Source: Dysidea avara (lineage: Eukaryota; Porifera; Demospongiae; Dictyoceratida; Dysideidae). Taken from it: DNA of 64,000 nt. Made by a program: the position numbers and the translations under genes. Position 1 is the first letter of the stretch. Each line of letters begins with the position of its first letter. The stretch lies in NCBI RefSeq assembly GCF_963678975.1, contig NC_089280.1:15970780-16034779 (forward strand), in the 5' to 3' direction. Below the pieces are notes generated by a model that did not search any database, was not told the origin of the DNA, and saw nothing but the letters and a program-made list of their open reading frames with translations. Of the stretch, positions 1 to 64,000 are shown one piece after another.

Positions 1-94
1 GCAAACAAAATTATGCCAAGTTTTAATTTAATAGTCACAGGTAAGTTTATACATACCATACATTAGTGTTATTCCACATTGACAAGCAGCTACT

Positions 95-803
95 CATAGG
101 CGGATCTGAGGGGGGGCCAAGGGGTGCTGTGCCCCCCCTGGCCCTTCTCTGGCCCCCCTTGGACCTACAGTACCATATGTATACCAGAAACTAGAATCAT
201 GCATTCACACTGCATTTAGAAGTATAGAAAGCCAATTGGCAAATAGAAGACATCGCTTATAAATGTGCCTAACATTTATAGTTAAACTGTACACTGTAAA
301 GAAAGTGAGGCAAATAAATTTGAATTTTGTGCAAGGATCGAGATACTCTAATAGAGCAGTCACTACTCTAATAGAGCAGTCACTACTCTAATAGAATAGT
401 CGCAATTCTGATGTCATCAATTTACAAATTTTACAAATCGTAACAATGCTAGCTACTCCTTATTTTGATTTGGTATACACTTTACCATCAAACAGGTTAT
501 CTCAGATAGGCTAACCAATCTTTGTACGCATTGCAAATCATACACTTTTAAGCTAAGCATTATCAAAAATGCTCTGAAATTCAAACCTGGGAGGTCTGAT
601 TTTTAAAATTTTCTCCAACTACAGTTTTACAAACTGTATGTCCATCGTTCATCCAGCTATATGCTGAATAAGGTTATGCAAATGAATATAACTTGTGTTC
701 TAGAATTTCCCCATAGCTCATAGTAGAATAAACACTGTTGTGCACTAAAACTTCTTGCCCCCCCCTTGGCCCCCCCTGACAGTGTCTCCTAGATCCGCCT
801 ATG
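95..803. mobile_element. hAT-type MITE, complete, 709 bp
   Basis: The ends are inverted repeats beginning CATAGGCGGATCT. Both ends are flanked by a perfect 8-bp duplication, cagctact, at 87-94 and 804-811. An 8-bp duplication is the hAT signature. No transposase is encoded, so it is non-autonomous. The G- and C-rich termini (GGCGGATC, then a run of G) recur at several other elements in this window. Three tandem copies of the CTCTAATAGAG motif lie inside it. Confidence 0.88.
344..403. repeat. Three tandem 20-bp copies of the CTCTAATAGAG motif
   Basis: The unit TACTCTAATAGAGCAGTCAC is repeated three times; the third copy has two or three changes. The core CTCTAATAGAG is a palindrome around one base. 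The same unit is found singly or in pairs in many other MITEs of the window, in either orientation. Confidence 0.85.
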
Positions 804-1154
804 CAGCTACTTATGCTACATAATATCCCTTTAGTATCTTACATACACTGTAGGACATAACCATACAAAACATATTTCAAAATAGAAGTTTTAAGGCCAT
901 GTAAACTTAATTATTAGCTTCTCACCCCCACTCACATTGCCATTTTCCTTACCACATCAAGGATTTTGTGTACCATTAGTGGCTGAGTGCAGCTACCCAG
1001 TACCTTTTAAAGTTGGTAACTAGCTAGAGCAGTCTAAGAAACTGCATTATTCTGGGTTGTTTTAGCTAGTTAATTCAGCTATTTAGTTAATGAAAATAAA
1101 ATTCTACCTTTCTGCATTTATATCTTGAGTATTGAAGGATGAGAAACTAATGAT

Positions 1155-1712
1155 CAGTGTTGGGAGTAACCCATTACATATGTAACACGTTACACATGTA
1201 ACACGTTACATAAGTAACGCGTTACATAATAATTATTACTTTTGTGGTAATGAAGTAATATAACGAAATATGGTGTAAAAACAGGTATTATGACTCAAGT
1301 TACTTTACTTGCAAATGTAATGCACTATCTAAGTAATGAAGTTACTGTAACAAGTCTAATATTATGTAATATTATTACTTTAAATAATAAAGTTACTAAT
1401 CTCGTTAGTAATCCAATGAGTAACACCTAGCCACTACGAAGTAACGAAGCTTACTGAATGAAGCTTATTCACCAGCTTCTTACTTATAACCAAGGATTGC
1501 ACATTGTCCAACAACGCAATCATGTCATGTGATAAAGTGGTAGTTTCACACGTGACAGCTTAAGGCTGTGATACAAAATAATATAATATGTAATATTATT
1601 ATTATAGTTACTTTATTATATGAGTAATATGTATCTGTAACTAAATAGTTCAGTTGTAAATAATATGTAATATGTAACGAGTTACATTTAAAATGTAACT
1701 GTCCCAACACTG
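1155..1712. mobile_element. hAT-type MITE of the GTAACGCGTTAC family, copy 1
   Basis: The ends begin CAGTGTTGGGAGTAAC and close with CCCAACACTG. Flanking octamers ctaatgat and ctaatgct differ at one base, as expected of an aged 8-bp duplication. The body is made of many permuted GTAAC/GTTAC words around a core that mentions no gene. A second copy lies in opposite orientation at 32286-32808 and shares the central 150 bp. Confidence 0.85.
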
Positions 1713-1851
1713 CTAATGCTTAAGTTAATGAGCAATGTTTTACGCTAAAAACTAATGTGTGATTCTTTACCATAAGCAAACTATAGAACAGTAACCACAA
1801 TCTCATTAACAAGGAAGCACCAAGGAGTGTGTCTTCCAATACTAAGAGGAT

Positions 1852-2066
<215 letters not shown>

Positions 2067-2364
2067 AATGGTGCATGATTTCTATTTGGAACAATAGCAG
2101 CTACCTATTTGTATTACAAAAAAAGAGAAAAAGTAGTAAGTACAGATATGTTTAGTACGCCTTGCATAGAGTGTTGTCCTGAATAGTAGAAGTAGCTACA
2201 TGGTTATACACCACAGCATTTATTACTTTTAATTAGTTCAAAAAATCAATGTGGTGATGCTTGAGATGCTCAATCATAACATTTAAGCTCATAATTTTTT
2301 ATGGATTGTGGTGCTGCTCTAGTGTGGCTACTATTGAAGATGCAGTATTTAACCAAGTATAAAT

Positions 2365-2640
2365 ATGGTAATTCAGTTGCTTGTAGGCACATTTAGTGAT
2401 ACAGTCTATACAGTGCAAACATTACGATACATGCAAGTGTATATGGTTGCAGTGACAAATGAACATTCTTATAAGCAGCTTGGTGGAGTTGATCTACATA
2501 TTGTCATGGTACAAGTTGCTGTTGTATTACATCAAAAGTTTCTTAGAGCATATTTTTTCAAACTTTTACTGGTATTGGCAATATAGTGGCTATTTGCTTG
2601 TTAATGATTGGACCACACTATTTTACTGATAATAAACATG
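2365..2640 (+). pseudogene. piggyBac-type transposase C-terminal relic
   Basis: The translated stretch at about 2455-2586 reads like the C-terminal part of piggyBac transposases: a Tyr-Lys-x-Leu-Gly-Gly-Val-Asp box, then a spacing that ends in Phe-Phe-x-Leu-Leu-x-x-Ala-Ile. In the intact family this is the 'N/YxxMGGVDxxDQ ... FFHLLDxAI' segment. A frame change after 2586 would continue into an Asn-Asp-Trp-Thr-Thr stretch. No N-terminal or catalytic part is visible, and no TTAA-flanked ends were found. It is a short decayed fragment. The identification rests on motif memory only. Confidence 0.45.
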
Positions 2641-2819
2641 TCCAAGTATGCAACAAGTGATGCTGTGCATCAGCTTATACTGCTGGTTATTAGCACATAA
2701 TCATACAGTTATTGTACTGTACAGTAGGGACCACAAAGGAGTAGGCGTGGCCCATGAAAAAACATCGCTCAAAAGCCAGCCTCATCTTTTCCAGATGACG
2801 ATGAGGCAGTGTTAGTTAG

Positions 2820-3700
2820 GCAAAACTAAGCCCAAACAAGCCTTCAGGTCGATGCTTTCAACAAGTTGCTAATTTTTTAAAACTTTATTGAACAGAATTT
2901 TCTACTGACTGACTGACTGACTGACTGAGTAACTGATTGACTGACTGAGTAACTGACTGGCTGATGCCTTCAGGCAAGCGTAACTTGACAATGGCTAAGG
3001 CTATGGGCTTGATTTTTTCAGTGTTTGACATCGCTTTGACTAGAGAGGTGCCTTTTGGCATACCGCAGTACACACAATGCATTCTTCATGGACTTACCAT
3101 TATCCTCCTTTGTGTCCCATTCATCTTTGCTGACAACGAAAGTGTCGATTTGGCAGTAGCATGTGAAGGCTTCCGAAATCGTCTGTATATTTCATAGTGG
3201 CTACATTGCAGAAGTGCTTTTCAAACAGTTCTTGATTCATACTGCTGTGTAATGGGTTGAACATAGTCAACAACGAAACGTTATGGATGCTTCAGTGTCA
3301 AACTGGTAAAGCAGATAAAAACAAAAAACAACACTTTTCAGATGATAATTGTGGGGTGCGCAGCATTTCTTTTGATGTGGTATACGTGGATTGCAGAAGT
3401 GATTTTCGAACAGGTCTTGATTCGTAACGTTGTGTAATGGGTTGAACATAGCTGACAACGAAGCATAATGATACTTCACTTTTCAGACAATAATTGATAT
3501 AGCTGAGGCGCATAGTGCCATTTCTTTCTGCAGTCATAATAATTATTTCCAAAAAAGTCAACAAACAAGTACACAAAAAATTTGGATTTTAACTAGAATA
3601 GGAACCATAGCACATCAATAAAAAGTACTGAAACAAGCTGGAGTAGTGCATGATATTAAATCACAGTAAAACAATAAGAAGTGAGCACAGTAGAGACTGT
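2820..3700. repeat. Interspersed repeat family X, longest copy
   Basis: The stretch begins with a GACT-rich minisatellite (about 2904-2965). An AT-balanced core follows, then two head-to-tail units of about 185 bp (starting near 3209 and 3394), each with the words TGTAATGGGTTGAACATAG and CTTTTCAGA. It ends with a block containing ACCATAGCACATCAAT. Parts of the same order of blocks recur at 17520-17770, 49740-50060 and 62570-62960. No inverted termini, target duplication or conserved protein were found, so the class is unknown. The open frames in it are short and not shared between copies. Confidence 0.65.
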
Positions 3701-4011
3701 CTAACTCTCAGTATGGCCTGTACAAACACCCTGTGTAAAGTTCACCTTTCATCAAATCAACACCTTTACTGGGGGATAGAAAACTGTTGATTGGTGTTGA
3801 TTAGTGTTGATGAAGGTAAAGCCTTTGTTCTGAAATAAGGCTGAGCTGTTACTTTATGCAGGGTGTTTGGTGAATACATTCAAGTTAGACACTCTCCACC
3901 TTACAAATATTATGAACTCTTAGTATTATGCAAAAATGATTATATGGTCATCCACATATTATAATGATCATCAATTCACTCTTTATTAAAACACATATAA
4001 TATCACCACAG
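3701..4011. other. Intron or upstream region, no gene seen
   Basis: AT-rich sequence precedes the first death-domain exon. It holds an imperfect inverted pair around CAAACACCCTGTGTAAAG (3725) and TTATGCAGGGTGTTTGGTG (3854), possibly a small hairpin repeat. A 5' exon of the death-domain gene may lie here or before the window but could not be identified. Confidence 0.4.
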
Positions 4012-4281
4012 AAGATGACAGGCCTTCACTGGTAGACATTTACCGGGTTATAGTCCCACAATATGCAGACCAGTGGAGGAGTCTTGGTGCAGCACTTGGA
4101 GTTGAGGAATGCCAGTTGGAGATGATTTCACAAGATAATGCTCACAACCCTACAACCTGCTGTAGAGCAATGTTTTCAAAATGGCTAACATTGAAACGAT
4201 CAGCAACTTGGGGTAAACTGGATGATGCTATTAGCCTCATAAAAACTGGTGTGGTTTCCACTAATAATGTCCAAGAAGAAG
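4012..4281 (+). CDS. Death-domain gene, exon with death domain 1
   Basis: This 270-bp exon has an acceptor ending CACAG and a donor GTAGGT, and is phase 1 at both ends. The protein (about 90 residues) has the death-fold pattern: a Trp-Arg-x-Leu-Gly helix 2, Gln-Leu-Glu-Met-Ile in helix 3, a conserved Asp-Asn-Ala-His, then Met-Phe-x-Lys-Trp-Leu and a Trp-Gly-x-Leu-x-Asp-Ala-Ile helix 5. Death domains are protein-protein adaptor modules in apoptosis and innate immune signalling. The exon is a clear paralogue of the one at 5835-6101. Symmetric phase 1 lets such exons be duplicated without breaking the frame. Whether all the death-domain exons form one transcript is inferred from strand, order and phase; the 5' end of the gene is not seen. 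Confidence 0.8.
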
Positions 4282-4652
4282 GTAGGTTGAGGCATGAAAT
4301 GTTGAATACATCATTATAGCTATATGTTAAAACTTTCCTACACTATTGTCTGAGCCAATTCTGTACAATTTCAAGACTTTCCCACATTTTCATGGGCTCA
4401 TACAAATTGAGCTCATGGACTTGGGTAAAACTATGAATGGATAGTACATAAATGTAATTATTAACTTGTGGATTTCAAATTATGTTGGGTATTTGTTGAG
4501 CCTTTGTTTAAGCCTAACCATTTTTCCATGTGATTTTCATCTAAGAATATCAAACTTCAGTTTCTGCATTTCCTACCTTTTAATGTTATGTAATTTGCCA
4601 TTTACAAAGTTTAAAACTGTTTAAAATATTTATAATCATGTATGTGTTACAG

Positions 4653-4697
4653 TTTCAATGCCTAACACCCTCACTATAATACCAGATGGGAAGTCAA
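4653..4697 (+). CDS. Death-domain gene, likely 45-bp linker exon
   Basis: The segment starts after TGTGTTACAG and ends before GTGAGT. It keeps phase 1 at both ends and is open in that frame (reading about Val-Ser-Met-Pro-Asn-Thr-Leu-Thr-Ile-Ile-Pro-Asp-Gly-Lys-Ser). It would be a short linker after the first death domain. A comparable but weaker candidate lies at about 5669-5716. Support is splice signals and phase only; there is no domain. Confidence 0.5.
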
Positions 4698-4739
4698 GTG
4701 AGTTCATATTATATGTTGCTAGTGTGTTTACAAACTATG

Positions 4740-5380
4740 TTATGATATTAAAATGATAAAATCTACTAAGCTGAAATGCTGTCCATCTGACTTACATGCT
4801 GCTTATTCATCAAACTTGGCACAGATCGACACAATAAGTGCTAAAATGAAGCACTTATCACTCCGCTACTTAAAGATTTTTGTTCTGAGCTGATGTGTGC
4901 TTCCTTTCATCTTCTACAGTAAGTCAAAAGCCTTGGTGTAGAGAAAGCTTGGCTACATTCCTTTGAAAACCACAGAACAAACTGTTTAAGTGGTGCAGGA
5001 GGTCATGGGTTCAAATCCAGACTGCTGCATTTTTATTCTTTCTAAATCATACCTTTATTGTACACACCTTTTAGGACTCAACTTTTAGCTCACAGTATCA
5101 TGGCATCCAAAACAAGTATTGACGCACTGAAATTAATTTCTTGTCATCTGGCAACTCGAATATTGGGTCAGCAAATCACGTGTTTTTGTTTGTTCTTTGC
5201 AATGCATTGAAGGCACTGGTGTAAGAAGACCCTCTGAAAAGTTGAGCTACATTCCTGTCAAAACCACAGACAAACAACTGTAGTGTTTTGCGCTCCTCCC
5301 AAGTTATTATAACCAATGTGGTTTCAATTCCTGCCTAGGTCATAACTTCTTTGCACTTTTGATGTACTGTTTTCTTTTCT
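4740..5380 (+). repeat. Diverged direct duplication with tRNA-like boxes, in intron
   Basis: Two similar stretches (about 4915-5040 and 5205-5345) share the words GGCTACATTCCT / GAGCTACATTCCT, then AAAACCACAGA, then a B-box-like sequence (GGGTTCAAATCC at about 5008 and GGTTTCAATTCC at about 5321). This suggests two related tRNA-derived SINE-like insertions in the intron. An A box is not clear in either, so the assignment is tentative. Confidence 0.4.
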
Positions 5381-5834
5381 GTGCACGCATTCATTTGTTC
5401 CATGCAATTTTTTTATCTACAAATGTTTATGCTAGACTGCCTTGGACTATTTTGTGACTAAGGCAGGTGAATTGCCAATGTATTTGTCAATCTGAAAAAT
5501 CCACACAGTTCAGCAAATTTGGTCCTTTGAATTTTTTAAGTTCACTAAGGCACATTATCCAGCTATAAGCAAGAGTAAATTATTTACTCTTGCTATATGC
5601 AGGCAGCATGTTTATTGTTGTTTTTTTACTCATTATAAACCAAAGCTGGCTGATGGTTGTCAAGATGTTCTAAATCACCAAGCCAAAACTCATCCAATAC
5701 TGGAAAGATTTAAAGGTGTTTTGTATTTGCTTGCAATGGTCCTCACAACTTTTTACATTGTGTGTGTGTTGATGATATGTACAGTATTCACAGACTGTTT
5801 GCGTTTAGCCAAATAATGTTTACTAACATTATAG

Positions 5835-6101
5835 GAGATAATAGACCATTTCTGGCAGATCTCTACAAACATGTACCCCCATCATATGCCCTTCACTGGA
5901 AGGCTCTTGGTGTATCATTAGGATTTGAGAATTATCAGTTAGAGATGATATCCACTGATAATGCCCACAATTCTGATAGGACACTGACCTGTTTCAGAAG
6001 TATGTTATTCCAGTGGTTGTGTCACGGCAAGGCGAGTTGGGGTCAGATGGAAGATGCCATCAACCACATCAGATCTGGTGAATTGTCCTCTGGCAATATA
6101 A
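5835..6101 (+). CDS. Death-domain gene, exon with death domain 2
   Basis: This 267-bp exon (89 codons) is phase 1 at both ends, after the acceptor ACATTATAG and before a donor GTGTGT. The protein matches death domain 1 over its length: Arg-Pro-x-Leu near the start, Trp-Lys-x-Leu-Gly, Gln-Leu-Glu-Met-Ile-Ser, Asp-Asn-Ala-His-Asn, Phe-Gln-Trp-Leu, Trp-Gly-Gln-Met-Glu-Asp-Ala-Ile. Domains 1 and 2 therefore arose by exon duplication. An upstream in-frame Met at 5762 lies before the acceptor and is probably intronic. The donor is weaker than the others, so the exact 3' edge is less sure. Confidence 0.78.
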
Positions 6102-6199
6102 GTGTGTTAGATATATATGTATGTATACAAGCATAAATTTTCATTTCTAGATTTTTCTAGCAACCCTTTTGTGTTTGCTACAATAGAATTAAGGAATTA

Positions 6200-6395
6200 A
6201 AACTGGTAACTGCTCTATTACAGTATATCTATCTGTGCATGTTTGCAAGCTGAACACACAGAGCCAAGCTACTTTATAAACAGTATCATTTCTAGATAAG
6301 CATGTAAATCAAAGATGTCACTGGCAATTAAAAGTGTGTGCTCTATTACATCCAAGTGACTGCTCTATTAGAGTATCTCAATTGTTTGGTATTTT
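6200..6395. repeat. CTCTATTAGAG motif pair next to LINE 3' end
   Basis: Three matches to the motif lie here (about 6209, 6341 and 6359-6380), the last reading GACTGCTCTATTAGAGTATC. They probably mark an older MITE whose ends are no longer clear. The LINE copy 1 tail begins directly after it. Confidence 0.5.
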
Positions 6396-6503
6396 ACTTA
6401 TTATATTAGTTACTGTGCAGAAATCAAAAAGATTGTTGTGCACAGGTGTGATCATAATGCATGTTCAAGTTGGTACAAAACTCATCTAAGGTAGGGGAGT
6501 GAA

Positions 6504-8132
6504 TTACAAGGGGGGGAGTGTGTTCCAGAGTCTGATTGTAGAATGGAAAAAGGAAAATTTATAAGAGTCAATCATAGTGACAAGCTGTTTATAATATCCT
6601 TCCCTTGATGGACGATGATTAGGTATTAGATCATTTGTAGGTATACTTAGATTGCCATTAATTATCTTATACATTGTAGTTATCTTAGATTTGTTTCTTC
6701 TTTCTTTGAGGGTAGGTAAATTTAATGATGACATCATTCTTGTTACACTACTAAATCTAGAAAAATTATTGTAGCAAAATCTAGCTGCTCTCCTTTGGAT
6801 GGATTCAAGTTGATTTATGTTGGTGTGGGTGTGGGGTGCCCAGACAGAGGATGCATATTCAACAATGGGGCGGACCATCATCTTGTAACAATTTTTCTTA
6901 ACAGAAACAGGGCATTGGTGAAGATTACGACGCAAAAATCTGGTTTGCTTTGCTAGTGACTCTTTGAATGTGTTCATTCCATGATAGTTTCTGGTCAATG
7001 GTGACCCCAAGATATTTTGTGTGAGGAACCTCAGAGATGATAGACTTCTCCAGATGATAGCTATAAATGATGGGATTTCTTTTATTGGTAATTCTCAAGT
7101 GTTCACATTTCGTAATGTTAAATTCCATCAGCCAAGTATGAGCCCATTCAGTAAGTTTGTCAAGGTCCTGTTGTAGGGTTATACAATCAGATTCGGAATG
7201 TATGTAGGAGTACAGTAGGACATCATCTGCATACAATTTAACTTTATTATTGACACAAGCAGGGAGATCATTTATATACAATAAAAACAGAAGTGGCGCG
7301 AGTACAGTACCTTGGGGTACACCAGAGAGAACTTGTTTAGAGTAGCTGTTTTTCCCTTCTAGCACTACATACTGGGATCTGCAAGTTAAAAAGGACTTAA
7401 TCCACAATAGGATAGATCCATCAATCCCATAGTGTTGGAGCTTGAGGTAGGGTCGGGAATGTGGAACCTTATCAAACACGGCCTTACTAAAGTCAAGTAG
7501 AAGTACATCACATTGGCCCTTTGATTCAAACACTTGGCAAAGTCTTTTACCGTGGAAATTAATTGTGTTTCACAACTCCTTTTGTGACGGAAACCATGTT
7601 GTTCATCGCATAGAATGTTAAAGGATGTTAAATGATTAGATACACTTGAATATACTATATGCTCTAATATTTTGCAGCAGATACTCGTAAGGGACACAGG
7701 TCTATAGTTGCATGGGTCTGATTTATTACCTTTCTTATAAATAGGAACTACCTTCGCAGTTTTCCAGATACTTGGTAGTGTACCTTGATCTAAAGAAGCC
7801 TGGAAGATCAATGATAAGGCTGGGGAGATTTCATATGCCACTTCTTTAAGAAAACGAACAGGAAGGTTGTCAGGCCCGGGTGCCTTATGTTGTTGGATGT
7901 TTGATAGTAGATGGTATATGCCATCCACATGTATCTGAATTGGTGGTATACTAGGTGTTGGATCAGTACTTAGTGTAGGAAGGTGAGTGACATCTTCATT
8001 GGTGAAAACAGATGAGAAATAATCTGCTAAGAGGTTTGCTTTGTCTGTAGCATCCACAAATGTTTCACCCTGATGTTTGAGGGTGCCCACTCCAACAGAA
8101 TCTTGCCTTTTATTCTTAATGAAAGACCACAA
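6504..8132 (-). pseudogene. LINE copy 1 ORF2, reverse transcriptase part
   Basis: Overlapping frames (7386-8132, 6925-7533, 6504-7010) together cover a reverse transcriptase and its C-terminal domain. Visible motifs are Tyr-Arg-Pro-Val-Ser-Leu-Thr, Leu-Asp-Phe-Ser-Lys-Ala, Gly-Val-Pro-Gln-Gly-Thr-Val-Leu-Ala-Pro-Leu and the catalytic Tyr-Ala-Asp-Asp. The C-terminal part has the Pro-Ile-Val-Glu-Tyr-Ala-Ser-x-Val-Trp-x-Pro motif and ends with the usual Arg-Leu-Trp-Asn-x-Leu-Pro. Frame breaks near 7510 and near 6990 interrupt it. Confidence 0.85.
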
Positions 8133-8239
8133 ACGTTTAGTAATTGTGTTCTTGTTAGGATCAACAAGATTGGATACATATCTTTAAAAGCTGTACAACA
8201 TTCGCGCTGGGACTGTCTTTTGAGATCGTAATACTTAGA

Positions 8240-9211
8240 CTAGTCTGTTGGTAGGTTAGAACGTCTAGCTTGATTGTATGCACGCTGCTTTCTGCGGGTC
8301 AGCCTCTTAATATAGTTATTGATCCAAGGGTACTTACATTTGGAAGAAATTAGTTTGATTGGGACTGAATCCATACAGGTATTACAAATGGACAGAAATT
8401 CATTCCATAAAACATCAACAGGAGTCGAAGTTGAATAGTTATTGAGAAAGTCCTCACAGAGTGTTTGAATGTTACTTCGGATAATGTTAAAGTCAGCTTG
8501 GGCCCACAGATAGATTATTCTTTTAGATGGAGAGGAGAGGTTTGCTACAACGGATGAGACAACAAGAACTGCTTCATGATCACTGATACCATCTACGGTG
8601 TCACATGTCTCAACTAAAGAAGGTCTGTTGGTTCTGAAAACGTCTAATATGTTTGGACCTCTAGTGGGTGTGTTGACCATTTGACTAAGTGCATTGTCAT
8701 TAAGGAAATCAAGGAAGGAGTTGTTTAGAGTGACAGGATAAGAGTGACTGGTGGTGCAATTATTTACCCAGTTTATATCAGGAAGGTTAGTGTCTCCTGC
8801 AATCCATAAAGCAGAATTGGGGAATTTCATATGAATAGCTGTAAGTTGTCGACAGAGTTCTGCTAGGTAAGATTCATCACTAGAAGGTGGTCTGTAAACT
8901 GAGCAAGCAATAAGTGATGATTGATCTGCTAGTTGAATATGACAAGCCACTAACTCACAAGACAAGGCAGTGAGATGAATATCATGAGTAGTAAAGGTAT
9001 CACGACAGGCAACAAAAACATCACCATAGCCGTTGGCTCGGTCTTGACGATAAACAACATAACCACTTGGAAAGCCTTTACTGTTCTTTATACTAGATTT
9101 GAGCCATGATTCTGTACCAAAATTAACATCAGGAGAGTGAGTATTAATTATATTCTGAAAGGATTCTTTCTTGGAAACCAAATATTGACAATTTAGTACC
9201 AGAGCAGTCAA
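8240..9211 (-). pseudogene. LINE copy 1 ORF2, APE-type endonuclease part
   Basis: A 323-residue frame with the exonuclease-endonuclease-phosphatase fold of LINEs: Leu-Asn-Cys-Gln near the start, Thr-Glu-Ser-Trp-Leu (catalytic Glu), Ser-Val-Tyr-Arg-Pro-Pro, Ala-Gly-Asp-Thr-Asn (catalytic Asp-x-Asn) and Ser-Asp-His-Glu-Ala (catalytic Asp-His). It nicks target DNA to prime reverse transcription. The frame stops at 8240, where copy 2 reads on into the reverse transcriptase, so copy 1 is broken here. Confidence 0.88.
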
Positions 9212-9457
9212 AAGGTGGGATACATCACAGTCAGTAGAAGTAAAATCAATTGGGGAAGGGGGTATAGGATTATCAGTGCGGGAGGGGTTTAAGTGTTCCT
9301 CCGCACTACTTTCCCATTTTTTATCATATAAACATTTTCTGACTTATTCATGTCAGCCAGTTGTTGCTTCAGTGCTTTGTGTTTCTTTTGTTCAAGTGGG
9401 GTAAGATCTGGTGTTATAAACAAGGAACGGATATTTGGTGGATTTGTGGTAGATCTG

Positions 9458-10305
9458 CAGGGGCGGATCTAGGATTTATAAAGGGGGGGGGAGCTAACTC
9501 AAAGTACTAATCTCTTGGGTAGAGGTGTGCTTTACACACCTCCCAGTATGCGAAGCATGCTGGAACTAGGGGGGTCTGGGGGCATGCCCCCCTAGGAAAT
9601 TTTTGAAAAATAGATGCTAAAATACTGTAATTTGGAGACATTTCCACATAAAATTCATATTTCTGCCTGTAGATATTTATACACTGCTTATAGTTATGGC
9701 TCTCTAAAGTATTTTGTTAATGGAAAAGTTTGGGTAGGTACTGACAACCAAGCACATGATGCACCCTCTCACAATTGCACAACAATAGGTGCACGTTAGA
9801 ATAATAATGTTGAAGAGGTGGAAAATTTTGAAATTTGAATGATACGAGATTGAACCTGAGAGCATTTTCAATGGAAATTGTGTACCTGAATTAAGTATTG
9901 CCATACATATTAACTACACAAGTGGATGAATCAAGCCTTGTAAACAGACCAATGCACTTCATTGTATGTATAGGTGCAGGCAGATTTGGAAAAATTCCAT
10001 AACAGAATTAACTATATGCTTCCAGTGATTGTTCTATTAGAGTAGTTAGGTGACTGCTCTATTAGAGTATCTCAATCTTGTACAACTTCAATGTTGATCC
10101 AGGTCCTTGTTGCATAACCTTTAGCATAAATTAATGCCTTGGAAAGATGTTTATAAGGTTGTTTTATGAGTATTTGTATTATTAGTAATCATATAATTAT
10201 GCTAAGACAAACTTTCATTATAATCCTCAGCATATTGATCAAGTAAAGTCTAAAAGTGAAGGGGGAGCTTCAGCCCCCAAAGCCCCTCCCCTGGATCCGC
10301 CCCTG
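9458..10305. mobile_element. GGCGGATC-end MITE inserted in LINE copy 1
   Basis: The element starts CAGGGGCGGATCTAGG and ends CTGGATCCGCCCCTG (848 bp). Comparison with LINE copy 2, which has the uninterrupted sequence near 54777, shows exactly what was inserted and that only atctg (9453-9457 and 10306-10310) was duplicated. A 5-bp duplication differs from the 8 bp at related elements. It carries two CTCTATTAGAG motifs at 10026-10076. The small frames inside (9614-9799, 9704-9904) are not conserved. Confidence 0.9.
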
Positions 10306-10606
10306 ATCTGAGTTTGGTTTTGTTCTTTAGGACAGAAGCTCTTTCTTGAGTGGAACTGAGAGACACTTTCAAACGTCTTGGCTTATCAGATCTTTTCCCT
10401 AGTCAGAAAGCATTGGTGATTGATACAGATAGACCTAGGTAGGTTTTTGAAGTGCTGACAAACACTTTTTAATGTCATCCTGTTTTCTAGCAGTACCATC
10501 TGTGGCATTAGACTCTTCAAGGTTATGTATGATGATGTTTGTCTGACGCTTCTCCTTTTCTTTTTGTTCTACAACTAGGGAGGCTTCAATCTGAGCAACA
10601 GAATCC

Positions 10607-11040
10607 TCAGAGACTTGTAGAGGTGTTGGGGAAACTGAGTTGTTGGCAGGTGAGGAGTTGCTTGCTATTGCAGTTGTAATTTAATTCTTTGTGGTATCTA
10701 CCAAGCTGTGATTCAATATTTTTAATTACCTCAGAAAGTTTCTTCTCAGTGGATTGGACCTCTGAGAGCTTGGTTTCAACAGACTCTAGCCTTGAATCAA
10801 CACATATCTGTTCTTCATAAAATTGAAGGGCCATAGGCACCTTCTCAAGGCAGGTTGAACAAAAGAACACAATGTTACCCACAACATTATTCAACATACT
10901 ACTAAGATCAGAACTTATCTTGGCACAAGCACTGTGCTGATGACTCTCACACCAGCAGCATTCAAACACATCGTCAGTAGCCTTTTCTGAGCATACAATA
11001 CAGTTCTCTGGGTTATTCTTCGATGGTGATTCAGTTCTAG
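10607..11040 (-). pseudogene. LINE copy 1 ORF1, PHD finger and coiled coil
   Basis: Reading on the minus strand from about 11020, the frame shows a C4HC3 PHD-type zinc finger: Cys-Ile-Val-Cys, then Cys-Cys-Trp-Cys, His-x-x-x-Cys, and Cys-x-x-Cys. A heptad-rich segment follows (Glu-Thr-Lys-Leu-Ser-Glu-Val repeats at about 10690-10800). PHD fingers occur in ORF1 proteins of some CR1-group LINEs and are thought to act in RNP formation or chromatin binding. The downstream part (10310-10600) continues the same ORF in other frames, and its C-terminal half can be read in copy 2 at 54626-54943. The start codon is not certain. Confidence 0.75.
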
Positions 11041-11412
11041 GTCACTTGATTCTGTTCGCAAACATGGATCCCCCAATTGATGCCTAGGGTAGAGCTGAAA
11101 AACAACACACAAAGCAACAGAAAGACACAAATACTGCTGGCCTTTTAGGGTACTGTTAAAGTTGACATGGTACCACGTTGTTTAGGAGGTTTGGTAGAGA
11201 GGGATGTTTGACGACTGGCGAAGATGAGCTTCGTAATTTTCACGATTTAGTGGTATGTCACTTGTAAACAAATGGCTCTGAAACACATATGGAGCCAATT
11301 AAAAACCAAATATCTGCTTTGCAAATGATGATCTGTCGGATTAATGGTGGTATTAATTGTAGATGTGACCCATGCCATTATGCCAGTAATGCATGATACA
11401 TCATGTGCTAAC

Positions 11413-11989
11413 CAGTGGTAGAGGAAGTATTTGATGTGTGTGTGTGTGTGTGGGGGGGGTAACCAGAGCATAGAATCTCTGGTAGCAGAGGGTCTGGGCT
11501 GTAGCCATTTTTAGCTTTCACAATATCTCAAAGTTCACCAGAATTAATTTATAGGTACAGTTTGAAGTATTTCAACTAAAATACCAACTTTTTAGTCAAA
11601 AGTAATTATTTGCAGCTAATACAAACCTGTTTTTTTTAGCTGTTGACCACAGAGTCATTGGATCTATGTATAGCATTTATGAACAAAACAAAACAGCCTT
11701 AGACATCTGGAAACGCTTGGTACAGTGGTTAGACACCAACTATCAAAGTAAGAAGTTAGTGTTCAATTCCCACTGTAGGTGATTTTTCCATTTTTACCAC
11801 TGTTTTGTGAAGAGCTTTGACTGCTCTATTAGGGTATTTGAGTGTTTTATTAGAGTATTGATCTTTTTCACAGTTTTCAGCCCCGCCCCATTTCAGTGAG
11901 ATATCATTCTGAGGAGGGCTTAGCCTCAGCAGACTAAGGAGGGATTCAGCCCCCTACCCCCCTACCCCTCCCTTTTTTTGCAGCCTATG
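11413..11989. mobile_element. hAT-type MITE with tRNA-like segment, 577 bp
   Basis: A perfect 8-bp duplication, gtgctaac, flanks it (11405-11412 and 11990-11997). The left end is CAGTGGTAGAGG and the right end CAGCCTATG, so the terminal inverted repeats are very short. It contains a GT run, a tRNA-like stretch (A-box-like TGGTACAGTGGTTAGA at about 11720 and B-box-like TGTTCAATTCC at about 11760) and two CTCTATTAGAG-type motifs at 11820-11865. It lies in the death-domain gene intron. Confidence 0.72.
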
Positions 11990-12519
11990 GTGCTAACCTG
12001 TTTTGATTAGCCATAAATAGAATCATCATATCATCATATCATTTCAGTCACTTGCACTAAAACACTTATTACTTTGTTTTTGCTCATTGGCAACCCTATA
12101 GTACAAATTTGTAGGCCATATGTGACTGAATTTTGGGAAATGGTTCCAAAATAACACATTTTTATTTCAGTATATTTATTGCTGCCACGTGAACAGTATT
12201 AAATATTCCATAACATTTCAAAACAATGCATGGAATTCAGTGCTTAAATTACTGAAATATTGTTAGAAACACTTGGGAATATGTACTCATAACTATAAAT
12301 ACATGAAGAAATACACTGTATTTCATATGTGATATTGAATCATTTCCCAAGATTCGGTTACATATAGTTTTTGTGTACATTATTATTTTAATCTTGACCA
12401 TATTATAGTAGCTACTTGGTTGTATAGATTTAGTGGATTTTAGTGAGGGTAGTAAAGAATTAATAAGGCTGTATTTAGGAGTACCTGTATCTGTCATATC
12501 AACTACTACTAGCTACATG

Positions 12520-12734
12520 CAGTGCTCCCTCAATTATCTGAACCTCGATTATCTGAATAGTAGAATGACTGCTCTATTATTAGAGTATTTCGTCTAAGAT
12601 GTATGTTCTATTAGAGTATTTGAACAAGGCTCTGTATACAAATGAACGGACTTTGATTATCCAAACTTTTTGATTATCTGAGCATGTCTTGGTCCCAAGG
12701 GGGTCAGATAAACCAGGGACTCGAGGGAGCGCTG
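12520..12734. mobile_element. Small TIR MITE, CAGTGCTCCCTC ends, 215 bp
   Basis: The left end is CAGTGCTCCCTCAATTATCT. The right end reads, in reverse complement, CAGCGCTCCCTCGAGTCCCT. Ends of this type occur in pogo/Tigger-like families, but a TA duplication is not seen here. Two motif copies (near 12567 and 12605) are inside. Confidence 0.68.
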
Positions 12735-13438
12735 TATGTATTGTTAGTTGCTGCTAGCCTTAGCACCTGCCATCTGTATCATGGCTGTTTACTTCTGCAT
12801 GCGACCAATAATATCAGCTGCTGCAAGTGTTAAATAGATGAAGACAGCTTTTGTTACTGACCAGCTATGGGTTATTGTTGGCTGCTCTTATTGCCACTAT
12901 CTCTATTGCTATATGTCAAGGATAGATACCATTGCTAACTAATTCCACAAGCTGCTATTTACTGTAGCTGTTATTGGTTATTGTTAGCTGCTATATGGCT
13001 GTATGGATACTGACTGGTTGCTGGTGCATCTGCACTGCTGATATATAGTTGCTGCTAAGTCACATTATGAGCTCCTGTTAGTTACTATAATTATACTTCT
13101 GCCAACTACTACTATTACTGGTTCTTTGTTGTTATTTATTGCTACTATGTTCTACTGCCAGCTTTGCTGCCAGTGGAATGAGGGGTACAATGAACACAAA
13201 TGGGGCTACAATTAAATTTAGTGGAAAAATTAATTAAAATATCAAAAAGCTTAAGGCACTGAATAATTATTTGCAGAGGAAACTTTTACAGTTTACATAA
13301 TGATGTAAAAATTTGTAAGTCAAAGTTCATATACAGTATATGTATTAAAGTTTTTACTGTACTTTTTAAAATAAATTACTGAAAACAACCTTACTGTAGC
13401 TATATGTTATCTATTATCGTAATCTCATGCACATGTAG
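12735..13438. other. Intron sequence, no gene or clear repeat seen
   Basis: AT-rich intron of the death-domain gene. The only pattern is a loose recurrence of TGCTGCTA/TAGCTGCTA words (about 12735-13160) that looks like a decayed simple repeat. Confidence 0.5.
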
Positions 13439-13810
13439 GACCTGGTAGTGCTGAAACCACCGGTAAGTCTTCTGATGATGCTCCTATCCTCCTTTGTGCA
13501 TCAGATGGGAAGGGTGGCAAGATAGAGCCAACTTTTGTCAATTTGATGAAATGTGTAGAGAAGGTGGTGGACTGGAAGAAACTGTCTGTACACTTACTAA
13601 ATGACAATTATGGCTCCAAAACTATGCAAATTGAGAGTAATTATTGTGATGTTAGAAGCTGTCGTACTGCAATGATCAGAGAATACCTAACTAGTGATCA
13701 TGTGTCTTGGCGGGATATGTTGACAGCCTTAAGGAGTGCTGGCTACAATGATATAGCTGCTAACATAGAAAAGTCTCTTGGTATTGAAGTGGACAGTCAG
13801 CCTAATCAAG
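13439..13810 (+). CDS. Death-domain gene, exon with death domain 3
   Basis: This 372-bp exon (124 codons) is phase 1 at both ends, after the acceptor ACATGTAG. It starts with an acidic, Ser-rich linker of about 28 residues. A death domain follows with Trp-Lys-Lys-Leu-Ser in helix 2, Cys-Arg-x-Ala-Met in helix 4, Ser-Trp-Arg-Asp-Met-Leu-x-Ala-Leu, and the closing Gly-Tyr-x-Asp-Ile-Ala-x-x-Ile-Glu. It is only distantly similar to domains 1 and 2. The donor GT is the first unit of a GT microsatellite. Fragments of the first about 75 bp of this exon occur at 25735 and 39227, so it belonged to an ancestral duplicated block. Confidence 0.85.
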
Positions 13811-13905
13811 GTGTGTGTGTGTGTGTGTGTATGTGTGTGTGTGTGTATGTGTGTGTGTGTGTATGTGTGTGTGTGTGTATGTGTGTGTGTGTGTGTGTTG
13901 GTGTA
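13811..13905. repeat. (GT)n microsatellite with GTAT interruptions, at a splice donor
   Basis: The 95-bp tract follows directly after the exon end ATCAAG. The splice donor is therefore part of the repeat, and any number of GT units would keep a GT donor. Confidence 0.9.
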
Positions 13906-13984
13906 TGAGGCAGCTCAGCTACATGGTACAATACCCTGGTAATCACAATGTTTCCAGGCTTGATGTTCAGTGATTCACAGTTAC

Positions 13985-14085
13985 TGTTGCTGTTTAAATA
14001 AGTACAAAAACTTTACTCACATTGCTTTAGGGACCTGGTGACCTGCATGGTGTCAACTGGTGAAGCAGAAAACTATAATGAGCAC
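13985..14085 (-). repeat. SINE-like tail fragment
   Basis: The words AAACTTTACTCACATTGCT and GGTGTCAACTGGTGAAGCAG match the non-tRNA part of the SINE at 58640-58870 in the other orientation. It is a truncated piece in the last intron of the death-domain gene. Confidence 0.5.
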
Positions 14086-14229
14086 AAAGTTATCACTGCA
14101 TTGAGCCTGACTCAATATAACTGAGTTAATAGCTACAGAGAGTATATGATATTAATTATTGATTAATTGTATTTCATGCAATTGGGTAAATCTGTTCTTC
14201 TTTGCAGGAAGGAAAGAGATTTTGCCATA

Positions 14230-14421
14230 CAGTGGAACCTCTCTATTTATAGTGGGCACTTTGAAACCTGAATTTTGGGATGAGTTTTGCTGTAATGTTT
14301 TCTTTTTCAAGAGTATAAATGTATAGAGTCAGACCTGTTGGGACCAAAATCTTTTTATTTATTATAGAGATTTCTCCCATTATGTACGCAAATTCAGAGT
14401 TTGTTGAGAGAAGTTCCGCTG
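14230..14421. mobile_element. Tc1/mariner (pogo-like) MITE, 192 bp
   Basis: The ends CAGTGGAACCTCTC and (reverse complement of the right end) CAGCGGAACTTCTC are inverted repeats flanked by TA on both sides (14228-14229 and 14422-14423), as in pogo/Tigger elements. The same ends occur at 26225-26803. Confidence 0.8.
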
Positions 14422-14530
14422 TATATGGTATTATTTTTCTGTGCTGATAAATGTGTGTGCGTGCGTACGTTCGTGCATATTAATTTTTATGTGTCAATGG
14501 TATTTACTAATGGTCTTCATCACTATTTAG

Positions 14531-14586
14531 CATCTACTGCTGTTGAATCAGAACCTCCAGCTAAGAGAAGAAAGTCAGAACTATAA
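14531..14586 (+). CDS. Death-domain gene, last coding exon
   Basis: After the acceptor CACTATTTAG the phase-1 frame runs for 18 residues, then TAA. The tail ends Pro-Pro-Ala-Lys-Arg-Arg-Lys-Ser-Glu-Leu. The basic cluster could be a nuclear import signal, or simply a charged C-terminus. Phase and strand agree with exons 4012-13810, which supports one gene. Its 5' end is not seen. Confidence 0.68.
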
Positions 14587-14639
14587 AAGCATAAAATGTA
14601 CTGGTATACATACTGTATGTATGTTTATTCAATGTAAAG

Positions 14640-16250
14640 GTAAACTTTAATCCTTTCAATATTTCAAAAAATGCTCCTTGGAATTCTTTGAATTTTTTTG
14701 TGAATAATGACTAGGTCATGGTCTATGTTTGATATATATAATTGTTATGGTGGGATCACAATGGGTTCAAGAGATATGATGGATTATGTTGTGGTATGTA
14801 GTGGAATTTTGTAGTCTATTATTACTATATGGGAGTGCACACCTCCAATAACCACTCACAACAAGGCCATGCCAATTTTGTCTTACAGAGTGCAATCTGT
14901 GTTAGTGACCACCTGTATTGAAAGACCGCCTATGAGCTGTGTAGCTAATTACCAAAGCATCAAACTCTTTCTAGCAAATCCAAAAATAGTCCTAATTATA
15001 CAGGTTAGCATTATATTATAGATCTGCACACCATGTGTCCATGAACATATCATGTGAATGTTGTACCATTTCTTCAGAAACACCTTCTTTATTTGAATCC
15101 CACTGTAGTGGACTTAGTCCAATTTTAATTTGTGTTTGTTACTGCATACGTACGTATAGGAGAACTCAAAAAGGATATCTGAACTCTTTATTAACCAGGA
15201 CATCTGTTTATTATATTTGGACCAAGACACTTTGTAATATGAACACTTTATTGTGGTCCTAGGAGCGGAAGGGTTTTACCATTCACATACATTGCTTGTA
15301 CCTCAATGTGTGAAACTAATTACTAAATTACTTCATATTCATGACCACTTTGAAGATCAAATCATAAATTCGTGTACACACTCATGCAGGAAGTAACCAT
15401 GTTGACCACATTTTCATGTGCATTTATTTAAACATTTGCAATTGCCTGTACTGATCTTCAAAGCATGGATGCAAAATACTTTGACAAACCATTTAGTAAT
15501 TACAGTACTATAAATCACACATTGAAGTATTCGTAATAAAAAAGTCTTGGTACAAGTAATGCATCTACTGTATCTCTTCTATTCCCTGGACCATTGATAA
15601 AGTGTTCAATTTTGAGAAACAACAGACTTGTCTTGGGTCCAAATGTACGTACAGTTATAAAGTGAGATCATGAATAAATATACTAGCTATCAAGGTGCCC
15701 AGGTATATTTTTGAGAAGGTCTGTTGTATCTATGCAGCCATGTACATATCTTGAATAGTGAAGCTATGTATTTAAGTGCACTACAGCGGAATTTGACTTA
15801 ATAAATAAGGCATTTCTGAAGAGATGGTGTAACATTCACATGTTTATGGATGCATGGTGATCTTATTTAAAGTCCACCTATCTAATAAGGACCATTTTTG
15901 GATTTGCTAGAAAGAGGTTGATGCTTTGGTACTATACCGTAATATCCAATTAAATTAACTGCAGCACATGGGTGGTGTTTCAATACAGGTGGTCACTAAC
16001 ACAGGTTGCACTGTACCTAGACACCTTCACTCTATGACAAACTTGGCATGGTCTTGTTGCGAGTGGTTATTGGAGGTGTACACTCCCATACAGCAATAAT
16101 AGGCTACAAAATTCCATGTGTCCAAGTTGGCATGGTGGTCCCACCACAAAAATTTCATCTAACATAAACCAATAAGACTATGACCCAGTCATTATTCACA
16201 AAAAAAATCTAAGAATTTTAAGCAGCATTTTTTTGAAATATAAAGAATTA
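14640..16250. mobile_element. Foldback element with arms of about 350 bp
   Basis: The left arm (about 14640-14990) is the reverse complement of the right arm (about 15890-16250). Shared words include GTGAATAATGACT and GGATTTGCTAGAAAGAG. The middle (15000-15890) is unique to this repeat and its partner at 21478. Inside the arms the words GGTGGTC and GACCACC recur. No transposase and no clear target duplication were found. Confidence 0.7.
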
Positions 16251-16560
16251 AAGTTTTCGATAAAGTACGTTTGAACCATAGATATCCTATAATTTAGGGA
16301 TCACTGGAAAGGTCGATCAACAGCCTTTCATGACCAATTTTTCATGAAATATTCAAAATAATTTTATTTGTGGTCATCAATCAGAAACTATGAGATGTAT
16401 GCAGCTAAAAATTTGCAATGATAAGCACCACAGATACAAACACACCAAGTTTCATGAAAATCCAAGAGGTGACCCTAATCTCCTTGTTGATTTAACATGG
16501 AATGACCCATTTACTATTTAGACTATAGTCCCGTGCATTGCTGCAAGTGGCATTTTGAAT
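15252..16560. repeat. Duplicated segment, copy 1 (partner 21478-23110)
   Basis: From TGTGGTCCTAGGAGCGG to the end near GACTATAG, this runs parallel to 21478-23110 with few changes over about 1.3 kb. The second copy has extra insertions, including a MITE at 22053. Copy 2 lacks the left foldback arm, so it is either a truncated insertion or part of a segmental duplication. Confidence 0.8.
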
Positions 16561-16784
16561 TGTCACTTAGATGGCTTTATGACTGAAAAGTATGTATAAC
16601 TCTTGCTCTATATTTGCAAAAGAGCAAACTAGTCTTTAAGTCAGTACTGAGCTAGTAAATTTCTGTGCAATTTTTGTTGTGCCAGTTTTATCTTAAAGTT
16701 TTAGAATGAGTGGTTTATGATCAATAAACATATTAGTTATATTTATTTTGTGATTGTCAATCACAATTTCGTCCAAGTTACTCA

Positions 16785-17110
16785 ACTCAGGATGTTCTCC
16801 TGTATGTTACTGATTCTAGGCAAACAACTGTTGATGAGACTGCAGTAGCTTTCTTAGACGTATCCAAGGTTTTTGGTTGTGTTCATGACATACTATATAC
16901 TGTCCAAGTTGGCATGTTATAATGTAGTGTGTTATATATATAGGACATTCTTTTTACTTAATTAGTTTGCGAGAGTTACTTATATTATCATGTCATTAAC
17001 AACATGTCGGTATATGCAGGGATTATCATCTATCTGGGGTGAGGTATATACCGGTGTATATATGTTGGTATGCCAGAGGGATCAATTTTGAAATTGTGTA
17101 TGCTATGCAC
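16785..17110 (+). pseudogene. Decayed LINE reverse transcriptase fragment
   Basis: Short stretches in several frames read like reverse transcriptase: Thr-Gln-Asp-Val-Leu-Leu, Val-Ala-Phe-Leu-Asp-Val-Ser-Lys-Val-Phe (the LDxSKAFD box, about 16836-16885), then Val-Gly-Met-Pro-Glu-Gly-Ser-Ile-Leu (the GVPQGSIL box, about 17068-17095). It differs from the CR1-like copies and is much older. Confidence 0.6.
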
Positions 17111-17519
17111 TTAACCCAAAGTGTATACTTGTAGACTAGTTGTAGTGACAAAAACAAGTTTATTCTTCCACATCATTGGAAATCCAGGTGTTTAGATATC
17201 AACATCATTTACATTTCCTACTACCCACATTCTTTCAAGTAAAGTAAAATGACATGAGCAGGTTTAGTAAAACAGTTAGACGTACAAATTGTACACACTG
17301 CTAATTATCTACATGGTGCCAGAAGTGCATGTGCTATTGTACAGATTATACACAGTAAGAACAAAGTCTCTTGGTCTATACTACAGTTTTGCGTGCCAGT
17401 GCACATGGATAGTATAAATGTGTGCCATACAGTACAGTAGTACTGTACATTAGAAATCATGGAGGTAATGTTTTCTCACAAATAAATTTTGGCTAAAACC
17501 AGACAATATCTTCATGCTA

Positions 17520-17770
17520 CCTTTGAAGCATTGGTTAGGTGTAGTCAAGCCCAAAAATGCCTTCTGTGAGATATGAAATGCTTGCTACCAATTTAATGGA
17601 ATTTTCTGCTGACAGACTAACTGCCTGCCTCCTGGTGCCTCCAAACAAGTGCTAGGACAAGCGTAACTCAATAATGGCTAAGGTGAGGCTTAAGTTTTTC
17701 ACTGCTAGGCATCACTTCAGTCCGACGGGTGCTTTTTTGGTGTACGACAGTGCTTACAATGCAAGCCTGT
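17520..17770. repeat. Repeat family X, partial copy
   Basis: It matches the core of the 2820-3700 copy in order: AAGCCCAAA, GAATTTTCTGCTGAC, GCGTAACTCAATAATGGCTAAG, then TACAATGCA and GTGGACTTA. It is diverged and truncated on both sides. Confidence 0.55.
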
Positions 17771-17779
17771 CGTGGACTT

Positions 17780-18165
17780 AGCTACCCTCCCATTTCTTTC
17801 ACTGACAGTAGCACATGATGAGTTTCCCTATGTTGAATATAATGGGAATCATCCGTATTTTCCAGATTGCTGGATTGCAAGAGGCGCTTCTTGTACTGAT
17901 CTACTTTAGGTACATAAATCCAGGTCTGTGTAAATCTTGGCAAATCAGAGTTTAATTTCTGTCTAACCATGTACATTGTAATTTTCACTCGAGCATATCA
18001 CTGTTGTGTCATCAGCATGCAAATTAGCATGCAAATTAGCAATGGGTATGCATAGTATAAATTATTCCACATGGCTCCAAAAGAGAAGGTATCTCATAAA
18101 AAATAATCACGGACACAGTGCACTACCCTGGGGTATTCCACCTTTCACCGAGGTGACTTTTTATG
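17780..18165 (-). pseudogene. Decayed LINE reverse transcriptase fragment
   Basis: On the minus strand the frame reads Val-Lys-Gly-Gly-Ile-Pro-Gln-Gly-Ser-Ala-Leu near 18115-18160, and Ala-Asp-Asp-Thr-Thr near 18000, the two hallmark RT boxes. It lies just 3' of Ig gene A. Like the LINE pieces 3' of Ig copies C and D, it is on the same strand as the Ig genes. Confidence 0.65.
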
Positions 18166-18411
18166 CACAAACTTAAAGTAAAGCAGCAAAGAACATTGTG
18201 ACTGACAATCTTTCTTACCACAAGTAATGCTGTAGAAGATTGAGGTACAGTTATAAGAAACAGTCTTGTAAAATAATTTTCGCTCAGTGTAAATCACATG
18301 AAAGTATTTTACACAAAAAATTTTATCATGAAACTTTTGCACTAAAATAATTATAGCTTATTACAGTGTTGCAGCAACGTAAGTGTATTTATAGTGCTAG
18401 GTAGTTCTTCA

Positions 18412-19289
18412 CTAAGAGAAAAGTCCAGACAAAACATCCAACAGTGATGATGATGATGATGTTTCACCATCTCCTGGAGTAAGAATAAGACAACATGCTT
18501 ATATAAATGTCATACATTTTGTGTGTATGCACCTGTGATGGCTACTTCATGGGTTAGTTGATCTACAACACTTCCATCTCTTATAGTAAACACTAGACAC
18601 TGATATTTGTCATCATGTTTCACAGAGTGGACAGTGAGGTGGTGAGTGATGCCTTGTAGTGACCTGAAACTTGGAGACACAGAAACAGAGTGATCATCAT
18701 CTCCATTTTGGATGATGGAACTTTTATAAAACCATCCCACCCAGTAATGATTTGGATCACCATCCACATCACATGATAAAGTGATGGGTAGACCAGGTCT
18801 AGTAACATTAACAGTAACTGGATTGCTGATTATTATTGGTTTGGGTATCACTGTAAGTGTAAAGATAGCAGCTAATAAAATGATTCTTAATGTGCTGTGT
18901 ATTTACCTTGAACTAGTTTACTTGTCATTTCATCCTTGTTGTTGGTGTTACATTCCAAGTCAAAAGAGATGTTACTTTTTAAGCAGGTAATATTGAAGTT
19001 GTTAATGTAGTTTGCACTTTTCAGAGCTAGACCCTTTGCCATTGCTCCATCGACTGTGCAATTTGGACCCATCCCACTGATGTGTATGTACGTGGGTTTA
19101 TTTGCTCCAGTAAAAGTACAACTTCCATTGACAGTTTGTCCATCATAAAGAGTATTAAAAATGTTAAGCTCAACCTTAGTATCTCCTAAGCAACAAAGGT
19201 ATATGAAATGTTATAGCAAAGTATAGATCCTCACCTTTGTATATGAGTGCTATCAATATGAGGCTTGCTGTTGCAGCAATTCCAGCCAT
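18412..19289 (-). CDS. Ig gene A: secreted two-Ig-domain protein, intact
   Basis: Four exons: 19235-19289, 18907-19185, 18533-18850 and 18412-18473, joined by introns of 49, 56 and 59 bp with GT/AG borders, all phase 1. The 237-residue product begins with a short hydrophobic signal peptide (Met-Ala-Gly-Ile-Ala-Ala-Thr-Ala, then Leu-Ile-Leu-Ile-Ala-Leu). It has a first Ig-like domain in exon 2 with four Cys and N-glycosylation sites. Exon 3 is a classical Ig domain with Leu-Ser-Cys-Asp, Val-Gly-Trp-Phe-Tyr and Tyr-Gln-Cys. The tail carries five Ser and ends Leu-Leu-Asp-Val-Leu-Ser-Gly-Leu-Phe-Ser. No membrane span is visible, so the protein is probably secreted, or lipid-anchored by that weakly hydrophobic tail. 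Three relatives lie nearby: B and C are broken, D is intact. The function is unknown; adhesion or recognition is the family expectation. Confidence 0.82.
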
Positions 19290-19346
19290 CTTGATAAATG
19301 CAGCAAAGTCAGTTTGTTATACAATTAACACACCATAAACACTGCT

Positions 19347-19353
19347 CTTTATA
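19347..19353 (-). promoter_or_regulatory. TATA box of Ig gene A
   Basis: TATAAAG on the minus strand lies 58-64 bp before the start codon. The same T-rich TATA element stands at the matching place before copies B (24166-24172), C (about 38393-38400) and D (about 42421-42430, reading TATAAAAGC). Conservation in two intact and two broken copies supports a shared promoter. Confidence 0.65.
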
Positions 19354-19829
19354 TAAGCTACTGTAGTTATGTTTTCCCTGGGACACCATCAATTGAGAGT
19401 TTCCTGTTACATACAATATATAAGTAAGTTTAGAAAATCACCTTAACCATTGTCTATTTACCAATGTAGTTTCATTGGAAACTGCATGCAGTTTTACTTG
19501 CTGTGAGATATAGTTACTATGTTATCAGTGTGAGATCACACTTGTACAGTACTGCACATGTGACTGAATGTTGAAAAATTACCCAGGTTGGCACATTTTA
19601 CATGTCTAAGATTTAGCCGTTCATGTTGAATGTATACATATGCCTAACTATGGGTAGAATCATTAATGATTATAAAACTACTTCCTGCTATGACATATTA
19701 CCAGCACCACACAATAATAACAAATGGAGAAGTAGCTATGACGTTGTTGGATAGAAGGCCAGTTTAACTCTTGTAAACAGACATCAGAAGACTTACTTCA
19801 ACAACACAATGAAGGAAATTACCACCTGC

Positions 19830-20285
19830 TGTTGGAAGCCCAACAGGCAACTCTTTGCTGTACTGATTCTAAAACATCAATGCGTTTGGCAGTATGAGGA
19901 TGCCAAACAGGACAGGTATACTCTAGTGTAGGGGTGGACATTGCATCTGTAGCAGTAGACTTAATTGATGTAGAAACATTGAAAAAACAGTGACAAAGAA
20001 AGTTAAGCGATCTTGTAACTTTGTAATTACAATGTTCATTCCAATTAAGTTTTAGTCAACGAGTACACCAAGGTATTGAACAACAGGGTGGTGTGAAATA
20101 ACAGATGAATCTAGATAAAACTTTAATTGTTTCATGCATAACCACATGGGTGATTTCCCAAACTCTTGTAAGGGCCAAAAGTAGCAGCAGCTAGTGTAAC
20201 CACTGACATGATGGAGTGCTTTTATGTATGAAAATCTGCTATTATTTGAATCAAAACAGTTGAAAGCAACAAGAGACATATAATG
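19830..20285 (-). pseudogene. Decayed LINE ORF2 C-terminal fragment
   Basis: The minus-strand frames read Leu-Glu-Tyr-Thr-Cys-Pro-Val-Trp-His-Pro-His then Arg-Ile-Asp-Val-Leu-Glu-Ser-Val-Gln near 19860-19935. This is the C-terminal box of LINE ORF2 proteins. It sits upstream of Ig gene A. Confidence 0.65.
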
Positions 20286-21477
20286 ATTATCAAGATGCTA
20301 GATAATAAATTTTCACATACACATATGAAAAGACTATTATTACATGATCAAGCAATTATGAGAATAAAATTGTGCTTGCTATAAATAAAAAATTGTGAAG
20401 TGTCAGTGGTAAAAATCTGTCAGTATGTGACACTGCAATGACCGCGCAACTAGTATATAACTCAATAATAAGGAAACCTTAAGGCATACCCTGCCATATA
20501 TACCTGTGTTTGAACTGGACATGATAAAATGTATGTACCTGACATGATTACTGTATAAATAAAGCAATTGTCTAATTCATTGTTAAGGTTTTCCTGGAAA
20601 CACATATACAGTATTATCTTTTGAACATAATCATATTTTGTTTGTATCCTTGAAAATTGTTTTGAGAGCAATACATTGTCAAAAGTATAGTTCATCTTTT
20701 AATTCCCTGGGTTTCTTTGAACCACGGCAAACTATACTATAGCTTGCCCAACATGTATATACGTATCACTCATTGTTACCATTCAAACTATTGATCCTTC
20801 AGATACAACTAATTGTAACATGGATACATTTTTAGTTAGCTGGTGTTTCCCCCAGTAATGATATATCACCTACACAACTGTATTAGTAATGATAATGTTC
20901 AGTATGACTATACGTTTATCTGAAGTGTATGGCAATTAGTTCAACTACACAACACAGCCATGTTGCATGCACAGCTACATACCTACCTCCTGTAGTGACC
21001 GCTATAATGTATTCTGATCAAGTCAACTTGTGAGTATGTAAATCTAACAGCAAGAAAATATTTCTGAATTCTTTTTTTTTCCATGATCAGTGCAAGATTA
21101 AAAACAATTAGTGCTACTAGAAGTGTTGCAATATTTCCAAGGAGACTATAATAGTCCCCACACAGAAACTATTAAAAGTAGCTGTAAAAGGGCTCGTCAC
21201 CTGTAGAAAATCATGAATGTTTCAATTGTTGCATGCCTTATTAAATTACTAAAACGACATTATGTTAAAAGTACGTAGTTCATACTCACAAACAGGGTCT
21301 GAATCTGCATGCACCAAAATAATTTAAGTAGAGTTTATCTTTATTACAAGTTATATCCTGTAGTGCTGCGATTGCTATAGTATTGCTACCACTTAGGGGG
21401 GATATCAATTTACTAATAAAAACACCAGGAGTTTTGCATGCAACATTGGTAAAACATGGTAAAACCCCTCCACTCCT
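20286..21477. other. 5' flank of Ig gene A, part of a duplicated block
   Basis: No gene seen. Parts (about 20600-20990) are similar to 25430-25735, 38930-39225 and 43260-43460, for instance the words ATTCAAACTATTGAT and TTAGCTGGTGTTTCCC. This marks an old block that was duplicated together with the Ig genes. Confidence 0.6.
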
Positions 21478-23110
21478 ATTGTGGTCCTAAGAGTGGAGGG
21501 GTTTTACCATTCACATACATTACTTGTACCTCAATGTGTGAAACTAATTACCAAATTACTTCACATTCATGACCATTTTGAAGATCAAGTCATAAATTCG
21601 TGTACATACTCACGCAGGAAGTAACCATGTTGACCACATTTTCATGTGCATTTATTTAACATTTGCCTGTACTGATCTTCAAAGCATGGATGCAAAATAC
21701 TTTGAAAAACCATTTAGTAATTACAGTACTATAAATCACACATTGAAGTATTCATAATAAAAAACTCTTGGTACAAGTAATGCATCTACTGTATACAGTG
21801 TAACTCTTCTATTCCCTGGGCCATTGATAAAGTGTTCAATTTTGAGAAACCACAGACTTGCCATGGGTCCAAATGTACATACAATTATAAAGTGAGATCA
21901 TGAACAAATATACTAGCTATCAAGGTGCCCAGGTATCTTTTTTGAGAAGGTCTATTGTACCTATAAAGCCATGTACGTAACTTGAATAGTGTGGAGTGAA
22001 GCTACATACGTATGTAATTGCACTACAGCAGAATTTGACTTGATAAAATTAATGTGACTGGGCCTGCGAAAATAGGGCATGTGGGCACATGATTTTTGCC
22101 TACCTTTTCAAACTTCCATCACTCATAACTTCGTATACCATTATGCTATGGCAATGCAATTTTCAGCTCTTAGGAAGCTTTTAATTGGCATTATAATGCA
22201 AGTTACAGTATGCAAATATTCTGTTCCAGTATTGAGATATGACCTGTAGTGTGATGAGGTGTATTTTGTGCCCACATGCCCTGTTTTCACAGGCCTGGTC
22301 ACCAATAAGGTATTACTGAAGAAATGGTGTAACATTCATGTGTTTATGGATGCATGGTGATCTTATTTAAAGTCTACCTATCTAATAAGGACCATTTTTT
22401 GGATTTGCTAGAAAGAGGTTGATGCTTTGGTACTATACCTTAATATCCAATTAAATTAACTGCAGCACATGGGTGGTCTTTCAATGCAGGTGGTCACTAA
22501 CACAAGTTTCACTGTACCTAGACACCTTCACTCTGTATGACAAACTTGGCATGGCCTTGTTGCAAGCGGCTATTGGAGGTGTACACTCCCATACAGCAAT
22601 AATAGGCTACAAAATTCCACAACATAATTCATTATATCTCTTGAGCCCATTTTGGTGCCTCCACAAACTTTTATCTAACAAGACTAACATAAACCAATAA
22701 GTCTATGACCCAATCATTATTCACAAAAAAATCAAAGAATTTTAAGCAGCATTTTTTGAAATATAAAGAATTAAAGTTTTCAGTAAAGTACTTTTGAACC
22801 ATAATTAAGTAGATATCCCATAATTTAGGAAAGGTCAATCAACAGTCTTCCATCAGTGAAAAATGTGTTTAAAAATACTTACACAGTGCAATGTTACAGG
22901 CAATTTTGTAACTAGAGATGGACCAATTTTTCATGAATTATTTAAAATATTTGTATTTATAAATCAGAAACTATGAGATGTATGGAGCTAAAAATTTGTA
23001 ATGATAAGCACCACAGGTACTACAAACACACCAAGTTTCATGAAAATCCGAGAGGTGACCCTAAATTCCTTGTTGATTTGACATGGAATGACCCATTTAC
23101 TATTTAGACT
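21478..23110. repeat. Duplicated segment, copy 2 (partner 15252-16560)
   Basis: Closely similar to 15252-16560 over its length. It has a MITE inserted at 22053 and an extra piece at about 22850-22920. The left foldback arm seen at 14640 is absent. Confidence 0.8.
22053..22305. mobile_element. MITE with GTGACTGGGCCTG ends, 253 bp
   Basis: The ends GTGACTGGGCCTGCG and CAGGCCTGGTCAC are inverted repeats, with a further inverted GGGCATGTGGGCACA next to each. The paralogous segment at about 15800 lacks the sequence, which proves an insertion. A TAA or similar 3-bp duplication is possible but not clear. A fragment of the same family lies at 46577-46660. Confidence 0.78.
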
Positions 23111-23164
23111 ATGTACTAGGAGTTAATATCTATGAAATAATTGGAATTTAATCTGTAATGCACA

Positions 23165-23290
23165 TGTCATTGCAGCCATTTCTTGGCCACCACCTTTGAT
23201 ATCACAACTTTTTCATACTAGCCTATTTTTGGAAGTGGAACTCTTTTTTCATAGCTTGCCTGTTTTTGATTAGATTTTCTGATTCATTAA
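23165..23290. repeat. Single arm of the 34331-34592 hairpin family
   Basis: The stretch from CATTGCAGCCATTTCTTGG to GCTTGCCTGTTTTTG follows one arm of the long hairpin at 34331-34592 with gaps. Confidence 0.6.
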
Positions 23291-23414
23291 CGAGTTATAC
23301 GTATGTAAGATGAAAACAATATTGTAAACATTGTATTGGATGCATGAGACTTCAAACTTTATGCAAGCTTCTAATTAACTGCAAAATTAATGGGTATACT
23401 AGATCCATACAATG

Positions 23415-23690
23415 CAGTGGCAGATCTAGGAATTTATAAAGGGAGTTTCCAGTTTAGAAGGTGGAGATATACACTGACATGAGATACGCAAAAGTCTGCA
23501 CTACATTGTCTGGTTTGGTAAGGTGAGACCAAAAATAAGTCACAGCCTATTGATAAAGTACATAAAATCCTTAAATAAATTGCTACACATTGCTTTAATA
23601 GCTACTGTGACTGCTCTATTAGAGTATCTTGATCGAGGCGCACACTGCAATAATCAAAACATTTAATTGTTACGTAATTATTTTCAAAGA
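23415..23690. mobile_element. hAT-type MITE, 3' truncated (family of 53562)
   Basis: The start is CAGTGGCAGATCTAGG. The body shares GGTAAGGTGAGACCAAAAA, TGATAAAGTACATAAAA and the CTCTATTAGAG motif (23608-23634) with the complete element at 53562-53883. The far end is not found; instead the sequence runs into an inverted repeat. Confidence 0.65.
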
Positions 23691-23824
23691 TACTACCCAC
23701 TTGCATACTGTGTGTAGGTAATATGATGATAACATGCAGTGGCGGATTTAGGGGGGTTTCAAGGTTTCCATGGAAACCCCTTTTGAAAAATGATTACGTA
23801 ACAATTAAATGTTTTGATTATTGC
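23647..23824. repeat. 43-bp inverted repeat around a second MITE end
   Basis: 23647-23690 and 23781-23824 are reverse complements with about two differences (GCAATAATCAAAACATTTAA on the left). Between them a new GGCGGATTTAGG element start appears at 23737. The right arm ends inside Ig copy B exon 2, so this structure is what truncates that exon. Confidence 0.85.
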
Positions 23825-24087
23825 TAGACCCTTTGCCATTGCTCCATCAACTGTGCAATTTGGACCCATCCCACTGATGCGTATACACATGGGGTTATTT
23901 GCTCCAGTAAAAGTACATCTTCCATTGACAGCTTCTCCATCATAAAAAAGTACTGGAAATGGTGAGCTCAACCTTAGCATCTCCTAAGCAATAAAGTTAT
24001 CTGAAATGTTATAGCAAAGTGTAGATCCTCACCTTTGTATATGAGTACTATCAATATGAGACTTGCTGTTGTAGCAATTCCAGTCAT
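23825..24087 (-). pseudogene. Ig copy B: truncated pseudogene
   Basis: Exon 1 (24033-24087, signal peptide Met-Thr-Gly-Ile-Ala) is intact and followed by a normal donor. Exon 2 (upper edge 23983) matches genes A and D but has one extra T in a T run near 23945-23950 that shifts the frame. It then ends abruptly at 23825, where an inverted-repeat structure joins it. Exons 3 and 4 are not found downstream. The TATA box is kept. It must have lost function. Confidence 0.85.
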
Positions 24088-24601
24088 CTTGATTGAAAAT
24101 ATGATTGCAACAAAATGAGTTAGTTTTACTATGAACTGTTATAACTCAACACATAAGTGCTGCTTTATATATGTAAAGGTATACTTTCCCTGGGACACCA
24201 TCAATTTACCACTTCCTGTCACACACAATATGCAAGTTTACAAAATCACCTTTACCATTGCAATTCAGTTTCATGGAAATTGATATTGTACTTGCTGTGA
24301 GATGCATTATTCCATTATGTTATCAGTGTGAGATTGTGCTGCTTGTTGTTCAGAGTATGTGACTGAATTTTAAAAATTTACGAAAGTGGGTGCATTCAAC
24401 ATGTCAAAGATTTAGCTCTTAAAATGTTAAATATACCTACACATAATTGTGGATAGAATTGATAATAAATATCTTTGATTGTCTCAGAACACCATGTAAT
24501 TAAAATTCTAATTGTTTCATACATGCCAACATTACACATTTGTTGTTTAATTTGCTTTTTGCAATAAGCACCTTTTTTGTCAAAGGAAATTAATAATTTA
24601 A

Positions 24602-25250
24602 GGGTGCTCTGTACAGTTCGTACAAGGCTTCCCAAGACATAGTCTGTTTTGCACTAAAAGAAATATTATGGTCACTTAATTCGTCTGTGACATGTTGACA
24701 CATTTTAGTACCCATAAATTAGGTATCCCATAGCAACAAGTGCACACATCTTGCTATTCTACACCCTCTCACTTAAATTAGAACTACTCCATCATTTTTA
24801 ATCCAATGGACATGAAATTTCACACAAGCTACTTTAGTAATTTTGCCAAAGAAGAGCGTTTACCATTTTTAAATAGCAAGTTCAGATGATGAATAACATG
24901 GAAGTAAAGAAAAGGATTTCTGGGAGTGACAACCCGAAAGATAAATATGTGATGAATGAGAAGCTAAAAGACAAAAATAAAAATGCACAATGGTTTGTGC
25001 TGTTTAGCATAGTGTATCATAAAAGTATCAAGGCTCTTGTGCGAAAACTGTAGGTCTAGTTCTAGTATAAAGGGAAAAACTGTAACTCATGTTCTAAAGC
25101 AAATTTAGCAGTTGGGTTTGGACTAAACTGTGTACTAGTGTTAGCTTATATCCAGTAAAAAAGTACAGAGCATTTGCTAAAACCATTTGTAAGTTATAGA
25201 ACAAATTAAATTTCATAGGAAGCCATATAAGCGGACTGTACAGAGCACCC
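24602..25250. mobile_element. TTAA-flanked MITE (piggyBac- or Kolobok-like), 649 bp
   Basis: The ends GGGTGCTCTGTACAGTTCG and CTGTACAGAGCACCC are inverted repeats, with TTAA on each side (24598-24601 and 25251-25254). The homologous flank of Ig copy C (about 38800-38825) has the uninterrupted sequence, so this is an insertion made after the duplication. No transposase is encoded. Confidence 0.85.
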
Positions 25251-25734
25251 TTAATACCTTACTGGAGTGTATGGTAGTTATTACCCAGCCAATAGCCACC
25301 ATACATCTCAAGTAAATTCTTTGAAGTGTGGCTTCACTGGAATATTAACTATGTAAGGAACTAAATAATGGGCTACAGTTACACATATGTACAGTTTTAA
25401 ATGTATAAATCCCTCAAATTTAATCATTTTTATTTGGGTGCATGTATCCTTGCAAATTGTTTGAGAATATTGTCAGAATTGAGTTTTATTTCTTCTTTGA
25501 ATGATTACATGTTGTACCCATTGATCTTTTAAAGTACAGTATTGACAAAAAATAGTGACACAGATATACATTTGTAGTTATCTGGTGTTTTCCCCAGTAA
25601 TGATATGTATGACACGTATGCTTTAGGTATACAACTGTAGTAGTTCAGTACATAGTTTTACTTGAAGGGTAACTATATGCTTATTATATACAATAATAAT
25701 AATGGGAACCAATGACCATGAATGCTTTATACAG

Positions 25735-25810
25735 GAGCTGGTAGTATTGAAGCCACCATTAACTCTTCTGAGATGCTCCTATCCTCTGGTGCACATCAGA
25801 TGAAAGTGGT
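25735..25810 (+). pseudogene. Fragment of the death-domain 3 exon
   Basis: It follows TTTATACAG and matches the first 75 bp of the exon at 13439 (words GGTAGT, GAAGCCACC, TCTTCTGA, GATGCTCCTATCCTC). The frame is lost by small deletions and the rest of the death domain is missing. Confidence 0.7.
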
Positions 25811-26224
25811 TGACTTGAGACAAAATTAATTTTATAAGAATGTGCAAGTGCATAGGGCACTGACACGACCCACCTTTTCACTTGCTATCAGCCTGATTGA
25901 GGCAGTATGCAAAGTAAAGAAGTAGCTATGGAACCATTTAAAACACAGCCAAAATAAAGACAAGTAATTGCAAATATGACCGGATTTGTGAAAAGGAGTC
26001 TTCCACAAACATCAATTTGCCCACTTTGACAATTGATTACTTTAGATTGTTGACTTGTTAGCAGTGTGAACACCAACATAGCATTTGATGAAAGTAATTT
26101 TTAGATGTGTTTGTCACTATTATGGTCTCAGACTCTCAGTTCATAATATTGGATGTGTGTAGAAGACCCCTTTTCATATATCTGGTCCATAAATTATACA
26201 AACTATATGATAAGATAGTCACTA
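25811..26224. other. Intergenic, no gene seen
   Basis: AT-rich. A 63-residue minus-strand frame (25888-26079) shows no domain and no splice context. Confidence 0.5.
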
Positions 26225-26803
26225 CAGCGGAACCTCTCTTACCGTACTCCCCTAGTTAAGTACAGAAAAACAAGGTAGGGTTGGGTGGTACTAGTATTTT
26301 CTACTTGTGATTATTGCTTTGAGGTGGTCATGCAATAATTGCGAGTATTGCCATGTCTACTATAAGATAATATGTGTCATAAATAAGACATTATTGTGGG
26401 CCTACACTACAGTATTCAACTCTGATTTGTAATGGCAGCACAAGTTGCTGTCAGACCTTCAGTGCTCCTAGGTACAGCTCTCTATTGTTTGTGTCAGTCT
26501 ATAGTTACTGAAAAGCACTAATTAACATAATTGCTCTTAGCAATTATGCAAAAAATACAATAATATTGCACAAACGGTATTGCGGTATTTTCAAAAAAGC
26601 TGCGGTACTCAGTATTACACATCATAATATTGCTTACAGGCAATAATATTAAAATATTGCCCAACCCTAAAACAAGGACAAAAATTTGGTATCAACAGAC
26701 CTGGCTAGTACATTTTTTTACCTCTGAAAGCTCTACTGACATTGCAGCGGTAAAAAGTGGCCAAGAATTTTGTGTCCAAAATGGCCTTAAGAGAGGTTCC
26801 ACG
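26225..26803. mobile_element. Tc1/mariner (pogo-like) MITE carrying a nested hAT MITE
   Basis: The left end CAGCGGAACCTCTCTTA and the right end TAAGAGAGGTTCCACGA are inverted repeats next to TA. They match the element at 14230-14421. A 394-bp hAT-type MITE is inserted inside. Confidence 0.75.
26276..26669. mobile_element. hAT-type MITE, TAGGGTTGGG ends, nested
   Basis: TAGGGTTGGGTGG and TTGCCCAACCCTA form the ends. A perfect 8-bp duplication, aaacaagg, lies at 26268-26275 and 26670-26677. It sits inside the pogo-like MITE, so it came later. Confidence 0.9.
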
Positions 26804-27742
26804 ATATGCTTTTAATGATATAATCAACTGATAAATTGGAACTCTGATCCATGTGAATTGCAAACATTAGAGATAAGCACAGTACTTTAGGATATGAAAA
26901 TAAATTGCTTGAAACTGAGAAGCAAAACAGCAAAATTAACTCCATCTTTACAAACAAAATAACTCTTCCCTGACCAAAATGACTGCTATGCCCTTATCAC
27001 TTGGCACTAAACCTGCTGATCAAGCTGCAACTAACTCTATGTATTCACCAATAGCCTTGGGGCTTTTCTACATTGGAATTTGTCTCTTTACATTAATGCA
27101 TACATAGGTGTAGCCTTTTCCTTACAGGTATATAAAATTATAAGGATATAGCATTTATGTTTGATTATCAGTCTATATATGATGTATTTATTATCAAAGA
27201 GATATGAACACAAAAATTATTAGTGGTGAACATAATACAGTACACATTCACATGCACTCACAAATGAATAACATTAAAATAGTGTGCAGACCTGAAGGAG
27301 TATAATAACCATGTGACTAAACATATGAGTCAGCTGATCACAATCCGGTACTAGAGGAAATCATATTCACACACTCATTCTGTCACAAACAAATAAGAAC
27401 ATAACTCTCCAAACATGTGATTATCACACATACAAAATAAATACATTTACATTTTACTTGTTATAAGAAATATTACACAGTATACTAGTTAATTGTGTAG
27501 ACCTTTCCATTATTCTGAAAACTACAGCAATTATATCCACTGTCCACAAACATATGACTCAACCATAATGACCTTGTCATAATTATTTCTTTTGTGTTCT
27601 TGTAGATAAATATAGAACAATAGAAGTCTGGTTAACCAAATATTTGTGGCTCTATCACTTGTATGACTTCTCACATAATAATTTTAATACATTTAGTTCA
27701 GTTAGTTTGGTCTAGCTGGTATTTTGGTAGCAATACAAAATT
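26804..27742. other. Upstream region of the 1428-residue gene
   Basis: No gene or repeat recognised. A pyrimidine-rich AG at about 27590-27605 (TTGTGTTCTTGTAG) could be the acceptor of a 5' untranslated exon. No clear TATA box was found. Confidence 0.45.
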
Positions 27743-30700
27743 ATGCTCATTGTCATTTTACTACTGATCTTCTTCCAAGATATTGGAATTGAGGCAGATG
27801 TAGAAGGTACTAGTTCAAGTATTCAGGATACACTTGTTGGTACAGTCAGTAATAATAGCATTATTAATATCACAAATACAACTGTTCTGTCTTCAATGGT
27901 GGTATTAAAATATCTTGAGAACATTTTAATTGTTGGAGACTCCATTGATTGTAACAGTAATGGATCAGTAAAGTTTGTATCGTGTAAAAATGTCACCATT
28001 GAAGGTGTCAGGTGGGAGCAGTGTGGTACTCTGACTAATCCTGCAATTGGCTTTTATGATTCATCTAATGTTAAAATCCAAAATTGTTCATTTCATCGCT
28101 CGACAGGTCAAGCTGTTGTACTATCAAAAGTGTCAGGAAACGTGTACATTAACAATTGTCAGTTTACACACAACAATGCGTATGAAGGACAAGGTACAAC
28201 CATACACATCTCTCAATCTAAACCTCATGTTCAGCTACATGTGGTAATTGATAAGTGCAACTTCACTGTAAATGGACCAGCTGAAAGTGTTGTTTGTGTT
28301 GATGGAATACCAAACCACAATAACCTGCAGCTGACTACAAAAAATTCTGTATTTATGCAAAACCAAGGAGTACCCATTTATATTTCACACACCAATCTTC
28401 ACCTCAATGATAGTGTATTATTTGAACAGAACAAAGCCAGTAATGGTGGAGGCATTTATAATAATCATTCTAGTGTCATATTCAGTGACAGATCTAATGT
28501 GATTTTCAGCAGAAATTCTGTTCAGAATAACGGTGGATGTATTTTCCTTAATGACTCCAATGTCTTATTTACAGGAAATTCAACCGCAGAATTTACAGAC
28601 AACAATGCATCAGAGGATGGTGGTGCTGTGTTTTCTAACAGTCGGTCTAATATCTTTTTCAGTGACAACTCCACAGTAATATTTAGTAACAATTTAGCTC
28701 TTGGTAAAGGAGGAGCTGTGTCCTGGAGAAGTTCATTTGTTACATTTCTTGGAACTGCAGGTGCGAAATTTAGTGGAAATATTAGAAGTGCTGTTTATAC
28801 CTCACAGAACTCTGTTATTTCATTTGATGAAGGCTCAAATGTTACATTTAGCCATAACAGTGGCACAGAGGGTGGAGCCCTATACTTTAAAAATACTGGT
28901 GGTGTGTTGTTTAATGGGAGCACTTCAGTAACATTTATTAATAACAGTGCAGAGGCAGGTGGAGCCATTTATTTTAAAAAGAAAAGCTACATTGTATTTG
29001 GATTGAGTTCAAAGGTGAACTTCAGTAACAATCAGGCTGAATTAAATGGTGGAGCTATAGCATCTGTTAGTAGCACTAGTATTTTATTTACAGGAAATTC
29101 GTCAACATCGGTTACCCATAACACAGCTGGACAAGATGGTGCAGCTATTTACTCCATTTTGGAGTCCAGCATTAAATTCATTGATAGATCAATTGTTTCT
29201 CTGCAGAATAACACAGCTATGCAGCATGGTGGAGCCATATTTTCATTTAGAGGGAGTGATGTAACTTTTAAGGCAAACGCTGTAGTAACATTTAATTACA
29301 ACGTGGCTGAAGAAAGAGGGGGAGCGGTGTATTCAACCAGACAATCTAAAATCTATTTTAAAGGTAATTCTCACACAGCATTCACTAACAATAAAGCTCA
29401 TATTAGTGGTGGGGCTATAGCTTCTAGTTATGATGGTATTGTCCATTTTGAGAAAGATTCAACTTTAACCTTTTCCAACAATAGCTGTACATTCTTTGGT
29501 GGAGCTTTTAATATATATTACAACTCCACTGCTGACTTCACACAACTTACTAACATAACATTTCAGAATAACACCGCAATATTTGGTGGAGCCATGCGTG
29601 CTTATGACAACAGTATCTTCACAATTAAAGGAAGCTCTACCCTTACCTTTGTTGGAAACAAAGCTATCTATGATGGCGGTAGTATATTTTGTGGCCGTAC
29701 TTCTGATCTAACACTGAAAGGAAATAGTTTGGTTACCTTTACTAACAACACTGCTCGAGATGGCGGAGCAATTTCTATTCTCCAATCAAATATAACATTT
29801 GCAGGAAATTCCTCTATTCAATTCATGTATAACAAAGCTTATGAGCGTGGTGGAGCCATATATCTTGATGATAAGTTTATCCTATCAGTCAATGATAGCT
29901 CAAACATTAGATACTTGTTTAATTATGCTGATCGATATGGTGGAGCTGTATATGGTAGTGTCATTCAAAATAACGATAGTAAAATGACAGTTGATAATTC
30001 AACATATACTGATTTCAAGAACAACACTGCCTCAGTAGGTAATAATGTTTACATAAATATGCTAACTTCATGTGATAAAATATGTCGTGATGAAATCATG
30101 GTGGATAGTACTGATGGCACTTTCAATCGTAGGCACTTTACTAATCATGTCATTACTCCATTCAGTAAACTGGTATTGTATGATCCAGCTGAGTGTGTTA
30201 ATCACACAAGTCATACCAACAATTCTGATATGAATTACTGCCCTAATAATAAGTATCAAATTAAAAACGTAATGCTTGGACAAGAAATTATAATTGATGC
30301 TTGTGTACTGGACCACTTCGATAACAATGCCAGTGCAACACAATTTGCACTAAAAAGCAACAATTCAGAATATCATATTGATGGTCCTAGCTTTATATTG
30401 ATATCATGTGACATGCTTCAAGGAATTAAAATAAAAGGAAAGAAAGTATGTGATCTTCTAAATGTTTCGGTATTAATTGTGTCACATGTTAATAGTCTTA
30501 ATCAAGAAAAACTTGTAATAGAACTAATAACTGAACTATCGCCATGTCACCCTGGCTTCCACTATAACAATACATTGCATCATTGTGAGTGTTACGATAA
30601 GACTAGTATTGTATCATGTTCTGATGATCATACATCAACTATCAAAATAGGTTACTGGTTTGGTACTGGACCAGGTAATGGTGAAGCAACGGTGTCAGTT

Positions 30701-32029
30701 TGTCCTGACAATTACTGCAATTTTTCCTGTTGTGAAACTGCTAATGGATACTACCAACTTTCACCAGCAAGAATGAATCAATGTAGTTCACACAGATCTG
30801 GTACTGCTTGTGGTAGTTGTGAAGAAGGCTATACTCTCTCGTTTGATTCTGTACAATGTGTAAATGTTAACAAGTGTACAACTGAACAGACAGTAATGGT
30901 AGTTACATTATCAATGATATACTGGATAGTCATAGTTATTGCAGTGTTTATCATGTCGTACTATCATGTTGGGATTGGTTATTTGTATGCTATTACATAC
31001 TATTACAGTATGCTGGATATTCTACTGAGCCAAAATTTATACCAATCAAAGGGATTATTTACAGCTGTAAGCATTGTCTCCAGCTTAGCTAAAATCACTC
31101 CACAATTTCTAGGACAGCTTTGCTTAGTAGAGGATATGATAGGAATTGACCAACAGTTCATTCATTATGTACATCCACTAGCTGTCTCAGTAATAATAGT
31201 AATAATCTGTCTATCAGCAAGAATATCTCTCAAGTTTTCATCATTTATTAGTAGAGGTATTATCAGTACTGTCTGCATGCTACTGCTCTTATCATACACT
31301 TCTGTGGCCACAACTTCATTATTGTTACTGAGATCACTGAGATTTGATAGTGGGGATAAGGTGTATATTTACACTTACCTATCACCTGACATAGAATACT
31401 TTCATGGTCATCATCTACCATATGTTATAGTAGCAGTGTTATGTACACTAGTGATTGTGACTGGTCTACCACTTCTACTACTACTAGAGCCATTCCTTAA
31501 CCACAAGATCAACTTCATCAGGATGAAGCCATTACTGGATCAGTTTCAAGGATGTTACAAAGACAAGTATCGTTGCTTTGCAGCTTATTACATGATTTGC
31601 CGCATATTGATCATTGTGATAATTATAATTGCAAACCCTTCTGACTATGTAAACGCCCAATTTTTGTTAGTTGCTGCAAGTATGATATTGGCCTTAATAC
31701 AACTAATAGTAAGACCATATGAAAGGAACATTCTCAACATCTTTGATGGTTTTGTTTTACACGCAATGGCCTTGGTAGCAATGACACCACTTATTAACAA
31801 TTATAATCAGTATTTTCTGCTATCGATTACTTACATTCTAATAATGTTGCCTTTAATAGTTTTCACTCTAATGGAACTGTTCATAAACAAGCATGCTATC
31901 AAGAAAATAACTAAACGATTATGTCACAAGCCTAACCTCACTGCCAACTATCCTGCTCATAATGATTATTGTTATGTATCTGTTGGTGATTATGTTGCAC
32001 CAAAGAATGTCATCATGTTGAATATGTAA
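27743..32029 (+). CDS. Large beta-helix receptor-like protein with multi-span membrane region
   Basis: This is a single exon of 1428 codons. Residues 1-18 form a signal peptide. Residues about 20-760 are a right-handed beta-helix. From about 233 to 740 it carries some 17 repeats of about 30 residues with Gly-Gly-Ala-Ile/Val and Phe-x-x-Asn, the pattern of chlamydial Pmp repeats, with very many Asn-x-Ser/Thr glycosylation sites. A Cys-rich EGF-like stalk follows (about 930-1045). Nine or ten membrane spans then lie between about 1050 and 1380. These include Pro-Leu-Leu-Asp-x-Phe-Gln-Gly-Cys-Tyr-Lys-Asp-Lys-Tyr-Arg and a later Arg-Pro-Tyr-Glu-Arg-Asn, which resemble membrane modules seen next to such ectodomains in sponges and protists. 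The cytoplasmic tail is about 45 residues. The start Met is preceded directly by an A-rich context and gives the signal peptide. It is probably a surface receptor or adhesion protein; the ligand is unknown. Confidence 0.9.
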   Translation: MLIVILLLIFFQDIGIEADVEGTSSSIQDTLVGTVSNNSIINITNTTVLSSMVVLKYLENILIVGDSIDCNSNGSVKFVSCKNVTIEGVRWEQCGTLTNPAIGFYDSSNVKIQNCSFHRSTGQAVVLSKVSGNVYINNCQFTHNNAYEGQGTTIHISQSKPHVQLHVVIDKCNFTVNGPAESVVCVDGIPNHNNLQLTTKNSVFMQNQGVPIYISHTNLHLNDSVLFEQNKASNGGGIYNNHSSVIFSDRSNVIFSRNSVQNNGGCIFLNDSNVLFTGNSTAEFTDNNASEDGGAVFSNSRSNIFFSDNSTVIFSNNLALGKGGAVSWRSSFVTFLGTAGAKFSGNIRSAVYTSQNSVISFDEGSNVTFSHNSGTEGGALYFKNTGGVLFNGSTSVTFINNSAEAGGAIYFKKKSYIVFGLSSKVNFSNNQAELNGGAIASVSSTSILFTGNSSTSVTHNTAGQDGAAIYSILESSIKFIDRSIVSLQNNTAMQHGGAIFSFRGSDVTFKANAVVTFNYNVAEERGGAVYSTRQSKIYFKGNSHTAFTNNKAHISGGAIASSYDGIVHFEKDSTLTFSNNSCTFFGGAFNIYYNSTADFTQLTNITFQNNTAIFGGAMRAYDNSIFTIKGSSTLTFVGNKAIYDGGSIFCGRTSDLTLKGNSLVTFTNNTARDGGAISILQSNITFAGNSSIQFMYNKAYERGGAIYLDDKFILSVNDSSNIRYLFNYADRYGGAVYGSVIQNNDSKMTVDNSTYTDFKNNTASVGNNVYINMLTSCDKICRDEIMVDSTDGTFNRRHFTNHVITPFSKLVLYDPAECVNHTSHTNNSDMNYCPNNKYQIKNVMLGQEIIIDACVLDHFDNNASATQFALKSNNSEYHIDGPSFILISCDMLQGIKIKGKKVCDLLNVSVLIVSHVNSLNQEKLVIELITELSPCHPGFHYNNTLHHCECYDKTSIVSCSDDHTSTIKIGYWFGTGPGNGEATVSVCPDNYCNFSCCETANGYYQLSPARMNQCSSHRSGTACGSCEEGYTLSFDSVQCVNVNKCTTEQTVMVVTLSMIYWIVIVIAVFIMSYYHVGIGYLYAITYYYSMLDILLSQNLYQSKGLFTAVSIVSSLAKITPQFLGQLCLVEDMIGIDQQFIHYVHPLAVSVIIVIICLSARISLKFSSFISRGIISTVCMLLLLSYTSVATTSLLLLRSLRFDSGDKVYIYTYLSPDIEYFHGHHLPYVIVAVLCTLVIVTGLPLLLLLEPFLNHKINFIRMKPLLDQFQGCYKDKYRCFAAYYMICRILIIVIIIIANPSDYVNAQFLLVAASMILALIQLIVRPYERNILNIFDGFVLHAMALVAMTPLINNYNQYFLLSITYILIMLPLIVFTLMELFINKHAIKKITKRLCHKPNLTANYPAHNDYCYVSVGDYVAPKNVIMLNM

Positions 32030-32285
32030 GTCTACCAGCAAGTAATCTTCACGTAAATTTATAAATGTTTATAAAGTAACTGTATGTTATGTGGTAAAAG
32101 ATAGCTGGCCTGGTCTATCATCACCTATGTCACAGTGAGCTAGTCAAAATGCTCACTATTATCATTGAACTATGTAGCTAGTCACATGCTAAAATTTATG
32201 CTATATATCAATGCTTATACAGAAGTGAAAATAAGATAACATTTTAAGACATACATACTGTTCTGTTAAAAGGTATATCTAGTTA

Positions 32286-32808
32286 CAGTGTTGAGCAAGT
32301 TACTTTGTAAAAGTAACTAGTTACATATTACATATTACTTGCAACTGAACTATTTAGTTACAGTTACATATTACCCATAAAATAAAGTAACTGTAATAAT
32401 ATTACATATTATATTACTTTGTGTCCACGGCCTTAAGTTGTCACGTGTGAAACTACCACGTTATCATGTGACATGATTGCGTTGTTGGACAATATGCAAA
32501 TCTTGGTTATAAGTAAGAAGCTAGTGAATAAGCTTCATTCAGTAGGCCTCGTTACTTCGTTGTGGCTAGGCGTTACTCAGAGGATAGCTAACCTGATTAG
32601 TAACTTCGTTACTTGTAGTAATAATATTACGTAATATTAGACTCGTTACAGTAACTATATTATTTAGGTAACGCGTTACATTTGTAAGTAAAGTAACTTG
32701 CGTTATATTACCTGTTTTTATAGCGTATTTCGTTATATTACTTTGTTACCACAAAAGTAATAATATTACGTAACGCGTTACATAAGTAACGCGTTACTCC
32801 CAACACTG
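32286..32808. mobile_element. hAT-type MITE of the GTAACGCGTTAC family, copy 2
   Basis: The ends are CAGTGTTGAGC and ACTCCCAACACTG. A perfect 8-bp duplication, tctagtta, flanks it (32278-32285 and 32809-32816). Its core matches copy 1 (1155-1712) in reverse, for instance GTTGTTGGACAAT and GAATAAGCTTCATTCAGTA. Confidence 0.92.
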
Positions 32809-33150
32809 TCTAGTTAGAATATTATTATTAAGTTAAACCCCCTGAGGTATACTACAAAGTCTTTGTATAATTTTACCATGTATAGGTGACCATATAAGTT
32901 GGAGTATTATTTTACTGTGTTTAAATGTTAACATCTGTGTAGAAGCCAGTCACAAAATAAAGATGGTCCTGTCCACTACCAAGAATCTTTTATGGAAGTA
33001 ATGGATGACATTATAGATTGATGTGATGTGGTAACAGTGACATTATATTAATAATAAGAGTGACAATGTTTGTGTGTGTGTGAATCAAAATATGTGCATA
33101 ATACGTAATGATAATAATCCTTAAATTATTTGTTATTCTTCAAATTGAGC
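32809..33150. other. Intergenic, no gene seen
   Basis: AT-rich sequence 3' of the large gene. AATAAA at about 32955 could be a distant polyadenylation signal. Confidence 0.4.
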
Positions 33151-33169
33151 CTATGTATCTAACTGTAGC

Positions 33170-33720
33170 CATGTATGTATATCAAGACACATGGTAGTGT
33201 GTCGTGTGGCCAAGAAAGCCGGCGACCACACCGTGAGTATATTGACAGGAAGAAAAAAAACAGTTTTTTTCATGCATGCATAGCTCCATGGCCCCTTCTC
33301 CAAAGCACACCATTTTTGCATTATATAGCTGTCCGTCAGGTAGGGTATGCCACACAGCATACTTGATTAAATTTGCAACAGCCATTTGTGAGAATGGGCA
33401 TTCAAAATTTTGGTTTAATTTATTCGTTTTTGTCTTCTTATGCTGTAGCTACGGAAGCTTTGATTTCTTTTTGCACACTTTGCAAAAATTTCTATAAAAT
33501 GCAAACCTGTACTTCAATTGCATTGATCTTTGGCACAAATGAAGAGCATGTAATGGTGGATTCACGTACCACTTTTGTTGTGAATCTGAGGAATATTCAA
33601 GGAGTTATGAGTGTTTATTCACATAAAAAGATCAAACTTCTGTCACGGCTACAGGGTAAACTGAGTATAGAAATAACTTGCAAATTGGTGTGTAGATCAT
33701 TGTAGCAGTGCCTTTTGATA
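33170..33720 (+). repeat. Unclassified region with a 110-codon open frame
   Basis: From GTGTGTCGTGTGGCCAAGAA onward the base composition is less AT-rich than its surroundings. A frame at 33373-33705 is open for 110 codons, but no domain is recognised, and several shorter frames overlap it on both strands. The look is that of an interspersed repeat rather than a gene. Confidence 0.35.
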
Positions 33721-33854
33721 GTTTGAATAGCAATAGAGTTACAGCAACAAAATTATAAAGCAAAACTAGTCAAGTGTAAAATCACGGGATCAAGATACTC
33801 CAATAGAGCAGTTACCATGGGGTAAAAAGGTGTGCAAAAAATGTTGATAAAAAC

Positions 33855-33950
33855 TTACCTAAGTTCGAACCAGGGACCTCCATACCTAACACCTGCATCC
33901 TTAACCACTGACCACTCTTACCTTGGCTGATCACCTCACTTAATTTCTGC
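33855..33950 (-). repeat. tRNA-derived SINE-like segment
   Basis: On the minus strand an A-box-like TGGTCAGTGGTTAAGG (about 33900-33917) and a B box GGTTCGAACTT (33861-33871) have tRNA-like spacing. The acceptor stem does not close, so it is not a functional tRNA gene. Confidence 0.6.
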
Positions 33951-34075
33951 TTTATAAATGAAATTTCTAGTTGAAATCTGCTCAATCAAACCTTTGTAAT
34001 TTCATAGATCTACCAATAGAAGTACTAGATTGTTCTAGAACATTCTATGTATGTTCTATTAGAAGTCCTCAAAAA

Positions 34076-34171
34076 GTGTGCACTCTATTAGAGTATTACA
34101 ATAATATTATTTGACAATAATATTATTTGATAATATTATTTGATAATATTATTGTAATACTCCAATAGAGT
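34076..34171. repeat. Hairpin built on the CTCTATTAGAG motif and AATATTATT words
   Basis: The arms TGTGCACTCTATTAGAGTAT and its near-complement ATACTCCAATAGAGTGTACA flank an AT-rich interior (TTACAATAATATTATT and inverse). Confidence 0.75.
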
Positions 34172-34330
34172 GTACATTTTTTTGATCTTGGAATGAAATA
34201 CATATATAAGTCTGTCTTCAATAATCATCATTGTGTCCGCATAGAAAAGAAGAAATGTGAGTAAAAAGAAACCTCAAAGTCAGCCATAGGCTAGTTTTTG
34301 GGCCTTATAAAGTACAGAAAGAAATGAAAT

Positions 34331-34592
34331 CCACACAAAAACAGCCAAGCTGTGAAAAAATGGTGCGGCCTTAAAAATCCTGGGTGAAAAAGTTGTGAAA
34401 TCAAAGGTGGTGGCCAAGAAATGGTTGCAATGATGTTAATGCAAAAAAAATTAATAATGGGGCATTGTTAAAATTTAATAGCATTAACATCATTGCAGCC
34501 ATTGCTTGGTCACCACCTTTGATTTCACAACTTTTTTCACCCAGGCTTATTAAGGCCGCACATTTTTTCACAGCTTGGCTGTTTTTGTGTGG
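34331..34592. repeat. Long hairpin: 112-bp inverted arms, 38-bp loop
   Basis: 34331-34442 and 34481-34592 are reverse complements with few mismatches (left arm begins CCACACAAAAACAGCCAAGC). A transcript across it would form a long dsRNA stem. A related single arm is at 23165-23290. No target duplication was seen. Confidence 0.88.
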
Positions 34593-34834
34593 TATGGCTT
34601 CTATGAACAATTTCGCGAATTTAAATTTTCACGAATTTACATTGTCACAAATTGATACGAAAGTCGAAAGATCTTTAGCCTCAGGTCAAATTTAATTCAC
34701 CGATTGAACATTCATGAGAATTCTACTGTATATGCAACAAACCATTGTCACTTGCAGCTGATTTATATATACAGAGCTCCTGGATTTATTAATAAATACT
34801 GTAACAATAGAGTAATTTCTAAGCCACTAATATG

Positions 34835-35389
34835 CAGGGGCGGATCTAGGGGGTTTCTGAGGTTTCCAGAAACTGGTCAAGTGTATTTTACAGTGATTTG
34901 CAATGGTACAAAAGTTCAGATCGAAATACTTTAATAGAACAGTCAACCACTCTAATAGAACAGCCACATTTCGTATTTCTCTTAAGAACTGCAAGTACAC
35001 CTGTAGCTAGCTAGCTGCTTTATTTACCTGTGCAAACACAGTAAAAAATGGTCCAAAATCTTATAACATAGTGTTAAAATTTGAAAATTTTCCTGGGGGC
35101 ATGCCCCAAGATCTCCAGAACAACATCCATGTCTGTTATATGCATCAAACGTCAAATTTGCTGTCCCTTAATTCTTTAGTCTGCACCTGATACTGTACCA
35201 GAAGCAAGCACAATTAAGCAGCTTACATTATACCTAACACAATTCTATTTTAAAACTGTTGATATTGTTACCAGATTCAATTTCAAATTACACAATTTTC
35301 TGGAAAATCTTGCCCCATACCCCTATATTTAAATTTGCGTATAGCAAAAGTTTGGAAACCAGTCACCAAAATTCCTGGGGCCACCCCTG
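34835..35389. mobile_element. GGCGGATC-end MITE, 555 bp
   Basis: The left end is CAGGGGCGGATCTAGG; the right end reads CAGGGGTGGCCCCAGG in reverse complement. The flanks share aatatg (34829-34834 and 35390-35395). Two diverged motif copies lie at 34919-34970. Confidence 0.72.
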
Positions 35390-35529
35390 AATATGAATGT
35401 GACTGCAGTAGCCACAAACTACGTAGGATGTTATAAGTATTGTTTGTTAATTTGCTTCTGTGTTTACAGAAATTTAACCCCATGTGCATGAATATGTTAC
35501 TCTTTGTTTGTTGATATCAAGTGAAATTG

Positions 35530-35950
35530 ATTGTTTGATCGAACATGACCATAAAATGATCATCACCAACTTCTACTCGCGATAGCCAACAGGAATAAGA
35601 TTTGTAGAGTAATGCATCTTTAAAATGTGAATCATTACTGTGTGAATTTTCATCTGCAAATATGAAGGGGATTGCAAATTGAATGTTTTTGAGAAAAATC
35701 CATTAATAAAAATGACAACAGTGGTGGCCCAGTCCTAGGACACTCCCTGGAGGCACCCCTTATAGAATATCACATATATCTGAGAATGAGTCTGCATTGT
35801 GTTGGCAGTTATACTTCAGATAAGCTTGAAACCACTTCCATACTGTCCCATGCAGCTATTCCAACAGAATGCAGTATGATCATTAGAAACAGACTCAAAG
35901 GCTTTTCTGTAATCCAATATTTACAACATTAACTTCACACTCTACAACTT
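35530..35950 (-). pseudogene. Decayed LINE reverse transcriptase fragment, shared with 40480-40900
   Basis: On the minus strand, pieces read Lys-Ala-Phe-Glu-Ser-Val-Ser-Asn-Asp-His, Gly-Cys-Leu-Gln-Gly and Phe-Ala-Asp-Glu-type boxes of reverse transcriptase. The same relic lies at the same place 3' of Ig gene D, so the LINE was there before the C/D duplication. Confidence 0.7.
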
Positions 35951-37076
35951 TTTGAACAAATAATACTCATTGTTTTGATTTGAATGCTATATAACAGTAG
36001 CCAGACATATGGATGTGCGAGCTATAAGGACAATAGTATACTAGTTATGTGATACATGTAAGTAGTCTAAACATATAATCAGGAGCGGGAGATATTTTGA
36101 TTTTGTACTTAGATGGTTAATTCATCAAGCACATGGCAACAAAGCATTGCAATATTAATTATACTTAAGGTTGTCAGTTGTTTACGACATAAATAATTCT
36201 TAATACACAAATGTGTAGTGGATTCAGTTACATACATGTTTATCACGATATAACTTTATTTGGATTGCACATAATTTCTTGGTTCTGCACAATTTTTTAT
36301 ACACTTGAACCCCATGCAAAGATGTCTGTTTCCTATGGTAATAACTACGTAACTAGGATTTATGAAGTAATTGGAGTCCCCAGTAAAATAGGTCTTCAAA
36401 GACTAGACAGGTATACATATTTTGCAGACTTTCAGTCGCAAATAAATTTTATACTATTGTATAGCTATACACCAGTACAGTATTAACTACACTGTATGTG
36501 GTGCAAGTACATGTATATTGAGGAGTTTTTCCTTAAGAGAAAAATTTAGACACAGCATCCAGCAATGATGATGATGATGTTTTACTATCTCCTGGAGAAT
36601 ATGAAGATGACACCACAAACTAAAAATCACTTTGTGTACCTTTGCTGATAGTCACTTGATGGGTTAGTTGATCTACAACACTTCCATCTCTTATAGTGAA
36701 CACTAGACACTGATATTTGCTATCATGTTTCACAGAGTGGACAGTGAGGTGGTGAGTGACCTGAAACTTGGAGACACAGAAATGGAGTGATCATCATCTC
36801 CATTTTGGATGATGGAACTATTATACAACCATCCCACCCAGTAGTGATTTGGATCACCATCCACTCAGTTCACATGATAAAGTGATGGTCTAGTAACATT
36901 AACATTAACCAGATTGCTGATTATTATTGGTTTCGATATCACTGTATGTAGGTGCAAGACAGTAATAAAATCATCCTATACATGTTGTGTGCTATTTACC
37001 TTGAACTGATTTACTGCAGCGTCACTACTGCTGACCCGGATGACTATTGCAACTTCATCCTAGCTGTAGGTTGAAG

Positions 37077-37107
37077 ACCCCCCCCCCCCCCCCCAAAAAA
37101 AAAAAAG
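37077..37107. repeat. Poly-C followed by poly-A
   Basis: About 17 C then 13 A in a row, a homopolymer pair inside the hAT-like element; the length may be uncertain in any assembly. Confidence 0.85.
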
Positions 37108-37135
37108 TCATCACCTACTGACAATAGCTACCCCT

Positions 37136-37682
37136 TAGTCTCGCGTGGCCAGACCCTTTCCGCGCAGCCGCTTATCGATTGGAAATTATAAGCGCCGCGC
37201 TACAGGGGTCTGGAATAGTTCACGTATTTAAAAAAATCTACAATCCCCAGTGGTTGGAGAGTGTAAATTGGCTCACGCGATCCCTTAATCGCCAAAGTGA
37301 TCTGATTACTGAAGAATGGGCTGAAGAAGGCCTCTGGAGGTTACGGGTATCGACCCGTGTAGGTTTTTCCTTCTACCTACTACTGAATCTTCAACAAGTA
37401 CGGCTGAATAAAGACAAACAAGCTCAGCTCATCTCGAGTTACAAGGAAAGTAGGCGAAAGGTTTTAAGCGGATTTTGCCGATCAAAACAGACTAAAGATT
37501 CAAGGGAACACACGTTGCATTTTGTACCTTTGTATCTTAGGTGTTACCCAATCAATCAATTGTCACCAATAACGTGTCGAAAAATTTCATGTTCATGAAC
37601 TATTCCAGACCCTTGTAGCGCGGCGCTTATAATTTCCAATTGTTAAGCGGCTGCGCGGAAAGGGTCTGGCCACGCGAGACTA
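37136..37682. mobile_element. Mutator-like MITE with inverted repeats of about 89 bp
   Basis: Both ends begin TAGTCTCGCGTGGCCAGACC. The arms (37136-37224 and 37594-37682) are complementary with only about four differences. A perfect 9-bp duplication, gctacccct, flanks it (37127-37135 and 37683-37691). Long arms plus 9 bp are the Mutator (MULE) signature. A frame of 139 codons (37179-37598) runs from arm to arm but has no recognised domain; the middle 370 bp might be captured host sequence. Confidence 0.9.
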
Positions 37683-39226
37683 GCTACCCCTCACCATAGA
37701 TACCCTCAGTTTTGTGCTACATACTGCACTTACTAATAAATGGGCGTAGCTGAGCGTATGTTGGTAACGCGATAAGTGGGCGTGGCTCACGAAAGAGCTA
37801 CGCGATAGCGTTCATAAGTTTCCACGTCGTCAAACGAACAATTTCGTTTCTCACGTGATCCAAACCGGGTCGGATCCGGATGACCCGGAGAAAATGTGAC
37901 CCGGATGACCCGACCCGGTTTCAACGCTGGTTTACTGATCATTTCATTCTTGTTGTTTGTGTTACATTCCAAATCAAAAGAAATGTTACTCTTTGAGCAG
38001 GTAATCTTAAAGTTGTTAATGTCGTTTGCACGTCATAGAGCTGACTGAACCCATTAAAATTGCTCCATCAACTTAACCGTGCAATTTGGACCCATCCCAC
38101 TAATTAGTATGTACATGGGTTTATTTGCTCCAGTAAAACTGCAGCTTCCATTGACCAATTCTCCATCATAATGGCTACCAGAAATGCCAAGCTCAACCTT
38201 AGAATCTCCTAAGCAGCAAAGATGCCTATGTTATAGTTATAGTAAAGTATAGATCCTCACCTTTGCATATAAGTGCTATCAGTAAGAGGCTTGCGGTTGT
38301 AGGAATTCCAGTCATCTTGATAAAATTGCAGCAAAATCAGTTATGCATAATATATTATGAACTGTTGCAACTCAGTATACCATAAGCACTGCTTTTATAT
38401 AAGCTAAGTATATACTCTAGTTATGCTTTCCCTGGGACACCATCAATTGTACACTTTCTGCTACACACAATATAGAAGTGAGTTTAGAAAATCACCTTAC
38501 CATTGTCTATTTATCAATTCAGTTTCATTGAAAATGATATTGTACTTGCTGTGAGATATACTATTCCATTATGTTATCAGTGTGAGATCATGCTTGTTGA
38601 GTTGTTGTACAGTGCATATGTGACTGAATTACCTAGGCGGGTGCATTTGACATGTCAAAGATTTAGCTCTTAAAATGTTGAATGTACTTACACGTAATTG
38701 TGGGTAGCATTGATATTTGATAATAAATATCTTTGATTGTTTCAGAACACCATGTAATTAAAATGCTAATTGTTTCATTTACTGTTTGCAATAAACACCT
38801 TTTATGTCAACAGCATTTAACACCATACAATAAATTCAGTAAATTCTTCAAAACTGTGGGATATTTATCTAAGGATTTCCTATATGAATGGTGGGATATA
38901 GTTACACATGCAGTCTTAAATATAAACATGATCATTTTTTTGTTTGGGTGTGGCATGTATTCATGCAAATTGTTTTGAGAACATTATCAGAAGTTATAAG
39001 TTTTATTTCCCTGGGATGGTGCACCCATTGTCCATTCAAACTATTGATCTTTCAAATACAACACTGACAAACAATTGTGTCATGGACGAGGACATGGATC
39101 CATTTGTAGTTAGCTGGTATTTCCCTATGCTTTATTCAGTTATACAACTAGTATGTCAGAAGTTTTATCTGAAGTGTATGGAAAATAATTATAATGGAAA
39201 CCCATGACATGGATGCTTTTGTACAG

Positions 39227-39285
39227 GACCCACCAGTATTGAAGCCACCTGATGATGCTCCTATCCTCCAGTTGTCACAGCATGA
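39227..39285 (+). pseudogene. Fragment of the death-domain 3 exon
   Basis: It follows TTTTGTACAG and matches the start of the exon at 13439 (CAGTATTGAAGCCACC, GATGATGCTCCTATCCTCC) with deletions. It lies at the same place relative to Ig copy C as 25735 does to copy B. Confidence 0.7.
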
Positions 39286-39599
39286 TTAACTTTGCCACAC
39301 TGCATGGACTACCAAGTTTTAAGCAACTTCTCTAATTTTCGACTAAATGATTCAAGCATTTATAGGTACAAAACTTGCATAAAATCCTAGCATGCATGCA
39401 AAATAATAAACAATATTTCCGAAACTAGCAGTTCACAAAAACTAAACAAAATTACAGTACACAATAAACAACTCTTAAGAAAATCTGTACACTCTTTACA
39501 AGTTATGCAATTACAAAAATCACCAATAAGGTAACTGGAAACGGTGGAAATGGAATCCGGAAATGATCAAATTGTCATATAAATGTACCCTGGAGTACA

Positions 39600-40310
39600 A
39601 CCCTGCCACCTCTTAAAGACCACCTCCATACAAAGACCGCAGTGTAATTAGATCTCAAAGATGGCTAAAACATACTTACTGACCTTATAAATTCATAAGA
39701 CCATTTCATGGTTACCTTTAAAAGACCACCCTCTTTATAAAGTCCACCTCTTCAGATATGTAATAATTGCTAAGTTCCAAATATCTATTTCATGACTTTA
39801 TCAAAACAGCTAGGTCAGTAAAAAAGCTAGACACACACTTAAGGTCATCTTTTTATATATAGACCTCATTTTCTTTCGATACCGTAGGTTGTAGCATACT
39901 AGCTACATTCCAATTGCATCGGCTATTTTGTATGACACATTCTGGTATCATTAATTAACCAATGTTTATACAGATAGCCAAATGACTTCAGTGAAGTGTG
40001 GACCAAAATATAGGATATGACATTTATTGACCCCTTTCTATGAATCATTAAATACATGTTTGAAGCTTATAAGTAGTACCATCAAGAGTTCATAGTAAAG
40101 ACCATCCTCACTATTTTTATTATGACCTCTTGTTACTATGTAAAGAGGTGGTCAATCATGGTCATTGTAAAATGTGACCATGAAGTGGTCTAATCAATAA
40201 GATCATCAAGTATGCCTTAGCTATCTTTAGAACCTAATTACAATGTGATCTTTGTGCAGAGGTGGTCTTTGTAAAAAGGTGGTCTTTAAGATGTGACCAC
40301 TAAGTGAGGT
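39600..40310. mobile_element. Foldback element rich in GGTGGTC / GACCACC words
   Basis: The outer part of the left side (CTCTTAAAGACCACCTCC, then ACAAAGACCGCAGTGTAATTA) is the inverse of the right side (TAATTACAATGTGATCTTTG, then AGGTGGTCTTTAAGA). Further GTGGTC copies are spread through both arms. The same words occur in the arms of the 14640-16250 element, so both may be one superfamily. No clear target duplication. Confidence 0.65.
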
Positions 40311-40479
40311 GTTCATGAGCATGGATATGATGGTCTTTGCTTGTCGATATCAAGTGAAGTCACCAATGGGTCTGGGATTTTTTCTACATTCTTCACGTTT
40401 TAGTTACACATTTCCCTGTATTCGCAGCTTTAAGCCTTCTCACAGGTCCCTAGTGAGATAGCATTCATAGAAATTGATT

Positions 40480-40900
40480 GTTTGATTGAATGTGACCATA
40501 ACTTATTACTCACACTGATCATCACCAACTTTTATTGGGTACTTAATAACACAGCCCACAGGAATAAGATTTGTAGAGTAATGCATCTTTAAAGTGTGAA
40601 TATTCATTGTGTCAATTGTCATCTGTAAAACAATGTAAGGGATTGCAAATTGAATGTTTTTGAGAAAATCCAATAAAAAACATGACAAGCAATAGAGATC
40701 CAGTTCTAAGACACACTCTTAAGACACCCATGATAGAACATTGTATATATCTGAGAATGAGCCTCCAATTTTGATACATTGGTAGTGATATTACAGATTA
40801 GCTTGAAACTACTTCCATATTCTGTCCCAGCTATTCCAACAGAATGCAGTTCGTTGAGTAGACAATCATGAGAAACAGAGTAAAAGCTTTTCATTTACAA
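40480..40900 (-). pseudogene. Decayed LINE reverse transcriptase fragment, partner of 35530-35950
   Basis: Minus-strand frames 40706-40894 and 40506-40688 read Lys-Ser-Phe-Tyr-Ser-Val-Ser-His-Asp-Cys-Leu-Leu-Asn-Glu-Leu-His-Ser-Val-Gly (the KAFDxVxHxxLLxKL box) and Phe-Leu-Lys-Asn-Ile-Gln-Phe-Ala-Ile-Pro. It lies 3' of Ig gene D. Confidence 0.75.
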
Positions 40901-41474
40901 CACCAACTTCACACTGTACAACTTTTCTAGTAGCTAATTGCTATGGTTTGATTGCTAACAGTAGCCAGACATGTGGATGTGTGAGCTGTAGGGACAATAT
41001 AGTATACTAGCTATGTGTTACATATAGTTCAGGAGCATCTAGCTGGTGGGAGATTTTTGTACCTAGATGGTTAATTTAACATAATGTAGATGGCAACAAA
41101 GCATTGCAATATTATACTCAAGATTGTCCATTGTTGGAGGCATAAATAATTCTTATTACACACATGTAGTGGATTCAGTTGTATACATACATATTTATCA
41201 CACAACAACTTTATTTGGATTGCACATAATTTCTTGGTTCTGCACAACTTTTTACGCACCTGAACCTCATGCAAAGCTGTTTTCTTTGATAAATAACTAT
41301 GTAACCAAAGTAATTGGAGTTACTAGAATTCCCCAGTAGTAGCTTGTATTATATTGGTACATATTTTGTAGACTTTCATTTGCAAATAAATTTCATATTA
41401 TTGTATATATGGCTATACCCCAGTACAGTATTAACCACACTGTATGTAATGCAAGTACATTTATATTGAGGAGT

Positions 41475-42341
41475 TCAGAAAAATTTAAACACAGCATCCA
41501 ACAATGATGATGATGATGTTTTACTATTACCTAGAGAATAATTATGTAGTTGACACCATAAACCTTATGATTGCTTTGTATACCTTTACTGATAGTCACT
41601 TGATGGGTTAGTTGATCTACTGCACTTCCATCTCTTATTGTGAACACCTGACACTGATATTTGCCATCATGTTTCACAGAGTGGACAGTGAGGTGGTGAG
41701 TGGTGCCTTGTAGTGACCTGAAGCTTGGAGACACAGAAACAGAGTGATCATCATCTCCATTTTGGATGATGGAACTTTTATAAAACCATCCCACCCAGTA
41801 TTGGTTTGGATCACCATCCACTTCACATGATAAAGTGATGGGTAGACCAGGTCTAGTAACAGTAGCATTAACTGGATTGCTGATAATTGTTGGTTTGGAT
41901 ATCACTGTAGGTGTAAAGACAGTAATAATATCATTTTATACATGTTGTCCTATTTACCTTGCACTGGTTTACTAATCATTTCATTCTTGTTGTTAGTGTT
42001 GCATTCCAAGTCAAATGAAATATTACTCTTTGAGCAGGTAATCTTAAAGTTGTTAATGTAGTTTGCACGTCGTAGAGCTGGGCCCACTAACATTGCTCCA
42101 TCAACTGTGCAATTTGGACCCATCCCACTAATGCGTATGTACATGGGTTTATTTGTTCCAGTAAAAGTGCAATTTCCATTGACTGCTTCTCCATCATGAA
42201 GAGTATGGGAAATTTTAAGCTCAATCTTTGCATCTCCTATATGAATATGCAGTGTTAGCATTTCAGAAATATGTTCAAATCCTCACCTTTACATATGAGC
42301 GCTATCACTATGAGACTTGTTGTAGCAGCAATCCCAATCAT
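41475..42341 (-). CDS. Ig gene D: secreted two-Ig-domain protein, intact
   Basis: Four exons: 42287-42341, 41958-42236, 41584-41904 and 41475-41530; introns of 50, 53 and 53 bp; all phase 1. The 236-residue protein has a signal peptide (Met-Ile-Gly-Ile-Ala-Ala-Thr-Thr, then Leu-Ile-Val-Ile-Ala-Leu-Ile-Cys). It has a first Ig-like domain with Asn-Cys-Thr-Phe-Thr-Gly and Asn-Ile-Ser-Phe-Asp-Leu-Glu-Cys, a second Ig domain with Leu-Ser-Cys-Glu, Val-Gly-Trp-Phe-Tyr and Tyr-Gln-Cys-Gln, and a Ser4 tail ending Ala-Val-Phe-Lys-Phe-Phe. It is very similar to gene A. The second Ig domain is better conserved between A and D than the first domain and tail. No membrane span. Promoter TATA element at about 42421. 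Confidence 0.83.
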
Positions 42342-42711
42342 CTTGATTGAAGATAATATATAATTGCAGCACACTCAGTTAGTTACAGTAGCCGGTTTGA
42401 ACTAGCATAGGGTGAGAGCTGCTTTTATAGGCTGCATCCTGGCCATGCATTTCTTTTAAACACAATGTAGAAATCATTTATCGAATTAAGAAAATCACCT
42501 TAAGTTTTGTTTGACATTAATTAACAATTCAGTTTCTTGGGAATTGCAGCTCTACACTACATGGTAATTCTATTGACTATCAGTTTGAGATCAAATTTGT
42601 TGTACAGTATATACATAATATACACAAACCACTTTGATGAAAAATAGTCTCAGCAAGTTTATTACTTGTACATATATTTCAGCAACTTTTCAATTGCACT
42701 TAATATAACAT

Positions 42712-42765
42712 CTTTAACCATGCAGGCTGTAGGACCATACAGACCTTCAGCACTTGGGCTGTTCA
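42712..42765 (-). repeat. LINE 3'-tail-like fragment
   Basis: Its reverse complement (CAAGTGCTGAAGGTCTGTA, then TCCTACAGCCTGC) matches the blocks at 43331-43375 and 53985-54069. Such short recurring blocks ending in A/T runs are probably LINE 3' ends. Confidence 0.5.
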
Positions 42766-42769
42766 GTAA

Positions 42770-44240
42770 AACAGTAAAATAAAATATATGTATATATGCT
42801 ACTGGACTGAATTTGTTCATGGAAAATTTAATTCAGTTTACAATCAAACAAGCTGGATGCAACAGATAACAATTAACAAGGCACTGTACTGTATATTTAC
42901 ACAGTACACACGCAAAAAGTCTATCACATCATTAAACAATTAGAGCATACAGTTGTGTTTGTTATAAATTTATATTAGCAAATTCCATTATTAGAATATG
43001 TCATAAATACAATTCTTAAAACAAGCATGCAATACTATACTACAATGATGTTAAATGTAGTTTAATGAATGTCATGGTTCAATAATGTGGAAGTCTTACT
43101 AATGTGGACTGGATGCATACTACCTGACGTGATTACTGTAATGATAGTCTTATTAAGTGATAAGGTGGTTATTACAAGGTTAATTTTCTGGAAAGTGATC
43201 GCATTTACCCATACCATCTTAAATAAATCAGCTATACTGCTGACAGTTACTTTGAAACTTGTCAGAAGTAGTTTATTTTAAAGTTTTATTTCCCAAAATT
43301 TTCTTTGAATGGTTTGTATTATTGTATTGTATTAATGCTTTACAGTGACCAGCACTGAAGGTCATTTGAACCATATGCAACTACAACAAACTATACCAGT
43401 TAGCCCACACATACATATGTCACCCATTGTTGTCATTCAAACTATTGTTATTTCGAATACAGGGAATTATGAAGCACAACATCCAGCTGCAATGACTAAA
43501 AGACTACAACTATAGCCTTAGCTTAAAGAGCAGGCTGTGAGGAAGAGTGGGTATTTTCTATGCATGGTTGATAGTAAATGAATATAATCAGTATAATTTT
43601 GTGTTTTGAAATACATATTATGTGCGCTATATAGCTAGTCACGTGATTCATTGAGTCAAATTTAAATGTCTAAACAGTTTCAGTTAAGGGAGGGCTTGTG
43701 TGATAAAGTGTCAGTAGAGGGGTCAGATTTCTAATACTCATGCATGCATAGCATGGTCCAGCTAGGAGGTTTGGAGGCATGCTTCCTTAAAAACAAATTA
43801 AAATAGCTATATCATGAGATTTTAACAGTGAATTATTATATGTTATTGCACAGTATACATCATATATACAAACTACTGAATCACTCACATATATACCACA
43901 TTGTGGTGAACTAAATTTGTACATGGAACGTTTGCTATAAATTGCAATCAAACAATCCGAATACATGTAGGTAACAGTTTACAAGGTCCTTGGACTGTTT
44001 TTTGCACATACTATCACATGATTAAACAATTAGAGCATACAATTGTGCTTATGAAAATCTGTATTAGTAAACCGTGTAGTGCAGCATAAATGAAATTCTT
44101 AACCCATGATATATGCATGAATTTCTACTACAGTTGTACTAGTCCAATGACAAGGTCACAATTAATCAATGTTATGGCTCAATTATGTAAATCATACTAA
44201 TGATGATATAAAATGTGCCCTATATATAGCTGTGTTTGGA
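42770..44240. repeat. Diverged local duplication of about 330 bp (42790-43120 and 43905-44240)
   Basis: The two stretches share, in order, GTTTACAA, CTATCACAT, ATTAAACAATTAGAGCATAC, AATTCTTAA and ATGTTATGGCTCAAT-type words. No coding potential in either. A short tail-like piece at 43331-43375 lies between them. Confidence 0.65.
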
Positions 44241-44384
44241 CTGAATATATTATGTTACGATCACAATTACAATCATCATCCTGAAACTGGTGACAAATCA
44301 TTAGTCTGCATAGTTACTATCACATGAATATAACAATCAATGTAATATGACAGCAGATGGCTATATACCAATCTGTGTCAGTGT

Positions 44385-44875
44385 TTGGAGGAGGATGGAC
44401 AGCATTGCAGAGCATGGCTGTCCCAATGGATGGCATAGTGATACTTACTCTGATTTTAGTTTCTGTCATCAAGCTAATACTGGCAATTGTTTTGCTTCCT
44501 ATATACTTCAACTCTAATGGAGTGAACTATCAAAAGTGTGTGGAAGAGCAAGAGGTTGTGAAAAGGGAACTAAATATGTACTCTACGTGGTCTTCTAATA
44601 TGGTGTTCATGCATGGCAGTCAAACAAATACTGGCTACTATGTATACAGACTATAATATTAAACACTTGTGGCCTCAGCAACAGACATGTCTGGTCTTAT
44701 GTTACTGGATATTTTCAATTATTTTGACAATCATATACAATCTTCTATTGCTCAGCTATGTGCTGTAGGTAATGGACCAAATTTGTGGACACATTATTAC
44801 TGTGAACCAGAAGCTGCTGATACACTTAATTGTGCTGTTATTAATGACCTATATATAATGAGATAGATCTGGTTG
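44385..44875 (+). pseudogene. Decayed gene of the GGGWT / CPxGW / NGVNYxKVCGRxRG extracellular family
   Basis: Read across three frames, the stretch gives Gly-Gly-Gly-Trp-Thr-Ala, then Gly-Cys-Pro-Asn-Gly-Trp, then Asn-Ser-Asn-Gly-Val-Asn-Tyr-Gln-Lys, Val-Cys-Gly-Arg-Ala-Arg-Gly-x-x-Lys-Gly-Thr, His-Val-Trp-Ser-Tyr-Val-Thr-Gly, and finally His-Tyr-Tyr-Cys-Glu-Pro. This order of boxes is that of a Cys-rich secreted/lectin-like module common in sponge and cnidarian proteins, mostly without a known function. Frame shifts and stops (for example near 44410, 44540 and 44597) show it is dead. The apparent membrane span of the frame at 44357-44656 is a shifted-frame artefact. No signal or flanking exons were found. 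Confidence 0.6.
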
Positions 44876-45780
44876 CTATACTATTAACTGCTTAAAAACA
44901 GTTTTATTTAATTTCTTTGTGGAATCACTTCACCTCACACACATGGATTTACTATTACATGTAAAAAGGCTGCACTGTTAAACTGATGTGCTATGGTAGC
45001 ACCTAAAATGTTATGATAGTTTTTCTATAGCTAAGTGCTAAATTTTGACTGCTTCATAGCACCTCTAAGTGCTACCATAGCACTTCAGTTGTAAAACTAT
45101 CGTTTTGCTTTATGCATGTAGTACTTGAAATGATGAAATCATTGAGTTGAAATTTAAAAAAAATTAAATTGGCTATAGCTATGTACATTGTCTGCTTGTC
45201 ACTTCACTTACATGTACATTTAATCAAAATTGTTGAATAAAGATTTCTTTTCAATCAGTAGGAGTTTAAAAGGGATTTTCTTAAATTTAATGTTACAATA
45301 ATAATCGAGCATTTTGTAGTTAAGGAATGAATAAAATAAGGAATTCATGGACAACCCTGGATAGGATATTTAGAATACTTTTAAGTAATAATCACAACAA
45401 ATTCAATGGATTTATATAAACTGTAAAATATAACTCACAAGTTGAAAAGCTGTATCAAAGTACTTTGATTGCTCTACTAAAATAGTCATTGACTGCTCTA
45501 TTAGAGTATCTAGGTTGTTTTGAAAAAGAGATAAAAGTGTAGTTTAGCTATGATGGACATTTGCTGTTGAAATATGGTGGCATAGCCATAGGGATTTTTG
45601 CAATGATAACTAGCAATAATATCACCACTGCCAGGAGTACTGAGCTAAAATTCAACCAAATGTCTGTCAAACCACAGAAACCCTGTGTCTAGATCCCCGC
45701 ATTCATGTTTAAAACAGTTTATCACAATAGAAACCATATAATAGTGTCAAAATCAGCCTAACACATTCTTGATTGGAATA
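44876..45780. other. Intergenic; one hairpin and one CTCTATTAGAG pair
   Basis: A hairpin lies at 44966-45105 (arms GATGTGCTATGGTAGCAC and GTGCTACCATAGCACTTC). Two motif copies lie at 45464-45510. A B-box-like TCTAGATCCCCGC near 45687 may mark another SINE relic. No gene seen. Confidence 0.55.
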
Positions 45781-46080
45781 CATACCAGAGATACAGTGGT
45801 CATTCTTATTTTGTCATGCAACTTTTAACCCATGGACACAGATAATTTGCTTTGCTACCTTAATTAAAGTATGCATGTTCACATGGGTGGAATCTGATTG
45901 AGTATTGCAGGCTGAACTGTATAGGCAAAGCATACCAGAGATACAGTGGTCATTCTTATTTTGTCATGCAACTTTTAACCCATGGACACAGATAATTTGC
46001 TTTGCTACCTTAATTAAAGTATGCATGTTCACATGGGTGGAATCCGATTGAGTATTGCAGGCTGAACTGTATAGGCAAAG
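45781..46080. repeat. 150-bp perfect tandem duplication
   Basis: 45781-45930 and 45931-46080 are the same apart from one base (AATCTGATTG versus AATCCGATTG). Such identity points to a very recent event. No gene is affected. Confidence 0.95.
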
Positions 46081-46330
46081 GCCCCATACACTGTATCCTT
46101 GTTGGTTATAAATTAAAGATTTCACTGCATGGAATTAATTTGTATATATAGTTGGAAATGGAAGTAGTTTACCTAAACTGGCATATTCTATAGAATCATT
46201 GTTTTGAAGGGAATTCTATGATACACTTGGTGTTGTTTCTCAATTTATGTCGAACACTACATGATGAGAGTCGAACAGCGAATGCAGGTTAGTGCTATAG
46301 GTATCCCATAGTATATACTAGCTTTAATCA

Positions 46331-46368
46331 TAGATAATATGTTCTACATAGAACATACTATCTATGCT
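46331..46368. repeat. Short hairpin
   Basis: CATAGATAATATGTTCTA is followed at once by its near-complement TAGAACATACTATCTATG. Confidence 0.75.
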
Positions 46369-46576
46369 TCAATATCTCTGGTGGCTGAGATACTGCATGT
46401 ATATGTAGACTGAGGGAACGTCACCACAATGTTTGCTTCTGTTATACCCACAATCGTTAGAAACCTGGCCTTTATAAGGTGCAGCTGTCTTGTGAGACTC
46501 TCCCCTCCTATTAGGTAAGTGGTACATAACAGTTATACAACGTGCACTCGTGCTGCGTACAACTATATATATAATA

Positions 46577-46660
46577 TGTATGTGACTGAGTCTGTGAAAG
46601 CAGGGCATGTGGGCACATAAAATTTGCCTACTTTTTCCATCCTTCATCACTGGCATAAGG
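46577..46660. mobile_element. Fragment of the GTGACTGGGCCTG MITE family
   Basis: GTGACTGAGTCTGTGAAAGC and GGGCATGTGGGCACA match the left end of the element at 22053-22305; the right end is missing. Confidence 0.65.
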
Positions 46661-46689
46661 TCTTGCAGAAATTTACTTATAACGCAAAA

Positions 46690-46845
46690 ATTACCATATC
46701 CTTTACGGGAAAATTTTAAGTAACCAGCGCTATCATACTTACGGAGTAACTTAAGTTACGTGTTCCGTCTTCATTACGGGGAAGCTTTAAGTACATCATC
46801 TCCGTCATCTTTACGGGAGAATTTTAAGTCATTGCGTCACATGAT
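46690..46845. repeat. Diverged minisatellite, about four units of 35-40 bp
   Basis: Units share TTACGGGA-AATTTTAAGT followed by an ATC-rich spacer (starts near 46697, 46739, 46774 and 46810). It ends just before the TIR-bounded element at 46850. Confidence 0.65.
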
Positions 46846-46925
46846 CTTAGGCCATACCTATTGGATCTTATGTTGCGCGGGCCCGACCGACTGTCTTTTT
46901 TCATAACCTAAAATGATAATGATAA

Positions 46926-46947
46926 TCACGTGATTTTTGATCACGTG
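46926..46947. promoter_or_regulatory. Two E-boxes CACGTG just upstream of the 300-residue gene
   Basis: CACGTG at 46927-46932 and 46942-46947, 8 and 23 bp before the ATG. A TCACGTGA palindrome also precedes the genes at 48519 and 60890 (mirror distance 50-60 bp). They may bind bHLH factors. Confidence 0.55.
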
Positions 46948-46954
46948 TTCTAAT

Positions 46955-48033
46955 ATGGCTTCTAACTCGTGCGCGTGGTTAAGCGTGATTGTAAAAGAAG
47001 GGCTGAAGCTTGTACAGCGTTCAAAAATAATCAGTTGTAATTGGGAAAACTCTTTTGGTGATTTACTTTCGAAGTCGTACAGCACAGAAAGAAGAGTTGT
47101 AAAAGTGGAGATCTCCCAGACTGATCAATTTTTGTCTACCCACGAGGTTTGCTTATATAGCTATATAGCTAGGGCTATATTACTATTATTATTGAATTAT
47201 GTATGTATGTGAATGTTATACAGTAGAATACAGTTATTAAAAGGTATTTAATATTTATAAATCATATAGCTACTCACTGTATTATGCCATGCGAACTTCA
47301 TTTCCTGTGCCTTTCATAAAAGGTCAGCATTGATGCCCCAGTGTTTCTCTGTAATCAGTTTCATTGCAAGTTTGTATGCTTTACATTGGAAGATAATAGA
47401 AGTGTGAGCACTTCTTTGTCCTGTACACACAGTGGAGACAAACCTAACGCCTTCCAGGTTATGATGTCTGCAGCTCACAAGACAGTGTTACCCCGACCAT
47501 ATGATGAACAGCCATTGAGAGGTGATCATGCCATTTACAATAAATTACTTGAACTGTTGAACAGCAGAAACTTAGGATGGAGTCCAGGTATTGTTGAAAC
47601 CACAGGTATAAAGTTTTTGAAGGCCCTTACAGATTGCTTGTGGATGCTGGATCCACATCATGATCAATTTTCCTCACGAGCTTACATAATCCCAGAAGTT
47701 TTTCTGGGTTTACAAATTGATTACTCGAAGCTGTATACCTGTGGTTCTGAATTATTTCCGCCAACTTCATGCCGCTATGACTTGATAGTTACACGTGCAG
47801 CTCTGATATGCAGTGATTCCATTGAAGTACAATATTACAGTGCAACGCTCGTATCGTTTCCTCTAATCTGTTACTTTTGTGGCTTACCAGATGGACTGGT
47901 CAATGATGATTCCATCAAAGAGTTACGCAAGCAATACGCTGTTGTACGGCCAATCTGTTTTTTGTGTAGATCTAGTGGCAAAAGGCCTGCCACTAGACAA
48001 CCTAATAATATGAAGAAGCAAAAGAAAAACTAA
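46955..48033 (+). CDS. 300-residue Cys-rich nuclear-type protein inside a TIR element
   Basis: Two exons, 46955-47146 and 47323-48033, phase 0, with donor GAG/GTTTGC and acceptor ATAAAAG/GTC. The ATG at 46955 is chosen because it is followed by an open exon and directly preceded by two E-boxes; an upstream in-frame ATG at 46937 overlaps the second E-box. The 300-residue product has an N-terminal region with no recognised domain. A motif Asn-Ala-Phe-x-Val-Met-Met-x-Ala-Ala-His follows (about residues 110-120). Near the end come two Cys pairs, Cys-Tyr-Phe-Cys and Cys-Phe-Leu-Cys, spaced as in a treble-clef zinc site. The tail is Lys-Arg-Pro-Ala-Thr-Arg, then Lys-Lys-Gln-Lys-Lys, a classic bipartite nuclear import signal. 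It is intact. The function is not known; no transposase or nuclease motif was found. Confidence 0.82.
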
Positions 48034-48455
48034 AACCATACGTATAGTTACATAGGTTCATTTTTGGTAACAAATGCTTTCGTATTTGTATTGATGTACC
48101 ATGCTTTATGTAGTTTGAATTTTAAAGTTTAGTAGCCATGTACTGTGATACTTTTTATGTTTACATTAAATAATACTATTGAAAAAACTATCATTATCAT
48201 TATCAAATCGACCTACCTACCCATATTTTTCAAGGTTTCGCCCGTGCAACATAAGATCCAATAGGTATGGCCTTAGTTATCTGTAGTTGTGACGTGTCTG
48301 CCTCCCACTGTCACGCAATCCGTCTCATGAATTCACTACTACAGTACCGTATTTATTAGCTTATTACCGGGCTGCTATATAAGCTTTTGCTTTTCAAATC
48401 AATTGTGGTACCATCGCGCACACCCTCTATGATCACTCGCTGCCTTAGCTAGTAT

Positions 48456-48461
48456 CACGTG
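48456..48461. promoter_or_regulatory. E-box CACGTG before the B-box gene relic
   Basis: A TCACGTGA palindrome lies about 60 bp before the ATG at 48519. Confidence 0.45.
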
Positions 48462-48518
48462 ATTTTAGAGGCCCTTTACCACTTGATTTTGATCATGTGA
48501 CTTTGGCGGTTCAACCAC

Positions 48519-49089
48519 ATGGATTGTGAACTGTGCTGTAATGAGGCTGCAGATTTTCTATGCTATGACTGCAGTCCTGAAGGAAGGCCTCTTTGCAGCA
48601 GTTGCTCAGAATTATTACAACGTAACCCCAAAAGAACTGGACATTCACTGGTGAGTCTTATACCTCATGAATCTTCATACAAAATTAAATAATACTGTGT
48701 TGTGTGCATAGGTGCCTGTAGAAGAGAGTCCCAGCACCTGACTGCCCAGCACCAACACTGTTAGTTCTCAGAGCTCCCATCACAGTAATGATTCTTTGAA
48801 TGGTGCCGAGGCCAGTAAAGTTTTAATTTTAGTTGAATCTTTTTCGCTTCTCTCCTTTTATCCGTATCAGAAGTCCATCATTGATGCTGTACTGGACATG
48901 AAGAACACAATCATTATCCAATCTACTGGAAATATGAAAAGTCTTTGCTTTCAATTCCCACGTCTGGTCCTGGATGCCAACTTTGTCAGGCTAGCTCCTA
49001 TAATTATAAATGAAGGGAAAAACATTCGGGATTGGATCTCAGTATTTGATCTCAGAATGGAACCACTGTACCACCATGGTAGCTACTGA
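48519..49089 (+). pseudogene. B-box zinc finger / RecQ-like helicase, broken
   Basis: Exon 1 (48519-48650, phase 0, donor GTGAGT) encodes a B-box-like finger: Cys-Glu-Leu-Cys, Cys-Tyr-Asp-Cys, Cys-Ser-Ser-Cys and a closing His. The next exon starts after GTGTGCATAG at 48712 but meets a TGA after nine codons. Beyond it the frame is open and reads like the start of a RecQ-type helicase: Phe-Tyr-Pro-Tyr-Gln-Lys-Ser-Ile-Ile-Asp-Ala-Val, then Thr-Ile-Ile-Ile-Gln-Ser-Thr-Gly and Lys-Ser-Leu-Cys-Phe-Gln-Phe-Pro. In the ATP-binding motif I the usual Gly-Ser-Gly-Lys-Ser is replaced by Gly-Asn-Met-Lys-Ser, and the helicase core breaks off after about 90 residues. Stop, lost motif and truncation all say pseudogene. 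Confidence 0.72.
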
Positions 49090-49739
49090 CTTCATGGATT
49101 TGTCAATATATAGCAATATGTTAATCTGTGCCAACCCTAACCATAACTTTAGTATTGCCTGTTTAGCAAAATGATGACTTTCACTGTCCGTATGAAGGTA
49201 ATTTTTTCTGAGCTCAAGGCGAGCATGGGTTGAAGTGAATAACTGAACAGACCCTAACCAAATTTATACTAGTGTGTTTGATAATACTGAAGTCTGTTGA
49301 TAAATATTAGTGGTAACATATGAAGAATTAAATAAATAGACTGGTTAAGTTGGCTGGAAGAATAGCCTCTATGCTTATTAATGCACTATCAACAGGGTCA
49401 GTAAAATATTTGCAAGTGTTAATATACCCTAGCAAAATATTGTAGGTACGTAGCAACTATGGGCAGCACTAGTTAGGTACCATAAAATGATGGTGACTTA
49501 ATTTTGGCAAATCAGCATGCAAAGCAGGAAACGTTTGGCAAACATACTGTATATGGCCAGTACTGAACAGTATAAAAATAACTAATAGGCAAATAAAGTT
49601 TGGCAAATTTCCTTTGTTTGTCAAATTTGCTTAAGCCACGCTAAATTTTTGTTGTTTATGGTAGTAACAAACCTAACAGTATCTTCAGAACAGCCAATAA
49701 ATATTTCGGATAGATTGATACAGAATTTAAAAAAACAGA
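49090..49739. other. Intergenic or intron, no gene seen
   Basis: AT-rich. Several GGCAAAT / TTTGGCAAA words (49500-49620) recur loosely. Nothing else is recognised. Confidence 0.45.
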
Positions 49740-50060
49740 ATTTTGTAATGACGGACTGCCTTCAGTCAGAACGGGTAAGGATACAAGCTCGCTGTTAGAT
49801 GCTGACCGTTGCCTTTTGGCATACTGTAGTATATACAATGCACACAAATCATGCCATTCGCATGCTTTCATTTGTCCTCCTTTTTGTCCAATTTCTTACA
49901 GTGCAAGGTGTTGATTCTGTAGCTCTGTTATGGTTTCCCAGTGAATTGTCCATTTCTCCATAATGACTGGATTGAATACAGAAGGGCTTTTCTACTAAGT
50001 GTTGTTTAAATGCTGTGTAATGGGGACATAGCTGTTACACTAAATAAATGACACGGCTAA
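49740..50060. repeat. Repeat family X, partial copy
   Basis: GACGGACTGCCTTCAG, GTTGCCTTTTGGCATAC, ACAATGCACAC, TTTGTCCTCCTTTTTGTCC and TGTGTAATGGGGACATAGC follow the order of the 2820-3700 copy, diverged. Confidence 0.6.
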
Positions 50061-50314
50061 CAAACTTTTACAAATTGATAGGAGGGACACACATTCGGAC
50101 AATATTGTCTGTGTTAGCTATGCCAAATGAGCTATGCACAGGATTACCAGCACACTGATTTCTAAGCACACCATACAAGTACAAGAAATACGATTACATT
50201 TGTTAACTTATTTGCAACACAATTATCACTGTAATTAGAGTCTTGTATGTAACATGTGCTGATAAACAAGTTATTAAATTCTGTTATAACAAAAACAGGT
50301 AGAAAGAAAAATAT

Positions 50315-50790
50315 TAATAAGCTTTGGATTCATGGAGAAAGGTCAGGAAACAAGGGAGATTGCCAGCACCTGTGGACCCCTACTGACTGTTCTGTGTGTG
50401 CAACATTATAATACTGTTAATATATATTGGTTAATGGCTTAATGATTAATGTTATATGCTATTGGTAGATCAGAGGATGCTAAAAAGAAACGTTTACAAA
50501 GCAAGAGAAGCCAAGAGATACTGCAGCTATCTATGGTCCTCCAGACAAGCAGCAACACTTTTTGAATGATGAAGATGACTTAAAGCAGGTAAGAAAAAAA
50601 GGGCGCCAATCCTAGCAATAAACCCAAGATAGGAGGAAAAGTAAAGGCAAAATATGACTGAGAGTGGTTTACAGGAGAACTGGTTGCCTACAATAAAGAC
50701 ATTGATCAGTGGACAATTTACTTTAAAGTACCAATTATGTGATTTTTTCCAGACAGACGTTAAAATGGAATACGACAAGCTTTAAGTAGG
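50315..50790 (+). pseudogene. Possible 3' exons of a decayed chromatin- or helicase-type gene
   Basis: At 50318-50407 a frame reads Trp-Ile-His-Gly-Glu-Arg, Lys-Gly-Asp-Cys-Gln-His-Leu-Trp-Thr-Pro-Thr-Asp-Cys-Ser-Val-Cys, a His/Cys-rich segment. At about 50625-50710 a frame reads Gly-Gly-Lys-Val-Lys-Ala-Lys-Tyr-Asp, a TGA, Trp-Phe-Thr-Gly-Glu-Leu-Val-Ala-Tyr-Asn, then Gln-Trp-Thr-Ile-Tyr-Phe-Lys, which resembles a small Tudor-like barrel. A frame change leads to Thr-Asp-Val-Lys-Met-Glu-Tyr. They could be the 3' part of the broken RecQ-like gene at 48519 or a separate gene. Low confidence in joining them. Confidence 0.45.
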
Positions 50791-51092
50791 ACATTTTTAT
50801 TATGTAATTGTGATATTGACATAAAATTACAATTTCATGCCTACATGTACTGAGACATATCGACAATATAAACCCCCATGTAGCAAAACTTGAGGTTCAT
50901 GGCTAAGAGGGGATATACACAGTTGCATGTATATGTGATCTATATTCTGACTTTAAGCCAGGCTTTAGTAGTACAAGTGTAGTGGCTGGCATCCAAAGAA
51001 TGTTTCAAATCTTGCATTGGTATTGCTCTTGGGCACCCTTAAATTTTAACAATACAAACCTCCACCTTCCCTTAATGGACCATGTCCACAAT

Positions 51093-51738
51093 TAGAGGTG
51101 TACCGATAATCAGATTGGCCACCAATATGGGAATTTTAGCCCATATTGGTAATTGGTAAAGGTGCTACAAGAATCGATATTGCTAGCAATATTCACACAG
51201 TGGGATTACATTGGTTTCTTACTTAATCAGTGGCACTTTTAGTGTCACTGCTCCTTGTTTATTGAGGCTGTGCTGAACAAAGCTAGAAGCCATACAAACA
51301 CAGGTGATTTTTTCCTTGCTGAAGTGCTTATCCATTGTTTAAAATGAAATAGTAAAAGCCAGTACTTTAGAGATGATGAAAAAGCCACAGGAGAACTAAG
51401 GAAGGCAGAATCTGTCTTCTCTACCAGCCATTAAAATGTGAAGTAATGCAAAGTAATTCGTTTAAGCCTTGATGGGAGCATGCATAAAATAATTATTTGT
51501 GGTGCTTCTGGGTTGCACAATGGAAGTGACACCACAAACATAGACCATAGATTGCATTTAGCATAAAAGAGCTACAGTAGATCATAGATAGGTATAGTAT
51601 TATCTACGGCTGGCTACATTTGTTAAAAACTGTGCCTTGCAAATATCAGATCGACCATCAGTTATTGGTTTAATTTCTTTAAGTGACATCAGTATCGGAT
51701 ATCGGAAAATGGCAAAAACCCATATCGGTAAACCTCTA
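51093..51738. mobile_element. hAT-type MITE, TAGAGGTGTACCGATA ends, 646 bp
   Basis: The ends TAGAGGTGTACCGATA and TATCGGTAAACCTCTA are inverted repeats, with a perfect 8-bp duplication, tccacaat (51085-51092 and 51739-51746). Inside, CCGATA / TATCGG words recur in the subterminal parts. Confidence 0.92.
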
Positions 51739-52454
51739 TCCACAATGACATCATAATTGACAAAATAGCCATGTTAGTGGGGTCTTCACTACGTTTTCAA
51801 CTGTAGTAGCCAAAAGGAATTTCACTTGTGACTTTTATGACATGGAACCATTAGATAAGGTTGCATGTATGAACAAGTGATGTGACTAAGCAAAACCAGA
51901 CCAAAGTTGTGATGTGGATACAAACTATCCAAATTTGTCTTGTAAGTAGATGTATATGCCTCACCTTCCCACTTGCTGCAGTGCATGCATTATCATCACA
52001 TCTCCCAATACCCCTCTGTACAATTGCAAGTTCCCCACTATTGCCACCATTTTTATGTTGTGGTATCATTGTGGATAAGGTTCATACCCTCAGCCCATAC
52101 TTGTGGTATTCGGACATTACATTGATAGGTGCACTTAAGGGTATACAGGACTAAACAAGCTGAGAGATACCTTGCTACAACTATTTGGTTTCTCGTGGTT
52201 TGAATTGGCCATTATGATTATCAAATGTACAACTACATTAATTTTATTCCCATAATGCCTATCCCCCCAACACAGTATGGGCAGGGTGAGAAATGAGTGG
52301 GGATTCACAAATCGAAGTGGAAAATACCCCACCGTTTCCCCTCCCAACTTTGAAGCTATTCCAAAGAACCAACACGATGCCAAGAAAACTAATGCCAAAG
52401 GCCATTTTAAATAGTGAATCTCCATAAGGCTAATTCCGTCTGTACTGTGTGTAC
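51739..52454. other. Intergenic, no gene seen
   Basis: Several short frames on both strands (51851-52425) overlap one another and show no domain or splice context. Confidence 0.5.
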
Positions 52455-52560
52455 CAGGGGCAGATTTAGGGAGTGGGTGGGCTAAGGTGGCTGTAGCCCC
52501 CCTTCCTTAGTACTTAGCCAATAAAACCCTATATCTTCTGTGTGTATCATTATTTCAGGA
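52455..52560. mobile_element. GGCGGATC-type MITE end, unpaired
   Basis: CAGGGGCAGATTTAGGGAG is a typical left end of this group, but no matching right end with a duplication could be found between here and 53553. Confidence 0.5.
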
Positions 52561-53553
52561 ACTATATGCACCACTACCAACACAAATAATGACTATGTAA
52601 CTATACCTATTGTTCAACTCTGTTCCAGTAGAATATAGTTTCCGTTTCCTCTAAAGTTCTTCAAAAACAAGTTTCGATTGTAGGTTGCATCTCCAGTTAC
52701 AAAAGTTGTAATTGTGGATTTTGTTTTATTCAAATGGTTAGCAGTGTGGCTAAAAGAGGTGACTAGTGTGGTTTTTATATTTAAAAAGAATTATATGATT
52801 CAAAAAGTGTTAGTTGGTTTAATTGGTTAGATTTATCAGCTTCAGTATAATATGTAGCTACCAACTTAGCCATTTAGCAAACTGTAGTCTTTGCATATTC
52901 ACCCACTTTGCTTTAAATGTAAAATCTGTACCAGTTACCTTCTGATGTGACCCCTTACTGTGGGTTATGGTGCTGGCATTTGTAACTAGCCTATAGTTCA
53001 GTCTTCATAACCTGGCAGATCTAATAAATTGACTATCACAACAATAAATTCAGAAAGCCCATAAATGCAAATATAGTTGCACTTTGCTAAGGATTGCCAG
53101 TGGACTAGCTAATAGCTACTAGTACCCTTCATTGCATTCTGTTTTCAGTGCACTTCATTGGTTTTATGGCTAACAAATAGGCTAAGGAGCATGCATCATA
53201 GTTGTGGCGTTCAACACCACTACTACTTAGCTATACATGTTTCTGCTTCACAGATTTAGGCATGGCTAAGAAGAGCTGATGCATTATGACATATAGCTAG
53301 CTATATCTAAAAGCTTGGTAGCTACAAGTGAAAAGGAATGCATGATAGCTATACTCAATGCATACTGCAATCAGTCTTGATTTAACGGAAAAGTAAAATT
53401 TGAATGATAAAATAATAAACTGAAATTCCATTGTTTTCCACTGAAAAACTGCTAAAATACTCTCAGATTCACCTTTAGAGGGCCTAATTTTCAAACATTT
53501 CCTGGGAATTCCCCCAGACCCCCTAGGTTGGTTTGCACACTAATGTAGTGACT
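52561..53553. other. Intergenic, no gene seen
   Basis: AT-rich. GGGAATTCCCCCAGACCCCC at about 53505 is like the inner part of GGCGGATC-type MITEs and may be the remains of one. Confidence 0.45.
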
Positions 53554-53561
53554 ATTCCAAA

Positions 53562-53883
53562 CAGGGGTGGATCCAGACTTATGGAAAGTGGGGGTCAAAA
53601 TTTAACTGAGGCACTTTGTTTCTGGTTTGATAAGGTGAGACCAAAAAAAGGTAACAACCAGCTGACAATAGTTGCCCACCTCACCAACCATGCATTTATA
53701 GCTGATAAAGTACATAAAAATCCTTAAATAGCTCACTACACACTGTTCTAATACTGTGACAGCTTTATTAGAGTGACTGCTCTATTAGAGTATCTCGATC
53801 TTGGTATACTAATAATTTTTGGAGGGGGGGGGGGGGGGGGGGTCAAGAGCCCCCTTTGACCCCCCCCCCTATATCCGCCCTTG
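53562..53883. mobile_element. hAT-type MITE, 322 bp, complete
   Basis: It starts CAGGGGTGGATCCAGA and ends ATATCCGCCCTTG. A perfect 8-bp duplication, attccaaa (53554-53561 and 53884-53891), fixes both borders. It holds the CTCTATTAGAG motif (53775-53800) and a G run of 20 then C run near the right end. A truncated relative is at 23415. Confidence 0.92.
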
Positions 53884-53984
53884 ATTCCAAATAGCTAATT
53901 TTACCATGGATATACTACATGAATCTTACAACTAGGGCCTTGTGAGAAGGCTTGGCATCTTCTGATGTCTGGCTATTTTTTTAT

Positions 53985-54069
53985 TTTTTTATTAATGCTT
54001 TACAGCACAAGTGCTGAGGGTCTGTAGGACACCTGGTCCTATAGCCCGCTCAAAGACTTTAGCTACTTA
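53985..54069 (+). repeat. LINE 3'-tail-like fragment
   Basis: TTTATTAATGCTTTACAGCA, then AAGTGCTGAGGGTCTGTAGG, shared with 43331 and (inverse) 42712. It ends against the MITE at 54070. Confidence 0.5.
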
Positions 54070-54602
54070 TAGTGCGTTTACACTAGCAGTTGGGCACGGT
54101 ACGGTACAGTACAGCACGGCACGGTACGCTTAATTTTGCTAGTGTAAATGGGTATCGATCCGAGCCAAACCGTTACGTGCCGGGCTGACCTGGCCCTGCT
54201 ACTTCAACCGTGCTGGCTCGGTACGGCACGGCACAGTAGACAAATTGAAACAAACCTTGCTATATCCTTGGATGCTGCACGTAAATACGATGGCTTCTAC
54301 CATGGCCAAACGTGAAACAAAGTCCAGTTACCAAGTTCAACTTGAATGAGCTGTCCATAGAGCGATAGCCGCTGATATTGTCCTTCAAACGGATTGCCGG
54401 TAACTTGTACGACAGCAACAGCTTGAAACAAGCTTGAAAACGGCGAGGGAATCTCGTAGGACGATACTTTAGCCATCACGTGCTTATGTATAAACTTGCC
54501 CAGCACGGTTATTTCCTTACCAATGTAAACGCGCACTTAAAACGTAGCGTACCGTGCCGTGCTGTACCGTACCGAGCTGGAGCTACTAGTGTAAACGCAC
54601 TA
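54070..54602. mobile_element. PIF/Harbinger-like MITE, TAGTGCGTTTACACTAG ends, 533 bp
   Basis: TAGTGCGTTTACACTAG and its inverse CTAGTGTAAACGCACTA form the ends, followed by inverted blocks of GTACGGTACGGT type. TTA lies on each side (54067-54069 and 54603-54605), the 3-bp duplication of PIF/Harbinger. An unexplained 16-bp direct repeat (agactttarctactta) also stands at 54054-54069 and 54605-54620. The minus-strand frame 54297-54536 has no recognised domain. Confidence 0.8.
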
Positions 54603-54625
54603 TTAGACTTTAACTACTTAAGTGT

Positions 54626-54943
54626 TTGTCAGCACTTCAAACCTACCTAGGCCTATCTGTATCAATCACCAATGCTTTCCGACTAGGGAAAAGATCTGAT
54701 AAGCCAAGACTTTTGAAAGTGTCTCTCAGTTCCACTCAAAAAAGAGCTTCTATCCTAAAGAACAAAACAAAACTCAGATCTACCACAAATCCACCAAATA
54801 TTCGTTCCTTGTTTATAACACCAGATCTCACCCCACTTGAACAAAAGAAACACAAAGCGCTGAGGCAGCAACTGGCTGACATGAATAAGTCAGAAAATGT
54901 TTATATGATAAAAAATGGGAAAATAGTGCGGAGGAATACTTGA
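54626..54943 (+). pseudogene. LINE copy 2 ORF1, C-terminal part
   Basis: 105 codons: Arg-Leu-Gly-Lys-Arg, Pro-Arg-Leu-Leu-Lys-Val, then a basic helix and Phe-Ile-Thr-Pro-Asp-Leu-Thr-Pro-Leu-Glu and Leu-Arg-Gln-Gln-Leu. It is the RNA-binding C-terminal half of the LINE ORF1. The N-terminal PHD finger and coiled coil are not in this copy. The stop overlaps the ORF2 start codon by four bases. Confidence 0.7.
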
Positions 54944-57812
54944 ACCCCCTCCGCACTGATAATCCCATACCCCCTTCCCCAATTGATTTTACTTCTACTG
55001 ATTGTGATGTATCCCACCCTTTGACTGCTCTGATATTAAATTGCCAATCTTTGGTTTCCAAGAAAGAATCCTTTCAAAATATAATTAATACTTACTCTCC
55101 TGATGTCATTTTTGGTACAGAATCATGGCTCAAGTCTAGTATAAAGAACAGTGAAGTCTTTCCAAGTGGTTATGTTGTTTATCGTCAAGACCGAGCTGAC
55201 GGCTATGGTGGTGTTTTTGTTTCCTGTCGTGATACCTTTACTACTCATGATATTCATCTCACTGCCTTGTCTTGTGAGTTAGTGGCTTGTCATATTCAAC
55301 TAGCAGATCAATCATCACTTATTGCTTGCTCAGTTTACAGACCACCTTCTAGTGATGAATCTTACCTAGCAGAACTCTGCCGACAGCTTACAGCTATTCA
55401 TATGAAATTCCCCAATTCTGCATTCTGGATTGCAGGAGACACTAACCTTCCTAATATAAACTGGATAAATAGTTACACCACTGGTCACTCTTATCCTGTT
55501 ACTCTAAACAACTCCTTCCTTGATTTCCTTAATAACAATGCACTTAGTCAAATGGTCAACACACCCACTAGGGGTCCAAACATATTAGACGTTTTCATAA
55601 CCAACAGACCTTCTTTAGTTGAGACATGTGATACTGTAGATGGTATCAGTGATCATGAAGCAGTTCTTGTTGTCTCATCCGTTATAGCAAACCTCTCCTC
55701 CCCATCTAAAAGAATAATCTATCTGTGGGCCCAAGCTGACTTTAACATTATCCGAAGCAACATTCAAACACTCTGTGAGGACTTTCTCAATAACCACTCA
55801 AGTTCAACTTCTGTTGATGTTTTATGGAATGAATTTCTGTCCATTTGTAATACCTGTATGGATTCAGTCCCAACCAAACTAATTTCTTCCAAATGTAAGC
55901 ACCCATGGATCAATAATTACATTAAGAGACTGATCATGACCCGCAGAAAGCAGCGTGCATACAATCAAGCTAGACTTTCTAGCCTATCAACAGACTGGTC
56001 TAAGTATTACGATCTCAAAAGACAGTCCCAGCGCGAATGTCGTACAGCTTTTAATAGATATGTATCCAACCTTGTTGATCCTAATAAGAACACAATTACT
56101 AAACGTTTGTGGTCTTTCATTAAGAATAAAAGGCAAGATTCTGTTGGAGTGGGCACCCTCAAACATCAGGGTGAAACATTTGTGGATGCTACAGACAAAG
56201 CAAACCTCTTAGCATATTATTTCTCCTCTGTTTTCACCAATGAAGATGTCAGTCACTTTCCTACGCTAAGTACTGATCCAACACCTAGCATACCACCAAT
56301 TCAGATACATGTGGATGGCATATACCAACTACTATCCAACATCCAACAACATAAGGCATCTGGGCCTGACAACCTTCCTGCCCGTTTTCTTAAAGAAGTG
56401 GCATATGAAATCTCCCCAGCCTTATCATTGATCTTCCAGGCTTCTTTATATCAAGGTGCACTACCAAATATCTAGAAAACTGCGAAGGTAGTTCCTATTT
56501 ATAAGAAAGGTAATAAATCAGACCCATGCAACTATAGACCTGTGTCCCTTACATGTATCTGCTGTAAAATATTAGAGCATATAGTATATTCAAGTGTGTC
56601 TAATTATCTAACATCCTTCAACATTTTATGTGATGAACAACACGGTTTCCGTCACAAAAGGAGTTGTGAAACACAATTAATTTCCATGGTTAATGACTTT
56701 GCTAAGTGTTTGAATCATAAGGGCCAGTGTAATGTACTCCTACTTGACTTCAGTAAGGCCTTTGATAAGGTTCCACATTCCCGACTCTACCTCAAGCTTC
56801 AACATTATGGGATTGATGGATCTATCCTATTGTGGATTAAGTCCTTCTTAACTTGCAGATCCCAGTATGTAGTGCTAGAAGGGAAAAACAGCTACTCTAA
56901 ACAAGTTCTCTCTGGTGTACCCCAAGGTGCTGTACTCACACCACTTCTGTTTTTACTGTATATAAATGATCTCCCTGCTTGTGTCTATAGTAAGATTAAA
57001 CTGTATGCAGATGATGTCCTACTGTATTCTTACATACATTCCAAATCAGATTGTATAGCCCTACAACAGGATCTTGACAAACTCATTGAATGGGCTCATA
57101 CTTGGCTGATGGAATTTAACATTAAGAAATGCGAACACTTGAGAATTACCAATAAAAGAAATCCCATCATTCATAGCTATCATCTGGAGAATTCTATCAT
57201 CTCTGAGGTTCCTCACACGAAATATCTCGGGGTCACCATTGACCAGAAACTATCATGGAATTAACACATTCAAAGAGTCACTAGCAAAGCAAACCAGGTT
57301 AATGGATTCTTGCGCCGTAACCTTCACCAATGCCCTGTTTCTGTTAAGAGCAATTGTTATAAGATGATGGTCCACCCCATTGTTGAATATGCATCCTCTG
57401 TCTGGGCCCCCACACCCACACCAACATAAACCAACTTGAGTCCATCCAAAGGAGAGCAGCTAGATTTTGCTACAATGATTTTTCTGGATTTAGTAGTGTA
57501 ACAAGAATGATGTCATCATTAAACTTACCTACCCTCGAAGAAAGAAGAAACAAGTCTAAGATAACTACAATGTATAAGATAATTAATGGCAATTTAAGTA
57601 TACCCACAAATGATCTAATGCCTAATCATCGTCCATCAAGGGAAGGATATTATAAACAGCTTGACACTATGATTGATTCTTATAAATTTTCCTTTTTCCC
57701 TTCTACAATCAGACTCTGGAACACACTCCCCCCCTTTGTAATTCACTCCCCTACCTTAGATGAGTTTTGTACTAACCTGAATATTCATTATGATCACACC
57801 TGTGCACAATAA
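54940..57812 (+). pseudogene. LINE copy 2 ORF2, endonuclease and reverse transcriptase
   Basis: Frame 54940-56475 gives the complete endonuclease (Leu-Asn-Cys-Gln-Ser, Thr-Glu-Ser-Trp-Leu, Ala-Gly-Asp-Thr-Asn, Ser-Asp-His-Glu-Ala) and the start of the reverse transcriptase. A TAG at 56473 stands where copy 1 has Trp. The frame continues to 57264 (Leu-Asp-Phe-Ser-Lys-Ala-Phe-Asp, Gly-Val-Pro-Gln-Gly, Tyr-Ala-Asp-Asp), where a TAA replaces Glu. A shift near 57410 then precedes the C-terminal part (57507-57812). Not functional. Confidence 0.88.
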
Positions 57813-57870
57813 TCTTTTTGATTTCTGCACAGTAACAAATATAATAATATAATAATAACTAGCTATAATA

Positions 57871-58639
57871 TTATACCACTGAGGTCTGTACATTATCCCC
57901 AAATTAAAGTAACTTAAATTTAGAGTTTCCTGGGATTCAGGAAACTTCCTCTGACATTTGAACTTGTGGGCTTGCACTAGAAACACCACTGAAACTATCA
58001 TAGTTTGGCAGCACAAAATTGGGAACAAGGAAGGGCAAAATACGGCTGCAATGTAATAGGAAAATTGTATTGGTTCAAAAGTAGATGAAGGGTACATTTG
58101 TTACAAAACACAATTTTAAATGGACATCAAAAGAATGATTTCAGTATAGTAACTAGTTAGCCAAATCAGATATGTGTGTTTGGATCACTACAATACTTGA
58201 CTGTGCAGCCAGAAACCATATATACCGAATTGTTGACATTAATGATTTAAAGGGAATACATGAATTTCAGTAAATTTGAAGTAATATAATGCTATGATCG
58301 GCTGCACTCTGAGACCCTATGCTTATCACTCACTACCAAATCTGGAAAACATCTTGGATGATACACTGCTGAGGAGAAGTCTTCTTTCAATCCAACAATA
58401 TCTTGTGCATTTTACCACTGTTACTACCAAGATTCTTCACACACACATGCGCACTACACACACACTAAGCAAACCAAAAGCCTCCAACAGCAGTGAGCCA
58501 GTGAACCAGCATTGGGATACCTGTCTTGTGCAGGCAAAACCTCTTAGGGCAGGACTGTTAACCCGCAAAGGGACTGTTCAAGTCTCACAGTCAGAGGCCA
58601 TGGAGCCCAAAATTCCACCAACACTGATAAGTGAGACAA
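57871..58639. other. Intergenic, no gene seen
   Basis: A 127-codon frame (58294-58677) overlaps a SINE at its end and has no recognised domain, splice context or signal. It is probably chance. Confidence 0.45.
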
Positions 58640-58870
58640 GCAATTTGCTTCCCCAGTTAACATCTGGTATCCATTGATGTTACAGCTGGGTGTGCTGCTT
58701 CCCCAGTTGACACCAAGTCACCATTATACGGCTGAGTAGAATAGAGCAATGTGAGTAAAGTTTAAAGAAAGAACAACAACAATACCATGCAACTTTGGCA
58801 TTGAACCTGAAACCTTTCAATTACCAGGCCAATTGTCTAGCCACTTGGCAATGCTGCCTCACACACACGT
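58640..58870 (-). mobile_element. tRNA-derived SINE
   Basis: On the minus strand, the A box (TTGCCAAGTGGCTAGACAA, 58832-58850) and B box (GGTTCAATGCC, 58797-58807) have the right spacing for a tRNA-derived head. The body follows (GTTGTTGTTC, TTTACTCACATTGCTC, GGTGTCAACTGGGGAAGCAG). A fragment of this body lies at 13985-14085. Target duplications were not identified. Confidence 0.72.
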
Positions 58871-59454
58871 GTGCACATCCTGATTTGCACTACTAACCAT
58901 TATACAAAATGTGATAACACTAAGTTTGCAAAATCAGGCTGGAAAAATAAACTATAGCTAGTTAATGCATTTATTTGACCATGAAGAGTTCACTTGGGAA
59001 TATAAAAACATAATTATACACTATAATATTAACTGTCAACAGATAGGAATTTAGTGTTAACTACAGCAGGCCTAGGTTGTTGGCACATTGTTTGGGTAAA
59101 AGTAAACTAGTGACCTGAAGATTATATACTAATGGTTAATCTATATAATTTGTTGCATGTTTATATAGGGTCCTGCATTATTATAATAACAATAAACTGC
59201 ATGTATATAGTCATGATACCTACGTATACAGATATAGCCTTTGCATTGGTGATTCAAAATTACAAAGGACTAGCTATCATTCTTGAGTGGCTTTCAATTG
59301 CAAAATATTACAATGTATACGTATAATATAATCATGAAAAATGCAGTGCTCCATTCAGCTTGTGCTAGATCAGTAGCTGCGTTTTACCATATAAATTAGC
59401 TATATGCATCTGATGTAACTAGCTATGCACAGCGGCATGTGCAATACTGACGAT
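58871..59454. other. Intergenic, no gene seen
   Basis: AT-rich; nothing recognised. Confidence 0.5.
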
Positions 59455-60390
59455 ACCATACTTTATAATGTTATTCATTCTACATCCAACTGTTTATCAC
59501 TTCAAAATGATCTCAACTCCTTATTACAATGGGGCACTAGATCTGCATGGTGTGTTTTTTAATCCTGATAAGTGTATTCATGAGAATCACTCGTAAACAC
59601 AATCCGATCACATACAACTACACCATTATAATGACATCTCTATCAAAGAAGTTTCATCTACTAAATATTTAGGAGTTACAATCACCAATAACTTGCCTTG
59701 ATCCACACACATTACTAACATCACATCCAAAGCTCTAGATCTTTCAGTCAAAGCATTCCTACAGAGAAATCTTAAGTCCTGCCCAACTCAGATCAAATTA
59801 AATTGAAATGTTATAATGCCATGATAAGACCAATCTTAGAATACGTCAATCCTGTCTGGTCCCCTCACATCAGAAGAGACATTGATAAGCTTGAACAAAT
59901 ACAGAGGCAATCTGCCAGATTCATTATGGCTGACTTCTCGCGTTTCAGCAGCGTAACCAACATGCTCATTGATCTTAACATTCCCAGCTTAGAACACCGC
60001 AGTCAAGTATCCAGTATCACCCTCCTCTACAAAATTGCTCATAATCTCATTGATATAGTTCCTGTTGATTTAATCACTGTCACTTCTAACACCAGAGGAC
60101 ACGACCAAAGATTTCATCATATCTATGCAAGGACCAATCAGTACAGTAATTCATTCTTCCCTAGATCAATTAGACTATGGAATTCACTCCCACCTGACCT
60201 AATCCAACAGCAATCATTACATATTTTTAAGTACCATCTGAAATTATTATTACTTTCCCTGCCAATCACTAATCCCATAGTCAATCATATTGTAAAACAT
60301 TTTGTATGCATGTGTCATATGTGCGTTAATCCTCAAACTGAGGCTGTACATATTTGGAAAATAATAATAATACTGTTTGTGCATGCGTAA
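59455..60390 (+). pseudogene. LINE of another family, ORF2 3' fragment
   Basis: It begins in the reverse transcriptase Asp-Asp box (Asp-Asp-Thr-Ile-Leu-Tyr) at about 59450. It continues in broken frames and then a 195-codon open frame (59803-60390) with Ile-Arg-Pro-Ile-Leu-Glu-Tyr-Val-Asn-Pro-Val-Trp-Ser-Pro, Glu-Gln-Ile-Gln-Arg-Gln-Ser-Ala-Arg-Phe and Arg-Leu-Trp-Asn-Ser-Leu-Pro-Pro. It is a 5'-truncated LINE, clearly distinct from the CR1-like pair. It ends only about 10 bp before the stop codon of the ubiquitin-like gene on the other strand. Confidence 0.82.
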
Positions 60391-60401
60391 GTGTGGAATG
60401 G

Positions 60402-60890
60402 TTAATCTAACATACAACAACTCTGTCCCCCGTCAACTCGAACAACCAAGTGAATGTTAGCATTACTTTGAATTCCATAATCAGAGATAGTCCTTTTGTT
60501 GTTTTCCAATTGTTCCACGCCAAAAATCAATCGTTGGTGATCAACTGGAACATTAAGCTCTTCAAATATTTTTCTTTTTAGCACTAATATGGTTTCCTCG
60601 GTATTTATTTTGACCGTGATGGTCCTTCCAGTCAAAGATTTAACAGCAACAACTATCAGTCCGGCCCCACGTAGTCGTGCAACCAGGTGTAAGGTGGATT
60701 CGTTTTGAATGCAATAGTCACTTGGAGTCAAACCATCCTCAAGTTGCTTTCCGGCATATATCAGTCGCGCGTCATCTTTTAGCGCTGGATCGTCTGAAAA
60801 TAGTCTCAACTTAACTGTCTCGAAGTAGTCAGTAGGTTCTACTTCCAAACTAACTGTCTTTCCATTGAGAGTTTTCACAAATATACGCAT
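60402..60890 (-). CDS. Divergent double-ubiquitin protein
   Basis: Single exon, 162 residues from the Met at 60890, which aligns with ubiquitin Met1. An upstream in-frame Met at 60938 would overlap the E-box and add a basic stretch. Residues 1-77 are a ubiquitin fold ([12 protein letters not shown], [10 protein letters not shown], ending Leu-Arg-Gly-Ala-Gly). Residues 78-155 are a second fold ([11 protein letters not shown], Gln-Arg-Leu-Ile-Phe-Gly, ending Val-Asp-Gly-Gly). A seven-residue tail with two Cys follows. The first linker is not a cleavable Gly-Gly, so the two folds should stay joined, as in ISG15 or FAT10. The last Gly-Gly could be exposed by removing the tail. Of the ubiquitin lysines, only the counterparts of Lys6, Lys11-type and Lys48-type positions are partly kept. 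The role is unknown; a protein modifier is likely. Confidence 0.8.
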
Positions 60891-60938
60891 AGTGAATGCC
60901 GAACTTCTCTTGAATCGCACTGGGGCTCGAAATCGCAA

Positions 60939-60946
60939 TCACGTGA
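60939..60946. promoter_or_regulatory. TCACGTGA E-box palindrome of the double-ubiquitin gene
   Basis: It lies about 50 bp before the start codon. The same palindrome stands just upstream of two other genes in the window. Confidence 0.5.
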
Positions 60947-61584
60947 AAAGTTGAGGGAGGGGCTTTGTTATGTTGAAGTGCACGAGAGTGCATCATTTGT
61001 AAAAGGTGATTGGGTAAAAGGTATCAGTTATAACCATGCTATTACGCACTGCACAAAGTTCATTGTGCTTTTCGTAACTTGGATTGTAGAAATATCAATT
61101 ATAATAAAAAAAATTATGTTGGCTAACTGTGCGTTATTCCAAATAAAGCATACTTTACTAAAGCAGCAATGTATTGTTCTGTCGAGATGTTGTTAGCAAT
61201 GTTATGTCAGAGTATATTAAAGGTAATTACTAGTTTACGGTCCTGAGATCGGTATTATTGTTCTTTTGTCACAGTGTTAGTCTGCCCGCCCCTGTACTTT
61301 TTTGTTAAGCTGGGGGAGCGGACAGCACTAGACTAGACTACTTTTGGAATTATATGCATATTTAATTCGACTTTACAACTCGCTACCTACTAACTTAACT
61401 AATACACCTGACTTAAACACATTTTGTCACGCACTTCATCTATATAGACAACAGTAATTTTAAGTTTACATCTTTTCACATGCACACAACACTCAATTAT
61501 GAGGTATGTGCGTTAAACAAGTTAAATTAAATATTCAGGTCAACCTGAACCTGGAAGCACACCTGGTGACCAGCCCATCCCCTA
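60947..61584. other. Intergenic, no gene seen
   Basis: AT-rich, with one GC-rich inverted pair (GTCTGCCCGCCCC at about 61279 and GGGGGAGCGGACAG at about 61312) that may be a small hairpin. An 81-codon frame (60951-61196) has no domain. Confidence 0.45.
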
Positions 61585-62290
61585 GTAGTGGCGGATCCAG
61601 CAGGGGGCAAATACCCGCCTCTCCCTTCTGATCCAGGATTTTGCTAGGAGCACACTAATAGAAGTCACTCCACGTTTCACACACTCTGTGAAATGCGAAG
61701 AATGGTCTATCTAGGGGGGTCTACCAGGCAATTTTGAAAAATGTAGTGTTCTGAGATTGGATTTGGTGTGCAATTTTGACTGAAATTTTAGGAGCATGCG
61801 TAGGAGTTATCAAAGGTGGTTTCCACTGAAAAGTAGATCCAGGATGTAGGATCTGGTCCCCAAAAGATTTAATTTTGTGGATTGTCAAATTCCATGCAGT
61901 AGTCTGAGTGCTAAACACAGTAAAAACAAATTAGTGAAGGTCACTAGTGAGGTCCTGAAATTCCTATAGTGTACCCATAGAATATATAGGTGCTGCAGAT
62001 ACAAGTTTTCACACTAAGCAACTGTAGAATAGTAGTATTTAATTCACTGACTGTTCTATTAGAGTATCTCGATCTTTTAGCCAAAATACTATTTTGTGGA
62101 GTTCCTTGAGGAAAGAGGCTGTGCTCCCACTGATCATCATTGTAATGGTGTAGATTGATGTACGTACTCATACTGATATGTGTTTGTGAACAAATTAAAT
62201 AAGCAGCAACACATTGGCCTGAGCTTTTCTTGTCATTCAGAAGGGGTTTCCGAACCCCCCCTTGCAGGCCCCTGGATTTTTGCTGAGTTC
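61585..62290. mobile_element. GGCGGATCC-end MITE, right border uncertain
   Basis: TAGTGGCGGATCCAGCAGGG is a typical start. The CTCTATTAGAG motif followed by TATCTCGATC is at 62050-62075. The G/C-rich stretch GGGGTTTCCGAACCCCCC at 62242 may be the other end, but no duplication was found. Confidence 0.5.
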
Positions 62291-62308
62291 CATGTACACT
62301 GGAAGAAG

Positions 62309-62345
62309 AAGTATGAATACTATCATAGATAGTATCTATGATACT
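62309..62345. repeat. Short palindrome
   Basis: AATACTATCATAGATAGTATC is followed by TATGATACTATTATAG, a near-perfect hairpin. Confidence 0.7.
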
Positions 62346-62569
62346 ATTATAGTGAGCTAGAAAGCAGAATTAGCTAGTATAATATAGTATAAGGTTTCCT
62401 CAACAAAGGAAAAATTGAAAAATCAACTTTCTGAGATGGAATTTGGTGACAATTTTGACTAAAAGTTGAATTTGTTTATGAAAATTCAATGCTGGAAGCA
62501 TGAATACTACTGAGCTGGTAGTAGCTATAAAGTCTGTAAGGAATTTTGAAAAATTCACTTTTTGAGAAT

Positions 62570-62960
62570 GATTTTGGTGGTTGAAAATTTATGTAACGGT
62601 TGAACATAGCTGACAACAAAGCGTAACAGATACTTCACTTTTCAGACAATAATTGATAGCTGGGGCACGTGGCACCATTTCTTTTGATGTGGTACGCGTG
62701 GGTTCACCAGTCAAAATAATTAATTTTATTTTACAAAAAATAAAGTTGACAAGTACACAAAATAATTTGGAATTTTCAACTAGAGTAGGGACCATAGCAC
62801 ATCGATTAAAGAAATGCACAGTAGGGATATAACATTTCTTATTGTTTTACTGTGATTTAATATTGTGTACTACTCCAGCTTGTTTCAGCACTTTTTTATT
62901 GATGTGCTATGGTCCCTACTCTAGTTGAAAATTCCATTTTTTTGTGTACTTGTATACTCT
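62570..62960. repeat. Repeat family X, 3' part with inverted end
   Basis: GGTTGAACATAGCTGACAAC, CTTTTCAGACAATAATTGAT and ACCATAGCACATCGAT match the end of the 2820-3700 copy. Here the last block is followed by its own inverse (62897-62950: ATTGATGTGCTATGGTCCCT), giving a hairpin of about 50-bp arms. Confidence 0.72.
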
Positions 62961-63070
62961 TGACTGTTTTATTAGACTGTTCTAATAGAGTATCTCCATG
63001 CATCTCTAAATGTATAGAGGGGCAAATTTAGGGGAGGGGAAAGAGGGGCCAATACCCCTCCCCCCCTTCA
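62961..63070. repeat. CTCTATTAGAG motif and a GGCAAATTTAGG MITE-like end
   Basis: Two motif copies (62963-62995) are followed by GAGGGGCAAATTTAGGGGAG and a C run, resembling the G-rich starts of the other MITEs; no second end found. Confidence 0.5.
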
Positions 63071-63338
63071 GAAATTTTTATAGTGTTACTCATTGAACAT
63101 AATAAGATTCAAACATTTTTTGATGCAGTTTATGACTGTATAATAAAATAGATCTGAATTTCTACCCATATAGGTATAACACAAGGGCCACCGAGTACAA
63201 AAAGGAAATAAAAGTTGTGATCTGAAGACAGGGTTAGTAAAGTTAGAAGGCCCTTGCAGCTGAGTTTCCCTTGCATTGTCTTCATTAGTGCCCTGTCTAA
63301 GAGACTAAATTGACTTCTAAACAGTTGCCTAACCCTAA

Positions 63339-63401
63339 CCTAATCCTAGAAGCACTTTTCCTAATCCTAGGAGCGCTGCTCCTAATCTTAGGAGTGCTGT
63401 T
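63339..63401. repeat. 21-bp minisatellite, three units
   Basis: Unit CCTAATCCTAGGAGCGCTGCT, three copies with a few changes. Confidence 0.85.
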
Positions 63402-64000
63402 CCTAGATAAGAAAAATCAATGGTATCATACTGTGCGTAGTGCATGGCTAGCCATTCTAATCACTACATGTATACAATAATTTGCAACATGCTAAAGTGC
63501 TCCTACTAATAACTAGTAGCCTGAGGGGTCCGCAACTACGAACAATCCTGTACAAGATTTCAAATCTTTGGCAAGATTTTAAAGAATTCATGGCAAGATT
63601 TCAAAGCAAATGAAATATCTAGTATCTGGGATAGTTCAATCACGTGATGCTTAGTATCCTAAAATGTGTGGAAATAGTTAGATACCACACATACCAGCAT
63701 CCTTGAGGCATAAAATGCTGAGTAGCAAGTGTTAGAATGATGTGATCCTATGAAGCATTTATGCCTCAAAGTCGCTAGTATTGGTATCTAACTGCTTCAA
63801 AAAATGGTCAGCCAGCAGTGAAAAGGACATTGTAGCTATGCCTCATGTGAAGAGTATACAAAAGGCTGATTGGAAAACTCCATGTGAAAATTTACCTGCC
63901 TCTCAAGGCTCAGCTGCTGAGACAGTACTTTTACTGGTGATACACACTGCTTATCAACAAGTACTGCATCAGTTTGAGTAAGAGAAATGTATCAAGAATT
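63402..64000. other. Intergenic, no gene seen
   Basis: A short direct repeat (GCAAGATTT-CAAAG words at 63553-63610). A 66-codon frame at 63781-63981 has no recognised domain. TCACGTGAT at 63640 is another E-box palindrome. Confidence 0.45.

Follow-up and report, generated by a model that had tools for sequence, protein, structure and literature searches.

The element at positions 46850-48272 of the window, by which we mean the whole 64-kb stretch of DNA analysed here, very probably derives by internal deletion from a 3.81-kb cut-and-paste DNA transposon present in the same genome and is itself non-autonomous, as judged by sequence comparison of its copies. Internal-deletion derivatives are an already well-known kind of element. 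The apparently intact gene carried by the window element is, according to the same comparison, the outcome of two cancelling changes and was found in three of six short copies.

The window element is 1423 bp long and encloses a two-exon gene model of 300 codons. Its 33-bp terminal inverted repeats (TIRs; 46850-46882 versus 48240-48272) are mismatched at 1 of 33 positions, and the inverted match extends to 37 nt at 95% because the flanking TTA reads nearly symmetrically. Allowing up to 3 mismatches, the 27-nt TIR core is found at two places only in the 64-kb window, both of which are the element ends. Two such matches occurred in 0 of 100 window shuffles, which places the repeat pair far beyond chance. 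A size of 1423 bp, TIRs of this length that differ at one position and a TTA at either flank had been proposed in an earlier note on this DNA and are borne out by these counts. An exact match to the TIR core was not found in viral_contigs. The ends of the window element are common to copies of 3.81 kb, 1.42 kb, 0.65 kb and about 0.45-0.53 kb. The features of the element are, in window positions:

46847-46849, no strand: left target-site duplication TTA (sequence; 3-bp duplications match in 24/24 two-ended family copies)
46850-46882, + strand: left TIR, 33 bp, starting GGCCATACC (inverted-repeat search, mismatch count)
46912-46926, + strand: subterminal (GATAAT) repeat with an inverted copy at 48189-48205 (low complexity; role only putative)
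46926-46947, + strand: two E-box motifs, TCACGTGA at 46926 and CACGTG at 46942, directly 5' of the ATG (motif scan)
46955-47146, + strand: exon 1, residues 1-64, counterpart of exon 1 of the parent transposase (splice model, copy comparison)
47147-47322, + strand: intron, 176 bp, GC 0.27 (splice model)
47323-48033, + strand: exon 2 of the derivative, residues 65-300 and stop (splice model)
47699-47703, + strand: T-run, one T shorter in L001-L003 (3/6 short copies), by which the frame is open (copy comparison)
47714-47716, + strand: deletion junction, parent residues 196-990 absent, one extra A at the join (copy comparison)
47869-47880, + strand: CxxC pair 1, residues 247-250, both Cys invariant in the four-sequence family alignment
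47956-47967, + strand: CxxC pair 2, residues 276-279, both Cys invariant in the four-sequence family alignment
47980-48030, + strand: basic, nuclear-signal-like tail, residues 284-300 (putative function, from composition)
48165-48170, + strand: ATTAAA, possible poly(A) signal (motif scan)
48240-48272, - strand: right TIR, 33 bp (inverted-repeat search, mismatch count)
48273-48275, no strand: right target-site duplication TTA (sequence)

The 300-residue model is one among 21 stop-free GT-AG exon pairs (255-319 residues, the range tried) and was picked on splice context; the splice model is thus a prediction from the DNA sequence, made independently of transcripts. The 237-codon open stretch is longer than the longest (171 codons) in 1000 first-order simulated sequences, and both E-box motifs are also present in the 3.81-kb copy L032. 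As a gene model, the previously described two-exon frame of 300 residues with intron, E-boxes, two Cys pairs and a possible poly(A) signal therefore stands. No convincing relative of the 300-residue protein was found in Pfam, PHROGs or PDB (none at all in PHROGs), and for the exon-2 protein none was confirmed in the prokaryotic and viral collections. Three weak PDB matches of the short protein to SecA were rejected, as was Zn_ribbon_10 (E 0.15, under the family cut-off), which disappeared with the 300-residue form.

To place the element in its family, the window's own assembly (550.8 Mb, 108 contigs) was searched with a 1424-base query. Since 40 of 399 candidates were scored, all copy counts are lower bounds. 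The short form is represented by at least six copies of 1419-1424 bp (L001-L006, L001 being the window element), which match the full 1424-base query at 99-100% and each carry a matching 3-bp duplication. Over their 1423 bp L001 and L002 show no difference; both are on one contig, at a distance of about 251 kb, with TTA flanking the former and TAA the latter. Among the 29 family loci examined for ends, 24 were two-ended at the criterion used and 5 were without one end. All 24 two-ended copies show matching 3-bp duplications, namely TTA/TAA (20/24), CTA/TAG (2), CAA/TTG (1) and AAA (1).

Longer copies match the query in two separate blocks, 1-866 and 868-1424. At least four of them (L031-L034, 3807-3811 bp) have the same TIRs, are 98.2-98.9% identical in both blocks and contain about 2.4 kb extra, while L035-L040, L045 and L046 are larger, rearranged or broken copies. 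L032 retains exon 1, its exon 2 is open for 1032 codons (splice-edge codon included), and the splice model of the window element yields a 1095-residue protein with no stop; L031, L033 and L034 end prematurely at 481, 320 and 902 residues. Compared to the longer coding copies, the window element lacks one block of the interior between the shared ends. Counted on L032, residues 196-990 are gone, i.e. 795 codons or 2385 nt, so that the window protein consists of parent residues 1-195 (the last four altered) and 991-1095. The middle part is present in the relatives L060 (49% identity), L059 (35%) and L061 (35%); the long form is thus ancestral and the window form a deletion.

The reading frame of the short form has a history of its own. 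Due to the extra A at the join, the deleted form is out of frame and stops after 196 residues, as is read in L004-L006. L001-L003 have one T fewer in the T-run, which lies 11-16 nt ahead of the join; the frame is thereby open for 300 residues, and the C-terminal four-Cys module is read in frame again. The longer T-run is found in L004-L006 as well as in the 3.81-kb copies L031-L034. L001-L003 also share two further bases that differ from L032 and L004-L006, and thus look like one younger sublineage. Given that three of the six short copies are without the 300-residue frame and that L003 carries an Arg-to-Cys change, there is no sign of selection on the product. The description of the window gene as complete and intact, given in the earlier note, is misleading in that the frame is open only via a second, compensating change. 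The genome search proposed there for other TIR pairs with the same gene yielded at least six short copies, but the 300-residue frame in just three of the six.

Ends and 3-bp duplications of this type also mark two shorter size classes, with at least four copies of 652-656 bp (L041-L043, L051) and at least six of 444-528 bp (L052-L056, plus L044, which is more diverged). Several deletions have thus been mobilised. In the 9 counted of these 10 shorter loci the longest ATG frames span 38-104 codons, flanks included, with no comparable gene, and mobility therefore seems independent of the short protein. We propose that the full-length transposase of an intact copy would recognise the retained ends and move short copies in trans. 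The deletion would have arisen once, in one founder, probably via incomplete gap repair. As the copy comparison shows, the deleted form stops at 196 residues unless one base of the T-run is lost; with this loss, which marks the sublineage of the window element, the C-terminal module is in frame. Less certainly, and by analogy to KP and the P element of Drosophila, a truncated product, were it to be made, could attach to transposase or to the DNA of the element and thereby dampen transposition.

This last step leads to an alternative in which the 300-residue (perhaps the 196-residue) product is a selected regulator that blocks transposition via the element ends or in mixed complexes, as for the KP derivative of Drosophila P elements. 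We consider such a role possible, albeit rather unlikely. The E-boxes near the promoter, exon 1, the model splice sites and ATTAAA are all retained, the four Cys of the kept C-terminal module are invariant in the four-sequence alignment, and the two changes cancel such that this module is read in frame. Concomitantly, the catalytic part of the transposase, with its triad assigned from conservation, is lost and translation through it interrupted; excerpts of PMC12393704 and PMC7776569 describe repression by truncated P transposases in which the DNA-binding domain is preserved. Against this, three of six copies stop at 196 residues without the C-terminal module, the loss of a single base in a T-run is a common accident, the copies differ too little for a selection test, and a Pfam search revealed no known DNA-binding domain in the parts of the transposase kept in the window protein. 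The open 300-residue frame may equally be accidental.

The comparison to P elements is instructive in both directions. As described in an excerpt of PMC7776569, P elements occur both at full length and as smaller non-autonomous copies with internal deletions, and have ~31-bp terminal and shorter subterminal inverted repeats; an excerpt of PMC12393704 mentions a truncated P transposase frame without the catalytic parts. KP and other deleted Drosophila P elements thus resemble the family described here in short non-autonomous copies beside long ones, a truncated frame, and terminal plus subterminal repeats. They differ in that duplications here are 3 bp (8 bp for zebrafish P-like copies in the excerpt of PMC7776569), in that no sequence relation of the transposases was found, and in that here, in 3/6 copies, a second frame change brings the C-terminal module back into frame.

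What was removed by the deletion becomes apparent from the parent transposase. Invariant columns of the four-sequence alignment include DDK, GEP, DHDF, DGGPDHR, SWxN, ER and MS. In the numbering of protein P0002, invariant positions are DDK 526-528, D633 in DGGPDHR and E677 in NxxER, along with Cys 979, 982, 1008 and 1011, which form the two CxxC pairs retained in the window protein. In the full protein the candidate catalytic residues are D589 or D590, D696 and E740, with 106 residues between D589 and D696 and 43 between D696 and E740; from these conserved motifs and their spacing we infer a D...D(43)E-type catalytic triad. All of these residues lie inside the deleted stretch. The earlier statement that the 300-residue protein has no DDE transposase motif was correct, the reason being that the DDE-like core has been deleted.

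Database searches with the parent transposase gave a uniform picture. P0002 and two partial copies matched no Pfam family at E <= 10, a single-sequence search in which the HMMER filters drop most weak matches. Two relatives produced weak Pfam hits only (PB1, HD_assoc_2, zf-CW), none of which is trustworthy. PDB returned no match for the transposase and one weak unrelated match for the profile, and in NCBIfam the transposase gave two weak unrelated hits and matched no transposase model. Neither for the transposase nor for its alignment was a relative confirmed in the prokaryotic and viral collections. Within the genome, the protein search yielded at least 53 matches (44 of 305 candidates scored), among them several long open frames at 34-50% identity. 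Similar unnamed proteins presumably exist in cnidarian and sponge annotations. One transposase family of 35% identity accounts for five matches (C10:12105222, which is L059, C12:14198088, C14:10952905, C11:16348206 and C8:32238344), all of nearly the same score and each with an open frame of 1102 codons, which suggests that another branch of the group has been recently active.

The ends of the relative families were scanned for 20-bp TIRs with equal 3-bp flanks. Single hits were obtained for L059 (GGCCACACC with TAA), L060 (GGCCATACC with TAA) and L063 (GGCCACTTC with TAA). For L062 the sole hit lay elsewhere (TAT), and its GGCCA ends with TAA were located by a targeted look for GGCC, this boundary thus not being a blind result. 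L064, a second copy of the L062 kind, has the same GGCCA ends and TAA on both sides. Under the stricter requirement of exact 12-bp TIRs, no hit was obtained for L059 or L060. Of 400 shuffled-flank controls, 23 had some hit and 0 a hit beginning with GGCCA. Four relatives at about 35-50% identity thereby show GGCCA ends and TAA duplications.

It could be argued that the parent is simply a diverged member of PIF/Harbinger and the window element an ordinary derivative of it, a reading that we regard as doubtful. PIF/Harbinger elements have TWA duplications, TIRs that start with A or G (<60 bp) and a parental length of around 4 kb, and most autonomous candidates have two ORFs, with a Myb/SANT partner (PMC4482050). 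TTA/TAA in 20/24 copies, a TIR below 60 bp that starts with G and a parent near 4 kb agree with this description. Unlike PIF/Harbinger, L032 is filled by one long gene with no Myb/SANT match, and its transposase is without any Pfam match at E <= 10, so that the PIF/Harbinger label is one of TTA/TAA and TIR form only. The earlier designation as PIF/Harbinger-like accordingly holds for a mobile, multicopy TIR element with a TWA-type duplication but finds no support from Pfam for the transposase family. Within the same group (PHIS), NuwaII was considered and dropped. The window site C|TTA|G and the TIR starting with GG fit its description in PMC4482050, but C|TNA|G is absent around most other copies, the 24 copies having mainly TTA/TAA with variable neighbours; C|TTA|G in the window is thus probably local chance.

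Zator / ISAzo13 was compared by description. The two share 3-bp duplications with the present family, these being given for Zator in an excerpt of PMC10045372. In single-sequence searches no Pfam model and no NCBIfam transposase model was matched by the parent transposase. On the Pfam, PDB and NCBIfam searches, the parent transposon may represent an undescribed superfamily. In titles and abstract beginnings of the open-access literature we recognised no paper on the parent group, which is weak evidence. We take the D-GG and S-W-N-x-x-E motifs of the parent transposase to resemble those of Zator / ISAzo13. A more far-reaching proposal combines two claims: that the parent belongs to an unclassified cut-and-paste superfamily (GGCCA termini, TWA duplications, a single long gene, a transposase of ~1000-1160 residues with DDK-D-(43)-E and a C-terminal four-Cys module), and that its internally deleted form has turned into a repressor that spreads itself, with a frame reopened by the compensating loss of one base. 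We put this conjunction forward tentatively, holding it to be improbable as a whole.

Two further readings, both raised by the earlier note, are very hard to reconcile with the copies. Uptake of a host gene between transposon ends, in the manner of Pack-TYPE elements, would account for the exon-intron structure and for a promoter motif found ahead of two nearby genes as well, but the interior is the parent transposon's own sequence, 98.2-98.9% identical in four 3.81-kb copies and joined across the 795-codon deletion, so that capture would hold only if the parent transposase itself had been captured; we deem it highly improbable. The notion of a minimal mobile unit with an unknown protein, in which the 300-residue product is itself the mobilising enzyme, has hardly any likelihood either: it is favoured by near-identical short copies at several sites and by residues 217-234, which form a D...IExQ-like motif that 35 of 20000 shuffles also gave, but the protein is made of the first 195 and last 105 of the parent's 1095 residues, the last motif position is unconserved in relatives, smaller copies that share this type of ends have no comparable gene (38-104 codons, nine loci), and the full-length protein offers a better candidate catalytic core. 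With reference to the PD-(D/E)XK nuclease motif, the assignment of residues 217-234 to that type was rejected, as the pattern was framed post hoc and its last position varies in relatives.

An internally deleted copy of the 3.81-kb transposon, as we prefer to read the window element, is of use in two respects. It points the way to a transposon group that is diverse, seems to have been active recently and goes unrecognised by the profile libraries searched. Moreover, near-identical copies encoding 196 versus 300 residues of a truncated transposase constitute a natural pair, by which repression becomes testable outside P elements.

Some observations concern the surroundings of the element. The palindrome TCACGTGA occurs six times in the window (37851, 43639, 46926, 48455, 60939 and 63640) versus 0.45 expected from simulated sequence. 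At 46926, 48455 and 60939 it lies ~30-65 bases before the likely ATG of the element gene, a B-box gene and a ubiquitin gene, respectively, and on account of this position it may be a host core-promoter motif. The B-box-like first exon (48519-48653, + strand; Pfam match under the cut-off) begins about 250 bases downstream of the element, which sits just upstream of the E-box of this gene. Other mobile sequences in the window comprise a non-autonomous element at ~95-803, whose ends are CATAGGCGGATCT and whose duplication, the 8-bp CAGCTACT, is hAT-like in length, and a short element at 24598-25254 with GGGTGCTCTGTACAG inverted ends and TTAA flanks. A non-LTR retrotransposon is represented by two broken copies that resemble each other, at 6504-9343 (- strand) and 54889-57812 (+ strand); an endonuclease was matched by Pfam for the latter copy, and reverse-transcriptase-like and other parts were recognised by eye. 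Finally, a 1432-codon open frame at 27731-32029 (+ strand) encodes Chlamydia-PMP-type beta-helix repeats; the hydrophobic, apparently membrane-spanning stretches that follow were recognised by eye.
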